Shown: positions 1 through 64,000 of the stretch, piece by piece
Layout of the letters: each line of letters begins with the position of its first letter
Position numbering within the stretch: position 1 is the stretch's first letter
From: an uncultured Lachnospiraceae bacterium
GTDB lineage: Bacteria > Bacillota > Clostridia > Lachnospirales > Lachnospiraceae
NCBI GenBank assembly: GCA_947624875.1
Contig: CANQMA010000003.1
Span: 1-64,000 of the forward strand
Reading direction: 5' to 3'
Length of the DNA stretch: 64,000 bases
Position numbers and translations under genes: made by a program
Notes under the pieces: model-generated
The model's database searches: none
What the model saw: only the letters and a program-made list of their open reading frames with translations
Told to the model about the DNA's origin: nothing

Positions 1-234
1 AATAAAAAATTTGTTACTTATGTTAGAGATGATTGTTCGCATGGTTATGGGAACAAGGAAAAACTATCCGATTTATTGAATCGATTTGAGTTAGAGGAGC
101 GTTCCATTAGTGATGGGCGAATAGAGGATATAATTTGCAAAGATTATGATTACGAAAAGGTAAATAGAATAATTTTGGAAGAAAGAAATAAGAGTTTGGC
201 CTACATAAAAAAGATAATTGAGGAGACCGAATAA
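1..234 (+). CDS. C-terminal end of a polysaccharide pyruvyl transferase-like protein (partial, truncated by window start)
   Basis: Open frame from base 1 to TAA at 232-234: NKKFVTYVRDDCSHGYGNKEKLSDLLNRFELEERSISDGRIEDII...; resembles the tail of polysaccharide pyruvyl transferase family proteins. Fragment only. Confidence 0.5.
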   Translation, partial: NKKFVTYVRDDCSHGYGNKEKLSDLLNRFELEERSISDGRIEDIICKDYDYEKVNRIILEERNKSLAYIKKIIEETE

Positions 235-382
235 AAAGAATTGCAATTTTTGTGGGTGACTTGTAGGGTAGAGTCTGATTTATGAAGCAAAGTATTACGA
301 GAAGATAAGAAAATGTAATTTTAAGTTGTTTAAGTAAACTTTAGCGAATTATGAAAGTGGTTTACTAAGGAGATATTTAATC

Positions 383-411
383 TTGACAGATGTTCATGAC
401 GGATGTAAAAT
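383..411 (+). promoter_or_regulatory. sigma-A type promoter for the LicC/LicA-like gene
   Basis: TTGACA (383-388), 17-nt spacer, TAAAAT (406-411), about 30 nt before the start codon. Confidence 0.65.
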
Positions 412-440
412 AAAGACGTTTTGAACAAAGGGGTGAAAAA

Positions 441-2219
441 ATGTTAAAAAAAGATGAATTTTGTGTTTTGTATGCATTATATCAGGAAAAAGATACAACA
501 CAGAGAAACCTTGCAAAAAGAACTGGTTTTTCCTTAGGAAAAGTCAATGCGTTGTTAAATAAACTACATGAAAAAGGACAGATTTCTGAAAATTATATAG
601 TCACAGAAGTAGGAGAAAGAGAACTTCAATATCATAAAGTAGACAATGCAATTATCATGGCAGCGGGAATGTCCTCGCGTTTTGCCCCATTGTCTTATGA
701 AAAACCGAAAGGTCTTTTAATAGTAAAAGGAGAGCGTCTGATTGAGCGCCAGATTAGACAACTTCAAGAGGCTGGAATACAGGATATTACGGTCGTTGTC
801 GGATATATGAAAGAAAAGTTTTTTTATTTGCAGGATAAGTTTCATGTAGATATTGTAGTCAATGAAGATTACTATCGGTACAATAATCCATCAACCCTAA
901 TTCGTGTTTTGGACAAGTTAAAAAACACATATATCTGTTCTTCAGATAATTATTTTGTGGACAATGTCTTTGAACCCTATGTATATGATTCTTACTATTC
1001 AGCAGTTTGGAATGAAGAGGAGAGTGAAGAATACGGTCTGATTGTAGATAAAAAGGGAAAAATCAGAGGGATAGACCATAATCCGCAGAAGATGTGGATT
1101 ATGCTTGGACATGTATTTTTTTCAAAGGAGTTTTCAAAGAAATTTTCAGCAATACTGTTGAAAGAATACGAAAAGGAAAGCACTAGAAAAGAACTTTGGG
1201 AGGACTTGCTGGAACGTTATCTTGATCAATTGGATATTTATATGAGACCTTATGAATGCGATAAAGTCCTTGAGTTTGATTCGCTAGAAGAACTAAGAAA
1301 TTTTGATGACCGATATTTGGAAAACAGTGACTCACATATTTTTGAAAATATTTGTCGGATATTAAATTGCAGGGAAAGTGATATTTGCGGGATTACAGTG
1401 ATTAAGCAGGGACTTACGAATCTCTCTTTCCGATTTATGTGCAACGGAAAGCAGTATGTTTACCGCCATCCCGGAGTAGGAACAGATCAATATATTTCCC
1501 GCGAAAGTGAAGCCTTTTCAATGGATGTGGCAAAAAAACTTGGACTTGACAATACGATTATTCAAATGAGTGGTATAGAGGGGTGGAAGCTATCCCGATT
1601 TATTGAGAATGCCCGCTGTCTTGATTATCACAATGAGAGTGAGGTCAGACAGGCTCTTGGAATAATAAAAAAACTTCATGATGCGGCAATTCATTCGCAA
1701 TATGATTTTGACATTTGGAAACGGACGATTTCATTTATTGAACAAATTTCTAATAGTCATAAAAATTTTGAGGACTTTAACACATTGTACCATAAAATGT
1801 TGGAACTTTATGAACATACAAAGGAAGATCATGTACCATGGGTACTATGTCATTGTGATTGCTATAACCCTAACTTTTTACTTGATGATAATGATGAGAT
1901 GACACTGATTGATTGGGAATATTCCGGCAATGATGATCCGGCTAACGATTTGGGAACGTTTATTTGTTGTTCAGATTACACATATGAAGAAGCCCTGAAA
2001 ATATTTGATATTTATTATGGAAGAAAGCCGAGCAGTAAAGAACTTAGACATAATCTTGCTTACGTGGCAATTGCGTCTTATTATTGGTATGTCTGGGCGA
2101 TTTACCAGGAGTCGATAGGAAACATTGTAGGCGAGTATCTATTTATCTGGTATAAAAATGCAAAATTTTATTGGAAGAAGGCAATAGAACTATATTCAAT
2201 AGATAAAGAGAATACATAA
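441..2219 (+). CDS. Winged-helix + nucleotidyltransferase (LicC-like) + choline kinase/APH-like (LicA-like) fusion protein
   Basis: N-term HTH-like (TQRNLAKRTGFSLGKVNALLNKL), NTP-transferase motif (AIIMAAGMSSRFAPLSYEKPKGLL), C-term kinase motif (VLCHCDCYNPNFLLDDNDEMTLIDWEYSGNDDPANDLG). Confidence 0.85.
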   Translation: MLKKDEFCVLYALYQEKDTTQRNLAKRTGFSLGKVNALLNKLHEKGQISENYIVTEVGERELQYHKVDNAIIMAAGMSSRFAPLSYEKPKGLLIVKGERLIERQIRQLQEAGIQDITVVVGYMKEKFFYLQDKFHVDIVVNEDYYRYNNPSTLIRVLDKLKNTYICSSDNYFVDNVFEPYVYDSYYSAVWNEEESEEYGLIVDKKGKIRGIDHNPQKMWIMLGHVFFSKEFSKKFSAILLKEYEKESTRKELWEDLLERYLDQLDIYMRPYECDKVLEFDSLEELRNFDDRYLENSDSHIFENICRILNCRESDICGITVIKQGLTNLSFRFMCNGKQYVYRHPGVGTDQYISRESEAFSMDVAKKLGLDNTIIQMSGIEGWKLSRFIENARCLDYHNESEVRQALGIIKKLHDAAIHSQYDFDIWKRTISFIEQISNSHKNFEDFNTLYHKMLELYEHTKEDHVPWVLCHCDCYNPNFLLDDNDEMTLIDWEYSGNDDPANDLGTFICCSDYTYEEALKIFDIYYGRKPSSKELRHNLAYVAIASYYWYVWAIYQESIGNIVGEYLFIWYKNAKFYWKKAIELYSIDKENT

Positions 2220-2248
2220 ATGCAAAGAAAAAGAGAGGAGAAGGAAAA

Positions 2249-2437
2249 GTGAAAAAGGAACATGTTGACATTGGGGAACTGATTGATAAAGAAACAGAGC
2301 GCCGGCTTGCAATTATGGAATCGCCGGATTATGAATGGCCGCCAAAAGCCGGAAAGGGAGACGTGATTGCGATTATTATAATTATGCTGATTTGTCTTAT
2401 GCTGATTCTTGGTTGTGTATTGGAGGTGATTGTATGA
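2249..2437 (+). CDS. Small single-TM protein, possible accessory subunit of the downstream permease
   Basis: 62 aa; RBS GAGGAGAAGG; charged N-term, PDYEWPPKAGKGD, then one TM helix (VIAIIIIMLICLMLILGCVLEVIV); stop overlaps next start (ATGA). Confidence 0.75.
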   Translation: MKKEHVDIGELIDKETERRLAIMESPDYEWPPKAGKGDVIAIIIIMLICLMLILGCVLEVIV

Positions 2438-3864
2438 GTCGGTTAAAAAATGCAGATTATATTACACAGGAAACGATTACCGGTGTTGTGCCGATGTTAA
2501 AAAAAGACCGGCAGTATAATTTTTGGGATTTATTTCTTTCAACGAGTGGATTTGCAATAGCTACATGGTGTTATACACAGGGAGCATATGTTGCAGAGTT
2601 CCTTACATTTAAGCAGATGTTGATTAATATTTTCTGTTTTAATATTATTTGGATTCTGATAGAATGTATTCCGGTATTTTTCGGTGTGCGTTATGGGATT
2701 GATTTATGGGTATGGCTCCGTTCCGTTTTAGGGATTAAAGGTGTTGCAATTTTTGCCACTGTGATATCGCTGGCAAATTTTGGTTGGTATGCAGTTGATG
2801 CGCAATTATTTGCGTCATCTATGATAAACTTGTTTGGCAACTTTGGAGTTAGTCTGAATCCTTCCGTATGGGCGCCGATTTTAGGTGTTGGCTGCGTTAT
2901 CATAGGAACATTGATTGCACTGGGGGGGCCAGATGTTATCAAGTGGACGAGTCGTATTCTTGTTACGGCGCTTCTCATTGTCGGTGTTCTCGTTGTGGTT
3001 CTCTGTTTTACCGCAGTTCCTATCTCTGATATCGCTGCTGTAAGGCCAAATGTGCAGGGAAGCAAATTGGCAAACTTCATGCTTTCAGCGGAAGGAAATG
3101 TTGCGTTTGCGTTTTCATGGTCTACGCAGGCAATTGTAATGCCGCGTCTTTGTAGAACAGAACGTAAAGGTTACTGGGGAACGTCGATGGCATATGGTAT
3201 CGTGGCTCCGTTTTTTGTAGCTGCAGGTGGAGTGATGGCTCTCGCAATGTTTGTAAAATGTGGATATTATGAAAGTGACCCGACTACAATGCTTGCTACT
3301 CTTGCCGGCCCGGGATTTGCACTTCTGAGTCTTTTAATGGTTGCTTTTGCAAATATTGGAACTCAGGGAATTGGTTCGTATGTAAACTGCATGATTGTAA
3401 AGAGTGGATTGCCAAAGATCAGCTATCGTATCTTGGTGTTGATTGCGATGGTGTATGTAAGTCTGCTTACGGTATGGGGTTGGGTTATGGACAATTTTGG
3501 AACGTTTATTTCCCTTGCCGCTTACATTCAGGGACCGATTATCGGAATGACGATCGCGGATTATTTGTTGGTTAAGAAAAGAAAATTGTCTTTGAAATCA
3601 GTCTATTATATGAAAGGGCATGACGCTTACAAATTTACTCACGGATTTAATCTGGTAGGATTGGGCTGTATTGTCATATCCTTTGCAGCCTGTATGTTGT
3701 TTGTTTATAATCCGCTTTCAGGAGCGATTAAGAGCAGTCTGTTTTTGATTTTTACCGGTAGTGGATTTACGGCAGTATGTGGCGGCGTATTATATTGGCT
3801 TGCCAGCCTGACGCCTCTGCGCAAATATATGCTGCGTGACAGGGAAGATTTAGAGATTGTGTAA
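2434..3864 (+). CDS. NCS1 family (cytosine/purine/allantoin-type) permease
   Basis: ORF track starts at 2335, but ATG at 2434 overlaps the upstream stop (ATGA). Multi-TM; NFWDLFLSTSGFAIATWCYTQGAY and ADYLLVKKRKLSL are NCS1-like. Confidence 0.8.
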   Translation: MSRLKNADYITQETITGVVPMLKKDRQYNFWDLFLSTSGFAIATWCYTQGAYVAEFLTFKQMLINIFCFNIIWILIECIPVFFGVRYGIDLWVWLRSVLGIKGVAIFATVISLANFGWYAVDAQLFASSMINLFGNFGVSLNPSVWAPILGVGCVIIGTLIALGGPDVIKWTSRILVTALLIVGVLVVVLCFTAVPISDIAAVRPNVQGSKLANFMLSAEGNVAFAFSWSTQAIVMPRLCRTERKGYWGTSMAYGIVAPFFVAAGGVMALAMFVKCGYYESDPTTMLATLAGPGFALLSLLMVAFANIGTQGIGSYVNCMIVKSGLPKISYRILVLIAMVYVSLLTVWGWVMDNFGTFISLAAYIQGPIIGMTIADYLLVKKRKLSLKSVYYMKGHDAYKFTHGFNLVGLGCIVISFAACMLFVYNPLSGAIKSSLFLIFTGSGFTAVCGGVLYWLASLTPLRKYMLRDREDLEIV

Positions 3865-3917
3865 AATTAAAAAATTTATTGGAGCATGATAGCATGATAG
3901 CCAGATAAAAATTTTAT

Positions 3918-3946
3918 TTGCAATAATATTTTTTTAATGATATAAT
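3918..3946 (+). promoter_or_regulatory. Promoter upstream of tRNA-Leu
   Basis: TTGCAA (3918-3923), 17-nt spacer, TATAAT (3941-3946). Confidence 0.65.
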
Positions 3947-4025
3947 CTCAGTGTTGTGGAAGACGCGCACAGGCTCCACCACGGTAGCTCTCACCGTGTA
4001 AAAATGGAGGGCTTTCTATTTTTAA

Positions 4026-4106
4026 GCGGATATGGCGGAATTGGCAGACGCGCTAGATTTAGGTTCTAGTGTCTCAGACGTGCAGGTTCAACTCCTGTTA
4101 TCCGCA
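4026..4106 (+). tRNA. tRNA-Leu (anticodon TAG)
   Basis: Acceptor GCGGATA/TATCCGC, anticodon arm CTAGA-TTTAGGT-TCTAG, T arm GCAGGTTCAACTCCTGT; no encoded CCA. Confidence 0.95.
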
Positions 4107-4387
4107 TGTATTAGAGAGTTGCGAGTTGCCGCAGCTCTTTTTTATATAATAAGAAATCCCTATTATATAAAAATTCCCTACAAGAATCTTAGAGGCGCGG
4201 AAAGGTCATTATTCTTATGAATGCGCACCTCGCGGGAAGTGGCGCAAGCGATACTTTGTTCTCAAAAATAAAAAACATCTGCCCAAAATCCTAAAAATGC
4301 GATTGTTTAAAAAGTTGTTGGTCGCGCACAAAATATCGGTTATAATATAACCAGTTATCAAAAGGAATACAGTATCCGGAGGAAGAT

Positions 4388-5020
4388 ATGTCCCAAAAAA
4401 CAAAAATAAAAATCTGTGGTCTTACAAAACCTTTTGAGGCAGAATATCTGATTCAGAATCAGGTCGATTACGCCGGCATGGTGCTCTTTTTTGAAAAGAG
4501 CAGGAGAAATATCACAATTGCGCAGGCAGAAGAAATTATGAAACGGCTGGGGAACCGGATTGGGAAAGTGGCCGTTACGGTTTCGCCGACGCTCTCACAG
4601 GTGCAGCAGATTGAAAAAGCGGGGTTTGACATTATTCAGATTCATGGAGATGTCTGTACGGATATTTGGGAGCAGACGGAAATTCCGATATGGAAGGCAT
4701 TTAATGTAGAAGACTTGTCAAAGTTTTCCGCGTATCAGGAAAATCCGCGCGTAAAAGGTTATGTGTTTGACGCGGCGCGTCCGGGAAGCGGAGAAATTTT
4801 TGACTGGAAACTGTTGGATAAAATTCCGAAAGATGAAAAACTGCATTTTCTTGCCGGGGGACTTACGCCGGAAAATGTCGGGGCGGCAATTCATTATCTG
4901 TCGCCGGACGGCGTCGATGTTTCCTCTGCGGTCGAATATGAAAACCGGCAGGAAAAAGACCGGCAAAAGATTGACGCTTTTGTCGCCGGAGTGCGCAGGG
5001 CGGAAGAAAGCAGTTTATAG
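4388..5020 (+). CDS. trpF: Phosphoribosylanthranilate isomerase
   Basis: KIKICGLTKPFEAEYL..., ...FLAGGLTPENVGAAI...GVDVSSAVE are TrpF signatures. Confidence 0.93.
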   Translation: MSQKTKIKICGLTKPFEAEYLIQNQVDYAGMVLFFEKSRRNITIAQAEEIMKRLGNRIGKVAVTVSPTLSQVQQIEKAGFDIIQIHGDVCTDIWEQTEIPIWKAFNVEDLSKFSAYQENPRVKGYVFDAARPGSGEIFDWKLLDKIPKDEKLHFLAGGLTPENVGAAIHYLSPDGVDVSSAVEYENRQEKDRQKIDAFVAGVRRAEESSL

Positions 5021-5037
5021 CAGGGAAAGGGAAAATC

Positions 5038-5511
5038 ATGAATACAATCAGGAGAGCAGAAGAAAGAGATATTCCGGAAGTGATGGAGCTGCTGCATCAG
5101 GTGTGCATGGTACATCACAATGGCAGACCGGACTTGTTTAAGGGGCCTGCGACAAAATATACGCCGGAGCAGTTACAAGAGATTTTTTTAAATGACGACA
5201 CGCCGGTGTTTGTCTGCGCAGATGAAAAGGGGAAAATTCTCGGTTATGCATTTTGCATATTAAAACAGTTTCTGCAGGATAATATATTAACGGATATTAA
5301 AACGCTGTACATTGACGATTTGTGCGTCGATGAGCAGATGCGAGGAAACCATGTGGGAACATCGCTGTATGATTTCGTAATCTCTTATGCAAAGAGCATT
5401 GATTGTTATAATGTCACGTTAAATGTCTGGGCGCTGAATGAAAGCGCGCGGAAGTTTTATGAGAAATGCGGACTGGTTCCGCAAAAAATTGGAATGGAAA
5501 AAATTCTTTAA
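5038..5511 (+). CDS. GNAT family N-acetyltransferase
   Basis: IRRAEERDIPEVMELL...LYIDDLCVDEQMRGNHVGTSLYDFV...NVWALNESARKFYEKCGL. Confidence 0.9.
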   Translation: MNTIRRAEERDIPEVMELLHQVCMVHHNGRPDLFKGPATKYTPEQLQEIFLNDDTPVFVCADEKGKILGYAFCILKQFLQDNILTDIKTLYIDDLCVDEQMRGNHVGTSLYDFVISYAKSIDCYNVTLNVWALNESARKFYEKCGLVPQKIGMEKIL

Positions 5512-5526
5512 CCGAGGGAGCAGGAT

Positions 5527-6585
5527 ATGAATAATATGCACATTGCAATACCGACATTATTAAAGGTTGGGCAGGGAACGCTGAACCATATCGGGGAATA
5601 TTTGAATATTCAGGGCATTGAAAGCGTCAGTTTGTTTTTCGGTAATGATTTGATTGAACTGTTTGGACAGCAGGTAAAAGAATCCCTAGAAAAGTCTGAG
5701 ATTATGATTTTAGAAATGAAGGAACTTGATTCAACCGATATCAACGATATTATTTCTCTGGCATTTGCAATGGATATGAAAACGCAGGCGGTGGTCGGAA
5801 TTGGCGGCGGAAAAGTCATTGATGTCGCAAAGTATGCTGCCTACCTTCGTAAACTTCCGTTTATCAGTGTTCCGACATCTGCTTCGAGCGACGGCTTTTC
5901 CAGTGCAAGCGCATCTCTGATGGTTGACGGCAGAAGGACTTCCGTTCCGGCGCGGATGGCGGCAGGAATTATTATTGATACCGATGTTATTAAGAGCGCG
6001 CCAAAAAAATTTATCTATTCCGGAATTGGTGATCTGGTGTCAAAGATTACTTCGCTCTATGACTGGCTCTACGAGGACCGGCAGGGATATACCACACTCG
6101 ATGATTTTGCTTCGATGATTGCAAAAAAGGCAGTCAACAGTTTTGTCCGGACGCCTTTTGAAACCATTACCGACGATTTGTTTCTGCGCGAGCTGGTAAA
6201 CTCGCTTGCCATGAGCGGAATTGCAAATGAGATTGCCGGAAGCAGCGCGCCGACGAGTGGAAGCGAGCATCTGATCAGTCATGCGCTCGACAGAATTCTG
6301 GAGCAGCCGCAGCTTCATGGGGTGCAGGTCGGGATTGCCACGTATCTGATGAGCGTGGTTCAGGAGCATCGTTATAAGCGGGTAAACACAATATTTACGG
6401 ATACGGGATTCTGGGATTTCGTCAGTACGCTTGATTTGAATATTGAGGATTACGAAAAGGCGATTGATATGGCGCCGTCCATTAAGCCGTTCCGCCATCT
6501 CTATATTCACGAAGAAAAATATCGCAGGAGGGCAAAGAAAGTACTTTATCATGATGAAGTCATGGGGAAGGTTTTTCATCGATAA
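5527..6585 (+). CDS. sn-glycerol-1-phosphate dehydrogenase-like (iron-ADH superfamily)
   Basis: VVGIGGGKVIDVAKYAAYLRKLPFISVPTSASSDGFSSASASLMVDGRRTSVPARMAAGIIIDTDVI; SGSEHLISHALD metal-site region. Confidence 0.85.
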   Translation: MNNMHIAIPTLLKVGQGTLNHIGEYLNIQGIESVSLFFGNDLIELFGQQVKESLEKSEIMILEMKELDSTDINDIISLAFAMDMKTQAVVGIGGGKVIDVAKYAAYLRKLPFISVPTSASSDGFSSASASLMVDGRRTSVPARMAAGIIIDTDVIKSAPKKFIYSGIGDLVSKITSLYDWLYEDRQGYTTLDDFASMIAKKAVNSFVRTPFETITDDLFLRELVNSLAMSGIANEIAGSSAPTSGSEHLISHALDRILEQPQLHGVQVGIATYLMSVVQEHRYKRVNTIFTDTGFWDFVSTLDLNIEDYEKAIDMAPSIKPFRHLYIHEEKYRRRAKKVLYHDEVMGKVFHR

Positions 6586-6625
6586 GTGGAAATATTCAGC
6601 AGAAAAATAGAAAAAATCCCATGCC

Positions 6626-7072
6626 CTATTCCAGTCTGCTTAAATAACTGTTATGATATCGTTTATCATAAGTGACTTCTTTACCAAACCATGCAGGCGG
6701 AGTGAAAGATTCCGCCTGCTCTACGGAATCAAATTCTACTTCAACCAGAATAAGCCCGGCAAACCTGCCTTCAAAAATATCAAGTTCTGCTGTCAAACCA
6801 TCGTCTATTGGAATTAAATATCTGGTTTTTGTCAGCACATTTCCATCAGCTTTTTCTAACAGATGCGCATAACTTTTTCTGTTTAGCGCAAGATTGTATT
6901 CTTCCCGCGCCATCATGCCGCCGCCCTTGTAGGTCAGAATATAGGTATTGTCCTGTTTGCGAATCCGGAGTACCGGTGCGGTATTCAGATAGGCCTGTTC
7001 AATTCGGTGAAAAGAATATTGATTCAGATTTTCCGGCAGATTTTTTGGGATAAATTTTCTTTCTATTTCCAT
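6626..7072 (-). CDS. CYTH domain protein
   Basis: Likely start at internal Met: MEIERKFIPKNLPENLNQYSFHRIEQAYLN...; EIERKF is the CYTH signature. Confidence 0.85.
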   Translation of the reverse strand: MEIERKFIPKNLPENLNQYSFHRIEQAYLNTAPVLRIRKQDNTYILTYKGGGMMAREEYNLALNRKSYAHLLEKADGNVLTKTRYLIPIDDGLTAELDIFEGRFAGLILVEVEFDSVEQAESFTPPAWFGKEVTYDKRYHNSYLSRLE

Positions 7073-7276
7073 TGTTTTCAATCTCCTATGTACTTCTTCT
7101 ATTGTAAGAGGGGTTAAATAAAAATTCAAGACCGCAGGTCGCGGAAAAATGAAAAACGACCTCATATAAATAGTGGAAAAATGCAGAGTGAAGTATTATA
7201 ATTATATAAAATATATATAATTGAGGTGACAATATAAGATGCAAAAAGTGCAATATTTCAAAAAGGAGAATTTAAC

Positions 7277-7333
7277 ATGAAAACGGTATATGCATTTTTA
7301 GCAGATGGATTGCAGAGATTGGAGGAATTGTAA
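7277..7333 (+). pseudogene. 5' fragment of a DJ-1/PfpI-like gene (18 codons), acting as leader ORF
   Basis: MKTVYAFLADGLQRLEEL*; first 12 residues identical to the DJ-1-like protein at 9937 (MKTVYAFLADGL), with similar DNA including the RBS region; stop is 1 nt before the next ATG. Confidence 0.75.
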
Positions 7334-7334
7334 A

Positions 7335-8459
7335 ATGAAAGTTTGTATTGTTGGAGGAGGGCATATCGGAACCACACTGGCCTGTTATATTAAGCACACG
7401 AACCCTTCCATGTATGTTTCCATATTTACCCGGCGTCCGGAGAAATTTTCTTCGAGAATCAGATGCAACGATAAGGAAAAGAAAATTGAATATGACGTTA
7501 GTCTTAATTGTATCTCCGGAGATTCCTCAGTTGCAGCTAAAGATGCGGATATAGTATTTGTTGCGCTTCCGCACTTTGCGGTAGAAAAGGCGTTTCAAGA
7601 TATTGCGCCTTATGTATCGGAAAAAGCATTGATAGGAGTAATACCCGGAGGCGGAGGGTGTGAGTTTTATTTTGGAAAATACTTTACGACCAATCAGACG
7701 CTTTTTGGATTTCAAAGGGTTCCATTTATAGCGAGACTTGAAGTTTACGGATCAGAAACCAACTTGAAAAGTTGGAAGCCTTATAGTGTTGTAGGTACTC
7801 AAAAACAAAGCAGGATTGATGAAGTTTGTGAGCAAATCGAGTTATGTGGGTTAAAAACAAAGAAGGCGGCAAATTATTTATCGGTTGCTCTGACGCCTAC
7901 AAATCCGATTTTACATACTTCGAGACTATATGACTTATTTGGGTCATATAGTCGTGGTCATATCTTTTCAGAGAAATTTAAGTTTTATGCCGGCTGGACA
8001 GATAATGCTTCCCGTATTCTTTTTAGTATGGATGAAGAATTACATGAACTGTTATCAGTTATAACAGAATTGGATACAAGCGCCATACGCCCATTGGCGG
8101 AGCATTATGAGGCACCCACGATAGAATTGCTGACTAAGAAAATCAATTCTATCGCTGCGTTTCAGTCTATATATGCGCCTTTAAAGATGGAGAAAAATGG
8201 TTCAGGTTTTGTGGCAGATACAGATTCAAGAATGTTTACAGAGGATTTTCCATGGGGATTATTAGTGATGCGCTCTTATTGTGATTTGTTTGGCACAAAA
8301 GCACCTGTGATGGATCAGGTTTTAAGCTGGTATGCAGACTATATGGGATATGACTGGTATGTTGACGGAAAACTTGCAGGTGAGGATTTGAAGAATACTG
8401 GAATCCCACAGCAATATGGAATCAAAACAAAAAAGGAACTGCTGGAGTATTACCTGTAA
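7335..8459 (+). CDS. NAD/NADP octopine/nopaline (opine) dehydrogenase-like protein
   Basis: MKVCIVGGGHIGTTLACYIKHTNPSMYVSIFTRRPEKF Rossmann start; C-terminal opine dehydrogenase-like region (TPTNPILHTSRLYDLFG). RBS TTGGAGGAATTG lies inside the leader ORF. Confidence 0.75.
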   Translation: MKVCIVGGGHIGTTLACYIKHTNPSMYVSIFTRRPEKFSSRIRCNDKEKKIEYDVSLNCISGDSSVAAKDADIVFVALPHFAVEKAFQDIAPYVSEKALIGVIPGGGGCEFYFGKYFTTNQTLFGFQRVPFIARLEVYGSETNLKSWKPYSVVGTQKQSRIDEVCEQIELCGLKTKKAANYLSVALTPTNPILHTSRLYDLFGSYSRGHIFSEKFKFYAGWTDNASRILFSMDEELHELLSVITELDTSAIRPLAEHYEAPTIELLTKKINSIAAFQSIYAPLKMEKNGSGFVADTDSRMFTEDFPWGLLVMRSYCDLFGTKAPVMDQVLSWYADYMGYDWYVDGKLAGEDLKNTGIPQQYGIKTKKELLEYYL

Positions 8460-8540
8460 GATTTCACCGGCACATCAATTGTAACGCTGCATACAGTGAT
8501 TCATCTTACACATATGTATGTTTGGACTTCATGTGGCATA

Positions 8541-8592
8541 ATATTTTGGGGAAAACCATATATAGAATAAAGTTTTCCCCAAAATATTTTTT
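8541..8592. terminator. Bidirectional rho-independent terminator
   Basis: ATATTTTGGGGAAAAC...GTTTTCCCCAAAATAT then T-run, between convergent genes. Confidence 0.85.
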
Positions 8593-9693
8593 TTACGAAG
8601 CCATTGATACCACATCAATCACTCCATATTCAGAGAAACAACCGGTTTTAAAGTCAATCGCCCAGTCGGAAATCCCGGAGTTGACAATAAAAGACGTATT
8701 GTTTTCTGTTTTCAATCCATGAACCTGGTCGTTGGTGTGAGTGATAAGGCTGATTGGTCCGATTGGAATCAGTTGACCGCCATGAGTGTGTCCGGACAGA
8801 ACCAAATCTGCCTCTGTTTTGGATTCTGCAGTATAATCATTTGGCTGATGGTCTAAAACAATCATATATTTGGATGAATCTAATTGATTTACAATTTCAT
8901 CGAGTGCAAGACGGTCAGGGACACTGCGGTCCTGGCGCCCAATTACATAAAATTTGTTATCGACTAAGACTGCCTCATCTTCCAAGATTATGACATGATT
9001 TCTCTCCAATTCGCTGACAAGTTCTGTTTCGGAAAAATCTCTGTATTTAAAATACCCTTTATCGTGATTCCCATAAACAAAATAAATTCCATATCTGGTG
9101 CGGAGCTTGCCTAAAGCGGCGCAGCTCTTTTTCATCTCTTCTTTTGTGGTATCGTCGTCCACATAATCTCCCGTAATGACTAGAATATCCGGATTTGTTT
9201 TCTGAATTGTTTCCATGTGTCTGGCAAAACCGTCACCGTCAAATGTTGTACCAATATGGGAATCGGAGATTTGAACAATCCGCAAAGAATCCATGCCGAG
9301 GTCTTTGGTTGTTTGAATCTGATAAGTTGTCTCCCAAACGTGGTGGGCGCTGTAAAAGCCAAAGCCAAGATAAACGATGGAAACTACGAGAGCTGAAATT
9401 CCCTGCCAGTAATATTTTGACTGCTTATGAAGAAATTTTTTCACGAGAAATCCAAGAATGTCGAAAATCAGGCAAAAAGCCAGAAGATGAATCACGACAA
9501 TCAGCGTATTCATAAAAGCAAAAAATCCGCAAGGAATAATAATTAAAAGCGGCACGGTAGATAAAAGCAATTCAAGCCACTTTCTGCCTCCGCTCAATTT
9601 TTGAATTACATAAAATTTTTTCACTCTCGTTACAAAATAAAATAGTAAAACCAGTAACAGAGCAAACATCAATATGAAGAAAAGTACAAACAT
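8593..9693 (-). CDS. Membrane-anchored metallophosphoesterase
   Basis: N-term TM helices; VQISDSHIGTTFDGDG, ITGDYVDDD, VYGNHDKGYF, LSGHTHGGQLIPIG motifs. Start by RBS AAAGGAGACGG-N4-ATG. Confidence 0.9.
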   Translation of the reverse strand: MFVLFFILMFALLLVLLFYFVTRVKKFYVIQKLSGGRKWLELLLSTVPLLIIIPCGFFAFMNTLIVVIHLLAFCLIFDILGFLVKKFLHKQSKYYWQGISALVVSIVYLGFGFYSAHHVWETTYQIQTTKDLGMDSLRIVQISDSHIGTTFDGDGFARHMETIQKTNPDILVITGDYVDDDTTKEEMKKSCAALGKLRTRYGIYFVYGNHDKGYFKYRDFSETELVSELERNHVIILEDEAVLVDNKFYVIGRQDRSVPDRLALDEIVNQLDSSKYMIVLDHQPNDYTAESKTEADLVLSGHTHGGQLIPIGPISLITHTNDQVHGLKTENNTSFIVNSGISDWAIDFKTGCFSEYGVIDVVSMAS

Positions 9694-9936
9694 TAATCCG
9701 TCTCCTTTATAAACATACATTATAATTGTTTGATAAAGTTTTGTAAATTGAAAAAGATAGAGCAGGACAAGTAGTGGGATTTCTGAGAATAAACCTCAAA
9801 ATTTCCGGATAGATGAAATTTTATGAGAAAGGGTTGACAGTTTCTGTCAATCCTTTTAAAGTGGAATTTGATATGAAATGACACATAAAACAAGATAGAA
9901 TTTTATGATGAAAAGTGTGTAAAAAGGAGGATGTAC

Positions 9937-10488
9937 ATGAAAACAGTATATGCTTTTTTAGCGGATGGTTTGGAAGAAGTGGAAGCATTGATGGTGATTG
10001 ATTTATTGAGGAGAACACATAAGTTAAACGTAGTCACTGTTTCCATCAAGGATGAACTGTTAGTGGAGAGTTCTCATCAGATTAAGGTCTATGCAGATAA
10101 AACAATTGACGAGATTGATTTTGAGGCAGGCGATTGTATTTTTCTTCCGGGTGGACTTCCGGGGACAACAAATCTGGCCGCTTGTAAAAAACTGACAGAC
10201 CGGATATTGGAATATAACGAACAAGGAAAACTTCTCGCAGCAATTTGTGCAGCGCCAACGGTATTTAGCGGTCTGGGGTTACTCAATGACAAAAATGCAA
10301 CCAGCTATCCGACCATGGAATCCCAGATGGACTGTAAAGCATATGGAGGAAGCGTCGTGACCGATGGCAATTTTGTAACAGGGAAAGGTTTGGGTGTCGC
10401 TCTGGAGATGGGGCTTGAACTAATTCGAATTCTGGTGGACCAAGAGACTTCCGACGCGGTCGCAGATGCAATACAGTATTCAAGGTAA
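9937..10488 (+). CDS. DJ-1/PfpI family protein
   Basis: MKTVYAFLADGLEEVEALMVIDLLRR...IFLPGGLPGTTNL...LLAAICAAPTVFSGLGLLNDKNATSYP; nucleophile AICAAP motif. Confidence 0.9.
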   Translation: MKTVYAFLADGLEEVEALMVIDLLRRTHKLNVVTVSIKDELLVESSHQIKVYADKTIDEIDFEAGDCIFLPGGLPGTTNLAACKKLTDRILEYNEQGKLLAAICAAPTVFSGLGLLNDKNATSYPTMESQMDCKAYGGSVVTDGNFVTGKGLGVALEMGLELIRILVDQETSDAVADAIQYSR

Positions 10489-10528
10489 GAATGACCGGGC
10501 AGACAAGGTGTAGCAGAAAAATAAAATA

Positions 10529-10557
10529 GTGACAATAACGAATGTTTATGCTATAAT
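10529..10557 (+). promoter_or_regulatory. Promoter for tig
   Basis: GTGACA (10529-10534), 17-nt spacer, TATAAT (10552-10557). Confidence 0.65.
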
Positions 10558-10566
10558 AAAAAACTG

Positions 10567-10680
10567 CGTATTTGAGGTAAGGAGGAATCCAGCAAAGCCG
10601 GGAGGACGCCTTATCTCTTGTCCCGTATTTGAGGCAAAGTGGGCTTCGGCAAAGCCGGCAGAAAACCCATTTTGAGAAAA
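10567..10680 (+). ncRNA. Tandem structured hairpin element in the tig 5' leader (class unknown)
   Basis: Two units 57 bp apart, each starting CGTATTTGAGG and carrying a GCAAAGCCGG inner segment, each closed by a 9-bp stem: GAGGTAAGG/CCTTATCTC and CAAAGTGGG/CCCATTTTG. Confidence 0.5.
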
Positions 10681-10721
10681 ATGGGAAACGCCCGTTTCGA
10701 TATTTAAGGAGGAAGATTAAA

Positions 10722-12002
10722 ATGAGTTTACAGGTAGAAAAGTTAGAAAATAATACTGCAAAGCTGACCATTGAAGTAGCGGCAGAGGAATTTGACAAAG
10801 CGATACAGGCAGCTTACCAGAAAAATAAAAAACAATTTAACATTCCGGGCTTTCGAAAAGGAAAAGTTCCATACGCTATGGTGGAAAAGATGTATGGTGC
10901 AGCAGTTTTTTATGAGGATGCTGCAAATGCACTGATTCCCGGAGCCTATGCTGACGCTGCTGCAGAATCAGAATTGGAAATTGTGGCGCGCCCGGAAATC
11001 ACGGTAGTCCAGATAGAAAAAGGAAAACCGTTTATTTTTGAGGCTGAGGTCACAACAAAGCCGGAAATTAAACTGGGCAAATATAAGGGTGTTAAGGTAG
11101 ACCCGATAGATGCGACGGTTACCGACGATGATATCAATGCAGAAATCGATAAAGTCAAAGAACAGAACAGCAGACTTGTTGCTGTGGAGGACAGAGCGAT
11201 TGAAAACGGAGATCAGGCTGTGATTGATTATGAAGGTTCTGTGGACGGCGTTCCATTTGAAGGCGGAAAGGCTGAAGATTACCCACTGACTATCGGCTCC
11301 CATTCTTTCATTGATACCTTTGAAGACCAGCTTGTAGGCAAAAAGCCGGGTGATGACGTTGAAGTTCATGTAACATTTCCGGAGCAGTATCATGCAAAGG
11401 AACTGGCAGGAAAGCCGGCGTTGTTTAAGGTTCAGATTAAAGAAGTCAAAATGAAAGAATATCCGGAAATTGATGATGATTTTGCGCAGGACGTATCAGA
11501 GTTTGATACATTAGAGGAATATAAGGCTGATATCAGAAAAAATCTGGAGGAAAAGAAAGCCAAAGATGCCGAGATACAAAAAGAAGATGCAGTGATTGAG
11601 GCAATTATAGAGAAAGCGGAGATGGATATTCCGGAAAAAATGATTGAAGCGCAGGCACAGCAGATGGTTGAGGAATTTGCCCAGAATATAGCAATGCAGG
11701 GAATGTCTTTCGACCAGTATCTTCAGTTTACAGGCGGCACAGTGGAACAGTTGACAGAGCAGGTAAAACCACAGGCAAAGAGCAGAATTGAAAGAAGTCT
11801 CGTGTTGGATGCCGTTGTAAAAGAAGAAGGCATTGAAGCTACGGACGAAGAATATAAAGAAGAAATTGAAAAGATGGCAAAGCAGTATCAGATGGAGGCA
11901 GACAAGGTTGAAGAATACCTGTCAGAAGATGATATCAAAAATATCAAAAAAGGAATCTGTGCCGGAAAGGCTGCGAAGTTTGTTACAGAACAGGCAAAAT
12001 AA
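10722..12002 (+). CDS. tig: Trigger factor
   Basis: MSLQVEKLENNTAKLTIEVAAEEFDKAIQAAYQKNKKQFNIPGFRKGKVPYAMVEKMYG; RBS AAGGAGGAAG. Confidence 0.97.
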   Translation: MSLQVEKLENNTAKLTIEVAAEEFDKAIQAAYQKNKKQFNIPGFRKGKVPYAMVEKMYGAAVFYEDAANALIPGAYADAAAESELEIVARPEITVVQIEKGKPFIFEAEVTTKPEIKLGKYKGVKVDPIDATVTDDDINAEIDKVKEQNSRLVAVEDRAIENGDQAVIDYEGSVDGVPFEGGKAEDYPLTIGSHSFIDTFEDQLVGKKPGDDVEVHVTFPEQYHAKELAGKPALFKVQIKEVKMKEYPEIDDDFAQDVSEFDTLEEYKADIRKNLEEKKAKDAEIQKEDAVIEAIIEKAEMDIPEKMIEAQAQQMVEEFAQNIAMQGMSFDQYLQFTGGTVEQLTEQVKPQAKSRIERSLVLDAVVKEEGIEATDEEYKEEIEKMAKQYQMEADKVEEYLSEDDIKNIKKGICAGKAAKFVTEQAK

Positions 12003-12029
12003 ATGAGATATAGAAAAGGAGGTATTGAT

Positions 12030-12611
12030 ATGGCACTTATACCTTACGTCATTGAGCAGAACTCCAGAGGGGAGCGCTCATACGACATTTATTCCAGATT
12101 ATTAAAAGACCGGATTATTTTTCTGGGAGAGGAAATCAACGACGCTGTGGCAAGCACAGTTGTGGCGCAGTTGTTGTTTTTGGAGTCAGAAGATCCGGGC
12201 AAAGATATTCATATGTACATTAACAGTCCGGGAGGCTCTGTGACTGCGGGAATGGCAATCTATGATACCATGAATTATGTGAAATGCGATGTCTCCACGA
12301 CCTGTATCGGAATGGCGGCAAGTATGGGAGCTTTTCTTTTATCCAGTGGTGCAAAAGGAAAACGGTATGCGCTTCCAAATGCAGAAATCATGATTCACCA
12401 GCCTTTGGGCGGCGCCCAGGGTCAGGCGACAGAAATTCAGATTGCAGCAGAACATATTTTGAAAACAAAAAAGAAATTAAATGAGATTTTGGCTGCAAAT
12501 ACCGGTCAGGATATTGAGGTCATTGAAAAAGATACAGACAGAGATAACTGGATGTCTGCTGACGAAGCAAAAGCATACGGACTGGTTGACCAGGTAATTA
12601 AGGATAGATAA
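12030..12611 (+). CDS. clpP: ATP-dependent Clp protease proteolytic subunit
   Basis: [33 protein letters not shown]...[15 protein letters not shown]...[12 protein letters not shown]. Confidence 0.98.
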
Positions 12612-12621
12612 TCAATGAAAA

Positions 12622-12646
12622 AAGGCACCGCGTTTCGTGGTGCCTT
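12622..12646 (+). terminator. Intercistronic hairpin between clpP and clpX (no strong U-tract)
   Basis: AAGGCACC-GCGTTTCGT-GGTGCCTT. Confidence 0.5.
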
Positions 12647-12671
12647 GTGTTGCAAATTTAGAGGAGTTTTT

Positions 12672-13943
12672 ATGGCTAATAAAATGATGGAAAGATGCAC
12701 CTGCTCTTTTTGCGGGAAAGCTGAAAATCAGGTAAAAAAATTGATTTACGGACCGGAAGGTGCCTTTATCTGTGACGAGTGCGTTGAACTATGCGCCAGT
12801 ATCATAGAAGAAGACCTATATGAAAAACAACGTCAGGAACCGGAAGAAATCAATTTATTAAAACCAAAGGAAATCAGAGAGTTTTTAGACCAGTATGTGA
12901 TTGGACAGGATGAGGCAAAAAAAGTTTTATCTGTTGCAGTTTACAACCATTATAAAAAAATTCTGGCTGGACAGGATCTGGATGTGGAACTGCAGAAATC
13001 AAATATTCTTCTGCTGGGACCTACCGGTTCCGGAAAGACTTATCTGGCGCAGACGCTGGCAAAAATATTAAATGTTCCGTTTGCGATTGCAGATGCCACG
13101 ACATTGACAGAGGCGGGATATGTCGGCGAGGATGTGGAAAATATCCTGTTAAAACTGATGCAGGCGGCAGATTACGATATTGAACGCGCGGAACATGGAA
13201 TTATTTATATTGATGAAATTGATAAGATTACAAAAAAATCAGAAAATGTTTCGATTACCAGAGATGTTTCGGGAGAAGGCGTGCAGCAGGCGCTCTTAAA
13301 GATTTTGGAGGGAACGGAAGCCGCTGTTCCGCCGCAGGGTGGCAGAAAGCATCCGCATCAGGAACTGATTCCAATCAACACGACCAATATTTTATTTATC
13401 TGTGGCGGCGCATTTGACGGTCTGGAAAAGATTATTGAAAGGCGTCTGGACAAGAGCTCGATTGGATTTAATTCTGAAATCAAGGAAAAGACGGATGCCG
13501 CTGCGGATGAATTGTTCAAGCAGGTGATGCCGCAGGATTTGACGAAATTCGGTCTGATTCCTGAATTTATCGGGCGTGTTCCAATTACTGTTTCCTTGGA
13601 CTATTTGGATGAAAATGCGCTCATGAGAATTTTGACGGAACCGAAAAATGCATTGACAAAACAATATAAGAAATTGTTTGAATTGGATGGAATTGATCTG
13701 GAATTTACAGAGGACGCTGTGGAGGCGATTGCTAAAAAAGCCGTAGAGAGAAAAACCGGTGCAAGAGGACTCCGTTCTATCGTGGAAGGCGCAGTGATGG
13801 ATACCATGTATGAGACGCCATCGGATGAAAGTATTACAGGGTGTATCATTAATGCGGATGTGATTAATGGACTGGCAGCTCCTGAATTAAAATATAAATC
13901 TATGATATCAAAGAAAACGGGGAAAAAGAATAAAACGGCGTAA
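12672..13943 (+). CDS. clpX: ATP-dependent Clp protease ATP-binding subunit ClpX
   Basis: Zn finger [27 protein letters not shown], Walker [16 protein letters not shown]. Confidence 0.98.
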
Positions 13944-13954
13944 GAGGAGTACAC

Positions 13955-16270
13955 ATGTCAGATAAAATATACAGGCTCCCGATGATACCACTTCGAGGAT
14001 TGACCGTATTGCCGGGGACCACAGTACATTTTGATATTAGCAGAAAATCATCAATTAAAGCCGCACAGACGGCGATGATTGAGGGGAAGTATTTATTTGT
14101 TGTAGCACAAAAGAACCCTGTAGAAGAAACGCCGGGTTCTGGCAGCATATACAATGTTGGAACAATGGTTTCCATTAAACAATTAAATAAACTGCCGGAG
14201 AATATTGTGCGGGTCATGGTGGAAGCACGTGCCAAAGCAGATGTGCTTGAATTTTTGGAGGAAGGGGATTTCCTTGAGGCAAGGGTTATGGAGCGGGAAG
14301 TCCCGCCAAATGATTTCAGTGAAATCGAGGAGGAAGCCTTTGTCCGTGAATTAAAAGATATGCTTCAGGTTTTTGATAAATCTACCCATGAACTGCCGCC
14401 GACAGCGCTTCAAAGTCTGCTCAATATTTCAAAACTGGATGCGCTGATGCTGCAGATTATGATGCGGATCAAAGTGGGATTCCGCACAAAACAGCAGTAT
14501 TTACAAGCAGATTCGCTGATGGAACGCTTTGAAGTAGTTGCCCGATTTATGAATCAGGAAAACGAAATCAGCAGAATTCGAAGTGAGATTATTGAAAAAG
14601 TAAAAGAGCGTGTCGATAAAAATCAGCGCGAACATCTGCTCCGGGAGCAGATGCAGGTCATCCGGGAAGAACTTGGTGAGGATTATCTGTCTGATGCAAA
14701 AGAATTGGAAGAAAAAATCAATGCGCTGAACGCAGATGATGAAGTCAAGGAAAAACTGCAAAAGGAATTGAACCGTTATCGGTTTTTTGGCGGAAATTCG
14801 GTTGAAACCAATGTAATCCGTACTTATCTGGAAACGATGCTGGAAATGCCATGGAATGAAGTAACAGAGGAAAATCCGGATTTACAGAATGCGCAGCAAA
14901 TCTTAGACCGCGACCATTACGGCTTGAAAAAAGTAAAACAACGGGTGCTTGAGTTTCTGGCGGTCAGAGTGCTGACGCAGGCGAAAGGAAACAGCCCGAT
15001 TATTTGTCTGGTAGGCCCTCCGGGTACCGGAAAAACTTCGATTGCAAAGTCGGTTGCCGAAGCGCTCAATAAAAAATATGTCCGGATCAGTCTGGGCGGT
15101 GTGGATGACGAGTCTGAAATCCGCGGACATCGAAAAACGTATGTGGGCGCAATGCCGGGACGGATTGCAAATAGTCTGAAACAGGCAAAGAGTTCCAACC
15201 CACTGATTTTATTTGACGAAATTGATAAACTCGGACGAAGTATTCATGGAGATCCGGCGTCTGCACTGCTGGAAGTGATGGATTCGGAACAGAATTTTTC
15301 GTTCCGCGATAATTATCTCGAGGTACCAATCGACTTGTCTAAGGTGTTGTTTATCGCGACTGCAAATGATATGAACACCATTCCAACGCCATTAATTGAC
15401 CGTATGGAAATTATTGAGGTGGAAGGATATACAGACAATGAGAAATTCCATATTGCAAAGGAACATCTGATTGCAAAAGAGTATGAAAAAAATGGAATTA
15501 CAAAGAGTCGGTTGAACATTACAGATGAAGCAATTTATTCCATAATCCGGTATTATACACGCGAGGCGGGAGTCAGACAATTAGATCGTGAGATTGCGGA
15601 AATCTGCAGAAAAGCCGCAAGATTTTTGGTGCAGGATGGAAAGAAACATCTCAAAGTGACTTCAAAGAATATTGAAAAATATTTGGGAAAGAAGAAGTTT
15701 GATATAGACCCTGCCAACAAAAAAGACGATATTGGCATTGTGCGCGGGCTTGCGTGGACAGCCGTAGGCGGCACCACGCTGCAGATTGAGGTGAATATGC
15801 TCCCGGGAAAAGGAGAACAGAAATTTACCGGACAGTTGGGAGATGTCATGAAAGAATCTGCACAGATTGCGCTGAGTTATGTCAGAAGTATCGCTGCAGA
15901 TTACGGGGTGGACAAAGAGTTTTTTGCCGGACACGACATGCACATTCACGTGCCGGAAGGCGCAGTGCCAAAAGACGGGCCGTCTGCCGGAATCACTATG
16001 GCGACAGCCATACTCTCTGCCGTGACAAATATTCCGGTAAACTGTAAGGTGGCAATGACAGGCGAGATTAATCTGCGTGGAAATGTTCTGCCAATCGGTG
16101 GATTGAAGGAAAAACTGTTGGCTGCCAAAAATGCCGGAATTAAAAAGGTTTTGGTGCCGCTTAAAAATGAGCCGGACCTTGCAGAAATTTCTGAAGAAAT
16201 CACAGAAGGCATGGAGATTGTATTTGTCGAACAGATGCGTCAGGTGTTAAAGCATGCCTTAGTCCAATAG
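13955..16270 (+). CDS. lon: Endopeptidase La (Lon)
   Basis: LPMIPLRGLTVLPGTTVHFDI..., LVGPPGTGKTSIAKSVAEAL, proteolytic PKDGPSAGITMATA. Confidence 0.98.
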   Translation: MSDKIYRLPMIPLRGLTVLPGTTVHFDISRKSSIKAAQTAMIEGKYLFVVAQKNPVEETPGSGSIYNVGTMVSIKQLNKLPENIVRVMVEARAKADVLEFLEEGDFLEARVMEREVPPNDFSEIEEEAFVRELKDMLQVFDKSTHELPPTALQSLLNISKLDALMLQIMMRIKVGFRTKQQYLQADSLMERFEVVARFMNQENEISRIRSEIIEKVKERVDKNQREHLLREQMQVIREELGEDYLSDAKELEEKINALNADDEVKEKLQKELNRYRFFGGNSVETNVIRTYLETMLEMPWNEVTEENPDLQNAQQILDRDHYGLKKVKQRVLEFLAVRVLTQAKGNSPIICLVGPPGTGKTSIAKSVAEALNKKYVRISLGGVDDESEIRGHRKTYVGAMPGRIANSLKQAKSSNPLILFDEIDKLGRSIHGDPASALLEVMDSEQNFSFRDNYLEVPIDLSKVLFIATANDMNTIPTPLIDRMEIIEVEGYTDNEKFHIAKEHLIAKEYEKNGITKSRLNITDEAIYSIIRYYTREAGVRQLDREIAEICRKAARFLVQDGKKHLKVTSKNIEKYLGKKKFDIDPANKKDDIGIVRGLAWTAVGGTTLQIEVNMLPGKGEQKFTGQLGDVMKESAQIALSYVRSIAADYGVDKEFFAGHDMHIHVPEGAVPKDGPSAGITMATAILSAVTNIPVNCKVAMTGEINLRGNVLPIGGLKEKLLAAKNAGIKKVLVPLKNEPDLAEISEEITEGMEIVFVEQMRQVLKHALVQ

Positions 16271-16344
16271 GGCTTTGCCCACAAAGACAGAAAGAGCAGC
16301 ACCAGGAGAAGCATGGCGCATAAGAAATATAGGAAATAGGATCA

Positions 16345-16935
16345 ATGATGAAAATAAAAAGTGCACAGTTGGAAACGGTCTGTGGTGTGACAAGCAAAAT
16401 CCCGGACAATCAGCTGGTTGAGGTCGCTTTTGCCGGAAAGTCTAATGTAGGGAAATCTTCGCTGATTAACGGACTATTAAACCGAAAGGCGCTTGCAAGG
16501 ATCTCTTCCCAGCCCGGAAAAACGCAGACGATTAATTTCTATAATGTCAATGACCAATGTTATTTTGTGGATTTGCCGGGATATGGATATGCGAAGGTTT
16601 CTTTGCAGGAAAAGAAAAACTGGGGCGTCATGATTGAGCGGTATTTAAACCGCTCCCGAATGCTTCGGGCGGTATTCCTTTTGATTGATATCCGGCACGA
16701 ACCATCGAAAAATGATGTGGAGATGTATCAGTGGATTTTAGCCAATGGCTTTGAGCCGGTTCTGATCGCCACAAAGCTTGATAAAATTAAACGCAGCCAG
16801 GTGCAAAAAAACATCAAAGTAATCAAAGAAACGCTGCGGGTCGTTCCGAAAACGACGATTATTCCGTTTTCCGCGCAAACAAAGCAGGGGAGAGATGAAA
16901 TTCTTGATTTCATTGAACAAATCGTGAATCAATAA
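16345..16935 (+). CDS. engB: Ribosome biogenesis GTP-binding protein YihA/YsxC
   Basis: VAFAGKSNVGKSSLINGLLNRKALARISSQPGKTQTINFYN. Confidence 0.97.
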   Translation: MMKIKSAQLETVCGVTSKIPDNQLVEVAFAGKSNVGKSSLINGLLNRKALARISSQPGKTQTINFYNVNDQCYFVDLPGYGYAKVSLQEKKNWGVMIERYLNRSRMLRAVFLLIDIRHEPSKNDVEMYQWILANGFEPVLIATKLDKIKRSQVQKNIKVIKETLRVVPKTTIIPFSAQTKQGRDEILDFIEQIVNQ

Positions 16936-16974
16936 CTGTGGGGTAATTTGGATATTGATTCGATAGGAGAAACT

Positions 16975-17499
16975 ATGGCGTTATCAGCAGATACCTTGTA
17001 TAAACTGGTTATTATGCATATGCTTAATAAAGTGGAATTTCCGTTGACAAACACCCAGATTGCGCAATTTTTTTTAGAAGAGGAGTATACGAATTATTTT
17101 AATGTGCAGAAAGCGCTGACGGAATTGATTGAAGATGATTTTGTGTTTTTAAATGTCAACCGGAACACGTCTTATTATCATCTGACTTCTGAGGGACGGG
17201 AAAGCCTGAAATTCTTTGAGAACAGAATTCCGGGTTCGATGATTGATGATGTGGATATGTTTTTGATCAACAATAAATATGAGTTGAGAAATGAAGTCGG
17301 CATCGTGGCGGATTATTACAGAGTATCCAATGGAGATTATGTGGTTCACTGTCAGGTCAAGGAAGGCGACTCGACACTGATTGAGGTCAATGTTGCCACT
17401 CCGGACCGGAATATTGCCTCAAAAATGTGCGCCGCATGGGAAGATAAGGACCGGTCGCAGGAAATTTATCAGTATATTATTGGAAAGTTAACAAAATAA
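16975..17499 (+). CDS. DUF4364 family protein (winged-helix-like N-terminus)
   Basis: MALSADTLYKLVIMHMLNKVEFPLTNTQIAQFFLEEEYTNYFNVQKALTEL; RBS ATAGGAGAAACT. Confidence 0.75.
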   Translation: MALSADTLYKLVIMHMLNKVEFPLTNTQIAQFFLEEEYTNYFNVQKALTELIEDDFVFLNVNRNTSYYHLTSEGRESLKFFENRIPGSMIDDVDMFLINNKYELRNEVGIVADYYRVSNGDYVVHCQVKEGDSTLIEVNVATPDRNIASKMCAAWEDKDRSQEIYQYIIGKLTK

Positions 17500-17500
17500 A

Positions 17501-17553
17501 AAATGCATTTCCGATTGTCATTCTTTTTGGATGATTATCTGAAATGCATTTTT
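17501..17553. terminator. Bidirectional terminator
   Basis: AAAATGCATTTC ... GAAATGCATTTTTTT between convergent genes. Confidence 0.75.
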
Positions 17554-17557
17554 TTAT

Positions 17558-18706
17558 CTATATATTTTCTCTGACCGCACGGCTGACGACTTTTGCTACC
17601 TGTGGGTCGAAAGCCTCCGGCATAATATTTTCTTCGTTTAATTGGTCTTCCGGAACCAGCCCCGCAATGGCGAGAGCGGCGGCAAGTTTCATTTCCTCGG
17701 TAATCTGCTTTGCGCGTCCTTCAAGGGCGCCTTTAAAGATTCCCGGGAAAGCGACAACATTGTTGACCTGGTTTGGGAAGTCGGAACGTCCGGTTCCCAC
17801 AACGCGTGCCCCGGCTTTTTTTGCAAGATCCGGCATGATTTCCGGTGTCGGATTGGCCATGGCAAACAAAATAGCATCCGGGTTCATCGAAGAAACCATT
17901 TCCTCAGTTACAATGCCCGGCGCAGATACGCCAACAAAAATATCGGCTCCCTTCATGGCGTCGGCAAGAACGCCGGACTGTCCGGAAAGATTCGTCACCT
18001 CAGCCATTTCTTTTTGTGCCCAGTTTAGATTTTCAATGTTTCGGTTTAAGATGCCGTAAAGACCGCAGATGGTCAAATCCCGAAAGCCGTATCTTAAAAG
18101 CAATTTTGAGATGGCAATGCCCGCGGAACCATCCCCGTTGACGACCACCTTACAATCTTCTTTTTTCTTTCCAACCACCTTGAGGGCATTGATGATTCCT
18201 GCAAGAACCACAATTGCCGTACCGTGCTGGTCGTCATGAAATACCGGAATGTCAAGCCGTTGTTTTAATTTATTTTCAATCTCAAAACATCTCGGTGCGG
18301 AAATATCCTCTAAATTGATTCCGCCGAAGCCCGGAGCAATACGGACAACGGTTTCGACAATTTCATCCGGATCCTGTGTGTCAAGGCAGATTGGAACCGC
18401 ATTCACATTGCCAAATTCCTTAAATAAAACTGCCTTACCCTCCATGACAGGCATGGCGGCTTTCGGACCGATATTGCCAAGTCCCAAAACGGCGCTTCCG
18501 TCGGAAACGACAGCGACCGTGTTAGATTTCCAAGTATATTTATAAACGTCATTGGGATTTTCTGCGATTTTTCTGCAGGGTTCTGCAACGCCGGGCGTAT
18601 AGGCCAGAGATAAATCCTCCCGGCTTTTGACAGGGCATTTTGCCTCAGTACTTAGTTTCCCATTGAGCGTCTCATGTAATTTTAAAGCTTTTTCATTCGT
18701 TGTCAT
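17558..18706 (-). CDS. NAD(P)-dependent malic enzyme
   Basis: AYTPGVAEPCRKIAENP..., IPVFHDDQHGTAIVVLAGIINAL..., GDGSAGIAISKLL. Start by RBS TATGGAGGTATCTTATG. Confidence 0.95.
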   Translation of the reverse strand: MTTNEKALKLHETLNGKLSTEAKCPVKSREDLSLAYTPGVAEPCRKIAENPNDVYKYTWKSNTVAVVSDGSAVLGLGNIGPKAAMPVMEGKAVLFKEFGNVNAVPICLDTQDPDEIVETVVRIAPGFGGINLEDISAPRCFEIENKLKQRLDIPVFHDDQHGTAIVVLAGIINALKVVGKKKEDCKVVVNGDGSAGIAISKLLLRYGFRDLTICGLYGILNRNIENLNWAQKEMAEVTNLSGQSGVLADAMKGADIFVGVSAPGIVTEEMVSSMNPDAILFAMANPTPEIMPDLAKKAGARVVGTGRSDFPNQVNNVVAFPGIFKGALEGRAKQITEEMKLAAALAIAGLVPEDQLNEENIMPEAFDPQVAKVVSRAVRENI

Positions 18707-18970
18707 AAGATACCTCCATATCATTTGGATTTGTGGTGCGGCAAATGTTTGAAAACACACATTTATTAGAATAACACATTTTGAAACAATGAAAAAGAAC
18801 TATTTATGGATTTGCCGTTTCTTATGGAGTTGATTTTTAAAAAAAATATGTTATGATAATGGCAGTATTATTCAAAAAACAAATCTTTTTGGGAAAATCT
18901 CCCGGGAATTCCACGCAAACACGATTTACGAAACAATAAATAATTCGATATAGGATAAGAGAGGTATTTT

Positions 18971-20359
18971 ATGAGAGAAAAATTAAATTCCCTGCCTGTG
19001 GCAGAACTCAGAGAAATCGCAAAGACAAACGGCATTAAATCGGTTAGCAGCCTGAGAAAACAGCAGTTGATCGATATGATCTTGGAGCAGCTCGAAAAAC
19101 AGCAGTCGGTGGATTCTTCACAGGAGGACAGACACGAGAGCGGCAAGACTGAAAAGACTGACAGGGGAACAAAAAAACGTGGGATGCATCGGGAAAATGA
19201 GCACAGGGATGAGGTGCCAAACGAAACGGGTATTACCAGAACCGGAATTTTAGAGGTGATGCCGGATGGTTTTGGATTTATCCGGTGTGACAACTATCTG
19301 CCGGGAGAGGATGATGTCTATGTGGCGCCGTCCCAGATTAAACGCTTTCGGTTAAAGACCGGAGATTTTGTTACCGGCCGGGTTCGGGAAAAAAGAGAAA
19401 ATGAAAAATTTGGCGCCCTGTATTATGTAGATCTTGTAAATGGAGAAAGTCTGGACAAGGTGCTGGGCAGACCAAATTTTGAGGATTTAACGCCTGTTTT
19501 TCCACAGGAGCGGCTGCATTTGGAGACGGACGGACACAGCAAAGCAATGCGGATTGTAGACTTGGTCAGCCCGATTGGAAAGGGGCAGAGAGGAATGATC
19601 GTTTCTCCGCCGAAGGCAGGAAAAACGACGCTTCTCAAAGAAACTGCCAAGGCGGTTTTACGGAATAACCCGGAAATGGAAATTATTATCTTACTGATTG
19701 ATGAGAGACCGGAGGAAGTAACGGATATCAAAGAGGCGATTCAGGGAGAAAACGTCGAAGTTATTTATTCGACATTCGATGAACTTCCGGAACATCATAA
19801 AAGAGTTTCCGAAATGGTGATCGAACGTGCAAAGCGGCTGGTAGAGCACGGTAAAGACGTAATTATCCTGCTTGACAGTATTACCCGTTTGGCACGCGCT
19901 TATAACATGACCGTACCGCCAAGCGGAAGAACCCTGTCCGGTGGACTCGACCCGGCGGCGCTCCATATGCCAAAACGGTTTTTCGGCGCTGCCAGAAATA
20001 TGCGCGAAGGCGGGAGCCTGACCATTCTTGCGACGGCGCTGGTAGAAACCGGCAGTAAAATGGATGATGTCGTATATGAAGAATTTAAGGGAACCGGCAA
20101 TATGGAACTTGTTCTGGACCGGAAACTTTCAGAACGGCGGATTTTCCCTGCAGTGGATATCGCAAAATCCGGCACCAGAAGGGAAGACCTTCTGTTAAAT
20201 TCCGAGGAACTCGGCGCATCCTACATTATGCGAAAAGAAATGAATGGCATGAGAAAAGAAGACGCAGTCGAGCAGATTATCAACTTATTTGCCCGCACAA
20301 AAGATAATAAAGAATTTATTGCAAAGGTAAACCGGATTCGCAGCAATTACTCGAATTAA
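18971..20359 (+). CDS. rho: Transcription termination factor Rho
   Basis: [28 protein letters not shown]-binding [31 protein letters not shown]. Confidence 0.98.
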
Positions 20360-20422
20360 AAAGACAAAAAGCAAAATAGAAGCGGATTCAGGCGCAGGAA
20401 GAGGGACTTTTTAAGAAATTAC

Positions 20423-20451
20423 TTGCACTGGAAGTCTACCTATGCTATAAT
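20423..20451 (+). promoter_or_regulatory. Promoter for rpmE
   Basis: TTGCAC (20423-20428), 17-nt spacer, TATAAT (20446-20451). Confidence 0.7.
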
Positions 20452-20454
20452 ATC

Positions 20455-20562
20455 AAGGCTATTGAGTTGTCGAACAATGTTCGGGATATTCGACAGTATT
20501 CATGAGCGAGAAGAATTGGCGGCGCCAATGAGAATAAAATATGTATCGACGAGGTGAATGTA
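20455..20562 (+). promoter_or_regulatory. Structured rpmE leader, candidate L31 ribosomal-protein autoregulatory leader
   Basis: GTCGAACAATGTTCGGGATATTCGAC and ATTGGCGGCGCCAAT stem-loops between promoter and RBS. L31 leader RNAs are known in Firmicutes; membership not verified. Confidence 0.45.
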
Positions 20563-20763
20563 ATGAGAAAAGGAATCCATCCAGATTACCATGAAGCAAC
20601 CGTTACATGTAACTGTGGAAACACTTTTGTAACAGGTTCAACAAAAAAAGAAATTCATGTTGAAATTTGTTCAGCATGTCATCCTTTCTACACAGGACAG
20701 CAGAAAGCAGCTTCCGCTCGTGGTAGAATTGAAAAGTTCAACAGAAAATATGGTATGAAATAA
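20563..20763 (+). CDS. rpmE: 50S ribosomal protein L31 (Cys/zinc type)
   Basis: [48 protein letters not shown]. Confidence 0.97.
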
Positions 20764-20777
20764 GTTTCAAGGATAAC

Positions 20778-20811
20778 AGGTTGAGGAGCGATTCTCAACC
20801 TATTTTCTTAT
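20778..20811 (+). terminator. Terminator after rpmE
   Basis: AGGTTGAG-GAGCGATT-CTCAACCT-ATTTTCTT. Confidence 0.7.
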
Positions 20812-20829
20812 ATGGATTGAGGTGCTGAT

Positions 20830-21894
20830 ATGAAGAAAAATGTGATGAACCAGCTTTATCCTTCCGGGATTGGCGGACAAGCCGTACTGGAGGGCATTAT
20901 GATGAGAAATCAAAATCAATATGCTGTGGCCGTGCGAAAGCCGGATCAGACCATTGAGGTAGTAAAGAAAGAGCATAAAAGCTTTATTGAAGGCAGAAAA
21001 ATTCTTTCCCTGCCGTTTATCCGGGGGATTTTTAATTTTATTGATTCAATGGTTTTAGGCATTAAAACACTGACCCTCTCTGCCAGTTTTTTTGACGAGG
21101 AAGAGGAAGAAGAGCCGGGACGGTTTGAGACATGGCTGATGAATAAGTTTGGAGAAAAAACAGAAAAGGTGATTATAGCTTTTACCATCTTTCTTTCTGT
21201 TGTGCTGGCAGTGGGACTGTTTATGCTGCTGCCGTTATTGGTTGCAGACATTGCCGAAAGAGTCTTTCCGTTTATCGGGGAGGCGCAGGTTCCTGTGATT
21301 GAGGGGATTGTAAAAATTTTGATTTTTATTGGATATCTGTTATTGATTTCCCTGATGAAGGATATTCGCAGAACTTTTATGTATCACGGAGCAGAACATA
21401 AATGCATTAACTGTATCGAGCACGGAAATGCGCTGACAGTTGAAAATGTGCGGCGCAGTTCCAGATTTCATAAACGATGCGGTACCAGTTTTCTGTTGAT
21501 TGTGTTAGTTATCAGTATCGTCATTTTTCTGCTGATCCGCACGAAAGTAATCTGGCTTAGATATTTGATTCGGATTTTGCTCATTCCGGTCATTGCAGGG
21601 ATTTCATATGAGTTTATCCGTCTGGCCGGCAGAAGTGAAAACCGGGTGGTGAATGCGTTAAGCAAACCGGGTCTGTGGATGCAGAAGATTACGACAAAAG
21701 AACCGGAAGATGAAATGATTGAAGTGGCGATTGCAGCTGTCGAGGCAGTTTTTGACTGGAAAGACTATCTGCATCAAAATGGGATAGAACTCGAAGAGGA
21801 AAAGCAAAAACGGGAGCGCGAGGCAAGAGTGCTCTCCAGAGCAAAGAGTCAGTACAAAGAAGGCGAAGGTTCAGGATATAATTGGAAGTTTTAG
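20830..21894 (+). CDS. DUF1385 domain-containing membrane protein
   Basis: GIGGQAVLEGIMMRNQNQYAVAVRKPDQTIEV...FMYHGAEHKCINCIEHG...RFHKRCGTSFLLIVL. Confidence 0.88.
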   Translation: MKKNVMNQLYPSGIGGQAVLEGIMMRNQNQYAVAVRKPDQTIEVVKKEHKSFIEGRKILSLPFIRGIFNFIDSMVLGIKTLTLSASFFDEEEEEEPGRFETWLMNKFGEKTEKVIIAFTIFLSVVLAVGLFMLLPLLVADIAERVFPFIGEAQVPVIEGIVKILIFIGYLLLISLMKDIRRTFMYHGAEHKCINCIEHGNALTVENVRRSSRFHKRCGTSFLLIVLVISIVIFLLIRTKVIWLRYLIRILLIPVIAGISYEFIRLAGRSENRVVNALSKPGLWMQKITTKEPEDEMIEVAIAAVEAVFDWKDYLHQNGIELEEEKQKREREARVLSRAKSQYKEGEGSGYNWKF

Positions 21895-22733
21895 TCAAAG
21901 ATATCATAGTAGAGGGAGAACAGGCGCTAAAACACTGCAATATTGATGACTGGAAAACAGACAGTCTGCTCCTGGCGGAATATTTTCTGGGCGTTACGAG
22001 AAAACAGCTTTTGCTCAATCAGGGATTGACCGTGGATGTCAAATTAAAGCGCGACTACATGGATGCCATTCAATCCCGGTGCCATCATATTCCGCTGCAG
22101 TATCTTACGGGAACGCAGGAATTTATGGGGCTGGAGTTTGAGGTCAACACAGATGTACTGATTCCCCGGCAGGATACGGAAGTTTTAGTGGAAGCGGTTT
22201 TGACATATATAGATAAAATCCCGGGAGAGAAAAAGGTGCTTGATTTATGCACCGGTTCCGGATGCATTGCCGTTTCGATTGACAAAATGTGTGGATCGGC
22301 GAAGGTCACGGCGTGTGATATCTCCGAAAAAGCATTGGAGACTGCAGTCAGAAATAATCAAAAAAATAAAGCTGCGGTAACTTTTATCCGGTCTGATTTG
22401 TTTGAACAGATTTCAGGAAAGTTTGATGTCATTGTCTCCAATCCGCCGTATATTCGAACGGATGAGATTCCAAAACTGATGCCGGAAGTGAAAAATCATG
22501 AGCCGGTCATCGCACTGGATGGCGATGCCGACGGATTGAAATTTTACCGGATGATTGTGGGAAATGCACGAGAATTTTTAAAACCGGAAGGAATGCTTTT
22601 TTTTGAAATCGGATGCGAACAGGGAGAGGATGTACAAAGTATTTTCATACAAAACGGATTTTCCAATGTGACTGTCCAAAAAGATTTAGCCGGGAATGAC
22701 AGAGTGATATATGCAAAACTGGAAAGGAAGTAA
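21882..22733 (+). CDS. prmC: Peptide chain release factor N(5)-glutamine methyltransferase
   Basis: [14 protein letters not shown]...[16 protein letters not shown]. Confidence 0.95.
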
Positions 22734-22737
22734 AGAA

Positions 22738-23808
22738 ATGTTTGATAAGTTAGAAGGTATTTTAGAGCGGTATGAGGAAATCCTGCAGCAGCTCAACGAT
22801 CCAAATATTGTAAATGATCAGGCAAATTATAGAAAATTGATGAAGGAACAGAGTGATCTTGAACCGATTGTGGAAGCGTATAGTGCGTATAAAGCTGCAA
22901 ATCAGACGATTGAGGACAGCCGGATGATTTTAGATGAAGAATCGGATGAAGAGATGCGCGAACTTGCCAAGGAAGAAATGAATGAGGCAAAGGAGCAGAT
23001 TGCACAATTAGAGGAACAGTTGAAGATTCTGCTTCTGCCGAAAGATGAAAATGATGATAAAAACGTGATTGTGGAAATCCGTGCCGGAGCCGGCGGAGAC
23101 GAGGCGGCATTGTTTGCTGCAGAACTTTACCGGATGTATTGCATGTATGCGGAGACGATGCGCTGGAAAACAGAACTGGCAGATATCAATGAAAATGGAC
23201 TCGGCGGATTTAAGGAAGTCGTGTTTATGGTCAATGGCCAGGGCGCATACTCTAAGTTAAAGTATGAGAGCGGCGTGCACCGGGTGCAGAGAGTGCCGGT
23301 GACGGAATCCGGAGGAAGAATTCACACATCGACGGCGACAGTAGCGGTTATGCCGGAAGCCGAGGAAGTGGATGTGGAAATCGATATGAATGACTGTAAA
23401 TTCGATGTATTCCGGGCGTCCGGAAATGGAGGACAGTGCGTCAATACGACGGACTCCGCAGTTCGTTTAACGCATATTCCGACAGGCATAGTCATTTCCT
23501 GTCAGGACGAGAAATCACAGCTTAAAAATAAAGATAAAGCATTGAAGGTGCTGCGTGCGAGACTCTATGAATTAGAGCAGCAGAAGAAACAGGATGAAGA
23601 GTCTGCAAAAAGGAGGAGCCAGATTGGCACGGGGGACCGTTCGGAGAAGATTCGTACTTATAATTTCCCACAGGGACGAGTGACTGACCACAGAATTAAG
23701 TTTACGACGCATCGGCTGGAACAGGTGATGAACGGCGACATTGCAGAAATCATTGACAATTGTATTGCGGCAGACCAGGCGGCAAAACTGGCACAGGTCA
23801 GCGAATAA
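22738..23808 (+). CDS. prfA: Peptide chain release factor 1
   Basis: [15 protein letters not shown]...; GGQ motif in [26 protein letters not shown]. Confidence 0.97.
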
Positions 23809-23851
23809 TCGGTCTGTCTGTATTTTGATGTTCATAGAACAGGAGATGTAA

Positions 23852-24583
23852 ATGAATACCATAAAAGACCGTTATGAAATTGCAGACCTTCGGGTTGTGA
23901 TGACGACGTATCATGAAAAGACAAGAAGACAGGCTCTGCCATATCTTGCGAAATCAGATTGGAGTGAAGAAGAGGCAGACATTCAAATTAAACTGGACAA
24001 TGAGTTCTACGAAGAGCGGGTGCGCGAGAGCGCATTTCCTGTCACAATCGATTCGGTAGAATATGTTTACACCGGAGAGGCGTTTCATCGTTATCTGCTG
24101 CATCATCAGGGCTGTATGCTCCATTCCTCTGCAGTGGTGGTGGATGGGTATGCGTATTTATTTTCTGCCGACAGCGGTACCGGAAAATCAACCCATACAT
24201 CATTGTGGCTAAAGCATTTTGGAGAGAATGCGTTCATTATTAACGACGACAAACCGACGCTGCGGAAAACAGATCAGACATGGTATGTGTACGGCACCCC
24301 GTGGAGCGGTAAAACAAATACCAATGTCAATACAAAAGTAAAACTGGGAGCAATCGTGTTCTTAGAGCGCGCGAAACAAAATTGGATTGAAAAACTGGAA
24401 ATACAAAAGGCAATTCCAAAGTTTTTTGGACAAACGACCCGGAAACACAACCGGGAAGAAAATATGGATTTTGTCTTGGAATCCATGGGAAAAATCTTAG
24501 CTGAAACGCCGGTTTATCAAATGGGATGCGATATCAGCGATGAAGCAGTAACGATGGCATATGAAAAGATTAGGAGAGTATAG
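23852..24583 (+). CDS. HPr kinase/phosphorylase-like (PadeK/ThcoK-type) serine kinase domain protein
   Basis: MLHSSAVVVDGYAYLFSADSGTGKSTHTSLWLKHFGENAFIINDDKPTLRK: Walker A plus INDDKP, as in HprK-like kinases associated with RiPP clusters. Confidence 0.7.
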   Translation: MNTIKDRYEIADLRVVMTTYHEKTRRQALPYLAKSDWSEEEADIQIKLDNEFYEERVRESAFPVTIDSVEYVYTGEAFHRYLLHHQGCMLHSSAVVVDGYAYLFSADSGTGKSTHTSLWLKHFGENAFIINDDKPTLRKTDQTWYVYGTPWSGKTNTNVNTKVKLGAIVFLERAKQNWIEKLEIQKAIPKFFGQTTRKHNREENMDFVLESMGKILAETPVYQMGCDISDEAVTMAYEKIRRV

Positions 24584-24846
24584 TGAAAATCAAAGAAGGA
24601 TATATATTGAGAAATGTTGTGGGAAGCTATGTAGTTGTTCCGGTTGGACAGGCTACGATTGATTTTAATGGAATGATCAGTCTAAATGAAACCGGTGCAT
24701 TTCTGTTTCAAAAACTGCAGCAGGGGATTGAAAGAGAAGAACTGGTGGACGCTCTGGCTGCAGAATATGAAATTTCAAGACAACTGGCGGAAAAAGATGT
24801 CGCTCTTTTTATTGAAAAAGTTAAAGGAGAGGATTTGTTTGAATAG
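24583..24846 (+). CDS. PqqD-like (RiPP recognition element fold) protein
   Basis: 87 aa, GTG start overlapping upstream TAG by one base; ISLNETGAFLFQKLQQGIEREELVDALAAEYEISRQLAEKDVALFIEKV is PqqD-superfamily-like. Confidence 0.75.
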   Translation: MKIKEGYILRNVVGSYVVVPVGQATIDFNGMISLNETGAFLFQKLQQGIEREELVDALAAEYEISRQLAEKDVALFIEKVKGEDLFE

Positions 24847-25306
24847 AGTAGTTTCCATGAATGACATGGTCCCGTTGATTTTGGAAATGTTAGAAAACGG
24901 CGGGAAAGCGGTTTTCACGCCTACCGGGACAAGCATGCTGCCAATGCTTCGGGATGGCTCTGACACCGTGACGCTGGAAAAGCCGGAATTTCCGTTGAGG
25001 CGGTATGATTTACCACTCTATCGGAGAGAAGACGGAACTTATATTTTACATCGGATCATAGAAGTTTCCGGGGACTGTTATACCATGCGCGGAGACCACC
25101 AGCTTCATCAGGAGTACGGGATTACGCAGGAACAGATTCTCGGGGTCGTCTGTGAATTTACACGAAAAGGAAAGCATTATTCCTGCACAGACTGGCGATA
25201 TCAATTGTACTGCAGAGTTTGGATTGGAACAGCAGAGTGCAGAAAACAATATTATCGATGTAGAAGACTTGGAAGTAAAATAAAACGAAAGATTTTGGGA
25301 AAGTAA
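24839..25306 (+). CDS. S24/S26 (signal peptidase/LexA-like) peptidase-like protein without obvious TM anchor
   Basis: PTGTSMLPMLRDGSD (nucleophile Ser region) and YILHRIIEVSGDCYTMRGDH (His in the SipW/ER-type position). Likely TTG start at 24839 after AAAGGAGAGG; ATG 24857 is the alternative. Confidence 0.7.
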   Translation: MNRVVSMNDMVPLILEMLENGGKAVFTPTGTSMLPMLRDGSDTVTLEKPEFPLRRYDLPLYRREDGTYILHRIIEVSGDCYTMRGDHQLHQEYGITQEQILGVVCEFTRKGKHYSCTDWRYQLYCRVWIGTAECRKQYYRCRRLGSKIKRKILGK

Positions 25307-25307
25307 C

Positions 25308-27023
25308 ATGAAAAATTCCATGAAAGAATCCGCAGGATTTCACTGGATACTAAAAAACAGCAAAGGCTATAAAGGAAAGATTTTTTTCATCAGCATATTT
25401 AATATGCTGCTTGCACTGGTGACCACTACCCTTGCAGTAATCAGCAAGCAGATTATTGATGCTGCGCAAAACGCTGCCGAAGCGCGGACAGATGTGATTC
25501 GGACACAGGAGATTCACAGAATTATTTTCTTCGGCATATTAATTTTTGTGATTATCATAGGAAGGCTTGCGCTCCGGGTATATAATCAGAGTCTTGCAAT
25601 CCGCGTACAGGCGGGACTGGAAATGAGTATGCGCTCCAAACTTTTTTATCAGATTTTGATGAAAAAATTTGAGTCCGTGAATCAATTTCACAGTGGAGAA
25701 CTGATGAATCGGCTGACCAGTGACATTAAAATCATTTCCGATGGCATTACGACGATTATTCCGGATTTGCTTTACTATATTACCCAGTTTTTAGGGGCAT
25801 TTATTGTACTGATTGTTTTTGACTGGAAGTTTACGCTGATCTTCTTAGCGTCTGGACTGGTCATTTCGGCAGTAACGCTGTTTTTCCGGTCAAAACTGAA
25901 AAATCTGCATAAAGAAGTCCAGTCAACAGACGGGAAAGTGCGCTCTTTTTACCAGGAGGCGATTGAGAGTATGCTGGTGGTAAAAACCTTTGGGATTGAA
26001 CGATGCTTCCGGGATAAAGGAGACTGCCTGCAGCAGGATAATTATCATGCAAAAATGAAACGGCGCCGTGTGGGAATTCTGGCGAACACCGGATTTTCTT
26101 TTGTGTTTAATGCCGGATATATGATTGCGCTTGTATGGTGTGCCCTGCAGATTTGCTTTCAAACAATGACGCCCGGCACCTTAACGGCAGTCATTCAGCT
26201 GATTTCTCAGCTTCAGACGCCTTTTGTGAATGTAACAAAGATCGTGCCGCAGTATTATGCCATTACCGCGTCGGCTGAGCGTATCATGGAAATTGAAGCG
26301 CTGGACGTTGATTATATTGCAGAGACAAAGATGAATGTGGATCAGGAGTATCAAAAACTGAAAAAAATTGGATTTGAAAATATCCGGTTCAGTTATGGAC
26401 GGGAATGTGTTTTGGAAGAAGGAACGGCTGTTTTAGACAAGGGAGATTTTGTTGCAATCCGTGGAATTTCAGGGATTGGAAAAAGCACGCTGTTAAAAAT
26501 GCTGCTGGGAGTCTTTAAGCCTCAGGAAGGAGAAATTTCTCTCTATTATGAGGACGGCACAAAAGTTCCTGCAGGTCCTAAGACAAGAGGATTATTTTCC
26601 TATGTGCCGCAGGGAAATTATCTGTTTAGCGGAACCCTCCGGGAAAATGTTATGATGGTCAATCCGGAAGCGACGGAGGATGAGATTGAAACTGCATTAC
26701 AGTTAAGTGATATTGCTGATTTTGTAAAGGAACTTCCGCAGGGACTCGATACCGTGATTGGAGAAAAGGGATTGGGAATTTCAGAAGGGCAGGCGCAGCG
26801 GCTTGCCATTGCAAGGGCGCTGTTGAGCAATGCGCCAATCCTGCTGTTAGATGAGGCGACGTCAGCGCTGGATGCGGATACGGAACAGCGGGTCCTTTCT
26901 AATATTAAACAGTTAAATCAGAAGACCTGTATTATTGTGACGCATAAAAAAGCGGCGCTGGAAGTATGTAACCGGGAATTTATTATTGAAGATAAGCGGA
27001 TATCTTATAAGGTGAAAGAATGA
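25308..27023 (+). CDS. ABC transporter, fused permease/ATPase
   Basis: N-term 6-TM region, NBD with Walker A (ISGIGKSTLLKMLLG), signature-like ISEGQAQRLAIARALL, Walker B ILLLDEATSALD; no N-terminal C39 peptidase. Confidence 0.92.
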   Translation: MKNSMKESAGFHWILKNSKGYKGKIFFISIFNMLLALVTTTLAVISKQIIDAAQNAAEARTDVIRTQEIHRIIFFGILIFVIIIGRLALRVYNQSLAIRVQAGLEMSMRSKLFYQILMKKFESVNQFHSGELMNRLTSDIKIISDGITTIIPDLLYYITQFLGAFIVLIVFDWKFTLIFLASGLVISAVTLFFRSKLKNLHKEVQSTDGKVRSFYQEAIESMLVVKTFGIERCFRDKGDCLQQDNYHAKMKRRRVGILANTGFSFVFNAGYMIALVWCALQICFQTMTPGTLTAVIQLISQLQTPFVNVTKIVPQYYAITASAERIMEIEALDVDYIAETKMNVDQEYQKLKKIGFENIRFSYGRECVLEEGTAVLDKGDFVAIRGISGIGKSTLLKMLLGVFKPQEGEISLYYEDGTKVPAGPKTRGLFSYVPQGNYLFSGTLRENVMMVNPEATEDEIETALQLSDIADFVKELPQGLDTVIGEKGLGISEGQAQRLAIARALLSNAPILLLDEATSALDADTEQRVLSNIKQLNQKTCIIVTHKKAALEVCNREFIIEDKRISYKVKE

Positions 27024-27478
27024 TTAATACGACGCTCTGCTATATTGAAAAACAAAATCAATATCTGATGCTGCACCGCACAAAAAAGAAAAATGACCTG
27101 AATGAAGGAAAATGGATCGGTGTCGGTGGAAAATTTGAACCGGACGAAACGCCGGAAGAATGTCTCCTGCGGGAAGTCAAAGAGGAGACGGGACTGACGC
27201 TTCAAGAGTACAAACTGCGCGCAGTCGTTACATTTATTTCCGATTGCTGGCCGAGTGAATATATGTATCTGTTTACCGCAGCCGAATATACCGGAACCCT
27301 GACAGAATGTAATGAAGGAACCCTGAAATGGATTGATAAAGACAAGGTATTAGACCTGCCTATATGGGAAGGAGACCGGATTTTTCTAAAAGAAATGATG
27401 GAATCCGACCGGTTTTTTACACTAAAAGTTGTGTATCAGGGAGAACGGCTGGTAGAAAGTGTTTTACAGGAGTATTAA
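27020..27478 (+). CDS. NUDIX hydrolase (8-oxo-dGTP diphosphatase-like)
   Basis: GVGGKFEPDETPEECLLREVKEETGLTLQEY matches the Nudix box; overlaps ABC stop by 4 nt. Confidence 0.92.
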   Translation: MINTTLCYIEKQNQYLMLHRTKKKNDLNEGKWIGVGGKFEPDETPEECLLREVKEETGLTLQEYKLRAVVTFISDCWPSEYMYLFTAAEYTGTLTECNEGTLKWIDKDKVLDLPIWEGDRIFLKEMMESDRFFTLKVVYQGERLVESVLQEY

Positions 27479-27615
27479 GAACATTTTGCAAACACCGCCG
27501 GTCCGGGGAGAAGGAAAGTCTTTCATACAGGGAAGGTACCTGCCCCGACATTGACACTATAAAACAATTCGTAGTATGATTGAGGCAAATAAAAAGCCAA
27601 AAAATGGAGGAAAAA

Positions 27616-28965
27616 ATGGGAAAATATTTTGGAACGGATGGATTTCGAGGAGAGGCGAACGTTAATCTGACTGCAATGCACGCATTTAAGGTCGGACGTT
27701 TTCTTGGCTGGTATTATGGCCGGTATCACAAATGTTCCGTGGCAATCGGAAAAGATACGAGAAGAAGCAGTTATATGTTTGAAGACGCACTTTCGGCGGG
27801 GCTGACCTCCACCGGAGCGGATGTGTATCTTTTGCATGTCACGACGACGCCGAGCGTATCCTATGTGGTCAGTACCGAGGACTTTGATTGTGGGATTATG
27901 ATTTCTGCCAGTCACAATCCGTTTTATGATAATGGAATTAAACTCATCAATGGCAAAGGGGAAAAGATGGAGCAGGAAGTCATTGACCGGGTAGAAGAAT
28001 ATATTGACGCTGATTTTGACACGATTCCGTATGCAGTTGGAGAAAAAATTGGCAGAACAGTCGACTATTTTGCAGGACGGAACCGTTATATGGGATATCT
28101 GATGACGCTTGCAAAGCATTCTTTCAGAAATGTCAGGGTAGGATTGGACTGTTCAAACGGAAGTGCGTCTGCCATTGCAAAAAGTGTGTTTGACGCATTG
28201 GGAGCCGAGACGCATGTAATCCATGCAGAGCCGAACGGAACAAATATCAACATGGGGTGCGGTTCTACGCATATTGAGGAATTACAGAAATACGTCATTG
28301 GGAATCATCTGGATATCGGTTTTGCCTATGACGGCGATGCAGACCGGTGTTTCTGCGTGGACGACCAGGGGCATATTGTCAATGGAGATTTAATTCTCTA
28401 TGTCTGCGGCGTTTACATGAAGCAAAACGGCGAATTAAAAAATAATACGGTTGTGACGACAATCATGTCCAATATTGGTTTATATAAAGCTTTTGATGCG
28501 GTAGGAATCCAATATGAAAAAACAGACGTTGGAGATAAAAATGTTTATGAATGCATGAGAAACTATGGACATCGCTTAGGCGGGGAGGAGTCAGGACATA
28601 TTATTTTCAGTAAGTATGCTACAACCGGGGACGGAATTCTGACTTCGATTAAATTGATGGAAGTGATGCTGTCTGAAAAGAGAAAGATGTCAGAACTGAT
28701 CAGTCCGGTAACCATTTATCCGCAGGTATTGAAAAATATACGAGTGACTGACAAACCGGCGGCCTTAAATGATGAGGACGTGAAAACGGCAATTCAGGAA
28801 GTCAATGAATCTCTGCAGGGCAACGGACGGATTCTGGTGCGTGAAAGTGGAACAGAACCGGTTATCCGGGTCATGGTGGAAGCAGAGACTGAACAGAAAG
28901 CAGAAGAGTGTGTCGATCGTGTCATTGAAGTAATTTGCGATAAAGGATATGAAGACAAAAAATAA
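27616..28965 (+). CDS. glmM: Phosphoglucosamine mutase
   Basis: MGKYFGTDGFRGEANVNLTAMHAFKVGRFLG; GIMISASHNPFYDNGIKL; GDADRC. Confidence 0.95.
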   Translation: MGKYFGTDGFRGEANVNLTAMHAFKVGRFLGWYYGRYHKCSVAIGKDTRRSSYMFEDALSAGLTSTGADVYLLHVTTTPSVSYVVSTEDFDCGIMISASHNPFYDNGIKLINGKGEKMEQEVIDRVEEYIDADFDTIPYAVGEKIGRTVDYFAGRNRYMGYLMTLAKHSFRNVRVGLDCSNGSASAIAKSVFDALGAETHVIHAEPNGTNINMGCGSTHIEELQKYVIGNHLDIGFAYDGDADRCFCVDDQGHIVNGDLILYVCGVYMKQNGELKNNTVVTTIMSNIGLYKAFDAVGIQYEKTDVGDKNVYECMRNYGHRLGGEESGHIIFSKYATTGDGILTSIKLMEVMLSEKRKMSELISPVTIYPQVLKNIRVTDKPAALNDEDVKTAIQEVNESLQGNGRILVRESGTEPVIRVMVEAETEQKAEECVDRVIEVICDKGYEDKK

Positions 28966-29473
28966 TTTGCCGTATAGGATAAAGATGAAAAAATGGTGTT
29001 TGAGAATCCTGCTGCTTGCAGGGCTGTTCTGGTGGATGAGCATTATTTTCGGATTTTCTGCGGAAACCGGAGAGGAATCGCAGTCCTGCAGTGACGGAAT
29101 CACGATTCGGGTGGTGCATTTCATAGCAGAGGATTATGAGCAGTTAAGTAAGCCGGAACAGGAAGCGTTATTTCAAAAAACAAGTTTTTTTGTGAGAAAA
29201 ACAGGACATTTTGGGGAATATGCAATTTTGGGCGTTTTGATTTCCGGACTGCTTTTGACATTCCCGCAGTTTCAAACAAAGAATATTTTATTTTTTGCAG
29301 CTGCAGTATCCATCGGCCTGATTTATGCAGCTTCTGATGAAATTCATCAGGGCTTTGTCAGCGGCAGAAGTCCGGGATTTTTTGACGTCTGCGTCGATAC
29401 GGCAGGTGTCTTTGCAGGAGCCGTTTTCATATGGATTCTCACGAAATTATTATGGGTAAAAAAAGAAAAATAG
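28949..29473 (+). CDS. VanZ family membrane protein
   Basis: KTGHFGEYAILGVLISGLLL...YAASDEIHQGFVSGRSPGFFDVCVDTAGVFAG. Start could be 28949 or 28985. Confidence 0.88.
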   Translation: MKTKNNLPYRIKMKKWCLRILLLAGLFWWMSIIFGFSAETGEESQSCSDGITIRVVHFIAEDYEQLSKPEQEALFQKTSFFVRKTGHFGEYAILGVLISGLLLTFPQFQTKNILFFAAAVSIGLIYAASDEIHQGFVSGRSPGFFDVCVDTAGVFAGAVFIWILTKLLWVKKEK

Positions 29474-29482
29474 AAAAGGATA

Positions 29483-29504
29483 ATGGATATGCATGCATAT
29501 CCAT
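29483..29504. repeat. Perfect 22-bp palindrome, possible terminator stem
   Basis: ATGGATATGCATGCATATCCAT equals its own reverse complement; followed by TTTTATC. Confidence 0.7.
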
Positions 29505-29553
29505 TTTATCTGTGTGAAAAAGCGTTGTCAAAAGGAGCAGAACGGAGATTGTC

Positions 29554-30609
29554 ATGAAAGAATGGGAAAAAAATATCCGGAAAGTGACTCCCTACATTCC
29601 GGGAGAACAGCCTAAAATGGATTATGTGGTGAAACTGAATACAAACGAGTGCCCTTATCCGCCATCGCCGATGGTGGAGCAGGCAATCAAAGACTTGGAC
29701 TACAAGCGGTTCCGCCTGTATCCCGACCCGGATGCGACTGAACTGGTCCGGGCAATTGCAGACTATGAAAAAGTTCCGGAAGAAAGAGTGTTTGTCGGCG
29801 TCGGCTCCGATGATGTGCTGGGAATGGCGTTTCTGACATTCTTTCATGGAGAAAAACCGGTGCTGATGGCAGATATTACATATTCGTTTTACGATGTGTG
29901 GGCAAACCTGTTTCAGATTCCATTTGAGACGATTCCACTCAATGCGCAGTTGGAAATAGTGCCGGAAGAATTTTGCAGGGAAAATGGAGGCGTTGTTTTT
30001 CCAAATCCGAATGCGCCGACCGCCATTGAAATGCCGTTATCACAGGTGGAAAAAATTATCAGGAAAAATCAGGATGTCGTCGTGATTGTCGATGAAGCCT
30101 ATATTGATTTTGGTGGGACAAGCGCTCTGAGACTGACTGAAAAATACGACAATCTCTTGGTGGTCCGTACCTTTTCAAAATCAAGGGCGATGGCAGGAAT
30201 GCGCATCGGGTACGCCATCGGCAGTGAAACGTTGATTTCTGCCCTGAAAGCAGTGAAATTTTCTTATAATTCATACACGATGAATCAAGCGGCAATGGCA
30301 GCCGGCATCGCAGCGATTCGTGATGAGAAATATTTTAATCAGACGATTGAAAAAATTATCAGCACAAGAGAGCGCGCAAAAAAAGTACTTTCTGATTTTG
30401 GATTTTTTGTGACAGATTCGAAGACAAACTTTTTATTTGCCACACATAAAACCATGGAAGCAAAGGATATTTTCGAGCAACTGAGGGACAGACACATTTT
30501 TGTCCGGTTTTTTGATAAACCGAGAATAAATCAATACCTGAGGATTACAATCGGGACAGATGAGGAAATGGAAATTCTTTATCAGGCTCTTCGGGAAATT
30601 TTAAAATAA
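29554..30609 (+). CDS. hisC: Histidinol-phosphate aminotransferase
   Basis: VKLNTNECPYPPSPMVEQAIKDL...VVIVDEAYIDFGG...VVRTFSKSRAMAGMRIGYAIG. Confidence 0.93.
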   Translation: MKEWEKNIRKVTPYIPGEQPKMDYVVKLNTNECPYPPSPMVEQAIKDLDYKRFRLYPDPDATELVRAIADYEKVPEERVFVGVGSDDVLGMAFLTFFHGEKPVLMADITYSFYDVWANLFQIPFETIPLNAQLEIVPEEFCRENGGVVFPNPNAPTAIEMPLSQVEKIIRKNQDVVVIVDEAYIDFGGTSALRLTEKYDNLLVVRTFSKSRAMAGMRIGYAIGSETLISALKAVKFSYNSYTMNQAAMAAGIAAIRDEKYFNQTIEKIISTRERAKKVLSDFGFFVTDSKTNFLFATHKTMEAKDIFEQLRDRHIFVRFFDKPRINQYLRITIGTDEEMEILYQALREILK

Positions 30610-30617
30610 ACCGGAAT

Positions 30618-30654
30618 GACTGCATTTTTTCGCAAGAAAAGGTGCAGTTTTTTT
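30618..30654 (+). terminator. Terminator after hisC
   Basis: ACTGCATTTTTTCGCAAGAAAAGGTGCAGTTTTTTT. Confidence 0.8.
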
Positions 30655-30808
30655 CTCATAAATTTGTTACAATTTGTTAAAAATATATGTGGGAAATGCT
30701 CATATTTTATTTTTATGATAATCATATATAGATAAATTTACCACTGTTTTCGATTTTTGAAAAAGGTGGACTCTTTGATATGCAGATTGAGTAGAAAGGA
30801 GTTTTAGT

Positions 30809-33388
30809 ATGAATATTAGCAGATTTACACAGAAATCCATAGAAGCCATTCAAAATTGTGAAAAGACAGCGATGGAATATGGAAATCAGGAAATTGATCA
30901 GGAGCATCTGCTTTACAGTCTTGCAACATTAGAGGACAGTCTGATCATTAAGCTGGTTGAAAAGATGGAAATTCAGCCGGAGTTGTTTATCAACAGGATT
31001 GTAGAGCTGATTCAGAAAAAACCGAAGGTGCAGGGAGGAAATTCCTATATCAGTCAGTCCTTAAATCAGGTGCTTGTGAGCGCTGAAGAGGAAGCAAAGA
31101 GAATGGGAGACGAATACGTTTCCGTAGAACATATTTTTCTGATGATGATTGCAAAACCGAATAAGGAAGTAAAGGAGCTGTTTCGCTCCCTTGGGATTAC
31201 CCGTGAAAAGTTTCTGGGTGCATTGGAGACTGTCCGGGGAAACATTAAAGTGACTTCAGACAATCCGGAGGATACTTATGACGCCTTGTTGAAATATGGA
31301 CAGGATTTAGTCGAGCGCGCCAGAAATCAAAAATTAGATCCGGTCATTGGTCGGGATGCAGAAATCCGTAATGTCATTCGGATTCTGTCAAGAAAAACAA
31401 AAAACAATCCGGTATTGATCGGAGAACCGGGTGTCGGAAAAACAGCGGCGGTGGAAGGACTTGCACAGCGCATCGTGCGCGGCGATGTTCCGGAAGGGCT
31501 GAAAGACAAACGGATTATTGCACTGGATCTGGGCGCTCTGGTAGCGGGCGCAAAGTATCGCGGTGAGTTTGAAGAACGTCTGAAAGCGGTTTTGGAAGAT
31601 GTGAAAAACAGTAATGGAGAGATTATTCTGTTTATTGACGAACTGCATACGATTGTCGGCGCGGGGAAAACAGACGGAGCGATGGATGCAGGCAATATGT
31701 TAAAACCAATGCTTGCCAGAGGAGAACTTCACTGTATCGGCGCGACGACGTTGGATGAATACAGAAAGTATATTGAAAAAGATAAGGCGTTGGAGCGGAG
31801 ATTCCAGCCGGTTACGGTAAACGAGCCGTCCGTAGAAGACACGATTTCCATTCTCCGGGGACTGAAAGAACGCTATGAGGTCTTTCACGGAGTCAAAATA
31901 CAGGATGGAGCGCTGGTCAGTGCCGCGACCCTTTCAGACCGGTATATTACCGATCGTTTTCTTCCGGATAAAGCGATTGATTTAGTGGACGAGGCGTGCG
32001 CTCTGATTAAGACGGAAATGGATTCCATGCCGGCAGAAGTGGACGAACTGAGACGCCGGGTGATGCAGCTGGAAATTGAAGAAGCTGCCTTAAAGAAAGA
32101 AACTGATAATTTGAGCAGGGACCGTTTGGAAGAACTGCAAAAAGAACTGGCAGAACTGCGGGATCAGTTAAATAACAAAAAGGCGCAGTGGGAAAATGAA
32201 AAAGATTCCGTCAATCATTTACAGGAACTCCGCGAACAGGTGGAGTCCGTAAAAAAGGAAATTGAAAAAGCGCAGAACGAATATGATTTAAACCGCGCTG
32301 CACAGCTGCAGTACGGCAGTCTTCCGCAACTGCAGCAACAGCTGGAAGAGGAAGAAAACAAAGTTAAGGAAAAAGAATTTGGTCTGGTTCGGGAAGCGGT
32401 GACAGAGGAAGAAATTGCCAGAATTATTTCGCGTTGGACAGGAATTCCGGTTGCAAAACTGACCGAGACGGAGCGGGAAAAGACGCTCCATCTCGATACA
32501 CATCTGCATCGGCGTGTGATTGGGCAGGACGAGGCGGTCGAAAAAATCACGGAGGCAATTATCCGCTCAAAAGCCGGTGTGAAAGATCCGGGAAAGCCGA
32601 TTGGATCGTTCCTGTTTTTGGGACCTACCGGTGTCGGAAAGACCGAACTTGCAAAGGCGCTGGCAGAAAATCTGTTTGACCATGAGAGCAACATGATTCG
32701 AATTGATATGAGTGAATATATGGAAAAGCACAGTGTATCAAGACTGCTCGGAGCGCCTCCGGGATATGTCGGTTATGACGAGGGCGGACAACTGACAGAG
32801 GCAGTCCGCAGAAAGCCGTATGCGGTTGTTTTGTTTGATGAAGTCGAAAAGGCGCATCCGGATGTCTTTAATGTTCTGCTTCAGGTACTTGATGATGGCC
32901 GGATTACGGATTCTCAGGGAAGAACAATAGACTTTAAGAACACAATCCTGATTATGACATCAAACCTCGGCTCTTCTTATCTTCTGGACGGAATCGACAG
33001 CCAGGGGAATATCAAAGAAGAAAATGAAAAGATGGTTATGGAAGAGGTGAAAATGCATTTCAGACCGGAATTTTTAAACCGTTTAGATGAAATTATCATG
33101 TTTAAACCTCTGACCCGGGAAAATATCAGCGGCATTGTCGACCTTATGATACAGGAACTTAATGAAAGACTTGCCGATAAGGAACTTCGAGTTGTTTTGA
33201 CAGACGAGGCAAAGCATTATGTAGCGGAGCATGGATATGATCCGGTTTACGGCGCCAGACCGTTGAAACGGTATCTGCAAAAGAATGTGGAAACTCTTGC
33301 GGCAAGAGTCATTCTTGAGGGTAAGGTTCACATGGGGGATACGGTCACCTTTGATGTGCAGGACGGCATGCTGACCGTACGCGCATAA
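30809..33388 (+). CDS. clpB: ATP-dependent chaperone ClpB
   Basis: Two AAA+ domains ([36 protein letters not shown]) and a long coiled-coil middle domain. Confidence 0.95.
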
Positions 33389-33545
33389 ACAGTCTGCGGC
33401 TGTTTCGGATACGATTTTCCGCTTAAGATGCATCCTTCCTTTAAGGCCGAAAGCATGAAATGAAATAATTATTAAAAAAAAGTTGTGAAAATCAGATATC
33501 AATGATATACTTTACAGGAATTTTTATTTATGGAGTAGGAGATTT

Positions 33546-34025
33546 ATGTCTGTTTTTGTAAAGTATTTGATCGTATTTTTGATTTCCATGGTACCGATTG
33601 TAGAAATTCGTGGGGCTGCGCCGGTTGCATTAGATGCGTTTCATCTGCCGGTTTTGCAGTCCTACATTGTTTGTATTCTCGGAAATATGCTTCCGGTTCC
33701 GTTTATTTTCTTTTTTGCCAGAAAAGTTCTTCTGTGGGGAAAGGATAAAAAGTATATTGGCAGATTTTTTTCCTTTTGTCTCACGAAAGGAGAACATGGC
33801 GGACAGAAACTGATGGAAAAAGCCGGAAGAGGTCTCTATATCGCATTGTTTTTATTTGTTGGGATTCCTCTGCCAGGCACCGGGGCTTGGACAGGAACCT
33901 TAGCGGCAAGTATTTTGGATATGGATTTCAAAAAAAGCGTGATTGCCTGTATGGCAGGTGTTGTGCTTGCAGGAATCTTAATGGGAGCCGGTGTATCCGG
34001 AGTGTTAAAAATTTTCGGACTATAA
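33546..34025 (+). CDS. Small multidrug export-like membrane protein (COG2426-type)
   Basis: PIVEIRGAAPVALDAFHLPVLQSYIVCILGNMLPVPFIF...GIPLPGTGAWTGTLAASILDM. Confidence 0.8.
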   Translation: MSVFVKYLIVFLISMVPIVEIRGAAPVALDAFHLPVLQSYIVCILGNMLPVPFIFFFARKVLLWGKDKKYIGRFFSFCLTKGEHGGQKLMEKAGRGLYIALFLFVGIPLPGTGAWTGTLAASILDMDFKKSVIACMAGVVLAGILMGAGVSGVLKIFGL

Positions 34026-34040
34026 ATGAGGAAATCACAA

Positions 34041-34442
34041 ATGAATCAACAGAAAAATAAAAATTACTATGGATTTAAAAATAAGCAGCAGACACTTGGC
34101 GGCAGAGGGGAGCGCTACGTCCCGCATGGCTTTGGAAAAGCGCTCTTATATGTGACTGCCCCATCTGCGATTATCGCACTGGTGTCCATTTTATCCATGT
34201 TTGTTTTAAAAGGAAACGCACAGGCAGTGATGTTTATAGTTGCCCTTGCGACGTTTGCCATATCTTTGATTGGAAGTATTCTTTTGATGATTGATATCGT
34301 TCGTTTCAACCGCAGGAAAACAAAACAATATGGAAAGGCGACAGAGACGAAAGAATTGGATATCATGCGGATTGTACATCTGTTGATTGGGATTTTGTGT
34401 GGGATTATAATCGGATATTTAATCTGGGGTGCAAAGCGATGA
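34041..34442 (+). CDS. Hypothetical membrane protein
   Basis: MNQQKNKNYYGFKNKQQTLGGRGERYVPHGFGKALLYV...; about 3 TM helices. Confidence 0.7.
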   Translation: MNQQKNKNYYGFKNKQQTLGGRGERYVPHGFGKALLYVTAPSAIIALVSILSMFVLKGNAQAVMFIVALATFAISLIGSILLMIDIVRFNRRKTKQYGKATETKELDIMRIVHLLIGILCGIIIGYLIWGAKR

Positions 34443-34618
34443 ACAAATTGCCAAAAGATCCGGTGATGCTTTTAAGTGTTGTCAATACACATCTTCGGGA
34501 TTTTTATCCAGGTCTTGATGAATTCTGCAAGGCAAATGAGATTGACAGGGCAGGGCTGGAAGAACAATTAAAAACGATCAATTATGAATATGATGAAAAC
34601 AGAAATCAGTTTGTGTAA
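34439..34618 (+). CDS. DUF4250-like small protein
   Basis: MNKLPKDPVMLLSVVNTHLRDFYPGLDEFCKANEIDRAGLEEQLKTINYEYDENRNQFV; ATGA overlap with upstream gene. Confidence 0.75.
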   Translation: MNKLPKDPVMLLSVVNTHLRDFYPGLDEFCKANEIDRAGLEEQLKTINYEYDENRNQFV

Positions 34619-34687
34619 TTCGGATGAATTGCAAAAGGACAGTTAGAAGCAGGACAAAAACGAGGAATGACACTGATTTGCTATCAT

Positions 34688-34725
34688 AAAAGAAGAGGAA
34701 ACTGTAAATCGTTTCCTCTTCTTTT
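34688..34725. terminator. Bidirectional terminator
   Basis: AAAAGAAGAGGAAAC-TGTAAATC-GTTTCCTCTTCTTTT. Confidence 0.9.
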
Positions 34726-34744
34726 GTGTAGAAATAAAACTCAA

Positions 34745-36127
34745 TTACCGTTGGTCTAATGGGATATAGTCCTGTTTTTTTGCAACATTTTTATATGCGG
34801 GACGAATGATTTTTCCGGCGTTGATCAACTCTTCAATGCGGTGCGCACTCCATCCTGCCATTCTGGCAGAAGCAAACATTGGTGTGTACAGTGCGTCCGG
34901 AAGTCCCAGCATAGAGTAAACAAATCCGCTGTAAAAATCGACATTTGCGCTTACCAGTTTGTTTCTCTTATGCTGCTTTGAAATAATGGCAGGCGCAAGC
35001 CGTTCCACATTTTCATATAATTGAAATTCATCCATGCGGTCTTTTTCTTCCGCCAGTGACTTTGTCAAATTCTTTAAAAGTTTTGCTCTCGGGTCGGAAA
35101 TGGCATACACCGCATGACCGATTCCGTAAATCAAACCGGACTTGTCGAAGATTTTTTTGTCCACAATTCCCTGAAGATAATTACTGATTTCCAAATCACT
35201 GTTCCAGTTGTCTACCGTTTCTTTCATATGGTCAAACATCTGCTTTACTTTAATGTTTGCGCCGCCATGTTTCGGCCCTTTTAATGAGCCGAGAGAAGCG
35301 GCGACGGCGGAATAAGTATCCGTTCCGGAGGAAGAAACAACATGGTTTGTAAACGTGGAATTATTTCCTCCGCCATGTTCTGCATGAAGTACCAGACATA
35401 AATCAAGCAGTTTGGCTTCCAAAGGGGTATAGACACCGTCCGGTCTTAAAAGTCTTAAGATGTTTTCTGCCGTTGACAGATTGATATCTGGATTGATAAT
35501 GTGGAGATCCTCTCCGCCATGATAATGGGTATGTACCTGATATCCATAAACAGAGATCAATGGAACGCGTGCAATCAGGCTCAAGCTCTGGCGAAGGACA
35601 TTTGAAATGGAAATGTCGTCCGGATTATCGTCCCACGCATAGAGCGTCAGCACACAGCGCGCAAGCAGATTCATCATATCCCTGCCCGGCGCTTTCATGA
35701 TAATATCCCGCACAAAACTTGGCGGAAGCGTACGGTACTGCGCAAGTACCTGATTAAAATTTCTAAGCCGCTTTGGCGTTGGGAGTTCTCCGAAAATCAG
35801 CAGATAGGTCGTCTCCTCAAAACCAAAACGGTCTTCCCCGAGGAACCCTTTGACGATTTCTTCGATATCAATGCCGCGGTAGTACAGTTTGCCTTCGCAT
35901 GGAACCGATTTCCCATCAATAATATCAAACGAATGGACGTCGCCGATTTCAGTCAGCCCTGTCAACACGCCTTTTCCGGTGGCTCGGTCACGAAGTCCCC
36001 TTTTGACATCATAGGTGTCATACAAACTGGTATCAATACGGGAATTGGTGATACAGCGGTCTGCATATTTATTAATCTGTAATGTTAATGCTTCTTCACT
36101 CATATTCGCATAGTTTTTTATCAACAT
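34745..36127 (-). CDS. Citrate synthase
   Basis: LYYRGIDIEEIVKGFLGEDRFGFEETTYLLIFGELPT...HAEHGGGNNSTFTNHVVSSSGTDTYSAVAASLGSLKGPKHGGAN. Confidence 0.95.
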   Translation of the reverse strand: MLIKNYANMSEEALTLQINKYADRCITNSRIDTSLYDTYDVKRGLRDRATGKGVLTGLTEIGDVHSFDIIDGKSVPCEGKLYYRGIDIEEIVKGFLGEDRFGFEETTYLLIFGELPTPKRLRNFNQVLAQYRTLPPSFVRDIIMKAPGRDMMNLLARCVLTLYAWDDNPDDISISNVLRQSLSLIARVPLISVYGYQVHTHYHGGEDLHIINPDINLSTAENILRLLRPDGVYTPLEAKLLDLCLVLHAEHGGGNNSTFTNHVVSSSGTDTYSAVAASLGSLKGPKHGGANIKVKQMFDHMKETVDNWNSDLEISNYLQGIVDKKIFDKSGLIYGIGHAVYAISDPRAKLLKNLTKSLAEEKDRMDEFQLYENVERLAPAIISKQHKRNKLVSANVDFYSGFVYSMLGLPDALYTPMFASARMAGWSAHRIEELINAGKIIRPAYKNVAKKQDYIPLDQR

Positions 36128-36315
36128 CTGTTTTCTCCTTTGGTGCTGGGTTTCCCCGTTATTGTATCATAAGTTTCATAGATTCTCAATAAAGGCGGCA
36201 GGCAGCCGGCATTTCCTCCCGGAAATAAATTTTATGGGAAAATTGTTAAGAAAGATAGAAGAATAGAAGGTTTTATGGTAATATTATCCTGAGAGAGTAT
36301 CGACAGGAGAAAGAA

Positions 36316-37659
36316 ATGGATATTTTTGAGTATGCCAGAGGCATCAGAAGTGAAAAGGAATCTCCGCTTGCAAGCCGGCTTCGTCCGAAAAATTTAGATG
36401 AAGTGGTGGGGCAGGAGCATATCATTGGAAAAGATAAATTATTATATAGAGCCATTCAAGCAGATAAGATCAGATCTGTCATTTTTTACGGACCACCGGG
36501 CACCGGTAAGACGACACTGGCGAAAGTGATTGCGCACACGACCAGCGCGGAATTCACGCAGCTGAACGCTACGGTGTCAGGAAAGAAAGATATGGAAAAT
36601 GTTGTGGAAAAAGCGCAGCAGACCATGGCAATGAGCGGGAAAAAGACGATTCTGTTCATCGACGAGATTCACCGGTTTAATAAAGGGCAGCAGGATTATT
36701 TACTGCCGTTTGTAGAGGATGGCACTGTGATTTTAATCGGCGCAACAACAGAAAATCCGTATTTTGAGGTCAACACAGCGTTGATTTCCCGTTCGATTAT
36801 ATTTGAACTGAAACCGCTTTCCACGGACAATATAAAAACGTTAATAAATCGCGCCGTAAACGATAAAGAAAACGGGATGGGAGTTTATCAGGCTGAGATT
36901 GATGAGGATGCGGCAGATTTTCTTGCGCAGATTGCAAATGGGGACGCGAGAACCGCGCTCAACGCCGTGGAACTGGGCGTATTGACAACAGAGCCCGAAG
37001 CAGATGGGCGCATCCATATTACACTTGAAGTGGCGGAACAATGTATTCAAAAAAGGGCGCTCCAATATGACAAATCCGGAGACAACCATTATGACACGAT
37101 TTCGGCTTTTATTAAGAGTATGCGTGGCTCCGATCCGGACGCCGCTGTCTACTATCTGGCAAAAATGCTCTATGCAGGGGAAAGTGTAGATTTTATTGCG
37201 CGGCGGATTATGATTTGTGCGGCGGAAGACGTGGGAATGGCGGATCCACAGGCGCTGGTTGTTGCAAATGCAGCAGCACAGGCAGTTCATCAGGTGGGAA
37301 TGCCGGAGGCGCAGATTATCCTTTCGGAGGCGGTCATTTATGTTGCCACAGCACCGAAAAGCAATGCAGCCTGCGAAGCAGTCTATGCCGCAATGGACAA
37401 AGTAAAAAATACGATTACAGCGCCGGTTCCGGCACATTTACAGGATTCCCATTACAAAGGTTCTGCAAAACTGGGACATGGGATTGGTTATCTGTATGCC
37501 CACGACTATCCGAATCATTATGTCAAACAGCAGTATTTACCGGATGGGTTGACAGACTGTGTGTTTTATCAACCGGGCACTCTGGGCTATGAGGTGAAAG
37601 TCAGGGAACACTTTGCAAAGATAAAAAATGGCGAGACACAGGAAAACGATAAAAAATAG
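36316..37659 (+). CDS. rarA: Replication-associated recombination protein A (RarA/MgsA)
   Basis: PLASRLRPKNLDEVVGQEHIIGKDKLLYRAI...FYGPPGTGKTTLAKVIAHTT. Confidence 0.93.
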   Translation: MDIFEYARGIRSEKESPLASRLRPKNLDEVVGQEHIIGKDKLLYRAIQADKIRSVIFYGPPGTGKTTLAKVIAHTTSAEFTQLNATVSGKKDMENVVEKAQQTMAMSGKKTILFIDEIHRFNKGQQDYLLPFVEDGTVILIGATTENPYFEVNTALISRSIIFELKPLSTDNIKTLINRAVNDKENGMGVYQAEIDEDAADFLAQIANGDARTALNAVELGVLTTEPEADGRIHITLEVAEQCIQKRALQYDKSGDNHYDTISAFIKSMRGSDPDAAVYYLAKMLYAGESVDFIARRIMICAAEDVGMADPQALVVANAAAQAVHQVGMPEAQIILSEAVIYVATAPKSNAACEAVYAAMDKVKNTITAPVPAHLQDSHYKGSAKLGHGIGYLYAHDYPNHYVKQQYLPDGLTDCVFYQPGTLGYEVKVREHFAKIKNGETQENDKK

Positions 37660-37673
37660 ATGAGGGTACGATA

Positions 37674-40600
37674 TTGAAACAACTAATTGAAAAACTGGCG
37701 TCCGGAAATGCAGTTTACGAGACGCCGGATGTTGAAATTTCAGAAAACCGAATTGCAGTGGAACTTGAAACCGGACAGACAGTCCGGGGAGAAATTGCGA
37801 TTACAGGAAAGAGCGGACTGCCGGTCAAAGGAGTAGTCTACTCTACGGACAGCCATGTGACTTTTCCAACAAACCAGTTTTTTGGCATCCATAATAAAGT
37901 ATATTATGAGGTTCATGGGAAAAATCTGTCTGAAGGACAAATCTGCAGTGGAACCATCAGTGTGATTACGACCGGAGGAGATTACGCCATTCCTTTCGGA
38001 ATCACAATCAAAAAAACAGCCATTCAGTCAACGAAGGGAACGATTTCCACACTGCAGGAATTTGTAAAACTGGTGCAGGAGAGTTATGACGAAGCATTAC
38101 TGATTTTCTTATCAAAAGAATTTCAGGTTCGGTTTTTAAAAAATGACAGTTTCGGGTACACATTGTATCATCAGGTGATGAAAAATGGAAACCGGCATGC
38201 TGCGCTCGAAGAGTTTCTGGTGGGTATGGGACTAAAAGAACCGGTGCGCATCCAGATTAAGGAACATCTTCAGGAGTTTACGGACATTGAGGAAAACTAT
38301 GCAGATACGATTGAGATTGTCAAAAGCACATGGGGATACATGGATGTCGACGTCCTTGTAGAGGGTGATTTTCTCTATAACTGCAAAGAAAAAATTTCCG
38401 GAGAGGAATTTAACGGAAAAATTGCAGAGTATCAGTATTTTATGAATGCAAATAAACTGCATGGGGGAAGTAATCATGCGAAAATCACATTTTTGACTTT
38501 TCATGATACGGTTACCTTTGATGTCGTGATTGTCAATCAAAAGGACAGTCTTGAAACATATCTAAACGAGAAAAGGAATCATGTAGATCTGGTCAAAAAA
38601 TATCTGGACTTTAGAACCGGCGTCATAGACAGTGTCCAATGGACTAAAGCAATGAACCAGCTGGCGGAAGAACGGTTTGCAGCGGATAAAAATGATGTGA
38701 CCGGTCTGTTGTTACAGGCACATGTATCTCTTGTGCAAAACCACAATGAAGAAGCATCTGGATTTCTGAATCAGATTTCGCACAATCTCACGAAAAACCG
38801 GGCGCATCAGATGGAGGAATACTGTTTTTACTTGTATTTGCGGACGCTTTATAAAAATAATCCGGAATATACGCATGACATTAAAGAAGAAATCAAAGGC
38901 TATTTTGAAAACGGACATGACTCATGGCAGCTTTTATGGATTCTGTTTTATATGGACGAGCGCTATGAGGAAAACCCAAGTCTCAAATATACAATGATTA
39001 AACGATTATTTGCGCAGGGTTGTCATAGTCCTGTCATGTACTATGAGGCGTCGGATATTCTTGTAAAACAGCCGGAATTACTGCGCGTGATAAATCCGTT
39101 CGAAGTCCAGGTCCTAAATTTTGCCGGCCGGTACCATATGGTAAAGGAAGAACTGGCAAAGCAGACGGCGACGCTTTTGAATAATCAAAAAAATTTCAAT
39201 CAGACCTATTTTCAGATTTTGACCAGAATATACGAGGATACCAAACAGGATGATATCTTAGCGTGTATCTGCGCCATGATTATCAACGGAGAGAAAACCG
39301 ACCATAAATATTTTTCATGGCTGGAACTGGGAGTCCGGCACGAATTGAAACTGACCAATCTCTATGAGTACTATATCTATGCGGCGGATACAGAAAGTTT
39401 TGCTCCGCTGCAGATGGCGGCGTACCGTTATTTTTCTTATGGAACGGATACATTGGCAGAAAAGAAAGATTATTTTTATGCCAATTTAATTGTAAATCTC
39501 AAAGAGGATGGACAAATTTACCCGAAATACAGAGAAGAACTTGAAAAGTATGTGACGTCACAGATTTTACAGGGAAAAAACAACCGTTTTCTGCAGATTG
39601 TTTACAATGAGGTGCTTTCAAAAGAATTTGTTGTAGACGACATGGAAAACAGGATGTTTCAGATTTTAAACACGTATGAGATCCATGTACCGAATCAGAA
39701 TGTCAAGGCAGTTTATGTATGCCGGAAGGAAACCGGGCAGGCGCAGATGACAGCGCTTGACTGCGGTGTGGCGAATATTCAGATAGACACTAAAAATCCG
39801 GTCATTACCTTTATGGATTATCAGGGACGGATTTACGCCAAAACCGATTATGACCTGATGCCGTTAACCTTAAACATTCAGCTTGAGAGCAAGAACATGA
39901 ATGATATTCAGGTGCTCCGTATGGTTGAAGAAATGATGGAAAATCCATCCGGTCATCAGGGAAAAATCTCTGAATTGAAGCGGGCGGTTGAAATGCCCGG
40001 AATTTCAAAACAGTTTGAATTGGCATTGAAAGAGTTTATTGTTGATTACTATTACAAAGGTTTTGACCAGGGAGATTTAGACATTTATTTATTGTCTCTG
40101 GATCTCAGAGAACTGACGATTCCATCGAGAAATAAGGTAATGGAAATCTTGATCAGGCGAAATCTGTTTGAAATGGCATATCCCCATATTGCCCGGTACG
40201 GTTATCAGGGAATTCAGAAGGAACTTTTGGAACAACTTTGTCTGTCTCTGGTATCCAAAGAGGAGTTTTTTGGAAATAAACTGCTGACAGAGATGTGTTC
40301 CGTGATTTTCAGAAACGGATGCCGGGAAAAATCTATTTTAACGTATCTCGGAAAGTATTATGAAGCCGGATCGCTGGAACTTTATCAGTTATTCCTTGCC
40401 TTACAGGCAAAAGAAATTGAGGATAACACGCTGGCGGAAAGACTCTTGATTCAGTATCTCTTTGAGGCGAATACCGGGGACGAGATTTACAATATTTATC
40501 GGGAGTATTTAAAGCAGCCGACATCATCGGTGGTCCGCAGGGCATTTTACACCTATGTCACTTACAATTATTTTATTAAAAAGGTTCAGTGCCCGAAGAT

Positions 40601-41210
40601 TGTCTGGGAAATACTGGAACAGGAATATGCAGACGGATTTCAGACAACGCTCATTACGAAAATTGCATTTATGGAGGTTTTGTCAAAAAAAGAACAACTG
40701 ACAGAGCAGCAGATTACGATTGCAAAAAAACTTCTGGAGGATTTAGCAAAAAATCATATTCTATTTGATTTCTATAAGAAATTTAATCAATGGTTTAAGG
40801 TGCCATATCACATGATTGATAAGACGGTGATCGATTTCCGGACAAATCCACGCCACCATGTGGATATTACCTATCGGATTAAAACAGAAGAAGGCTTTAC
40901 GAAAACGGTAACAGAGGAAATGGGCAGCGTTTATCAGGGAATCTTTTCCAAGGAGATTATTATGTTTTATGGGGAAGAGATTCATTACAGCATTAAAGAG
41001 TACTCGGACGAGTTTCCTGAGGGAAAAATCGTTGATAACTATTCAGTAAAAATCACGGATAAAAATACCTATAATGATGAGACCCGTTTTGGGATGATTA
41101 ACGGAATGATGATATGTAGACAACTAGAGCGCGACGAGGCTGCAAGAGAGATTATGCAGTCATATGAGCTTGACCGTGTTGCAGGTCAAAAGCTGTTTAA
41201 GCTTTTATAG
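37674..41210 (+). CDS. DUF5717-like 1178-aa protein (beta-sandwich N-term, long helical middle, beta C-term)
   Basis: Single continuous ORF with TTG start; N-term GQTVRGEIAITGKSGLPVKGVVYSTDSHVTFPTNQFFG...; no enzyme motif seen. Confidence 0.75.
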   Translation: MKQLIEKLASGNAVYETPDVEISENRIAVELETGQTVRGEIAITGKSGLPVKGVVYSTDSHVTFPTNQFFGIHNKVYYEVHGKNLSEGQICSGTISVITTGGDYAIPFGITIKKTAIQSTKGTISTLQEFVKLVQESYDEALLIFLSKEFQVRFLKNDSFGYTLYHQVMKNGNRHAALEEFLVGMGLKEPVRIQIKEHLQEFTDIEENYADTIEIVKSTWGYMDVDVLVEGDFLYNCKEKISGEEFNGKIAEYQYFMNANKLHGGSNHAKITFLTFHDTVTFDVVIVNQKDSLETYLNEKRNHVDLVKKYLDFRTGVIDSVQWTKAMNQLAEERFAADKNDVTGLLLQAHVSLVQNHNEEASGFLNQISHNLTKNRAHQMEEYCFYLYLRTLYKNNPEYTHDIKEEIKGYFENGHDSWQLLWILFYMDERYEENPSLKYTMIKRLFAQGCHSPVMYYEASDILVKQPELLRVINPFEVQVLNFAGRYHMVKEELAKQTATLLNNQKNFNQTYFQILTRIYEDTKQDDILACICAMIINGEKTDHKYFSWLELGVRHELKLTNLYEYYIYAADTESFAPLQMAAYRYFSYGTDTLAEKKDYFYANLIVNLKEDGQIYPKYREELEKYVTSQILQGKNNRFLQIVYNEVLSKEFVVDDMENRMFQILNTYEIHVPNQNVKAVYVCRKETGQAQMTALDCGVANIQIDTKNPVITFMDYQGRIYAKTDYDLMPLTLNIQLESKNMNDIQVLRMVEEMMENPSGHQGKISELKRAVEMPGISKQFELALKEFIVDYYYKGFDQGDLDIYLLSLDLRELTIPSRNKVMEILIRRNLFEMAYPHIARYGYQGIQKELLEQLCLSLVSKEEFFGNKLLTEMCSVIFRNGCREKSILTYLGKYYEAGSLELYQLFLALQAKEIEDNTLAERLLIQYLFEANTGDEIYNIYREYLKQPTSSVVRRAFYTYVTYNYFIKKVQCPKIVWEILEQEYADGFQTTLITKIAFMEVLSKKEQLTEQQITIAKKLLEDLAKNHILFDFYKKFNQWFKVPYHMIDKTVIDFRTNPRHHVDITYRIKTEEGFTKTVTEEMGSVYQGIFSKEIIMFYGEEIHYSIKEYSDEFPEGKIVDNYSVKITDKNTYNDETRFGMINGMMICRQLERDEAAREIMQSYELDRVAGQKLFKLL

Positions 41211-41219
41211 GAGGATAGA

Positions 41220-42455
41220 GTGGTTAAGGGAATGATTTTAGGAATTGATTTTTCAAGCGATTATACACAGATGGCATATTTAGATGAGAAAGGAAATCCG
41301 CAGTCACTCAGTTTTGGAACCTCAGATAATTTTCTGATTCCGACTGTGGCGTGCTATCACAGTAAACTAAAAGAATGGTATGCAGGCGAGGAGGCAGTCA
41401 ATAAAAAGGCGGAAGAGAACTGTCAGTTTTATGAAAAACTGCCTGAATTGTCTGTAGAAAAATCCAGTGGAGAAAATCTGGAACGGATTCAGTCTTACTT
41501 CTCCCATTTACTGCAGTGGGCGCAGGCAAGAGGTGAGAACCGGAAAATTAAAAATATTGTGATCACCTTAGAGGAAGTGGTTCCTGATTTGTTGGACATC
41601 ATCACAGAAGCGTTGTCAAATCTGGGCTATCCGGCAGAAGACATCAAGGTTATCAGCCACTCTGAAAGTCTTGTTTATTATGTGTTAAACCAAAATAAAG
41701 AGATTTGGATGAATCAGGTATATCATTTCCATATGAATTCTGACCGGTTTTTACTGAGACAGTTGAAAGTGCTTCATGGCAGAGGTCCCTCTATGGCATA
41801 TGTGGATATGGAAGATCTGACAAACATGATTTCCATGAAAACTGTTTTAGAGGATCCGCAGCACGCAGACGAGCTGCTGTACCAATTTTTGGAAGAACGG
41901 TTCCAACATCAGGTAGTTTCAGGAATTTATCTGTCGGGAGACGGATTTTATGCGCAGGATTGGGAAAAATCCATCCGGCTGATGTGTCAGAACCGACGGG
42001 TATTTAAAGGAAATAATCTGATGGTCAAAGGAGCAGTGTACGCTGCAAAAGAATTCTTTTATACCCCTGTTTTAGAAAATTACCTAATTTCCTGTAAAGG
42101 GCGTACCAGAGTCAAAGTGACAATGGAGGTCCAGTACAAGGAACGGGATCATTCCATTGTGCTCTCCAATGTGGGAGATTACTGGTCCCAGGCAAAAGCA
42201 AAGGCAGAATGCATTATGGAAATGCCAACCAAGGCAACGTTTGTAGTAAACGATCTGCTCAATCAGACAAAAGACGCCTTTGAGATCGACCTGACCGGAT
42301 TTCCAAAGAGACCTCCGAAAACAACACGGATTGAGATTAATTTCAGATATCTTTCTGAAGACCAGTTTGAAGTGACAATCCGGGATTTGGGATTTGGAGA
42401 ATTATTTAAAAGTTCAGAAATGGAGGTTCGAAAGGTTTATCAGTTAAAAGCATAG
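41220..42455 (+). CDS. DUF5716-like protein with Hsp70/actin-type nucleotide-binding fold
   Basis: GTG start, 9 nt after the previous stop; MILGIDFSSDYTQMAYLDEKGNPQSLSFGTSDNFLIPTVACYHSKLKEWYAGEEAV parallels the DnaK phosphate-1 region (GIDLGTTNS...PSVVAF...GEPA). No substrate-binding/lid domain. Confidence 0.75.
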   Translation: MVKGMILGIDFSSDYTQMAYLDEKGNPQSLSFGTSDNFLIPTVACYHSKLKEWYAGEEAVNKKAEENCQFYEKLPELSVEKSSGENLERIQSYFSHLLQWAQARGENRKIKNIVITLEEVVPDLLDIITEALSNLGYPAEDIKVISHSESLVYYVLNQNKEIWMNQVYHFHMNSDRFLLRQLKVLHGRGPSMAYVDMEDLTNMISMKTVLEDPQHADELLYQFLEERFQHQVVSGIYLSGDGFYAQDWEKSIRLMCQNRRVFKGNNLMVKGAVYAAKEFFYTPVLENYLISCKGRTRVKVTMEVQYKERDHSIVLSNVGDYWSQAKAKAECIMEMPTKATFVVNDLLNQTKDAFEIDLTGFPKRPPKTTRIEINFRYLSEDQFEVTIRDLGFGELFKSSEMEVRKVYQLKA

Positions 42456-42515
42456 AAAATCCTGATGAAAGATTCCGGGACAGAAGATGTTATATCTGAT
42501 AAATGAAAAAGAGTT

Positions 42516-43295
42516 ATGAATAAATTGATGCTTTGTACAATCCATACAGAAAAACCATATTATATTAAAGAAGTCAATAAAAATATTTATTCGATTGAGG
42601 AACTGGCGTATTACTTATACAATTATTTATATTTGGTAGACCAGTCATTTTTCAGCGACAGTCTGCTCGATTATATTGAAAATGAATTGAATCAGCAGAC
42701 CATTGCGGCAGGAATTCGGCAGATTGTTGAAAATCAGGGCGGTCTGGGAGAAAAAATATCGTTTGTCATCAAGAATTCCGGATATTATTCCGAGCGTGAA
42801 GCGGAGAAGATTGAAAATCATCTGATTATGCTCAGTTCCAAAACTTCTGCGGAACGGGTGAAGGCAAAAGCGGATATGTTAATGGATAATGGAAAATATA
42901 ATATGGCAATCAATTATTACAACAGTATATTAAAAAAATCCGTCAATAACGAACTGCCGGAACGGTTTTACGGGGATGTCTATAACAATCTGGGCGTAGC
43001 GTATACCAGACTGTTTGCATACGAGGAGGCGGCTGCCGCTTTTCGTTGCGCATACCGGTTGAACACGTCCACGGAATCGCTGGAATCCCTCTTACTCTGC
43101 TCGATTCTTACAGGAGACGAGGAACGTCTTAAAGTCGACCAGAAAAAGTATGGAGTATCGGATACCGTGATTAACCGGATCCGCTCCGAGGTGATTAAGC
43201 AGCGGGTTCATATCCAGTCGGAATGGAACGAAGAAAAAGAAGCAGAATATATCAAAAAGTGCAAAAAAGAGTATGTTGTTGAAATCAACAGCTGA
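42516..43295 (+). CDS. TPR-like protein
   Basis: MNKLMLCTIHTEKPYYIKEVNKNIYSIEELAYYLYNYLYLVDQSFF...; NMAINYYNSILKK... FYGDVYNNLGVAYTRLFAYEEAAAAFRCAYRLN. Confidence 0.7.
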   Translation: MNKLMLCTIHTEKPYYIKEVNKNIYSIEELAYYLYNYLYLVDQSFFSDSLLDYIENELNQQTIAAGIRQIVENQGGLGEKISFVIKNSGYYSEREAEKIENHLIMLSSKTSAERVKAKADMLMDNGKYNMAINYYNSILKKSVNNELPERFYGDVYNNLGVAYTRLFAYEEAAAAFRCAYRLNTSTESLESLLLCSILTGDEERLKVDQKKYGVSDTVINRIRSEVIKQRVHIQSEWNEEKEAEYIKKCKKEYVVEINS

Positions 43296-43352
43296 TGATT
43301 TTTGTGGAAAGAAATCACTGTGATTTCGGACAGGATGAATCGATTTTCTGTG

Positions 43353-43381
43353 TTGACAAACGGCAGGGAAATCATTAAGAT
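43353..43381 (+). promoter_or_regulatory. Promoter for T-box/valS transcript
   Basis: TTGACA (43353-43358), 17-nt spacer, TAAGAT (43376-43381). Confidence 0.7.
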
Positions 43382-43387
43382 AGAATC

Positions 43388-43650
43388 AAATGAGAAATAC
43401 TGGGAAAAAGAGGAGTAACAGCAAACCTTTTTCAGAGAGCAGAGGATGGTGGAAACTTTGCAAAGTAGTGGCTGTGAAGGTAGCTTTGGAGTAGAAACGG
43501 TGAAAGATATTGGTAGTCGTTTCCGGTTCGTCCCCGTTACAGGATAAGATGAGTGATAAAAAAGGTGGTACCGCGAGCAAATCGCCCTTTTTGAAACGGT
43601 ACCAGCATAAAAAGTCATGCCGATACCAGAGGTGTGGCTTTTTTATTGTG
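43388..43650 (+). promoter_or_regulatory. T-box leader of valS
   Basis: Stem I elements (GAGGAGTAACAGC, CAGAGAG, GGATGGTGGAAAC), T-box AAGGTGGTACCGCGAGC at about 43562-43578, terminator AAAAAGTCATGCC...GGTGTGGCTTTTTT. Confidence 0.92.
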
Positions 43651-43690
43651 AAAAAGCCGTGTCAGATTCACTGAAAAAAGGAGTAGCAAA

Positions 43691-46333
43691 ATGAAAAAGG
43701 AAATTGCAAAAAATTACAGTCCGGCGGAAATTGAAGACCGGTTGTATCAGAAATGGACGGAAAAGAAATATTTTCATGCAGAGGTAAACAGGGACAAAAA
43801 ACCGTTTACCATTGTCATGCCGCCGCCGAATATTACAGGACAGCTTCATATGGGACATGCGCTTGACAACACCATGCAGGATATTCTGATCCGTTTTAAG
43901 AGAATGCAGGGATATGAGGCGCTCTGGGTGCCGGGCACCGACCACGCTTCCATTGCCACTGAGGCAAAAATTGTGGAAAAAATGCGCGAGGAGGGAATTT
44001 CAAAAGAAGACATCGGCAGAGATGGATTTTTAGAGCGCGCGTGGGATTGGAAAAAGCAGTACGGCGGACGGATTGTTTCACAGTTGAAAAAAATCGGTTC
44101 CTCCTGCGACTGGGACAGGGAACGGTTTACGATGGACGAGGGCTGCTCGAAAGCGGTGCAGGAAGTATTTGTCAACCTTTACAATAAGAAAGCAATCTAT
44201 CGGGGAGAGCGGATTATCAACTGGTGTCCGCACTGCCTGACCTCGATTTCTGACGCAGAGGTAGAATATGAGGAGCAGCCGGGAAAATTCTGGCACTTGA
44301 GGTACAAATTGAGCGACGGCAGCGGATACGTCAATCTGGCGACAACACGTCCGGAAACGTTATTAGGAGATACAGCGATTGCAGTTAATCCGGCGGACGA
44401 CAGATACAAAGACATTGTCGGAAAGACCGTCATTCTTCCGATTGTCCACAGGGAAATTCCGGTTGTGGCGGACGATTATGTCGGCATTGATTTTGGAACC
44501 GGCGTTGTGAAAATTACGCCGGCGCATGACCCGAACGATTTTGAGGTCGGACTGCGCCATAATCTTCCAATCATCAATGTGATGACCGATGATGCAAAAA
44601 TTACGGAGGACTATCCAAAGTATGCAGGGATGGACCGCTATGAAGCGAGAAAAGCAATTCTCAGGGATTTAGAGGCAGAGGGCGCCTTGGTGAAAACAGA
44701 AGACCATACGCACAATGTAGGAACCTGTTACCGGTGTCATACGACGATTGAGCCGCGCGTTTCCAAACAGTGGTTTGTCAAAATGGAAGAACTCGCAAAA
44801 CCTGCGATTGAGGCGGTAAAAAAAGGAGACACCCGATTTGTTCCTGCGCATTTTGACAAGACTTATTTTCATTGGCTTGAAAATATTAAGGATTGGTGCA
44901 TTTCCAGACAGCTCTGGTGGGGACACAGGATTCCTGCATTTTATTGCGATGAATGCGGCGAAACTGTGGTGACAAAGGAGGAAAGTGCAGTTTGTCCAAA
45001 ATGTGGAAAGCAGATGCGGCAGGATCCGGATACGCTTGACACATGGTTTTCTTCCGCACTCTGGCCGTTCAGCGTACTTGGCTGGCCGCAAAAGACGGAG
45101 GAGATGGATTATTTCTATCCGACCAATGTTTTAGTGACCGGTTACGATATTATTTTATTCTGGGTTATTCGAATGATGTTTTCCGGGCTGGAGCATGTGG
45201 GAAAGGTTCCGTTTGAGACTGTTCTGATTCATGGACTGGTACGCGATTCCCAGGGAAGGAAAATGAGTAAATCTCTTGGAAACGGCATTGACCCGCTCGA
45301 GATTATTGAGCAGTATGGAGCTGACGCGCTCAGATTTACATTGATTACCGGAAACGCTCCGGGCAATGATATGCGGTTTTATATGGAGCGTGTGGAAGCG
45401 TCGAGAAATTTTGCAAATAAAGTATGGAATGCATCCCGATTTATCATGATGAATCTGCCGGAGGAAAACATTGATTTGAACACACAGCCGGAAAATCTGA
45501 CCGATGCGGACCGCTGGATTTTATCAAAATCAAACAAACTGGTACAAAATGTGACAGAAAATCTGGAAAAATACGAACTTGGAATCGCAGCAGACAAAAT
45601 TTATGAGTTTATTTGGGAAGAATTTTGCGATTGGTATATTGAAATGGTGAAGCCAAGATTGTACAATGATAGTGACGATACGAAATGGGCAGCCCTGTGG
45701 ACTTTAAAGAAAGTTCTGATTGACAGTCTGAAACTCCTGCATCCGTACATGCCGTTTATCACTGAAGAAATCTTCTGTAACATTCAGGAGGAAGAGGAAT
45801 CCATAATGGTTTCAAACTGGCCGGAATTTGAACAGCAGTATGATTTTGTGACCGAGGAACACGCTGTGGAGACGATTAAGGAGGCGGTGCGTGCAATCAG
45901 AAACAGGCGTTCCGAGATGCAGGTGGCGCCATCAAAGAAAGCGAAAGTGTTTGTCGTTTCCGGTGAAAAAGAGGTGCGGGACATTTTCGATAACGGAAAA
46001 ATCTTTTTCGCATCTCTGGCCTATGCGAGTGACGTCATCATTCAGTCAGATAATACGGGAATTGAGGAAAATGCGGTTTCCATTGTACTTCCACAGGCGG
46101 TAATTTATGTGCCGTTTGAAGAACTTGTTGACGTAGAAAAAGAAATTGAACGGCTGGAAAAGGAAGTAAAAAGACTGACCGGAGAACTTTCCCGTGTCAA
46201 TGGAATGCTTGGAAATCCAAACTTTGTACAGAAGGCGCCGGAAAAGAAAATTAATGAGGAACGGGAAAAGCAGGTGAAGTATACGCAGATGATGGAACAG
46301 GTAACTTCCCAGCTCGCACAGTTCAGAAAATAG
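43691..46333 (+). CDS. valS: Valyl-tRNA synthetase
   Basis: PPPNITGQLHMGHALDNTMQD (HIGH-type), GRKMSKSLGNGIDP (KMSKS), WCPHCLTSISDAEVEY. Confidence 0.98.
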   Translation: MKKEIAKNYSPAEIEDRLYQKWTEKKYFHAEVNRDKKPFTIVMPPPNITGQLHMGHALDNTMQDILIRFKRMQGYEALWVPGTDHASIATEAKIVEKMREEGISKEDIGRDGFLERAWDWKKQYGGRIVSQLKKIGSSCDWDRERFTMDEGCSKAVQEVFVNLYNKKAIYRGERIINWCPHCLTSISDAEVEYEEQPGKFWHLRYKLSDGSGYVNLATTRPETLLGDTAIAVNPADDRYKDIVGKTVILPIVHREIPVVADDYVGIDFGTGVVKITPAHDPNDFEVGLRHNLPIINVMTDDAKITEDYPKYAGMDRYEARKAILRDLEAEGALVKTEDHTHNVGTCYRCHTTIEPRVSKQWFVKMEELAKPAIEAVKKGDTRFVPAHFDKTYFHWLENIKDWCISRQLWWGHRIPAFYCDECGETVVTKEESAVCPKCGKQMRQDPDTLDTWFSSALWPFSVLGWPQKTEEMDYFYPTNVLVTGYDIILFWVIRMMFSGLEHVGKVPFETVLIHGLVRDSQGRKMSKSLGNGIDPLEIIEQYGADALRFTLITGNAPGNDMRFYMERVEASRNFANKVWNASRFIMMNLPEENIDLNTQPENLTDADRWILSKSNKLVQNVTENLEKYELGIAADKIYEFIWEEFCDWYIEMVKPRLYNDSDDTKWAALWTLKKVLIDSLKLLHPYMPFITEEIFCNIQEEEESIMVSNWPEFEQQYDFVTEEHAVETIKEAVRAIRNRRSEMQVAPSKKAKVFVVSGEKEVRDIFDNGKIFFASLAYASDVIIQSDNTGIEENAVSIVLPQAVIYVPFEELVDVEKEIERLEKEVKRLTGELSRVNGMLGNPNFVQKAPEKKINEEREKQVKYTQMMEQVTSQLAQFRK

Positions 46334-46398
46334 ACGGAATCCGTTTGAAACCGGTGGATGTCTGGGAAAGAATAGTGAAATTTAATCCAAAGGAGATT

Positions 46399-46548
46399 AT
46401 GATGATTAATTTTGAAGAAGAAATTAAAAAATTTCATCCGAGTCTGGAAATTGAGGAAGCTGAGGACGCAATTTACAACAATAATATCTCTGATATCACA
46501 GATATTATGATTGACATGGTAAATGGTCTCAAAGGTGAAAATAAGTAA
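46399..46548 (+). CDS. Small acidic hypothetical protein (about 49 aa)
   Basis: MMINFEEEIKKFHPSLEIEEAEDAIYNNNISDITDIMIDMVNGLKGENK; RBS AAAGGAG. Confidence 0.6.
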   Translation: MMINFEEEIKKFHPSLEIEEAEDAIYNNNISDITDIMIDMVNGLKGENK

Positions 46549-46564
46549 AGGAAAGGCTGAAACG

Positions 46565-47977
46565 ATGATATGCTATAACTGTGGCAGCGTTCTGACCAAC
46601 AGTGACTATTGCAGCCATTGTGGAATGAACGTGAGTGTTTATAAAAGAATTGTAAAGTTGTCAAACACTTACTATAATGCCGGACTGACAAAAGCGAGAA
46701 ACCGGGATTTGTCCGGCGCTGCAGATACACTGCGGCGCAGCGTTAAGTTAAATAAAAGGAATATTGACGCCAGAAATCTGCTGGGTCTGGTCTACTTTGA
46801 GATGGGTGAAACGGTGCAGGCGTTTTCCGAGTGGGTCATGAGCACCAATATCCAGCCGGATAATAATCCTGCAGACCGGTATCTCACTGCAATCCAGCAG
46901 GAAAAAAGTAAAGTGGATGAACTGAACAGAACGATCAAAAAATTTAATGTGGCTTTAAATTATGCAAAGCATGATACGGATGATATGGCAATTATCCAGC
47001 TGAAAAAGGTACTGAATCAGAATCCGAAGCTGGTCAAGGCATCTCAGTTATTATGTCTGCTTTATATGAAGCAGGGGCAGTATGAGCGTGCAAAGAGGAC
47101 AATTAAAAAATCCCTGAAAGTGGATAAATGCAATCCGTTGAGTATCCGCTATCTGCGTGAAATCAATGAATACGTGGAAAATGAGCGGAAAAATGATCCG
47201 GAAACCGGTATTGAGCGACGGAGAAATCTGCGTGGAGTTCTGGTAGACAGGGAATATCTGAGCGGGAATGACGTCATAACTCCAAACAATAATTTTAAGG
47301 AAGCAGTGGCTGGAGCGCAGGGGATTCTTCATGTGATTATCGGTCTGTTAATCGGAGCGGCGCTGGTGTACTTTATTGTAATGCCGGCCCGGACCTCCAA
47401 AGTGACAGAGGAAAAAAATGAGCAGGCAGTGGAGTATAAGCGGGAGATTGCAATCAAAGATTCTACTTATGACTCTCTCGAGTCCGAATATAATGCGCTG
47501 AAAACGGATTATGATAAACTGACCGACGAAAAAGGGGATGCGGACCAGCATGAGAAAACAGTCAGTGACAATTACAAATATCTGCTTTCTGCGATTCAGT
47601 ATTATCTGAATGGCAATGATGACAAGAGCGCTGAACAACTAGAGAAGATCAATACATCAGACGGTATGGATATGGACAATTTCAAGGCGGTCTATGATAA
47701 ATTGACCAATGAACTGTCCTCCAAAATGTCACAGAACGCTTATGATGCCGGATTTGAGGCATATGGAGATAAGGACTACGAAACAGCGATTCGTCAGTTT
47801 AAAAAGTGTCTCGAAATCGATAAGGATAATGATGATGCGATTTACTACATGGCGTGGGCGTACAAGAATATGGATGACAGCAAGAATGCAAAAAAATATT
47901 TTAAGAAGATTGCAGATGATTTTCCGGATTCCGAACATGCGGACGTGGCGAGAACACAGGCGAATGATGAGGAATAA
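46565..47977 (+). CDS. Zinc-ribbon + TPR membrane protein
   Basis: MICYNCGSVLTNSDYCSHCGMNV zinc ribbon, TPR repeats, one TM (ILHVIIGLLIGAALVYFIVM), coiled coil, C-term TPR (AYKNMDDSKNAKKYFKKIADDFPDSEHA). Confidence 0.8.
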   Translation: MICYNCGSVLTNSDYCSHCGMNVSVYKRIVKLSNTYYNAGLTKARNRDLSGAADTLRRSVKLNKRNIDARNLLGLVYFEMGETVQAFSEWVMSTNIQPDNNPADRYLTAIQQEKSKVDELNRTIKKFNVALNYAKHDTDDMAIIQLKKVLNQNPKLVKASQLLCLLYMKQGQYERAKRTIKKSLKVDKCNPLSIRYLREINEYVENERKNDPETGIERRRNLRGVLVDREYLSGNDVITPNNNFKEAVAGAQGILHVIIGLLIGAALVYFIVMPARTSKVTEEKNEQAVEYKREIAIKDSTYDSLESEYNALKTDYDKLTDEKGDADQHEKTVSDNYKYLLSAIQYYLNGNDDKSAEQLEKINTSDGMDMDNFKAVYDKLTNELSSKMSQNAYDAGFEAYGDKDYETAIRQFKKCLEIDKDNDDAIYYMAWAYKNMDDSKNAKKYFKKIADDFPDSEHADVARTQANDEE

Positions 47978-48016
47978 ACGGACGCTGTTATTGGTTTCAT
48001 AAAAATGAATTTTACG

Positions 48017-48050
48017 AAAGAGAAGAATCAAAAGGGTTCTTCTCTTTTTT
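48017..48050 (+). terminator. Terminator-like hairpin immediately upstream of spoIIAA
   Basis: AAAGAGAAGAA-TCAAAAGGG-TTCTTCTCTTT then TTT. Confidence 0.65.
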
Positions 48051-48069
48051 GTTGGAAAGGGGGATTTTG

Positions 48070-48414
48070 ATGGAAGTATTATATAAAGTTCAGGGGGATG
48101 ATCTGACAATTATTCTCCCTCAGGAATTTGATCATCACAGTGCCAAAATTGTTACGGAACAATCCGACTGGTACATCATTACAGAGCAGATCAAAAATAT
48201 TATTTTTGATTTTCACCGGACAACCTTTATGGACAGTTCCGGGGTGGGAGCGATTATGGGACGTTACAAGATGATTAAGGGAAGCGGAGGCATGGTAACA
48301 GCAGTTCATGTCAATCAGTCAATCGACAGGATTCTAACGATTTCCGGTTTGTATAAACTGATGGGACAGATAGAAAAAACAGGTGGTCAAGCCGATAGGA
48401 GGAGTTATGAATAA
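48070..48414 (+). CDS. spoIIAA: Anti-sigma F factor antagonist
   Basis: STAS protein; IIFDFHRTTFMDSSGVGAIMGRYKMIKGSGG with phosphoacceptor Ser. Confidence 0.93.
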   Translation: MEVLYKVQGDDLTIILPQEFDHHSAKIVTEQSDWYIITEQIKNIIFDFHRTTFMDSSGVGAIMGRYKMIKGSGGMVTAVHVNQSIDRILTISGLYKLMGQIEKTGGQADRRSYE

Positions 48415-48892
48415 TAAAATTTTTGAGAATAATATCCTATTAGAAATGGATGCAGTATCTGAGAATGAGTCTTTGGCAAGAATTGCGGTCGCAGGATTTT
48501 TAACGGTTATCAATCCGACCGTGGAAGAATTGGATGAAATCAAAACCGCTGTGTCGGAGGCCGTCACCAATTCCATTATTCACGGATATGAAGAAGGGCC
48601 GGGAAAAGTAATTCTGCGCGGAAGGCTGTTAAATAAAATATTCTTCCATGGAACTGAAAAATACGATATGGATACGATCCTGACGCTCGAAATCGAGGAT
48701 TATGGGAAGGGCATTGAAAATATTGAACAGGCAAAAGAACCGCTCTTTACGACGAAACCGGAACTGGAACGCGCAGGAATGGGTTTCATGTTTATGGAAA
48801 TGTTTATGGATTTTCTGGATGTGAAATCGGAACCGGGGAAAGGAACAAAAGTGACGATGAAAAAAATTATAAAAAAAGTGGTGCACCAATAA
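48407..48892 (+). CDS. spoIIAB: Anti-sigma F factor (serine kinase)
   Basis: LDEIKTAVSEAVTNSIIHGYE (N-box), EDYGKGIENIEQAKEPLFTTKPELERAGMGFMFMEMFMD. Confidence 0.95.
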   Translation: MNNKIFENNILLEMDAVSENESLARIAVAGFLTVINPTVEELDEIKTAVSEAVTNSIIHGYEEGPGKVILRGRLLNKIFFHGTEKYDMDTILTLEIEDYGKGIENIEQAKEPLFTTKPELERAGMGFMFMEMFMDFLDVKSEPGKGTKVTMKKIIKKVVHQ

Positions 48893-48931
48893 GAAAAAGG
48901 GGGTTGAGGAATTTAATTTCAAACGTTTTGT

Positions 48932-49642
48932 ATGGATAATATTGAATTAATCAAAAAAGCGCATGCGGGAGATAAATTATCCAGAGAAAAACTCATAGAG
49001 ATGAATACCGGACTGATTTGGAGTATTGTCAAACGATTTATGAATCGGGGGTATGACCGGGAAGACTTATTTCAGATCGGCTGTATCGGAATGCTCAAAG
49101 CAATCAATCAATTTGATCTGCACTATAAGGTGGCATTCTCCACCTATGCCGTACCGCTGATTATGGGGGAAATCAGGCGTTTTCTGCGCGACGACGGGCT
49201 GATTAAGGTCAGCAGACAAATCAAAGAAAATCAAACAAAAATCACGGCATTTAGGCAGGATTACTTAAAACGTACAGGAAAAGATGCAACCCTAAAAGAA
49301 ATCGAAGAAAACTGCAGGATTCCGGCGGAGGAAATCTTATATGCCATGGAGGCGGCAGACAGCGTCCTTTCCGTAGACAATCAGGACAGTGGGAATAGCC
49401 CTCTTTTGGAACGGCTTTCTGCAGAAAATGATTTTGAACAGGAGGTCGTCAATAAAATATTAATGCAGCAGGCCATAAAGCAGTTACTGCCTGAGGAAAA
49501 AGCATTGATTCAGTTTAGATATTATGAAAATAAGACGCAGTCAGAGACAGGAAATCTTTTGAATATGTCACAGGTTCAGGTTTCGCGGATGGAAAAAAAG
49601 TGTTTTGAAAAAATAAAAAGATTTCTTTCAGAATCGGAATAA
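48932..49642 (+). CDS. sigF: RNA polymerase sporulation sigma factor SigF
   Basis: DREDLFQIGCIGMLKAINQFDLHYKVAFSTYAVPLIMGEIRRFLRDDGLIKVSRQIKE; follows spoIIAB. Confidence 0.94.
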   Translation: MDNIELIKKAHAGDKLSREKLIEMNTGLIWSIVKRFMNRGYDREDLFQIGCIGMLKAINQFDLHYKVAFSTYAVPLIMGEIRRFLRDDGLIKVSRQIKENQTKITAFRQDYLKRTGKDATLKEIEENCRIPAEEILYAMEAADSVLSVDNQDSGNSPLLERLSAENDFEQEVVNKILMQQAIKQLLPEEKALIQFRYYENKTQSETGNLLNMSQVQVSRMEKKCFEKIKRFLSESE

Positions 49643-49666
49643 TAAATAAAAATAAGTATCATAATA
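49637..49666 (+). promoter_or_regulatory. Candidate sigma-F/sigma-G promoter for spoVAA
   Basis: GAATA (49637-49641), 18-nt spacer, CATAATA (49660-49666); fits GHATR-N17/18-CATnnTA. Confidence 0.65.
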
Positions 49667-49683
49667 GTATCGTGAGGTGAAAT

Positions 49684-50310
49684 ATGAGCGATACGTTGTA
49701 TGTAAAGATGAGCCAGTCTAAAGAATTGACGGATGGCGTTGTCACGGTGGGCGATGTGGCGCAGCTGCAATGCAAAAATGAAGCGATTGTCAATCGGATA
49801 AAAACGGAAAAACTTCTTCGGGACCATACCGGCGGGAAAAAGCGGTATGTTGTATCTATCATGGAAATCATAGGGATTTCTGACCGCCTGTTTGAAAATG
49901 TTTCCGTTCAGAATATAGGAGAAACAGAATGCGTTGTGGAATTCAAAAACAGAATTGCCAAAAATCCTGTTTTAAATGTGGTAAAAGTCATTATCGTCTG
50001 TGTCCTCTTATTCTTCGGCGCAGGATTTTCCATCATGTCCTTTAATAATGATATTGACGTCAGCAAAATGTTTTCACAGATTGTTTCGAGATTTTCCGTT
50101 GACCATCAGATCGGCGTGAAAATTCTTGAGACCAGTTACTCCATCGGAATTGGTCTGGGGATTATTGTTTTTTATAATCACTTTGTGAACAGGAAATTGT
50201 CCAAAGACCCAACGCCGGTGGAGGTCGAGATGCAAAAATATGAACAGGAGATTAACATGGCGATCATTGCAGAATCAGGCAAAGGAAACGGAAAGAATTT
50301 AGCAAAATGA
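49684..50310 (+). CDS. spoVAA: Stage V sporulation protein AA
   Basis: SDTLYVKMSQSKELTDGVVTVGDVAQLQCKNEAIVNRI...; followed by spoVAB. Confidence 0.85.
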   Translation: MSDTLYVKMSQSKELTDGVVTVGDVAQLQCKNEAIVNRIKTEKLLRDHTGGKKRYVVSIMEIIGISDRLFENVSVQNIGETECVVEFKNRIAKNPVLNVVKVIIVCVLLFFGAGFSIMSFNNDIDVSKMFSQIVSRFSVDHQIGVKILETSYSIGIGLGIIVFYNHFVNRKLSKDPTPVEVEMQKYEQEINMAIIAESGKGNGKNLAK

Positions 50311-50747
50311 CAGGGTTACAGGATTGTTTATTAGGAATTATAGGAGTCAGCGCCGGCATGCTGATTGCAGCAGGACTGGTCGCATTGATCACGACCACAG
50401 GCGTGATTACCAGAATGGCGGACAAAACGCATACAGCGGATTTTGTAAAAGGATATGAGAATGCTGTTTTTTTTGGAGGAGTTCTTTGGAATCTTTTTTG
50501 GATTTTTCCGGTCTCGCTTCCATTTCCGGGAACGTATGGTCTGCTCTTTTTGACGCTGCTCTCCTTATGCCAGGGAATCTTTGTGGGATGTCTTACCGTT
50601 TCCCTGGCTGAGGCGCTCAATGGGTTTGCTATTTTTGGCAGAAGAATCAAACTTTCCAAAGGAATCGGAACTGTCATCTTATGCTTTGCATTAGGAAAGA
50701 CGGTTTATGCATTACTGCAGTTCTGGTTTGGAATGATTAAAGGGTAA
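50307..50747 (+). CDS. spoVAB: Stage V sporulation protein AB
   Basis: Hydrophobic protein following spoVAA; GISAGMLIAAGLVALITTTGVITRMADKTHTADFVKGYENAVFFGG-type sequence. Confidence 0.85.
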   Translation: MTGLQDCLLGIIGVSAGMLIAAGLVALITTTGVITRMADKTHTADFVKGYENAVFFGGVLWNLFWIFPVSLPFPGTYGLLFLTLLSLCQGIFVGCLTVSLAEALNGFAIFGRRIKLSKGIGTVILCFALGKTVYALLQFWFGMIKG

Positions 50748-50819
50748 AACGTCTGCATGATGGCGGTAAAATTTTTATCGTTTCATTTCATAAATTGAGG
50801 AGAATAGAAGGGGTATCAT

Positions 50820-51269
50820 ATGATTAGTGATGAACAAAAAAAGCAATATAATGATTATATTAAACAGATTACGCCAAACAATAGTCTGGCGAAAGACATG
50901 CTCAATGCATTTTGGATTGGAGGGCTGATTTGCCTGATGGGGCAGGTCTGGCTGGAACTGTTTATGTATTTTGGAATCAACAAAGAGGATGCAGCGCTTT
51001 GGACAACGATTGTTCTAATTTTGGAGAGTGTTCTTTTGACAGGATTCGGATTATATTCGAAGATTGCAAAATATGGCGGCGCGGGCACCTTGGTTCCCAT
51101 TACCGGATTTGCAAACGGGGTTGCGTCATCTGCCATTGAGTTCCGCATGGAAGGAGAAGTCCTTGGCCTTGGCAGTAAAATTTTTACGATTGCCGGACCG
51201 GTCATCCTATACGGAATTTTATCGAGCTGGATTGCAGGAATTATCTATTTAATTATCAAAGCATTTTAA
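50820..51269 (+). CDS. spoVAC: Stage V sporulation protein AC
   Basis: ITPNNSLAKDMLNAFWIGGLICLMGQ...GAGTLVPITGFANGVASSAIEFRMEGEVLGLGSKIFTIAGPVILYG. Confidence 0.93.
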   Translation: MISDEQKKQYNDYIKQITPNNSLAKDMLNAFWIGGLICLMGQVWLELFMYFGINKEDAALWTTIVLILESVLLTGFGLYSKIAKYGGAGTLVPITGFANGVASSAIEFRMEGEVLGLGSKIFTIAGPVILYGILSSWIAGIIYLIIKAF

Positions 51270-51301
51270 GAGTGAAGACTGATTGCGGAATGATCAAAAA
51301 A

Positions 51302-51390
51302 TAATTGCCCATGGATTGTTGTTTCGCGGCAGAAGCGTTATATTTCTCTGTATCGCTTTTCCGTTCATAACAGCCCGTGGGCAATTAAAT
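51302..51390. terminator. Large imperfect hairpin between convergent spoVAC and putP (terminator for putP likely)
   Basis: AATTGCCCATGG...CCCGTGGGCAATT outer stem with inner AGAAGCG...CGCTTTT; minus-strand 3' flank reads AATTATTTTTT. Confidence 0.6.
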
Positions 51391-51409
51391 TTTAATCATA
51401 TTTGTGAGT

Positions 51410-52954
51410 CTATATCTGCGCGTCTTTGACTGCGTCAAATTCTTCCACGATTTCTTTCTCCGGAGCCGGCGTCAGAAGGCTGACAACGACAATCATGAGA
51501 GAGGAAACAATGAAAGCAGGAAGCAGTTCATAGATATCAAAAGCGCCGCCGAGAGGACGGACAATAAATTTCCAGATAAATACCATCGCGCCACCGGAGA
51601 TTACGCCTGCAATTGCGCCATACCGGTTGGAACGTTTCCAAAACAGCGCAAAGAGCATCAGCGGACCAAATGTAGCGCCAAATCCTGCCCATGCAAAAGA
51701 CACGATTGTAAAGATGTTGCTGTCCGGGTCGCTTGCCAGAATGACACCGATGATTGCAATGACAATCACTGCGCCACGGGCAACCAGCATTTTTTTCTTA
51801 TCTGAAATGTGAATTCCAAAGACACCTTCTAACAGGTTTTCTGAAACACTTGATGAAGCTGCGAGCAGTTGAGAATCCGATGTGGACATTGTGGACGCCA
51901 GAATACCGGCAAGGATCACACCGGCCAGGATTGCGAATACGATACCGTAACTGCTCAACAGATGTGAAATCGCAACAATAACCGTTTCGCTGTCTGCGTG
52001 ACCGCCTTCACCGGTCAGTGCGTCAATTTTTCCATGCGCAGTCATACTGTAACCAATGACGCCGATAAATAAGGCAATCGCCATGGAAATGACTACCCAG
52101 ATACTTGCAACTCTTCTGGACAGTTTCAGTTTGTCAGTCTTTTCAATTGCCATAAACCGCAAAAGGATATGCGGCATTCCGAAATATCCAAGCCCCCATG
52201 CCAGAGTGGAAACAATCGGAATAAAGCCAAAAGAGGAAGTTTCTTTCGTAAAGACATTCGTTGTTGCATCCAATGAAAAGAATTCAGGAATCTTTGCGGC
52301 TGCTGCAGTGACTTCATGTACGCCACCGACAGACCATATGCCAAAGACCACAACGATAATCAATGCAATCGACATAATGATACTCTGGATAAAGTCCGTT
52401 GTACTTGCAGCCAAAAATCCTCCTAAAGTTGTATAAGCAATAATGATGACCGCGCTGACAATCATCGCTATCATATAATCGACACCGAATAAAGAATGGA
52501 ACAGTTTTCCACATGCTGCAAATCCGGAAGCGGTATATGGTACAAAGAAGATAATAATAATCAAAGCGGACAGACCTTTTAATACTTTTTTGTCGCGGTA
52601 ACGGTTGGCAAAAAAGTCCGGAATAGTAATGGAACGGTTGATTGCGGAATATTTACGAAGACGTTTTGCAACGATTAACCAGTTTACATAAGTACCGATT
52701 GCAAGCCCCGTAATGGTCCAAAATACTTCGGTAATTCCGGTTAAGTACGCCAGACCGGGAAGACCCATCAGAAGGTAACTGCTCATGTCGGATGCTTCCG
52801 CGCTCATTGCCGTTACAAATGGTCCCAGTTTACGACCGCCTAAATAAAAATCTCCTGCCGTGTTACTTTTTTTTGAATAGTAGATTCCTACTGCCACAAT
52901 TGCCGCGATATAGACAATAATGGAGATCAGAATCCCCCAATTAGAACTAGACAT
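51410..52954 (-). CDS. putP: Sodium/proline symporter (SSS family)
   Basis: MSSSNWGILISIIVYIAAIVAVGIYYSKKSNTAGDFYLGGRKLGPFVTAMSAEASDMSSYLLMGLPGLAYLTG. Start by RBS AAGGAGAATATTATG. Confidence 0.93.
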   Translation of the reverse strand: MSSSNWGILISIIVYIAAIVAVGIYYSKKSNTAGDFYLGGRKLGPFVTAMSAEASDMSSYLLMGLPGLAYLTGITEVFWTITGLAIGTYVNWLIVAKRLRKYSAINRSITIPDFFANRYRDKKVLKGLSALIIIIFFVPYTASGFAACGKLFHSLFGVDYMIAMIVSAVIIIAYTTLGGFLAASTTDFIQSIIMSIALIIVVVFGIWSVGGVHEVTAAAAKIPEFFSLDATTNVFTKETSSFGFIPIVSTLAWGLGYFGMPHILLRFMAIEKTDKLKLSRRVASIWVVISMAIALFIGVIGYSMTAHGKIDALTGEGGHADSETVIVAISHLLSSYGIVFAILAGVILAGILASTMSTSDSQLLAASSSVSENLLEGVFGIHISDKKKMLVARGAVIVIAIIGVILASDPDSNIFTIVSFAWAGFGATFGPLMLFALFWKRSNRYGAIAGVISGGAMVFIWKFIVRPLGGAFDIYELLPAFIVSSLMIVVVSLLTPAPEKEIVEEFDAVKDAQI

Positions 52955-53109
52955 AATATTCTCCTTTTCACTAAAAATTTCAAACAATTTCTTATTGTAA
53001 TATAAAAAACGGTTAAAAGCAAGAAAATTGGAGATAGTAATGCCATATCAAAGTCTGCATATCAAGGAATAGGCGGCTTAATACAAATATCTGAGAATGG
53101 AGAAATAAC

Positions 53110-54120
53110 ATGGGAAAAATATTAGGGAAGCAGAGTATTGTCTTTGAAAATCCTCCCTATATCATTGAGGGAGCATCTGTGGTCGGACCGAAAGAGGGGG
53201 AAGGACCGCTGGGAAAATTATTTGACGTGGTAGAACAGGATCCAATGCTCGGACAGGATTCGTGGGAAGATGCAGAAAGTCTCTTACAGAAAGAAGCGCT
53301 GCAGAAAGTTTTACTAAAGGCAAGAATCAACAGAGCAGATATTCGATATATTTTTGCAGGCGATCTGCTGGGGCAGCTGATCGGAACTACGTTTGGCGTC
53401 CTGGAATATGAAATTCCCCTATTCGGTATTTATGGAGCGTGTTCCACGATGGGAGAAGCATTGAGTCTTGCGGCAATCATGGTAGAAGCGGGAAATGCAG
53501 AAAATGTCGTGGCAATGACCTCAAGTCATTTTGCCAGCGCGGAACGCCAGTTTCGTTTTCCGCTGGAATATGGAAACCAGCGACCGTTTTCCGCCACATG
53601 GACCGTGACGGGAGCCGGCGCAGTGGTTATCGGAAAAGGAAAGGGATTTGCAAAGATCACTGGAATTACGACCGGAAAGATTGTTGATTATGGTGTAAAA
53701 GATGCGCAGAACATGGGCGCATGCATGGCTCCGGCGGCAGCAGATATTCTTTACCAGCATTTTCAGGATTTTAACAGCACACCGGCAGATTACGATAAGA
53801 TCATTACCGGAGACCTGGGACTGGTAGGAAAAACAATTCTGTTTGACCTGCTGAATGAACATGGTTATGATATCGCCAAAGTTCATATGGACTGCGGGGT
53901 GGAAATGTTTGATGCATCGGAGCAGGATACGCATGCCGGTGGCAGTGGATGCGGCTGTGCGGCAACCGTATTGACCAGTTATATTTTCAAACAGCTGAAG
54001 AAAAAAGCATATAAGAAAATCTTATTTATTCCGACAGGAGCGCTGCACTCAACAATCAGTTTCAATGAAGGAAACAGCGTTCCGGGAATCGCGCACTGCG
54101 TGCAGATAGAGTGTTGTTAA
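53110..54120 (+). CDS. spoVAD: Stage V sporulation protein AD
   Basis: Thiolase-like; QSIVFENPPYIIEGASVVGPKEGEGPLG...DVVEQDPMLGQDSWEDAES...YGACSTMGEAL. Confidence 0.95.
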   Translation: MGKILGKQSIVFENPPYIIEGASVVGPKEGEGPLGKLFDVVEQDPMLGQDSWEDAESLLQKEALQKVLLKARINRADIRYIFAGDLLGQLIGTTFGVLEYEIPLFGIYGACSTMGEALSLAAIMVEAGNAENVVAMTSSHFASAERQFRFPLEYGNQRPFSATWTVTGAGAVVIGKGKGFAKITGITTGKIVDYGVKDAQNMGACMAPAAADILYQHFQDFNSTPADYDKIITGDLGLVGKTILFDLLNEHGYDIAKVHMDCGVEMFDASEQDTHAGGSGCGCAATVLTSYIFKQLKKKAYKKILFIPTGALHSTISFNEGNSVPGIAHCVQIECC

Positions 54121-54132
54121 AAGGAGCAGGAT

Positions 54133-54486
54133 ATGATATTTTTAAAAGCATTTTTCGTTGGAGGAGCAATTTGTGCTTTAACACAGATTGTGATTGACAA
54201 AACAAAACTGACGCCGGCAAGAATTATGGTCGGCATTGTCTGCCTTGGCGTATTTTTAAGCGCGCTGGGAATTTACCAGCCGTTGGCAGATTTTGCAGGC
54301 GCCGGAGCCACGGTTCCCCTGTTAGGATTCGGACACAATCTCTGGAAGGGAATCAAAGAAGCCATTGATGCACAGGGGGTGCTAGGATTGTTCACCGGTG
54401 GATTTAAGGCAAGCGCTGTGGGCATCTCTGCAGCGTTGGTGCTCAGCTATCTTGGAGCGCATATCTTCAAGTCAAAAATGTCCTAG
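54133..54486 (+). CDS. spoVAE: Stage V sporulation protein AE
   Basis: FLKAFFVGGAICALTQIVIDKTKLTPARIMVGIVCLGVFLSALGIYQPLADFAGAGATVPLLGFGHNLWKGIKEAID. Confidence 0.93.
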   Translation: MIFLKAFFVGGAICALTQIVIDKTKLTPARIMVGIVCLGVFLSALGIYQPLADFAGAGATVPLLGFGHNLWKGIKEAIDAQGVLGLFTGGFKASAVGISAALVLSYLGAHIFKSKMS

Positions 54487-54588
54487 ATTTGAAAAATCTG
54501 GTAATGTTGCAAAAATTCACCGGAAACTTAATATTTTTAAACAAATAACAATTATACCTTATTAAATTAAGGAATACAAAGGTAATAG

Positions 54589-54617
54589 TTGAAAAAATTA
54601 AGGTCCTATTATATAAT
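54589..54617 (+). promoter_or_regulatory. Promoter for gdh
   Basis: TTGAAA (54589-54594), 17-nt spacer, TATAAT (54612-54617). Confidence 0.75.
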
Positions 54618-54768
54618 TTTACTCAGTGTTAAAAGGCGCGGACTGAGAAACAGAAGGATTTTGTCTGATAGGAGCATGGGAAATGCAGACATCATAGTTG
54701 GTTTGGCAAAATACAAATTGTACTTTATTTCGTAAAGTCTTTTGCACAGAGATTAAAAAATATTTTAG

Positions 54769-56115
<1,347 letters not shown>

Positions 56116-56138
56116 TATCATTTGATCTGAATCAAATA

Positions 56139-56182
56139 AAAAAGGCGCTGGGCGCACTAAAACGTGCCCGGCGCCTTTTTTA
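56139..56182. terminator. Bidirectional terminator
   Basis: AAAAAAGGCGCTGGGCGCACTAAAACGTGCCCGGCGCCTTTTTT. Confidence 0.92.
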
Positions 56183-56204
56183 TATGCTGAAAATTTCGAA
56201 AGAA

Positions 56205-58778
56205 TTATTCCTCGTTCTCTTTCTCGTTTTCGTTGTCCTGTGATTTTGTCTTTTTTGACGAAGTATTTTCGGAATCTTTTGTTTTTTCAGTATCCGATGC
56301 ACTTTTCTTTTCCGTTTCCGCAGAATTTGTGCTGCTTTCTGTTTTGGTTGAATTATAGTTTGAAGTATAGGAATACTTTGACGCGGAATGATACGTACAT
56401 TTATCCGGCTGTGTTCCTTTGGCATAATATTCGGATTTGGATGATGATACCGGACAGACTCCCTTAATTGCAGTTTTTCCGGAAGAAGCACAGATGTCGT
56501 ATTTTTTCACATCAGAACTCATTTTAAAATCTTTCTTTTTATACTTTTTCTTTTCGTTAATCCGGTTCATGATTTTTGCCCAGAGGCGTTCATGATAGGC
56601 CTGATCCCCGGAAAGCTCTTTATTTTCATCATAACCGGTCCAGATGGATGCGGTAAGATACGGTGTATAACCACAGAACCATAAATCGTAAGAACTGGAA
56701 GTGGTACCGGTTTTTCCCGCAACCGGCATATCGTTCTCCAATTTACATGCAGTACCGGTTCCTTCTGTAATAACACTGGTCATTGCCTGTGTCAGAAGGG
56801 AAGCGGTAGAAGGTTTTAAAACGGTCTTTGTCGTTGGTGAAGTATTATCCAGCAATACCCTTCCGTTACTGTCGACTACCTGTGAATAAAATACCGGGCG
56901 GATATAGGTTCCTTGATTTGCAATCGTTGCATAAGCAGCGGTCATCTGAAGATTTGTCACACCGTAAGTAATTCCACCAAGGGCAAGCGCCTGCTGAATA
57001 TCTGTTGATACAGCGCCATTTTTGTCCACCTCTTTATCAACAAGAGTAGAAATCCCAAAGTTTTTCAGATAGTCAAATCCAAGCTGCGGAGTGATTTCCG
57101 TAAGAACCTTGACGGCGCAGATATTCATAGACTGCGCGATTGCTTTGCGCACGGTAACCGTACCCTTGTATCCTTTATACCAGTTATTAACCGGTCTGCC
57201 GTTTGCATAATTGTACGGCTCGTCAACAATTGTCGTTGACAATGTGTATCCCATAGTGTCTATCGCCGGCGCATAAGTAGATAAAACCTTAAAAGTAGAA
57301 CCCGGCTGACGTTTCGAATAGGTTGCCCGATTCATAGACAGACTGGTATTTTTTGTTCCACGGCCGCCGACAATTGCCTTTACATAGCCGGTGTATTGAT
57401 CCATTACCGTGAATGAAATCTGCGGTTCCGGAACATAATACAGGGTTTGAACCTGAGAATATCCCAGTTTTTCCTTGATTCCCTTTTTATAATATTTCTT
57501 TTTCAAATGTTTCTTGTAATCGTTGACACAGGCTTTGGCTGAATCCTGAGAGTCGAAGAGCAGTTGAAAATTGGACTCGCCAAGGACATTGACATGATAG
57601 TCTAAAATATCCTGTTCGTCATACTCGTCCACGCTTCCGTCAGGATTCTGTACAGCCCAGCGCCAGTTGACGGAGTACTTGATTGTGTACGGGTAATTGG
57701 AAGAGTCGGAAAGCTCCTCGTCGCAGATTTTCTGAATCGCAGAATCCTGTGTGGTATATATTTTCAGACCACCGCTGTAAACAGCATTGTATGCCTGTGT
57801 TTCTGTGTAACCCTTTTTCGTCTGCAGATCTTCCATTACCTGTTTGCTGACTTCGTCCACAAAGTAGGAATAAATATTATCATCATTCTTTTCCAGTTCT
57901 GTATTGACAGATTTAATCCGTTTATAGACATTGTCTTTGATTGCGGTATCATATTCTTCCTGTGTAATATGTCCCGCCTGAAGCATATTGCCCAAAATCT
58001 TTTTCCGGCGCTTTTTATTTTCGTCAGGATTGATAATTGGATTGTAACGGGATGGATTCTGTGTGATTGCCGCAATGACCCCCGCTTCGGAAATTGTAAT
58101 CTCGCTCACATCTTTATTAAAATAGCGGTGGGACGCAGCCTGTACACCCAATGTGTTGGAACCCAGATTGATTGTATTGAGATAGGTTTCCAAAATGGTT
58201 TCCTTCGGCGTGACTTTCTCAAGCTGTACAGCTAAATATTGTTCCTGAACTTTTCTTTTCATGGAAGCGACAAGAGAATCCTCGGAGGTCCAGCCGGTAA
58301 ATACGTTATTTTTGAGCACCTGCTGGGTAATCGTACTGGCGCCTTCTGACAGATGTCCTGTAGTCGCTGCCTTATATGCGGCACGGCCGATTCCTTGGAT
58401 ATCAATTCCGTTATGCTCATAGAAACGGGCGTCCTCCGTGTCGATAAATGCCCATTGCAGATGCTCCGGAACATTTTTGAGATCGACCCGGATACGATTG
58501 GAACCTGAAGTGATCAGTTTTGCAATCTGATTATTTTTTGAATCGTACACTGTCGTGGAATAAGAAGACGGTACGATGGAAATATCATTCATGGAAGGAG
58601 CACTTTCAATAACGCCGTTTAACAGTCCAATGGCAAACGAGCAGCCTACGATCAGAACAAGAAATACAATGAAAATGAATCCCTTCAGCAAGGAAACTAA
58701 GGATTTAGAAAATATCTTTTTTTGAATTGAAACTAAGTCCTGTTGTTTCTCGATAGTCTCTTTATATCCAAATTTCAT
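56205..58778 (-). CDS. Class A penicillin-binding protein (transglycosylase/transpeptidase, PBP1A-like)
   Basis: TEDARFYEHNGIDIQGIGRAAYKAATTGHLSEGASTITQQVLKN; RQPGSTFKVLSTYAPAID; KTGTTSSSYDLWFCGYTP; charged Ser/Lys/Glu-rich tail. Confidence 0.95.
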   Translation of the reverse strand: MKFGYKETIEKQQDLVSIQKKIFSKSLVSLLKGFIFIVFLVLIVGCSFAIGLLNGVIESAPSMNDISIVPSSYSTTVYDSKNNQIAKLITSGSNRIRVDLKNVPEHLQWAFIDTEDARFYEHNGIDIQGIGRAAYKAATTGHLSEGASTITQQVLKNNVFTGWTSEDSLVASMKRKVQEQYLAVQLEKVTPKETILETYLNTINLGSNTLGVQAASHRYFNKDVSEITISEAGVIAAITQNPSRYNPIINPDENKKRRKKILGNMLQAGHITQEEYDTAIKDNVYKRIKSVNTELEKNDDNIYSYFVDEVSKQVMEDLQTKKGYTETQAYNAVYSGGLKIYTTQDSAIQKICDEELSDSSNYPYTIKYSVNWRWAVQNPDGSVDEYDEQDILDYHVNVLGESNFQLLFDSQDSAKACVNDYKKHLKKKYYKKGIKEKLGYSQVQTLYYVPEPQISFTVMDQYTGYVKAIVGGRGTKNTSLSMNRATYSKRQPGSTFKVLSTYAPAIDTMGYTLSTTIVDEPYNYANGRPVNNWYKGYKGTVTVRKAIAQSMNICAVKVLTEITPQLGFDYLKNFGISTLVDKEVDKNGAVSTDIQQALALGGITYGVTNLQMTAAYATIANQGTYIRPVFYSQVVDSNGRVLLDNTSPTTKTVLKPSTASLLTQAMTSVITEGTGTACKLENDMPVAGKTGTTSSSYDLWFCGYTPYLTASIWTGYDENKELSGDQAYHERLWAKIMNRINEKKKYKKKDFKMSSDVKKYDICASSGKTAIKGVCPVSSSKSEYYAKGTQPDKCTYHSASKYSYTSNYNSTKTESSTNSAETEKKSASDTEKTKDSENTSSKKTKSQDNENEKENEE

Positions 58779-58955
58779 AAAAATCCTCCTTTATCCGTAC
58801 AATTATAGCAAAAACTTTCTATTTAATAAAGTAAAAAATATCGACAGGAGAAATCAGAAATTGTCATTTTGTCCTTACCTGCAATCAGATGTTGTCCAAT
58901 ATTGCGGATAATGTTAAAATACAGATAAAATAAAGTACGGAAAAAGGAGATTGTT

Positions 58956-61871
58956 ATGAAGAAGTTATGGAACCGGTGGACGGCAGTGCTTCTCACCTTA
59001 GTGATGGTCACCGTTTTAACCAATGGTTATTACAGCAAAAACGGAGTACAGGCTGCTAATTATGGCGGCGTGGAAGTTTCAAAAAACATTGTAAAGGATG
59101 GAGACGCTAAAGCGATGCAGGCTCTGCAGGATGGAACATATCTGTCAGACGGGGTATCTCTCACAAATTATGCCCGCTATCAGGGTGTGACCGTATCGGC
59201 GTCGAGTGAAAGAAATGCGGCGTCAAAAGCGGTGGACGGCGCAATGGACAGCCGGTGGGAAAGCGATCAGGGAGTGGACCCGCAGTATCTTCAGATTGAT
59301 TTTGGAAATGTTTATGCATTAAAGACAATACTGATTTATTGGGAGGCAGCTTCCGCAAGAGAGTATGAGGTGCAGGTATCTGCTGACGGTGTAGAGTTTC
59401 AGACCCTCACGGAGGTGGCCAGCAATGACGGAAAACGTACGGATGAACTCATTCTTTCTGAGGAAATTGAAGTGCGGTCTGTAAAGATTTATTGTAAATC
59501 ACGTACAACAACGTATGGGGATTCCATCTATGAGATTGGATGTTACGGCACAGACGGACAGAAGAAAGTTGTGCCGGTTCTCTCGAATCTGAAAGTAATC
59601 GATTATTATCGGTATACCGGTAAATATATGATTTATTTTAATGAACCGGAAGTTTCCAGCGGATATCTGCTGTATCTTGATGATGTGAATACTCCGGTCA
59701 AGAAAATCAGCGGTTCCGGGAACTATCTTGACCAGTCGGATTTACAAAACTGCGCAAATGGGGAACATACCCTGTATGTATCAAATATTGGCGTAGACGG
59801 GACGGAATCCGCAAAGATCAGTACGAAATTTACACTGAGTGGCACGCCGGGCACTTACACGGATATACCGCAGGTTTACATTTATACCACAAAGAATATT
59901 TCATCGGAATATCACGATACGGCAGATGTCACGATTTCGGTCAATGACCGGGCAGATGGCGCTTATCCGGATTTGGCGGACAGTGCATCCAATATTAAAA
60001 TCCGTGGAAATACTACGGCGGGCGCACCGAAAAAGCCTTGGAATATTAAACTTAGCAGTAAGCAGAGTGTTCTTGGCATGGATAAAGGAAAAAAATGGTG
60101 CCTGCTTGCCAATTCCTTTGATAAATCGTTGATACGAAACAGTCTGTCTTATGATTTCGGGCTGCAGAACGGAGTGACCTATACGAGTCAGAGCCGTTTT
60201 GTGGAAGTGTATCTGAATGGTAAATTTCAGGGAAACTACCTGATTACCGAGCCGGTAGAGGCAAAGAAGGAGCGCGTGGACACGGACGCTTACAATGCAG
60301 ATAACAATGATATATTGTTAGAACTCGGTACGCGCAACGAGCCGGACGTGGATCATTTTACCACGGATATCCTAAGAACGACCTTTGATGTCAATGACCC
60401 GGAAAAGGGAGACGATCTGACAGATGAACAGGTTAATACAAAAATTGCAAATGTCAAAACCTACCTGAACGGATTTGAGACGGTGCTGAGGAATCAGAAT
60501 TATGACGAAATCCTGCAATATATTGATGAGGATACTTTTGTCAATTTTTATATTACCAATGAATTATTTAAGAATGTAGATTTCAATTTCAGTTCCACCA
60601 GATTTTATGTGAAAGAAAATAAAATTTATGCGGGTCCATTATGGGACTTTGATTTGTCCAGCGGTAACTGCAAGACTTCCACTTATCCGGGATACTATGT
60701 CGATGGAGTGAGTTATAAGGGATATTACTGCCAGGAGATGAACTGGTATCGGGAACTGATAAAGAACGAGACCTTTTATGGAAAAGTGAAAACCAGATAT
60801 AAAGAACTGCAATATGTCATTCAGAATCTCTATCGCGCAGATTCCGAAACTCAGTTGAGCATTCCGTATTTACTTCGTCAATATGGCGCTTCCTTTGAAA
60901 GAAATTATGCAGATGCAGCACACCTTGGAGCAGGATGGAGCCTGACAAACGAGGATGGGTATAGTTATGCGGCAGAGTCTGGGTGGACTCAGTGGAAACA
61001 GCCAATCGAGTTTTTGAGAACGTGGTTGGAAAATCGAAATATCTGGCTCTGCGAACAGTGGGGTGTCGATATGAATTCTGCCTATGAAGAATCAAAACCG
61101 GTCACACCGCCGGAGCCAACGACACCGGAGTCAACAACGCCGGATAAAACAACGCCGGAGGAAACAGCACCGGAGGAAACAACACCGGAGAAAACAACAC
61201 CGGAGGAAACAACACCGGAGAAAACAATACCGGAGCCAACGAACCCGGAAGAAACAATACCAGAAATCACAACGCCGGAAGAAACAGCGCTGGAATCCAC
61301 AATGCCGGAAACTGCGATACCCGAGAAAACGGCGTCAGAAACCACGACACCGGAAACTGCGATACCGGACAAAACGATACCGGAAACCGTGACGCCGGAA
61401 GAAACAATACCGGAGTCAGCAACATTGGAATCGACAACGAAAGCGGCGTTCTCAGAAACGACGACACCAAAAGCAGCAGGACCGGAAGGGACAAAATCAG
61501 AGTCGAAAAAACCGGAGGAGACAACGTCGCAAAAAAGCAACGTGCAGACTACTCGGAAAACCGATTCAAATCGCGCAAAGGTTGGAATTACAAAGGTAAA
61601 GAAAGCAAAAAAGAAAAAGGCCGCCGGCAGGATTCGTATTTTACTCAAGAAGGTCCGCGGAGCGGGAGGATATCAGATTAAGATAACGAAAACAAAGAAC
61701 GGTAAAAAAGTCTACATGAAACGGAATGTAAAAAAACGAAAAATAATCCTTCGCTCTAAAAAAATAAAGAACAAAAAGAAACTTTATATTCGTGTCAGAG
61801 TTTATAAGATAGTTGCCGGAAAGAAAAAATATGGAAAATGGAGTAAACCGTTTAAAGTAGAAATACAGTAG
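58956..61871 (+). CDS. Secreted CotH-kinase-like protein with F5/8-type C domain, TPE-repeat linker and basic C-terminal domain
   Basis: Signal-like N-term; discoidin-like SASSERNAASKAVDGAMDSRWESDQGVDPQYLQIDFG; CotH-like IKIRGNTTAGAPKKPWNIKLSSKQ...FVEVYLNGKFQGNYLITEPVEAKKERV...GPLWDFDLSSG. Confidence 0.85.
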   Translation: MKKLWNRWTAVLLTLVMVTVLTNGYYSKNGVQAANYGGVEVSKNIVKDGDAKAMQALQDGTYLSDGVSLTNYARYQGVTVSASSERNAASKAVDGAMDSRWESDQGVDPQYLQIDFGNVYALKTILIYWEAASAREYEVQVSADGVEFQTLTEVASNDGKRTDELILSEEIEVRSVKIYCKSRTTTYGDSIYEIGCYGTDGQKKVVPVLSNLKVIDYYRYTGKYMIYFNEPEVSSGYLLYLDDVNTPVKKISGSGNYLDQSDLQNCANGEHTLYVSNIGVDGTESAKISTKFTLSGTPGTYTDIPQVYIYTTKNISSEYHDTADVTISVNDRADGAYPDLADSASNIKIRGNTTAGAPKKPWNIKLSSKQSVLGMDKGKKWCLLANSFDKSLIRNSLSYDFGLQNGVTYTSQSRFVEVYLNGKFQGNYLITEPVEAKKERVDTDAYNADNNDILLELGTRNEPDVDHFTTDILRTTFDVNDPEKGDDLTDEQVNTKIANVKTYLNGFETVLRNQNYDEILQYIDEDTFVNFYITNELFKNVDFNFSSTRFYVKENKIYAGPLWDFDLSSGNCKTSTYPGYYVDGVSYKGYYCQEMNWYRELIKNETFYGKVKTRYKELQYVIQNLYRADSETQLSIPYLLRQYGASFERNYADAAHLGAGWSLTNEDGYSYAAESGWTQWKQPIEFLRTWLENRNIWLCEQWGVDMNSAYEESKPVTPPEPTTPESTTPDKTTPEETAPEETTPEKTTPEETTPEKTIPEPTNPEETIPEITTPEETALESTMPETAIPEKTASETTTPETAIPDKTIPETVTPEETIPESATLESTTKAAFSETTTPKAAGPEGTKSESKKPEETTSQKSNVQTTRKTDSNRAKVGITKVKKAKKKKAAGRIRILLKKVRGAGGYQIKITKTKNGKKVYMKRNVKKRKIILRSKKIKNKKKLYIRVRVYKIVAGKKKYGKWSKPFKVEIQ
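61113..61450 (+). repeat. 15-bp coding minisatellite (about 22 degenerate TTPE(E/K/S/T) pentads)
   Basis: Repeated ACAACACCGGAGRAA units; protein TTPEETAPEETTPEKTTPEETTPEKTIPEP... Confidence 0.85.
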
Positions 61872-61884
61872 AAAGGATACTGCT

Positions 61885-62544
61885 ATGGATTCGTATTATA
61901 CTGTCAGTGAATATGGAGAAGATGAAATCGTAGAAAAAAAATCACGGTTTATTGCCCGCGCATATCCGATAAGATCAGAGGAAGAGGCATTATCCTATCT
62001 GGAGGAGATCAGAAAACGCTTTTGGGATGCGAGACACCATTGCTATGCATATGTGCTTGGGAAAAATAGTGAACTGCAGAGATTTAGCGATGATGGAGAG
62101 CCGCAGGGAACTGCCGGAAAACCAATTCTTGAAACCCTGATGGGAAATCATATTCATGATACGCTGATGATTGTGACAAGGTACTTTGGCGGCACGCTGC
62201 TTGGTACCGGAGGGTTGGTGCGCGCCTATGGAAGTGCTGCAAAGGCGGGACTCAATGCCGCAAAAATCGAACAGGTCTGCGCTGGCATTTCTTTTCACTT
62301 GGAACTTGATTACAATAGCATAGGAAAAGTGAAATATATTCTTGGGCAGATGGACAGGATCCAGGAAAATGAAAATTACGGCGCATCGGTATCGATGGAT
62401 CTCATTGTGAAAAAGGAAAACTTTTCCAATCTTAAGGGACAGATTACAGATATTACCGGAGGAAAAGCATTTTTTTCGAATGAGCGGGATGTTGAGTTTA
62501 GACAAAAGGTTGAAAGTTTTTCCGATTGTGATACAATGTTTTGA
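61885..62544 (+). CDS. YigZ/IMPACT family protein
   Basis: VEKKSRFIARAYPIRSEEEALSYLEEIRKRFWDARHHCYAYVLG...RFSDDGEPQGTAGKPILETL...VTRYFGGTLLGTGGLVRAYG. Confidence 0.93.
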   Translation: MDSYYTVSEYGEDEIVEKKSRFIARAYPIRSEEEALSYLEEIRKRFWDARHHCYAYVLGKNSELQRFSDDGEPQGTAGKPILETLMGNHIHDTLMIVTRYFGGTLLGTGGLVRAYGSAAKAGLNAAKIEQVCAGISFHLELDYNSIGKVKYILGQMDRIQENENYGASVSMDLIVKKENFSNLKGQITDITGGKAFFSNERDVEFRQKVESFSDCDTMF

Positions 62545-62582
62545 GTTTCACGAAATTGATTCAAAACAAACGGAGAAGAAAA

Positions 62583-64000
62583 ATGATTAGAGAAGATATT
62601 CGAAATATTGCAATTATTGCTCATGTAGACCACGGAAAAACGACATTAGTGGATGAGTTGTTGAAGCAGAGCGGCGTTTTCAGGGAAAATCAGGAAGTGG
62701 CAGAGCGCGTCATGGATTCCAACGATTTGGAAAGAGAGAGAGGAATTACGATTCTCTCTAAAAACACTGCGGTCACTTATAAAAATACAAAGATTAATAT
62801 CATTGATACGCCGGGTCATGCGGATTTTGGCGGTGAGGTCGAACGGGTTCTCAAAATGGTAAACGGCGTTGTTCTTGTGGTGGACGCTTTTGAGGGCGCA
62901 ATGCCCCAGACCCGGTTCGTCTTAAAGAAAGCGCTGGAACTTGCGCTGCCGGTCATTGTCTGCATCAATAAGATTGACCGACCGGAAGCGCGGGCAGAAG
63001 AAGTCATCGATGAAGTGCTGGAGTTGTTTATCGAACTGGATGCCAATGAAGAGCAGCTGGACTGTCCGTTTATCTTTGCCTCCGCAAAAGAGGGCTTTGC
63101 CACCAAAAATGTGGACGAGCCAAAAACGGATATGAAGGATTTATTTGAGACGATTATTGATTATATTCCGGCACCGGAAGGAGATCCGGACGCGGAGGTG
63201 CAGGCTTTGATCAGTACGATTGATTATAATGAATATGTGGGCCGTATTGGCGTCGGAAAGATTGACAATGGTACGCTCAAAGTCAATCAGGAAGTGGCAA
63301 TGGTAAATTTCCACGAGCCGGAAACAATGAAAAAAGTTAAAATCAGCAAGCTTTATGAATTTGACGGATTAAGTAAAGTGGAAGTCAATGAGGCGACGGT
63401 GGGCGCGATTGTAGCAATTTCCGGCATTGCGGATGTGCATATCGGAGACACTATCTGTTCCGTGGAGAATCCACAGCCGATACCGTTTCAGAAAATTTCG
63501 GATCCGACCATTTCTATGAATTTTATGGTTAATGACAGTCCGCTTGCAGGTCAGGAAGGGAAATTTGTGACTTCTAGACATTTGCGTGACCGCCTGTTCC
63601 GGGAACTGAATACGGACGTCAGTCTTCGAATTGAGGAGACGGAAGACATGGACTGCTTTAAAGTATCGGGCAGAGGTGAACTGCATCTTTCAGTTCTGAT
63701 TGAAAATATGAGAAGAGAGGGATACGAGTTCGCTGTCAGTAAGGCAGAGGTCATTTATAAAGAAGATGAGCGCGGCAAAAAGCTCGAACCAATGGAAATC
63801 TGTTATATTGATGTGCCGGATGAATATTCCGGAGCCATTATTGAAAAACTCAGTAACAGAAAAGGAGAACTGCAGGGCATGGCGCCAACGCAGGGTGGAT
63901 ACACGAGGCTGGAGTTTTCCATTCCTTCAAGGGGACTAATTGGTTACCGCGGACAGTTTTTAACGGACACCAAGGGAAATGGTATTGTGAACACGGTTTT
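62583..64000 (+). CDS. typA: Translational GTPase TypA/BipA (truncated by window end)
   Basis: MIREDIRNIAIIAHVDHGKTTLVDELLKQSGVFRENQEVAERVMDSNDLERERGITILSKNTAV. Confidence 0.96.
   Translation, partial: MIREDIRNIAIIAHVDHGKTTLVDELLKQSGVFRENQEVAERVMDSNDLERERGITILSKNTAVTYKNTKINIIDTPGHADFGGEVERVLKMVNGVVLVVDAFEGAMPQTRFVLKKALELALPVIVCINKIDRPEARAEEVIDEVLELFIELDANEEQLDCPFIFASAKEGFATKNVDEPKTDMKDLFETIIDYIPAPEGDPDAEVQALISTIDYNEYVGRIGVGKIDNGTLKVNQEVAMVNFHEPETMKKVKISKLYEFDGLSKVEVNEATVGAIVAISGIADVHIGDTICSVENPQPIPFQKISDPTISMNFMVNDSPLAGQEGKFVTSRHLRDRLFRELNTDVSLRIEETEDMDCFKVSGRGELHLSVLIENMRREGYEFAVSKAEVIYKEDERGKKLEPMEICYIDVPDEYSGAIIEKLSNRKGELQGMAPTQGGYTRLEFSIPSRGLIGYRGQFLTDTKGNGIVNTV

Follow-up and report, generated by a model that had tools for sequence, protein, structure and literature searches.

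The Locus and Its Gene Products

The window, a 64,000-nucleotide stretch of DNA from an uncultured Lachnospiraceae bacterium (hereafter, Lachnospiraceae is the host family), carries three co-directional plus-strand genes at 37674-43295, separated by gaps of 9 and 60 nt in the open reading frame calls (Table 1). This agrees with the layout in the first-pass annotation, which was made from the sequence letters, and the identities that it had proposed for the first and third products also held, DUF5717 through full-length Pfam matches (DUF5717_N, PF18984, aa 1-865, 1.3e-264; DUF5717 C-terminal, PF18983, aa 869-1175, 1.3e-75) and the TPR-like protein through its Pfam match. The product of gene 2 matches DUF5716_C (PF18980, 2.5e-90). 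Both window proteins are plain members of their families, scoring far over the curated Pfam cut-offs. Pfam gives no function for DUF5716 or DUF5717 and no clan tie to Hsp70, and a literature search by family name returned nothing on either family and no prior description of the module.

Table 1. Positions of the three genes and their predicted domains in the window
Feature	Position	Strand	Details and basis
Gene 1, DUF5717 putative scaffold protein, 1178 aa	37674..41210	+	Start TTG; PF18984 + PF18983; AlphaFold pLDDT 86.0, pTM 0.52
Gene 1, Ig-like beta-sandwich 1, aa 18-124	37725..38045	+	AlphaFold secondary structure; Foldseek
Gene 1, Ig-like beta-sandwich 2, aa 190-288	38241..38537	+	AlphaFold
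Gene 1, alpha-solenoid I, aa 293-665	38550..39668	+	AlphaFold; Foldseek
Gene 1, beta domain 3, aa 667-730	39672..39863	+	AlphaFold
Gene 1, alpha-solenoid II, aa 744-1048	39903..40817	+	AlphaFold
Gene 1, C-terminal Ig-like beta domain, aa 1050-1126, then helices	40821..41051	+	AlphaFold
Gene 2, DUF5716, lidless pseudo-Hsp70, 411 aa	41220..42455	+	Start GTG; PF18980; AlphaFold pLDDT 93.1, pTM 0.90; Foldseek, hhalign, tree
Gene 2, degenerate nucleotide-binding domain (NBD), aa 1-285	41220..42074	+	ATP-site residues lost
Gene 2, site of deleted NBD subdomain IIB (DnaK ~229-290, GrpE docking), about aa 203-229	41826..41906	+	Alignment
Gene 2, SBD-beta-like domain, aa 288-408, no alpha lid after	42081..42443	+	AlphaFold, Foldseek, alignment
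Gene 3, TPR protein, conserved N-terminal helical region, 259 aa	42516..43295	+	Start ATG; Pfam TPR_1 1.5e-7
Gene 3, TPR repeats, aa 118-183	42867..43064	+	Pfam

All AlphaFold models are of monomers. For the 1178-aa protein, the model reproduces the beta-rich ends and helical-repeat middle that had been described from the sequence, and places a further Ig-like domain mid-protein. In Foldseek, the Ig part matched, with a weak TM-score, the ASH/Hydin type of Ig domain found in the ciliary central pair, and alpha-solenoid I matched Ski3, Naa15, and similar TPR superhelices. Because these matches are at the domain level only (Ig-like, solenoid), with TM-scores <0.15, we claim no ancestry for DUF5717.

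Gene 2 Encodes a Lidless Hsp70 Derivative

A phmmer search of the PDB with the single 411-aa sequence gave no Hsp70 match; the kinship is visible only with profiles, AlphaFold, and Foldseek. The best Foldseek matches of the model were DnaK NBD+SBD (E 6e-19), lidless DnaK (9e-19), and Ssz1 of the ribosome-associated complex (RAC; 6sr6, 5e-17), while hhalign aligned the DUF5716 profile alone with Hsp70-C, from the operon described below, over 409 columns (E 4.6e-24). These results bear out the Hsp70/actin-superfamily fold that had been suggested for this protein. It had also been called NBD-only, with no substrate-binding domain, which proved incorrect: residues 288-408 form an eight-stranded SBD-beta, the DnaK alignment spans NBD and SBD, and only the alpha lid is missing. 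Past the SBD-beta marker column, 32 DUF5716 proteins have 20-32 residues, compared with about 150 in DnaK. On these models, DUF5716 is an Hsp70 derivative with an NBD and an SBD-beta and without the alpha lid. The SBD-beta seen by AlphaFold and Foldseek also ruled out an NBD-only or actin-like (MreB/ParM type) identity.

By sequence, the ATP site is lost in the DUF5716 proteins compared. T11, K70, E171, and G342 are kept in 0/32 DUF5716 proteins and T12 and T199 in 1/32 each, whereas the same columns are essentially fully retained in DnaK and in Hsp70-A, C, and D of the operon described below. The window protein has T11->S, T12->D, K70->P (where the column alignment is approximate), E171->H, T199->R, and G342->D, and D194 is likewise replaced. 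What had been read as a DnaK-like phosphate loop stands in part, with GID kept and the GTTN residues gone. NBD subdomain IIB, where exchange factors dock, is absent from 32/32 DUF5716 proteins and present in 15/15 Hsp70-B proteins. With the ATP site so depleted of key residues in nearly all 32 relatives, we predict from sequence that DUF5716 is a pseudo-ATPase.

The first-pass annotation had pictured a chaperone-like or cytoskeletal assembly, which would mean either a chaperone powered by ATP or an actin-like polymer. Such a model would fit the Hsp70/actin-superfamily fold, the TPR partner, the conserved operon, and the ATP-competent appearance of Hsp70-A, C, and D in the ancestral-type operon. 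However, every ATP-site residue listed above is replaced in the window protein, subdomain IIB is deleted, the GrpE-like gene is gone, and the protein has an SBD-beta, which actin and MreB lack. We consider both forms of this model wrong or unsupported, and improbable as an account of the locus.

Distribution and Conservation

The host family, a dominant one in the human gut, has DUF5716 in 145/150 of its genera, and the module occurs in nearly every one of them. Among genomes with completeness of at least 90%, 122/125 carry the module, which is near-universal and single copy in the family. The three-gene order was identical in 25/25 host-family loci read, and the presence of DUF5716 and DUF5717 was concordant in 187/196 genomes of Lachnospirales (overlap counted by hand). 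When 399 genomes of the phylum were searched for DUF5717, it was found only in host-family members. The co-occurrence of the three genes in related genomes and a nucleotide-binding-type fold in gene 2, either of whose absence the first-pass annotation had held would count against the module, were thus both found. Its view of a real, selected, and dedicated assembly, here chaperone-derived, is supported by conservation in genera and gene order far beyond chance.

DUF5716 relatives are mostly 20-31% identical to the window protein. This fast divergence, together with the loss of catalytic parts, is what a relic without function might look like. Against that, the module persists in almost all of the near-complete genomes, the reading frames of all three genes are intact in nearly all loci, and both the gene order and SBD-beta residues D389, G391, and G393 are invariant, leaving a relic vanishingly unlikely.

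A Larger Operon in Related Families

In other Lachnospirales families, the operon comprises DUF5717 (often split), Hsp70-A, a ~600-aa GrpE-like protein, Hsp70-B, Hsp70-C, Hsp70-D-VWA, and the TPR protein. Hsp70-A, C, and D look ATP-competent from their residues; Hsp70-B is degenerate but keeps subdomain IIB. Hsp70-C was scanned against 84,980 species genomes, and among the matches listed, those at 63-89% identity fell in Clostridia only, the named ones being Epulonipiscium and Defluviitaleaceae, while the next matches were ordinary Hsp70s at 29-34% identity. This eight-gene ancestor, with several Hsp70s and a GrpE-like protein of its own, had gone unnoticed in the first-pass annotation.

In the Hsp70 tree, which contains several long branches, Hsp70-B and DUF5716 form a clade with support of 100, and DUF5716 is nested in Hsp70-B, grouping with the Hsp70-B of one family (f4) with support of 99. 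Topology tests rejected 'B alone' (p-AU 4e-5) and an origin of DUF5716 from Hsp70-C (6e-5). Gene 2 is a descendant of the operon Hsp70-B, and the host family has therefore lost the GrpE-like gene as well as Hsp70-A, C, and D, the three intact ones. GrpE genes number two in full-operon genomes, compared with one in 7/8 host-family genomes tested; in the eighth, the only extra GrpE match was sub-cut-off. Apart from DnaK and MreB-like proteins, two well-assembled host-family genomes contain no Hsp70. The GrpE-like gene and the GrpE-docking subdomain IIB were lost together in the host family, a natural experiment on Hsp70 allostery.

Proposed Complex and Comparison with Known Systems

The same order in 25/25 loci, the short gaps, and the fusion of DUF5716 to the TPR protein in five host-family genera (found with an HMM of unfused TPR orthologues) lead us to propose that the three products form one complex. 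As the best explanation, it is probably the core that remains of a larger, ancestral chaperone machine with several Hsp70s, and has an ATP-independent, Ssz1-like subunit. The ancestral machine would have contained DUF5717, Hsp70-A, C, and D, the degenerate Hsp70-B, the ~600-aa GrpE-like protein as exchange factor, and the TPR protein. In the host family, Hsp70-A, C, and D are gone, as is the GrpE-like gene, and the NBD subdomain that docks GrpE went with it. Gene 2, given its residue losses, would no longer bind or hydrolyse ATP and may act in the manner of Ssz1 in the yeast ribosome-associated complex, as a fixed subunit with the shape of a lidless Hsp70, in which the SBD-beta holds a partner segment and/or a client peptide. 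DUF5717, with Ig-like domains alternating with TPR-like solenoids, would be the scaffold, and the TPR protein would bind gene 2 directly.

The closest known parallel is with Ssz1 of the fungal ribosome-associated complex, a non-canonical Hsp70 that needs no exchange factor (PMC7083937). Like Ssz1, DUF5716 has an NBD and an SBD-beta with no alpha lid, and no ATP hydrolysis is expected of it (PMC7083937; Foldseek 6sr6 E 5e-17). Ssz1 is also bound constitutively to a large protein of scaffold type (PMC7083937), a putative likeness here. Unlike Ssz1, DUF5716 is bacterial and arose independently from an operon paralogue, its putative partner is the Ig/TPR-solenoid DUF5717 rather than a J-protein, and its phosphate and adenosine sites appear to be gone along with subdomain IIB, whereas Ssz1 binds ATP. 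The complex of Ssz1 is ribosome-associated, and nothing in the analysis pointed to ribosome binding by DUF5716.

With DnaK-DnaJ-GrpE, the module shares the Hsp70 NBD/SBD-beta fold and, in the full operon, a GrpE C-terminal domain. It differs in that the lid is missing, the operon includes no J-protein, and there are several Hsp70 paralogues; the window version lacks the exchange factor and, by prediction, the ATPase. CnuD of CoCoNuT (PMC11090510) is likewise a bacterial Hsp70-like NBD/SBD protein with degenerate ATP motifs and adjoining helical repeats, but the module is without the McrB GTPase, McrC, and HEPN nuclease of that system and belongs to another operon and another lineage.

In GAP1-N2 GTPase-centred systems (eLife 2020, PMC7159879), too, genes for Hsp70 and GrpE adjoin one for a protein of the FNIII/TPR type, with VWA in related themes. 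The module could accordingly be an anti-phage conflict system of this kind with the effector or GTPase displaced, as its similar parts (Hsp70s, GrpE, an Ig/FN3-like and TPR protein, a VWA domain) might suggest. Yet DO-GTPase2 (PF19993) was found in 0/16 module-bearing genomes, with one positive control, and a GAP1-N2 GTPase system was rejected on this result. There are four Hsp70 paralogues rather than one or two, the GrpE domain sits on a ~600-aa protein, and inheritance is vertical and near-universal in single copy, unlike patchy defence systems. No component had a specific PADLOC match, speaking against a defence-system identity, and no effector domain was found. A conflict role is thus highly improbable.

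What is new is DUF5716 as a lidless pseudo-Hsp70 derived from one of four operon Hsp70s, in a pair of DUFs that had no assigned fold or function. It raises a testable question, namely the role of an Hsp70 stripped of motor, lid, and exchange factor. The full operon, a dedicated four-Hsp70 machine, has paralogues that can be removed singly.

A Fourth Gene Linked to Flagella

Downstream of the core, a fourth gene encoding a coiled coil and a transmembrane hairpin occurs in 64/150 host-family genera. Its carriers are flagellin-positive in 63/64 cases (odds ratio 238, Fisher 2e-24), and in phylogeny-controlled pairs, 9 changed in the same direction and 0 in the opposite one (p about 0.004), compared with p about 1 for the SpoIVA control. 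Across the 150 genera, the fourth gene showed no association with SpoIVA (p 0.60). A sporulation tie, considered for the core as well, was rejected, as SpoIVA is present in only 102/150 genera and the module in 145.

One reading of these associations is that the module serves mainly to assemble or place the flagellum, with the core kept for a secondary role in non-flagellated genera. Outside the family, full-operon genomes are also mostly flagellated (64/72 vs 54/102, a hand count confounded by phylogeny). Nonetheless, flagellin is found in 81/150 genera compared with 145 for the core, both flagellin and the fourth gene are missing from the genome that the window comes from, DUF5717 is absent from many flagellated Lachnospirales families, and no core genes lay in flagellar gene clusters among the loci read. 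A primarily flagellar function is unlikely on this evidence, and a strict flagellar gene set was ruled out by the non-flagellated genera. Since the core persists in genera without flagella, the flagellar link is limited to the fourth gene.

Returning to the proposed three-protein complex, in flagellated relatives the hairpin protein would tether it to the membrane for a flagellum-dependent role. A broader and more tentative reading is that a hitherto undescribed bacterial machine for protein assembly, combining four Hsp70 paralogues and their dedicated large GrpE with a TPR adaptor and a scaffold of the Ig/TPR-solenoid type, was ancestral in part of Lachnospirales, and became an ATP-independent pseudo-Hsp70 complex as a core trait of the host family. 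In flagellated members, such membrane tethering would imply a role in building or placing some structure associated with the envelope or the flagellum. The fourth gene had escaped the first-pass annotation, and its link to flagella offers the first phenotype open to testing.

The three-gene module and its borders

The positions, lengths and gaps (9 and 60 nt) reported for the three genes by the first-pass annotation were all confirmed on the window sequence. Gene 1, labelled DUF5717-like there, is spanned by DUF5717 end to end, gene 2 carries DUF5716_C, and TPRs are present in gene 3, as proposed. Upstream of gene 1, at a distance of 14 nt, is mgsA/rarA, an AAA+ gene. Gene 3 is followed by a valyl-tRNA synthetase gene (valS) with its own T-box leader, which marks a separate transcription unit, and the module therefore ends at gene 3. 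Downstream of valS, a 484-aa protein has TPR repeats at both ends, a membrane segment and an apparent zinc-ribbon start; genes of this cluster come after valS in some relatives (loci L204, L217 and L219).

The order DUF5717, DUF5716, TPR was kept in 25/25 host-family loci read, in most of which neighbouring genes overlap or lie up to about 20 nt apart. A single ORF of 684–723 aa encodes both DUF5716 and the TPR protein in five genera; its fused part is recovered by an HMM of unfused TPR proteins (E 2e-37 to 3e-60). Of the hints of physical contact between the two proteins, this fusion is the strongest.

Coordinates of the features discussed (L, locus)
Feature	Sequence	Position	Strand	Description
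Gene 1	window	37674-41210	+	DUF5717, 1178 aa
Gene 2	window	41220-42455	+	DUF5716, 411 aa
Gene 3	window	42516-43295	+	TPR protein, 259 aa
T-box leader	window	43393-43592		Rfam RF00230, 124 bits; 5' of valS at 43691
484-aa protein	window	46523-47977		downstream of valS
Hsp70-D	L062 and equivalents	2498-4573		Hsp70 (E 4.5e-96) fused to VWA
Hsp70-C	L062 and equivalents	4580-6232		
Upstream membrane protein (f16/f19)	L073	2196-3644		
Upstream membrane protein (f16/f19)	L068	15828-17150		
Upstream membrane protein (f16/f19)	L074, L075, L079			

Gene 2 encodes a lidless pseudo-Hsp70

The AlphaFold monomer model of gene 2 (pLDDT 93.1, pTM 0.90) aligns in Foldseek with DnaK over both the nucleotide-binding (NBD) and substrate-binding (SBD) domains (7krv, E 6e-19), with lidless DnaK (5obu, 9e-19) and with Ssz1 in RAC (5e-17). 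A DUF5716-only profile, from which Hsp70-B (a degenerate paralogue, below) was left out, aligns with Hsp70-C across 409 columns (E 4.6e-24). These alignments span the SBD, and the earlier reading of a protein without one was therefore wrong. What is absent is the alpha lid, with 20–32 residues after the SBD-beta marker column vs about 150 in DnaK. Residues equivalent to DnaK T11 (0/32), T12 (1/32), E171 (0/32), T199 (1/32) and G342 (0/32) are hardly ever kept in DUF5716 proteins, nor is K70 (0/32), where the alignment is approximate; Hsp70-A, C, D and DnaK retain all scored ATP-site residues. Judged by these residues, the ATP site of DUF5716 is gone.

NBD subdomain IIB (about DnaK 229–290) is the main GrpE docking surface. 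It is deleted in 32/32 DUF5716 proteins and retained in 15/15 Hsp70-B proteins, including those of family f4, which still has a GrpE-like gene. Where the exchange factor has been lost, so has its docking site.

Origin in a larger operon

In other Lachnospirales families, the same DUF5717 and TPR genes border a larger operon: DUF5717 (either a single gene of 930–1330 aa or split into genes of ~400 aa and ~900 aa), Hsp70-A (~558 aa), a GrpE-like protein (~600 aa, GrpE domain C-terminal, PF01025, 3e-13), Hsp70-B (~520 aa, matched by both DUF5716_C and HSP70 models), Hsp70-C (~550 aa), Hsp70-D (~700 aa, VWA domain at the C-terminus) and TPR (~390 aa). This order recurs in about 15 loci representing at least seven families. 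A few loci are fragmented, and Hsp70-D and TPR of genome G188 lie outside the cluster.

In a tree of 68 Hsp70s, several of whose branches are long, A, C, D, DUF5716 and DnaK each formed one clade, with DUF5716 nested within B (support 100 for B plus DUF5716, 99 for DUF5716 with the B of f4, 98 with that of f22). The host's family thus retained an already degenerate Hsp70 and lost three intact ones. A separate Hsp70-B clade (p-AU 4e-5) and descent of DUF5716 from Hsp70-C (p-AU 6e-5) were both rejected. Hsp70-A, C and D were not found in G005 or in the single-contig G193, two host-family genomes where DnaK and MreB-like proteins were present; G000 gave the same result but is 84% complete. Full-operon genomes have two GrpE genes, and the eight host-family genomes tested have one, except for a single sub-cut-off extra match in G028.

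Several side observations concern this operon. The f4 locus L071 (genome G003) is an intermediate form: its GrpE-like protein has been cut down to 279 aa, Hsp70-D is broken into two frames, as is the TPR gene, and DUF5716 already has its closest relative in the Hsp70-B of this locus. Rates within the operon are very unequal, with Hsp70-C 58–84% identical between families while Hsp70-B and DUF5716 diverge to 17–31%. A simple pattern search found a MIDAS-like motif, DTTGSM, in 9/13 Hsp70-D proteins. Immediately upstream of DUF5717-N, families f16 and f19 have a membrane protein of 390–480 aa whose tail is a long coiled coil; by eye it recalls MotA/ZorA-type proteins, and it had zero Pfam family matches.

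Proposed role and nearest relatives

The DUF5717 monomer model (pLDDT 86.0, pTM 0.52) is laid out as Ig, helical, Ig, solenoid, beta domain, solenoid, Ig and helices; Foldseek matches, at domain level only, were to ASH/Hydin-type Ig domains and TPR superhelices. We infer that DUF5717 is the scaffold, with the TPR protein as its immediate neighbour, and gene 2 a static Hsp70-shaped subunit. Its SBD-beta would hold a partner segment or client by analogy with Ssz1 in RAC, a lidless Hsp70 without ATP hydrolysis, in which Zuo1 completes the SBD-beta (PMC7083937).

Of the systems already described, two come nearest. One is the group of GAP1-N2 GTPase systems (PMC7159879), which share the Hsp70/GrpE/FNIII-TPR theme; they have a GTPase, whereas PF19993 is absent from module-bearing genomes (0/16). 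The other is CnuD of CoCoNuTs (PMC11090510), a degenerate Hsp70-like protein. In a collection of 5.4 million open-access papers, DUF5717 was not found, DUF5716 had one irrelevant mention, and broader searches found no description of the operon.

A fourth gene and flagella

Some loci carry, 3' of the TPR gene, a fourth gene whose product, of ~400 aa, has a TM hairpin flanked by coiled coils; it occurs in the host's family and three others (f4, f7, f22). Strong matches were found in 64/150 genera, nearly all of them some 1 kb away from DUF5716. With flagella scored by one marker, flagellin, 63/64 of these genera were positive vs 18/86 without the gene (Fisher 2e-24); the sole negative carrier, G713, is 6% contaminated and has two DUF5716 genes. 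A tree of the proteins of the module itself gave 19 independent pairs differing in flagellin; the fourth gene changed in the same direction in about 9 and in the opposite direction in 0 (median p 0.004); the SpoIVA control showed no association with the fourth gene in the same test. In the 150 host-family genera, the three core genes occur irrespective of flagella and spores, and neither flagellin nor the fourth gene was found in the window's own genome. Among full-operon genomes outside the host's family, 64/72 were flagellated, against 54/102 (cross-counted by hand, with phylogeny as a confounder). For some members, the fourth gene suggests a link to the envelope or flagellum.

Distribution across Lachnospirales

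In a profile draw across the order, in which many genomes are MAGs, DUF5716 matched 89/196 genomes and DUF5717_N 94/196, the two being concordant in 187/196 (overlap counted by hand). A phylum-wide draw of 399 genomes found no DUF5717 outside Lachnospirales. Within the host's family, DUF5716 was present in 145/150 genera (one genome each) and in 122/125 genomes of at least 90% completeness, nearly always as a single copy. Genome G167 (L019) has a DUF5716 of the host-family type, though its own family, f8, is otherwise mostly without the module; 5% contamination is listed for G167, and the case is one of either contamination or transfer. Among the matches listed for the operon's Hsp70-C, at 84–89% identity, were Candidatus Epulonipiscium loci (L093, L094), from giant surgeonfish-gut bacteria belonging to Lachnospirales, and the full operon is present in the genome of L094 (G007).
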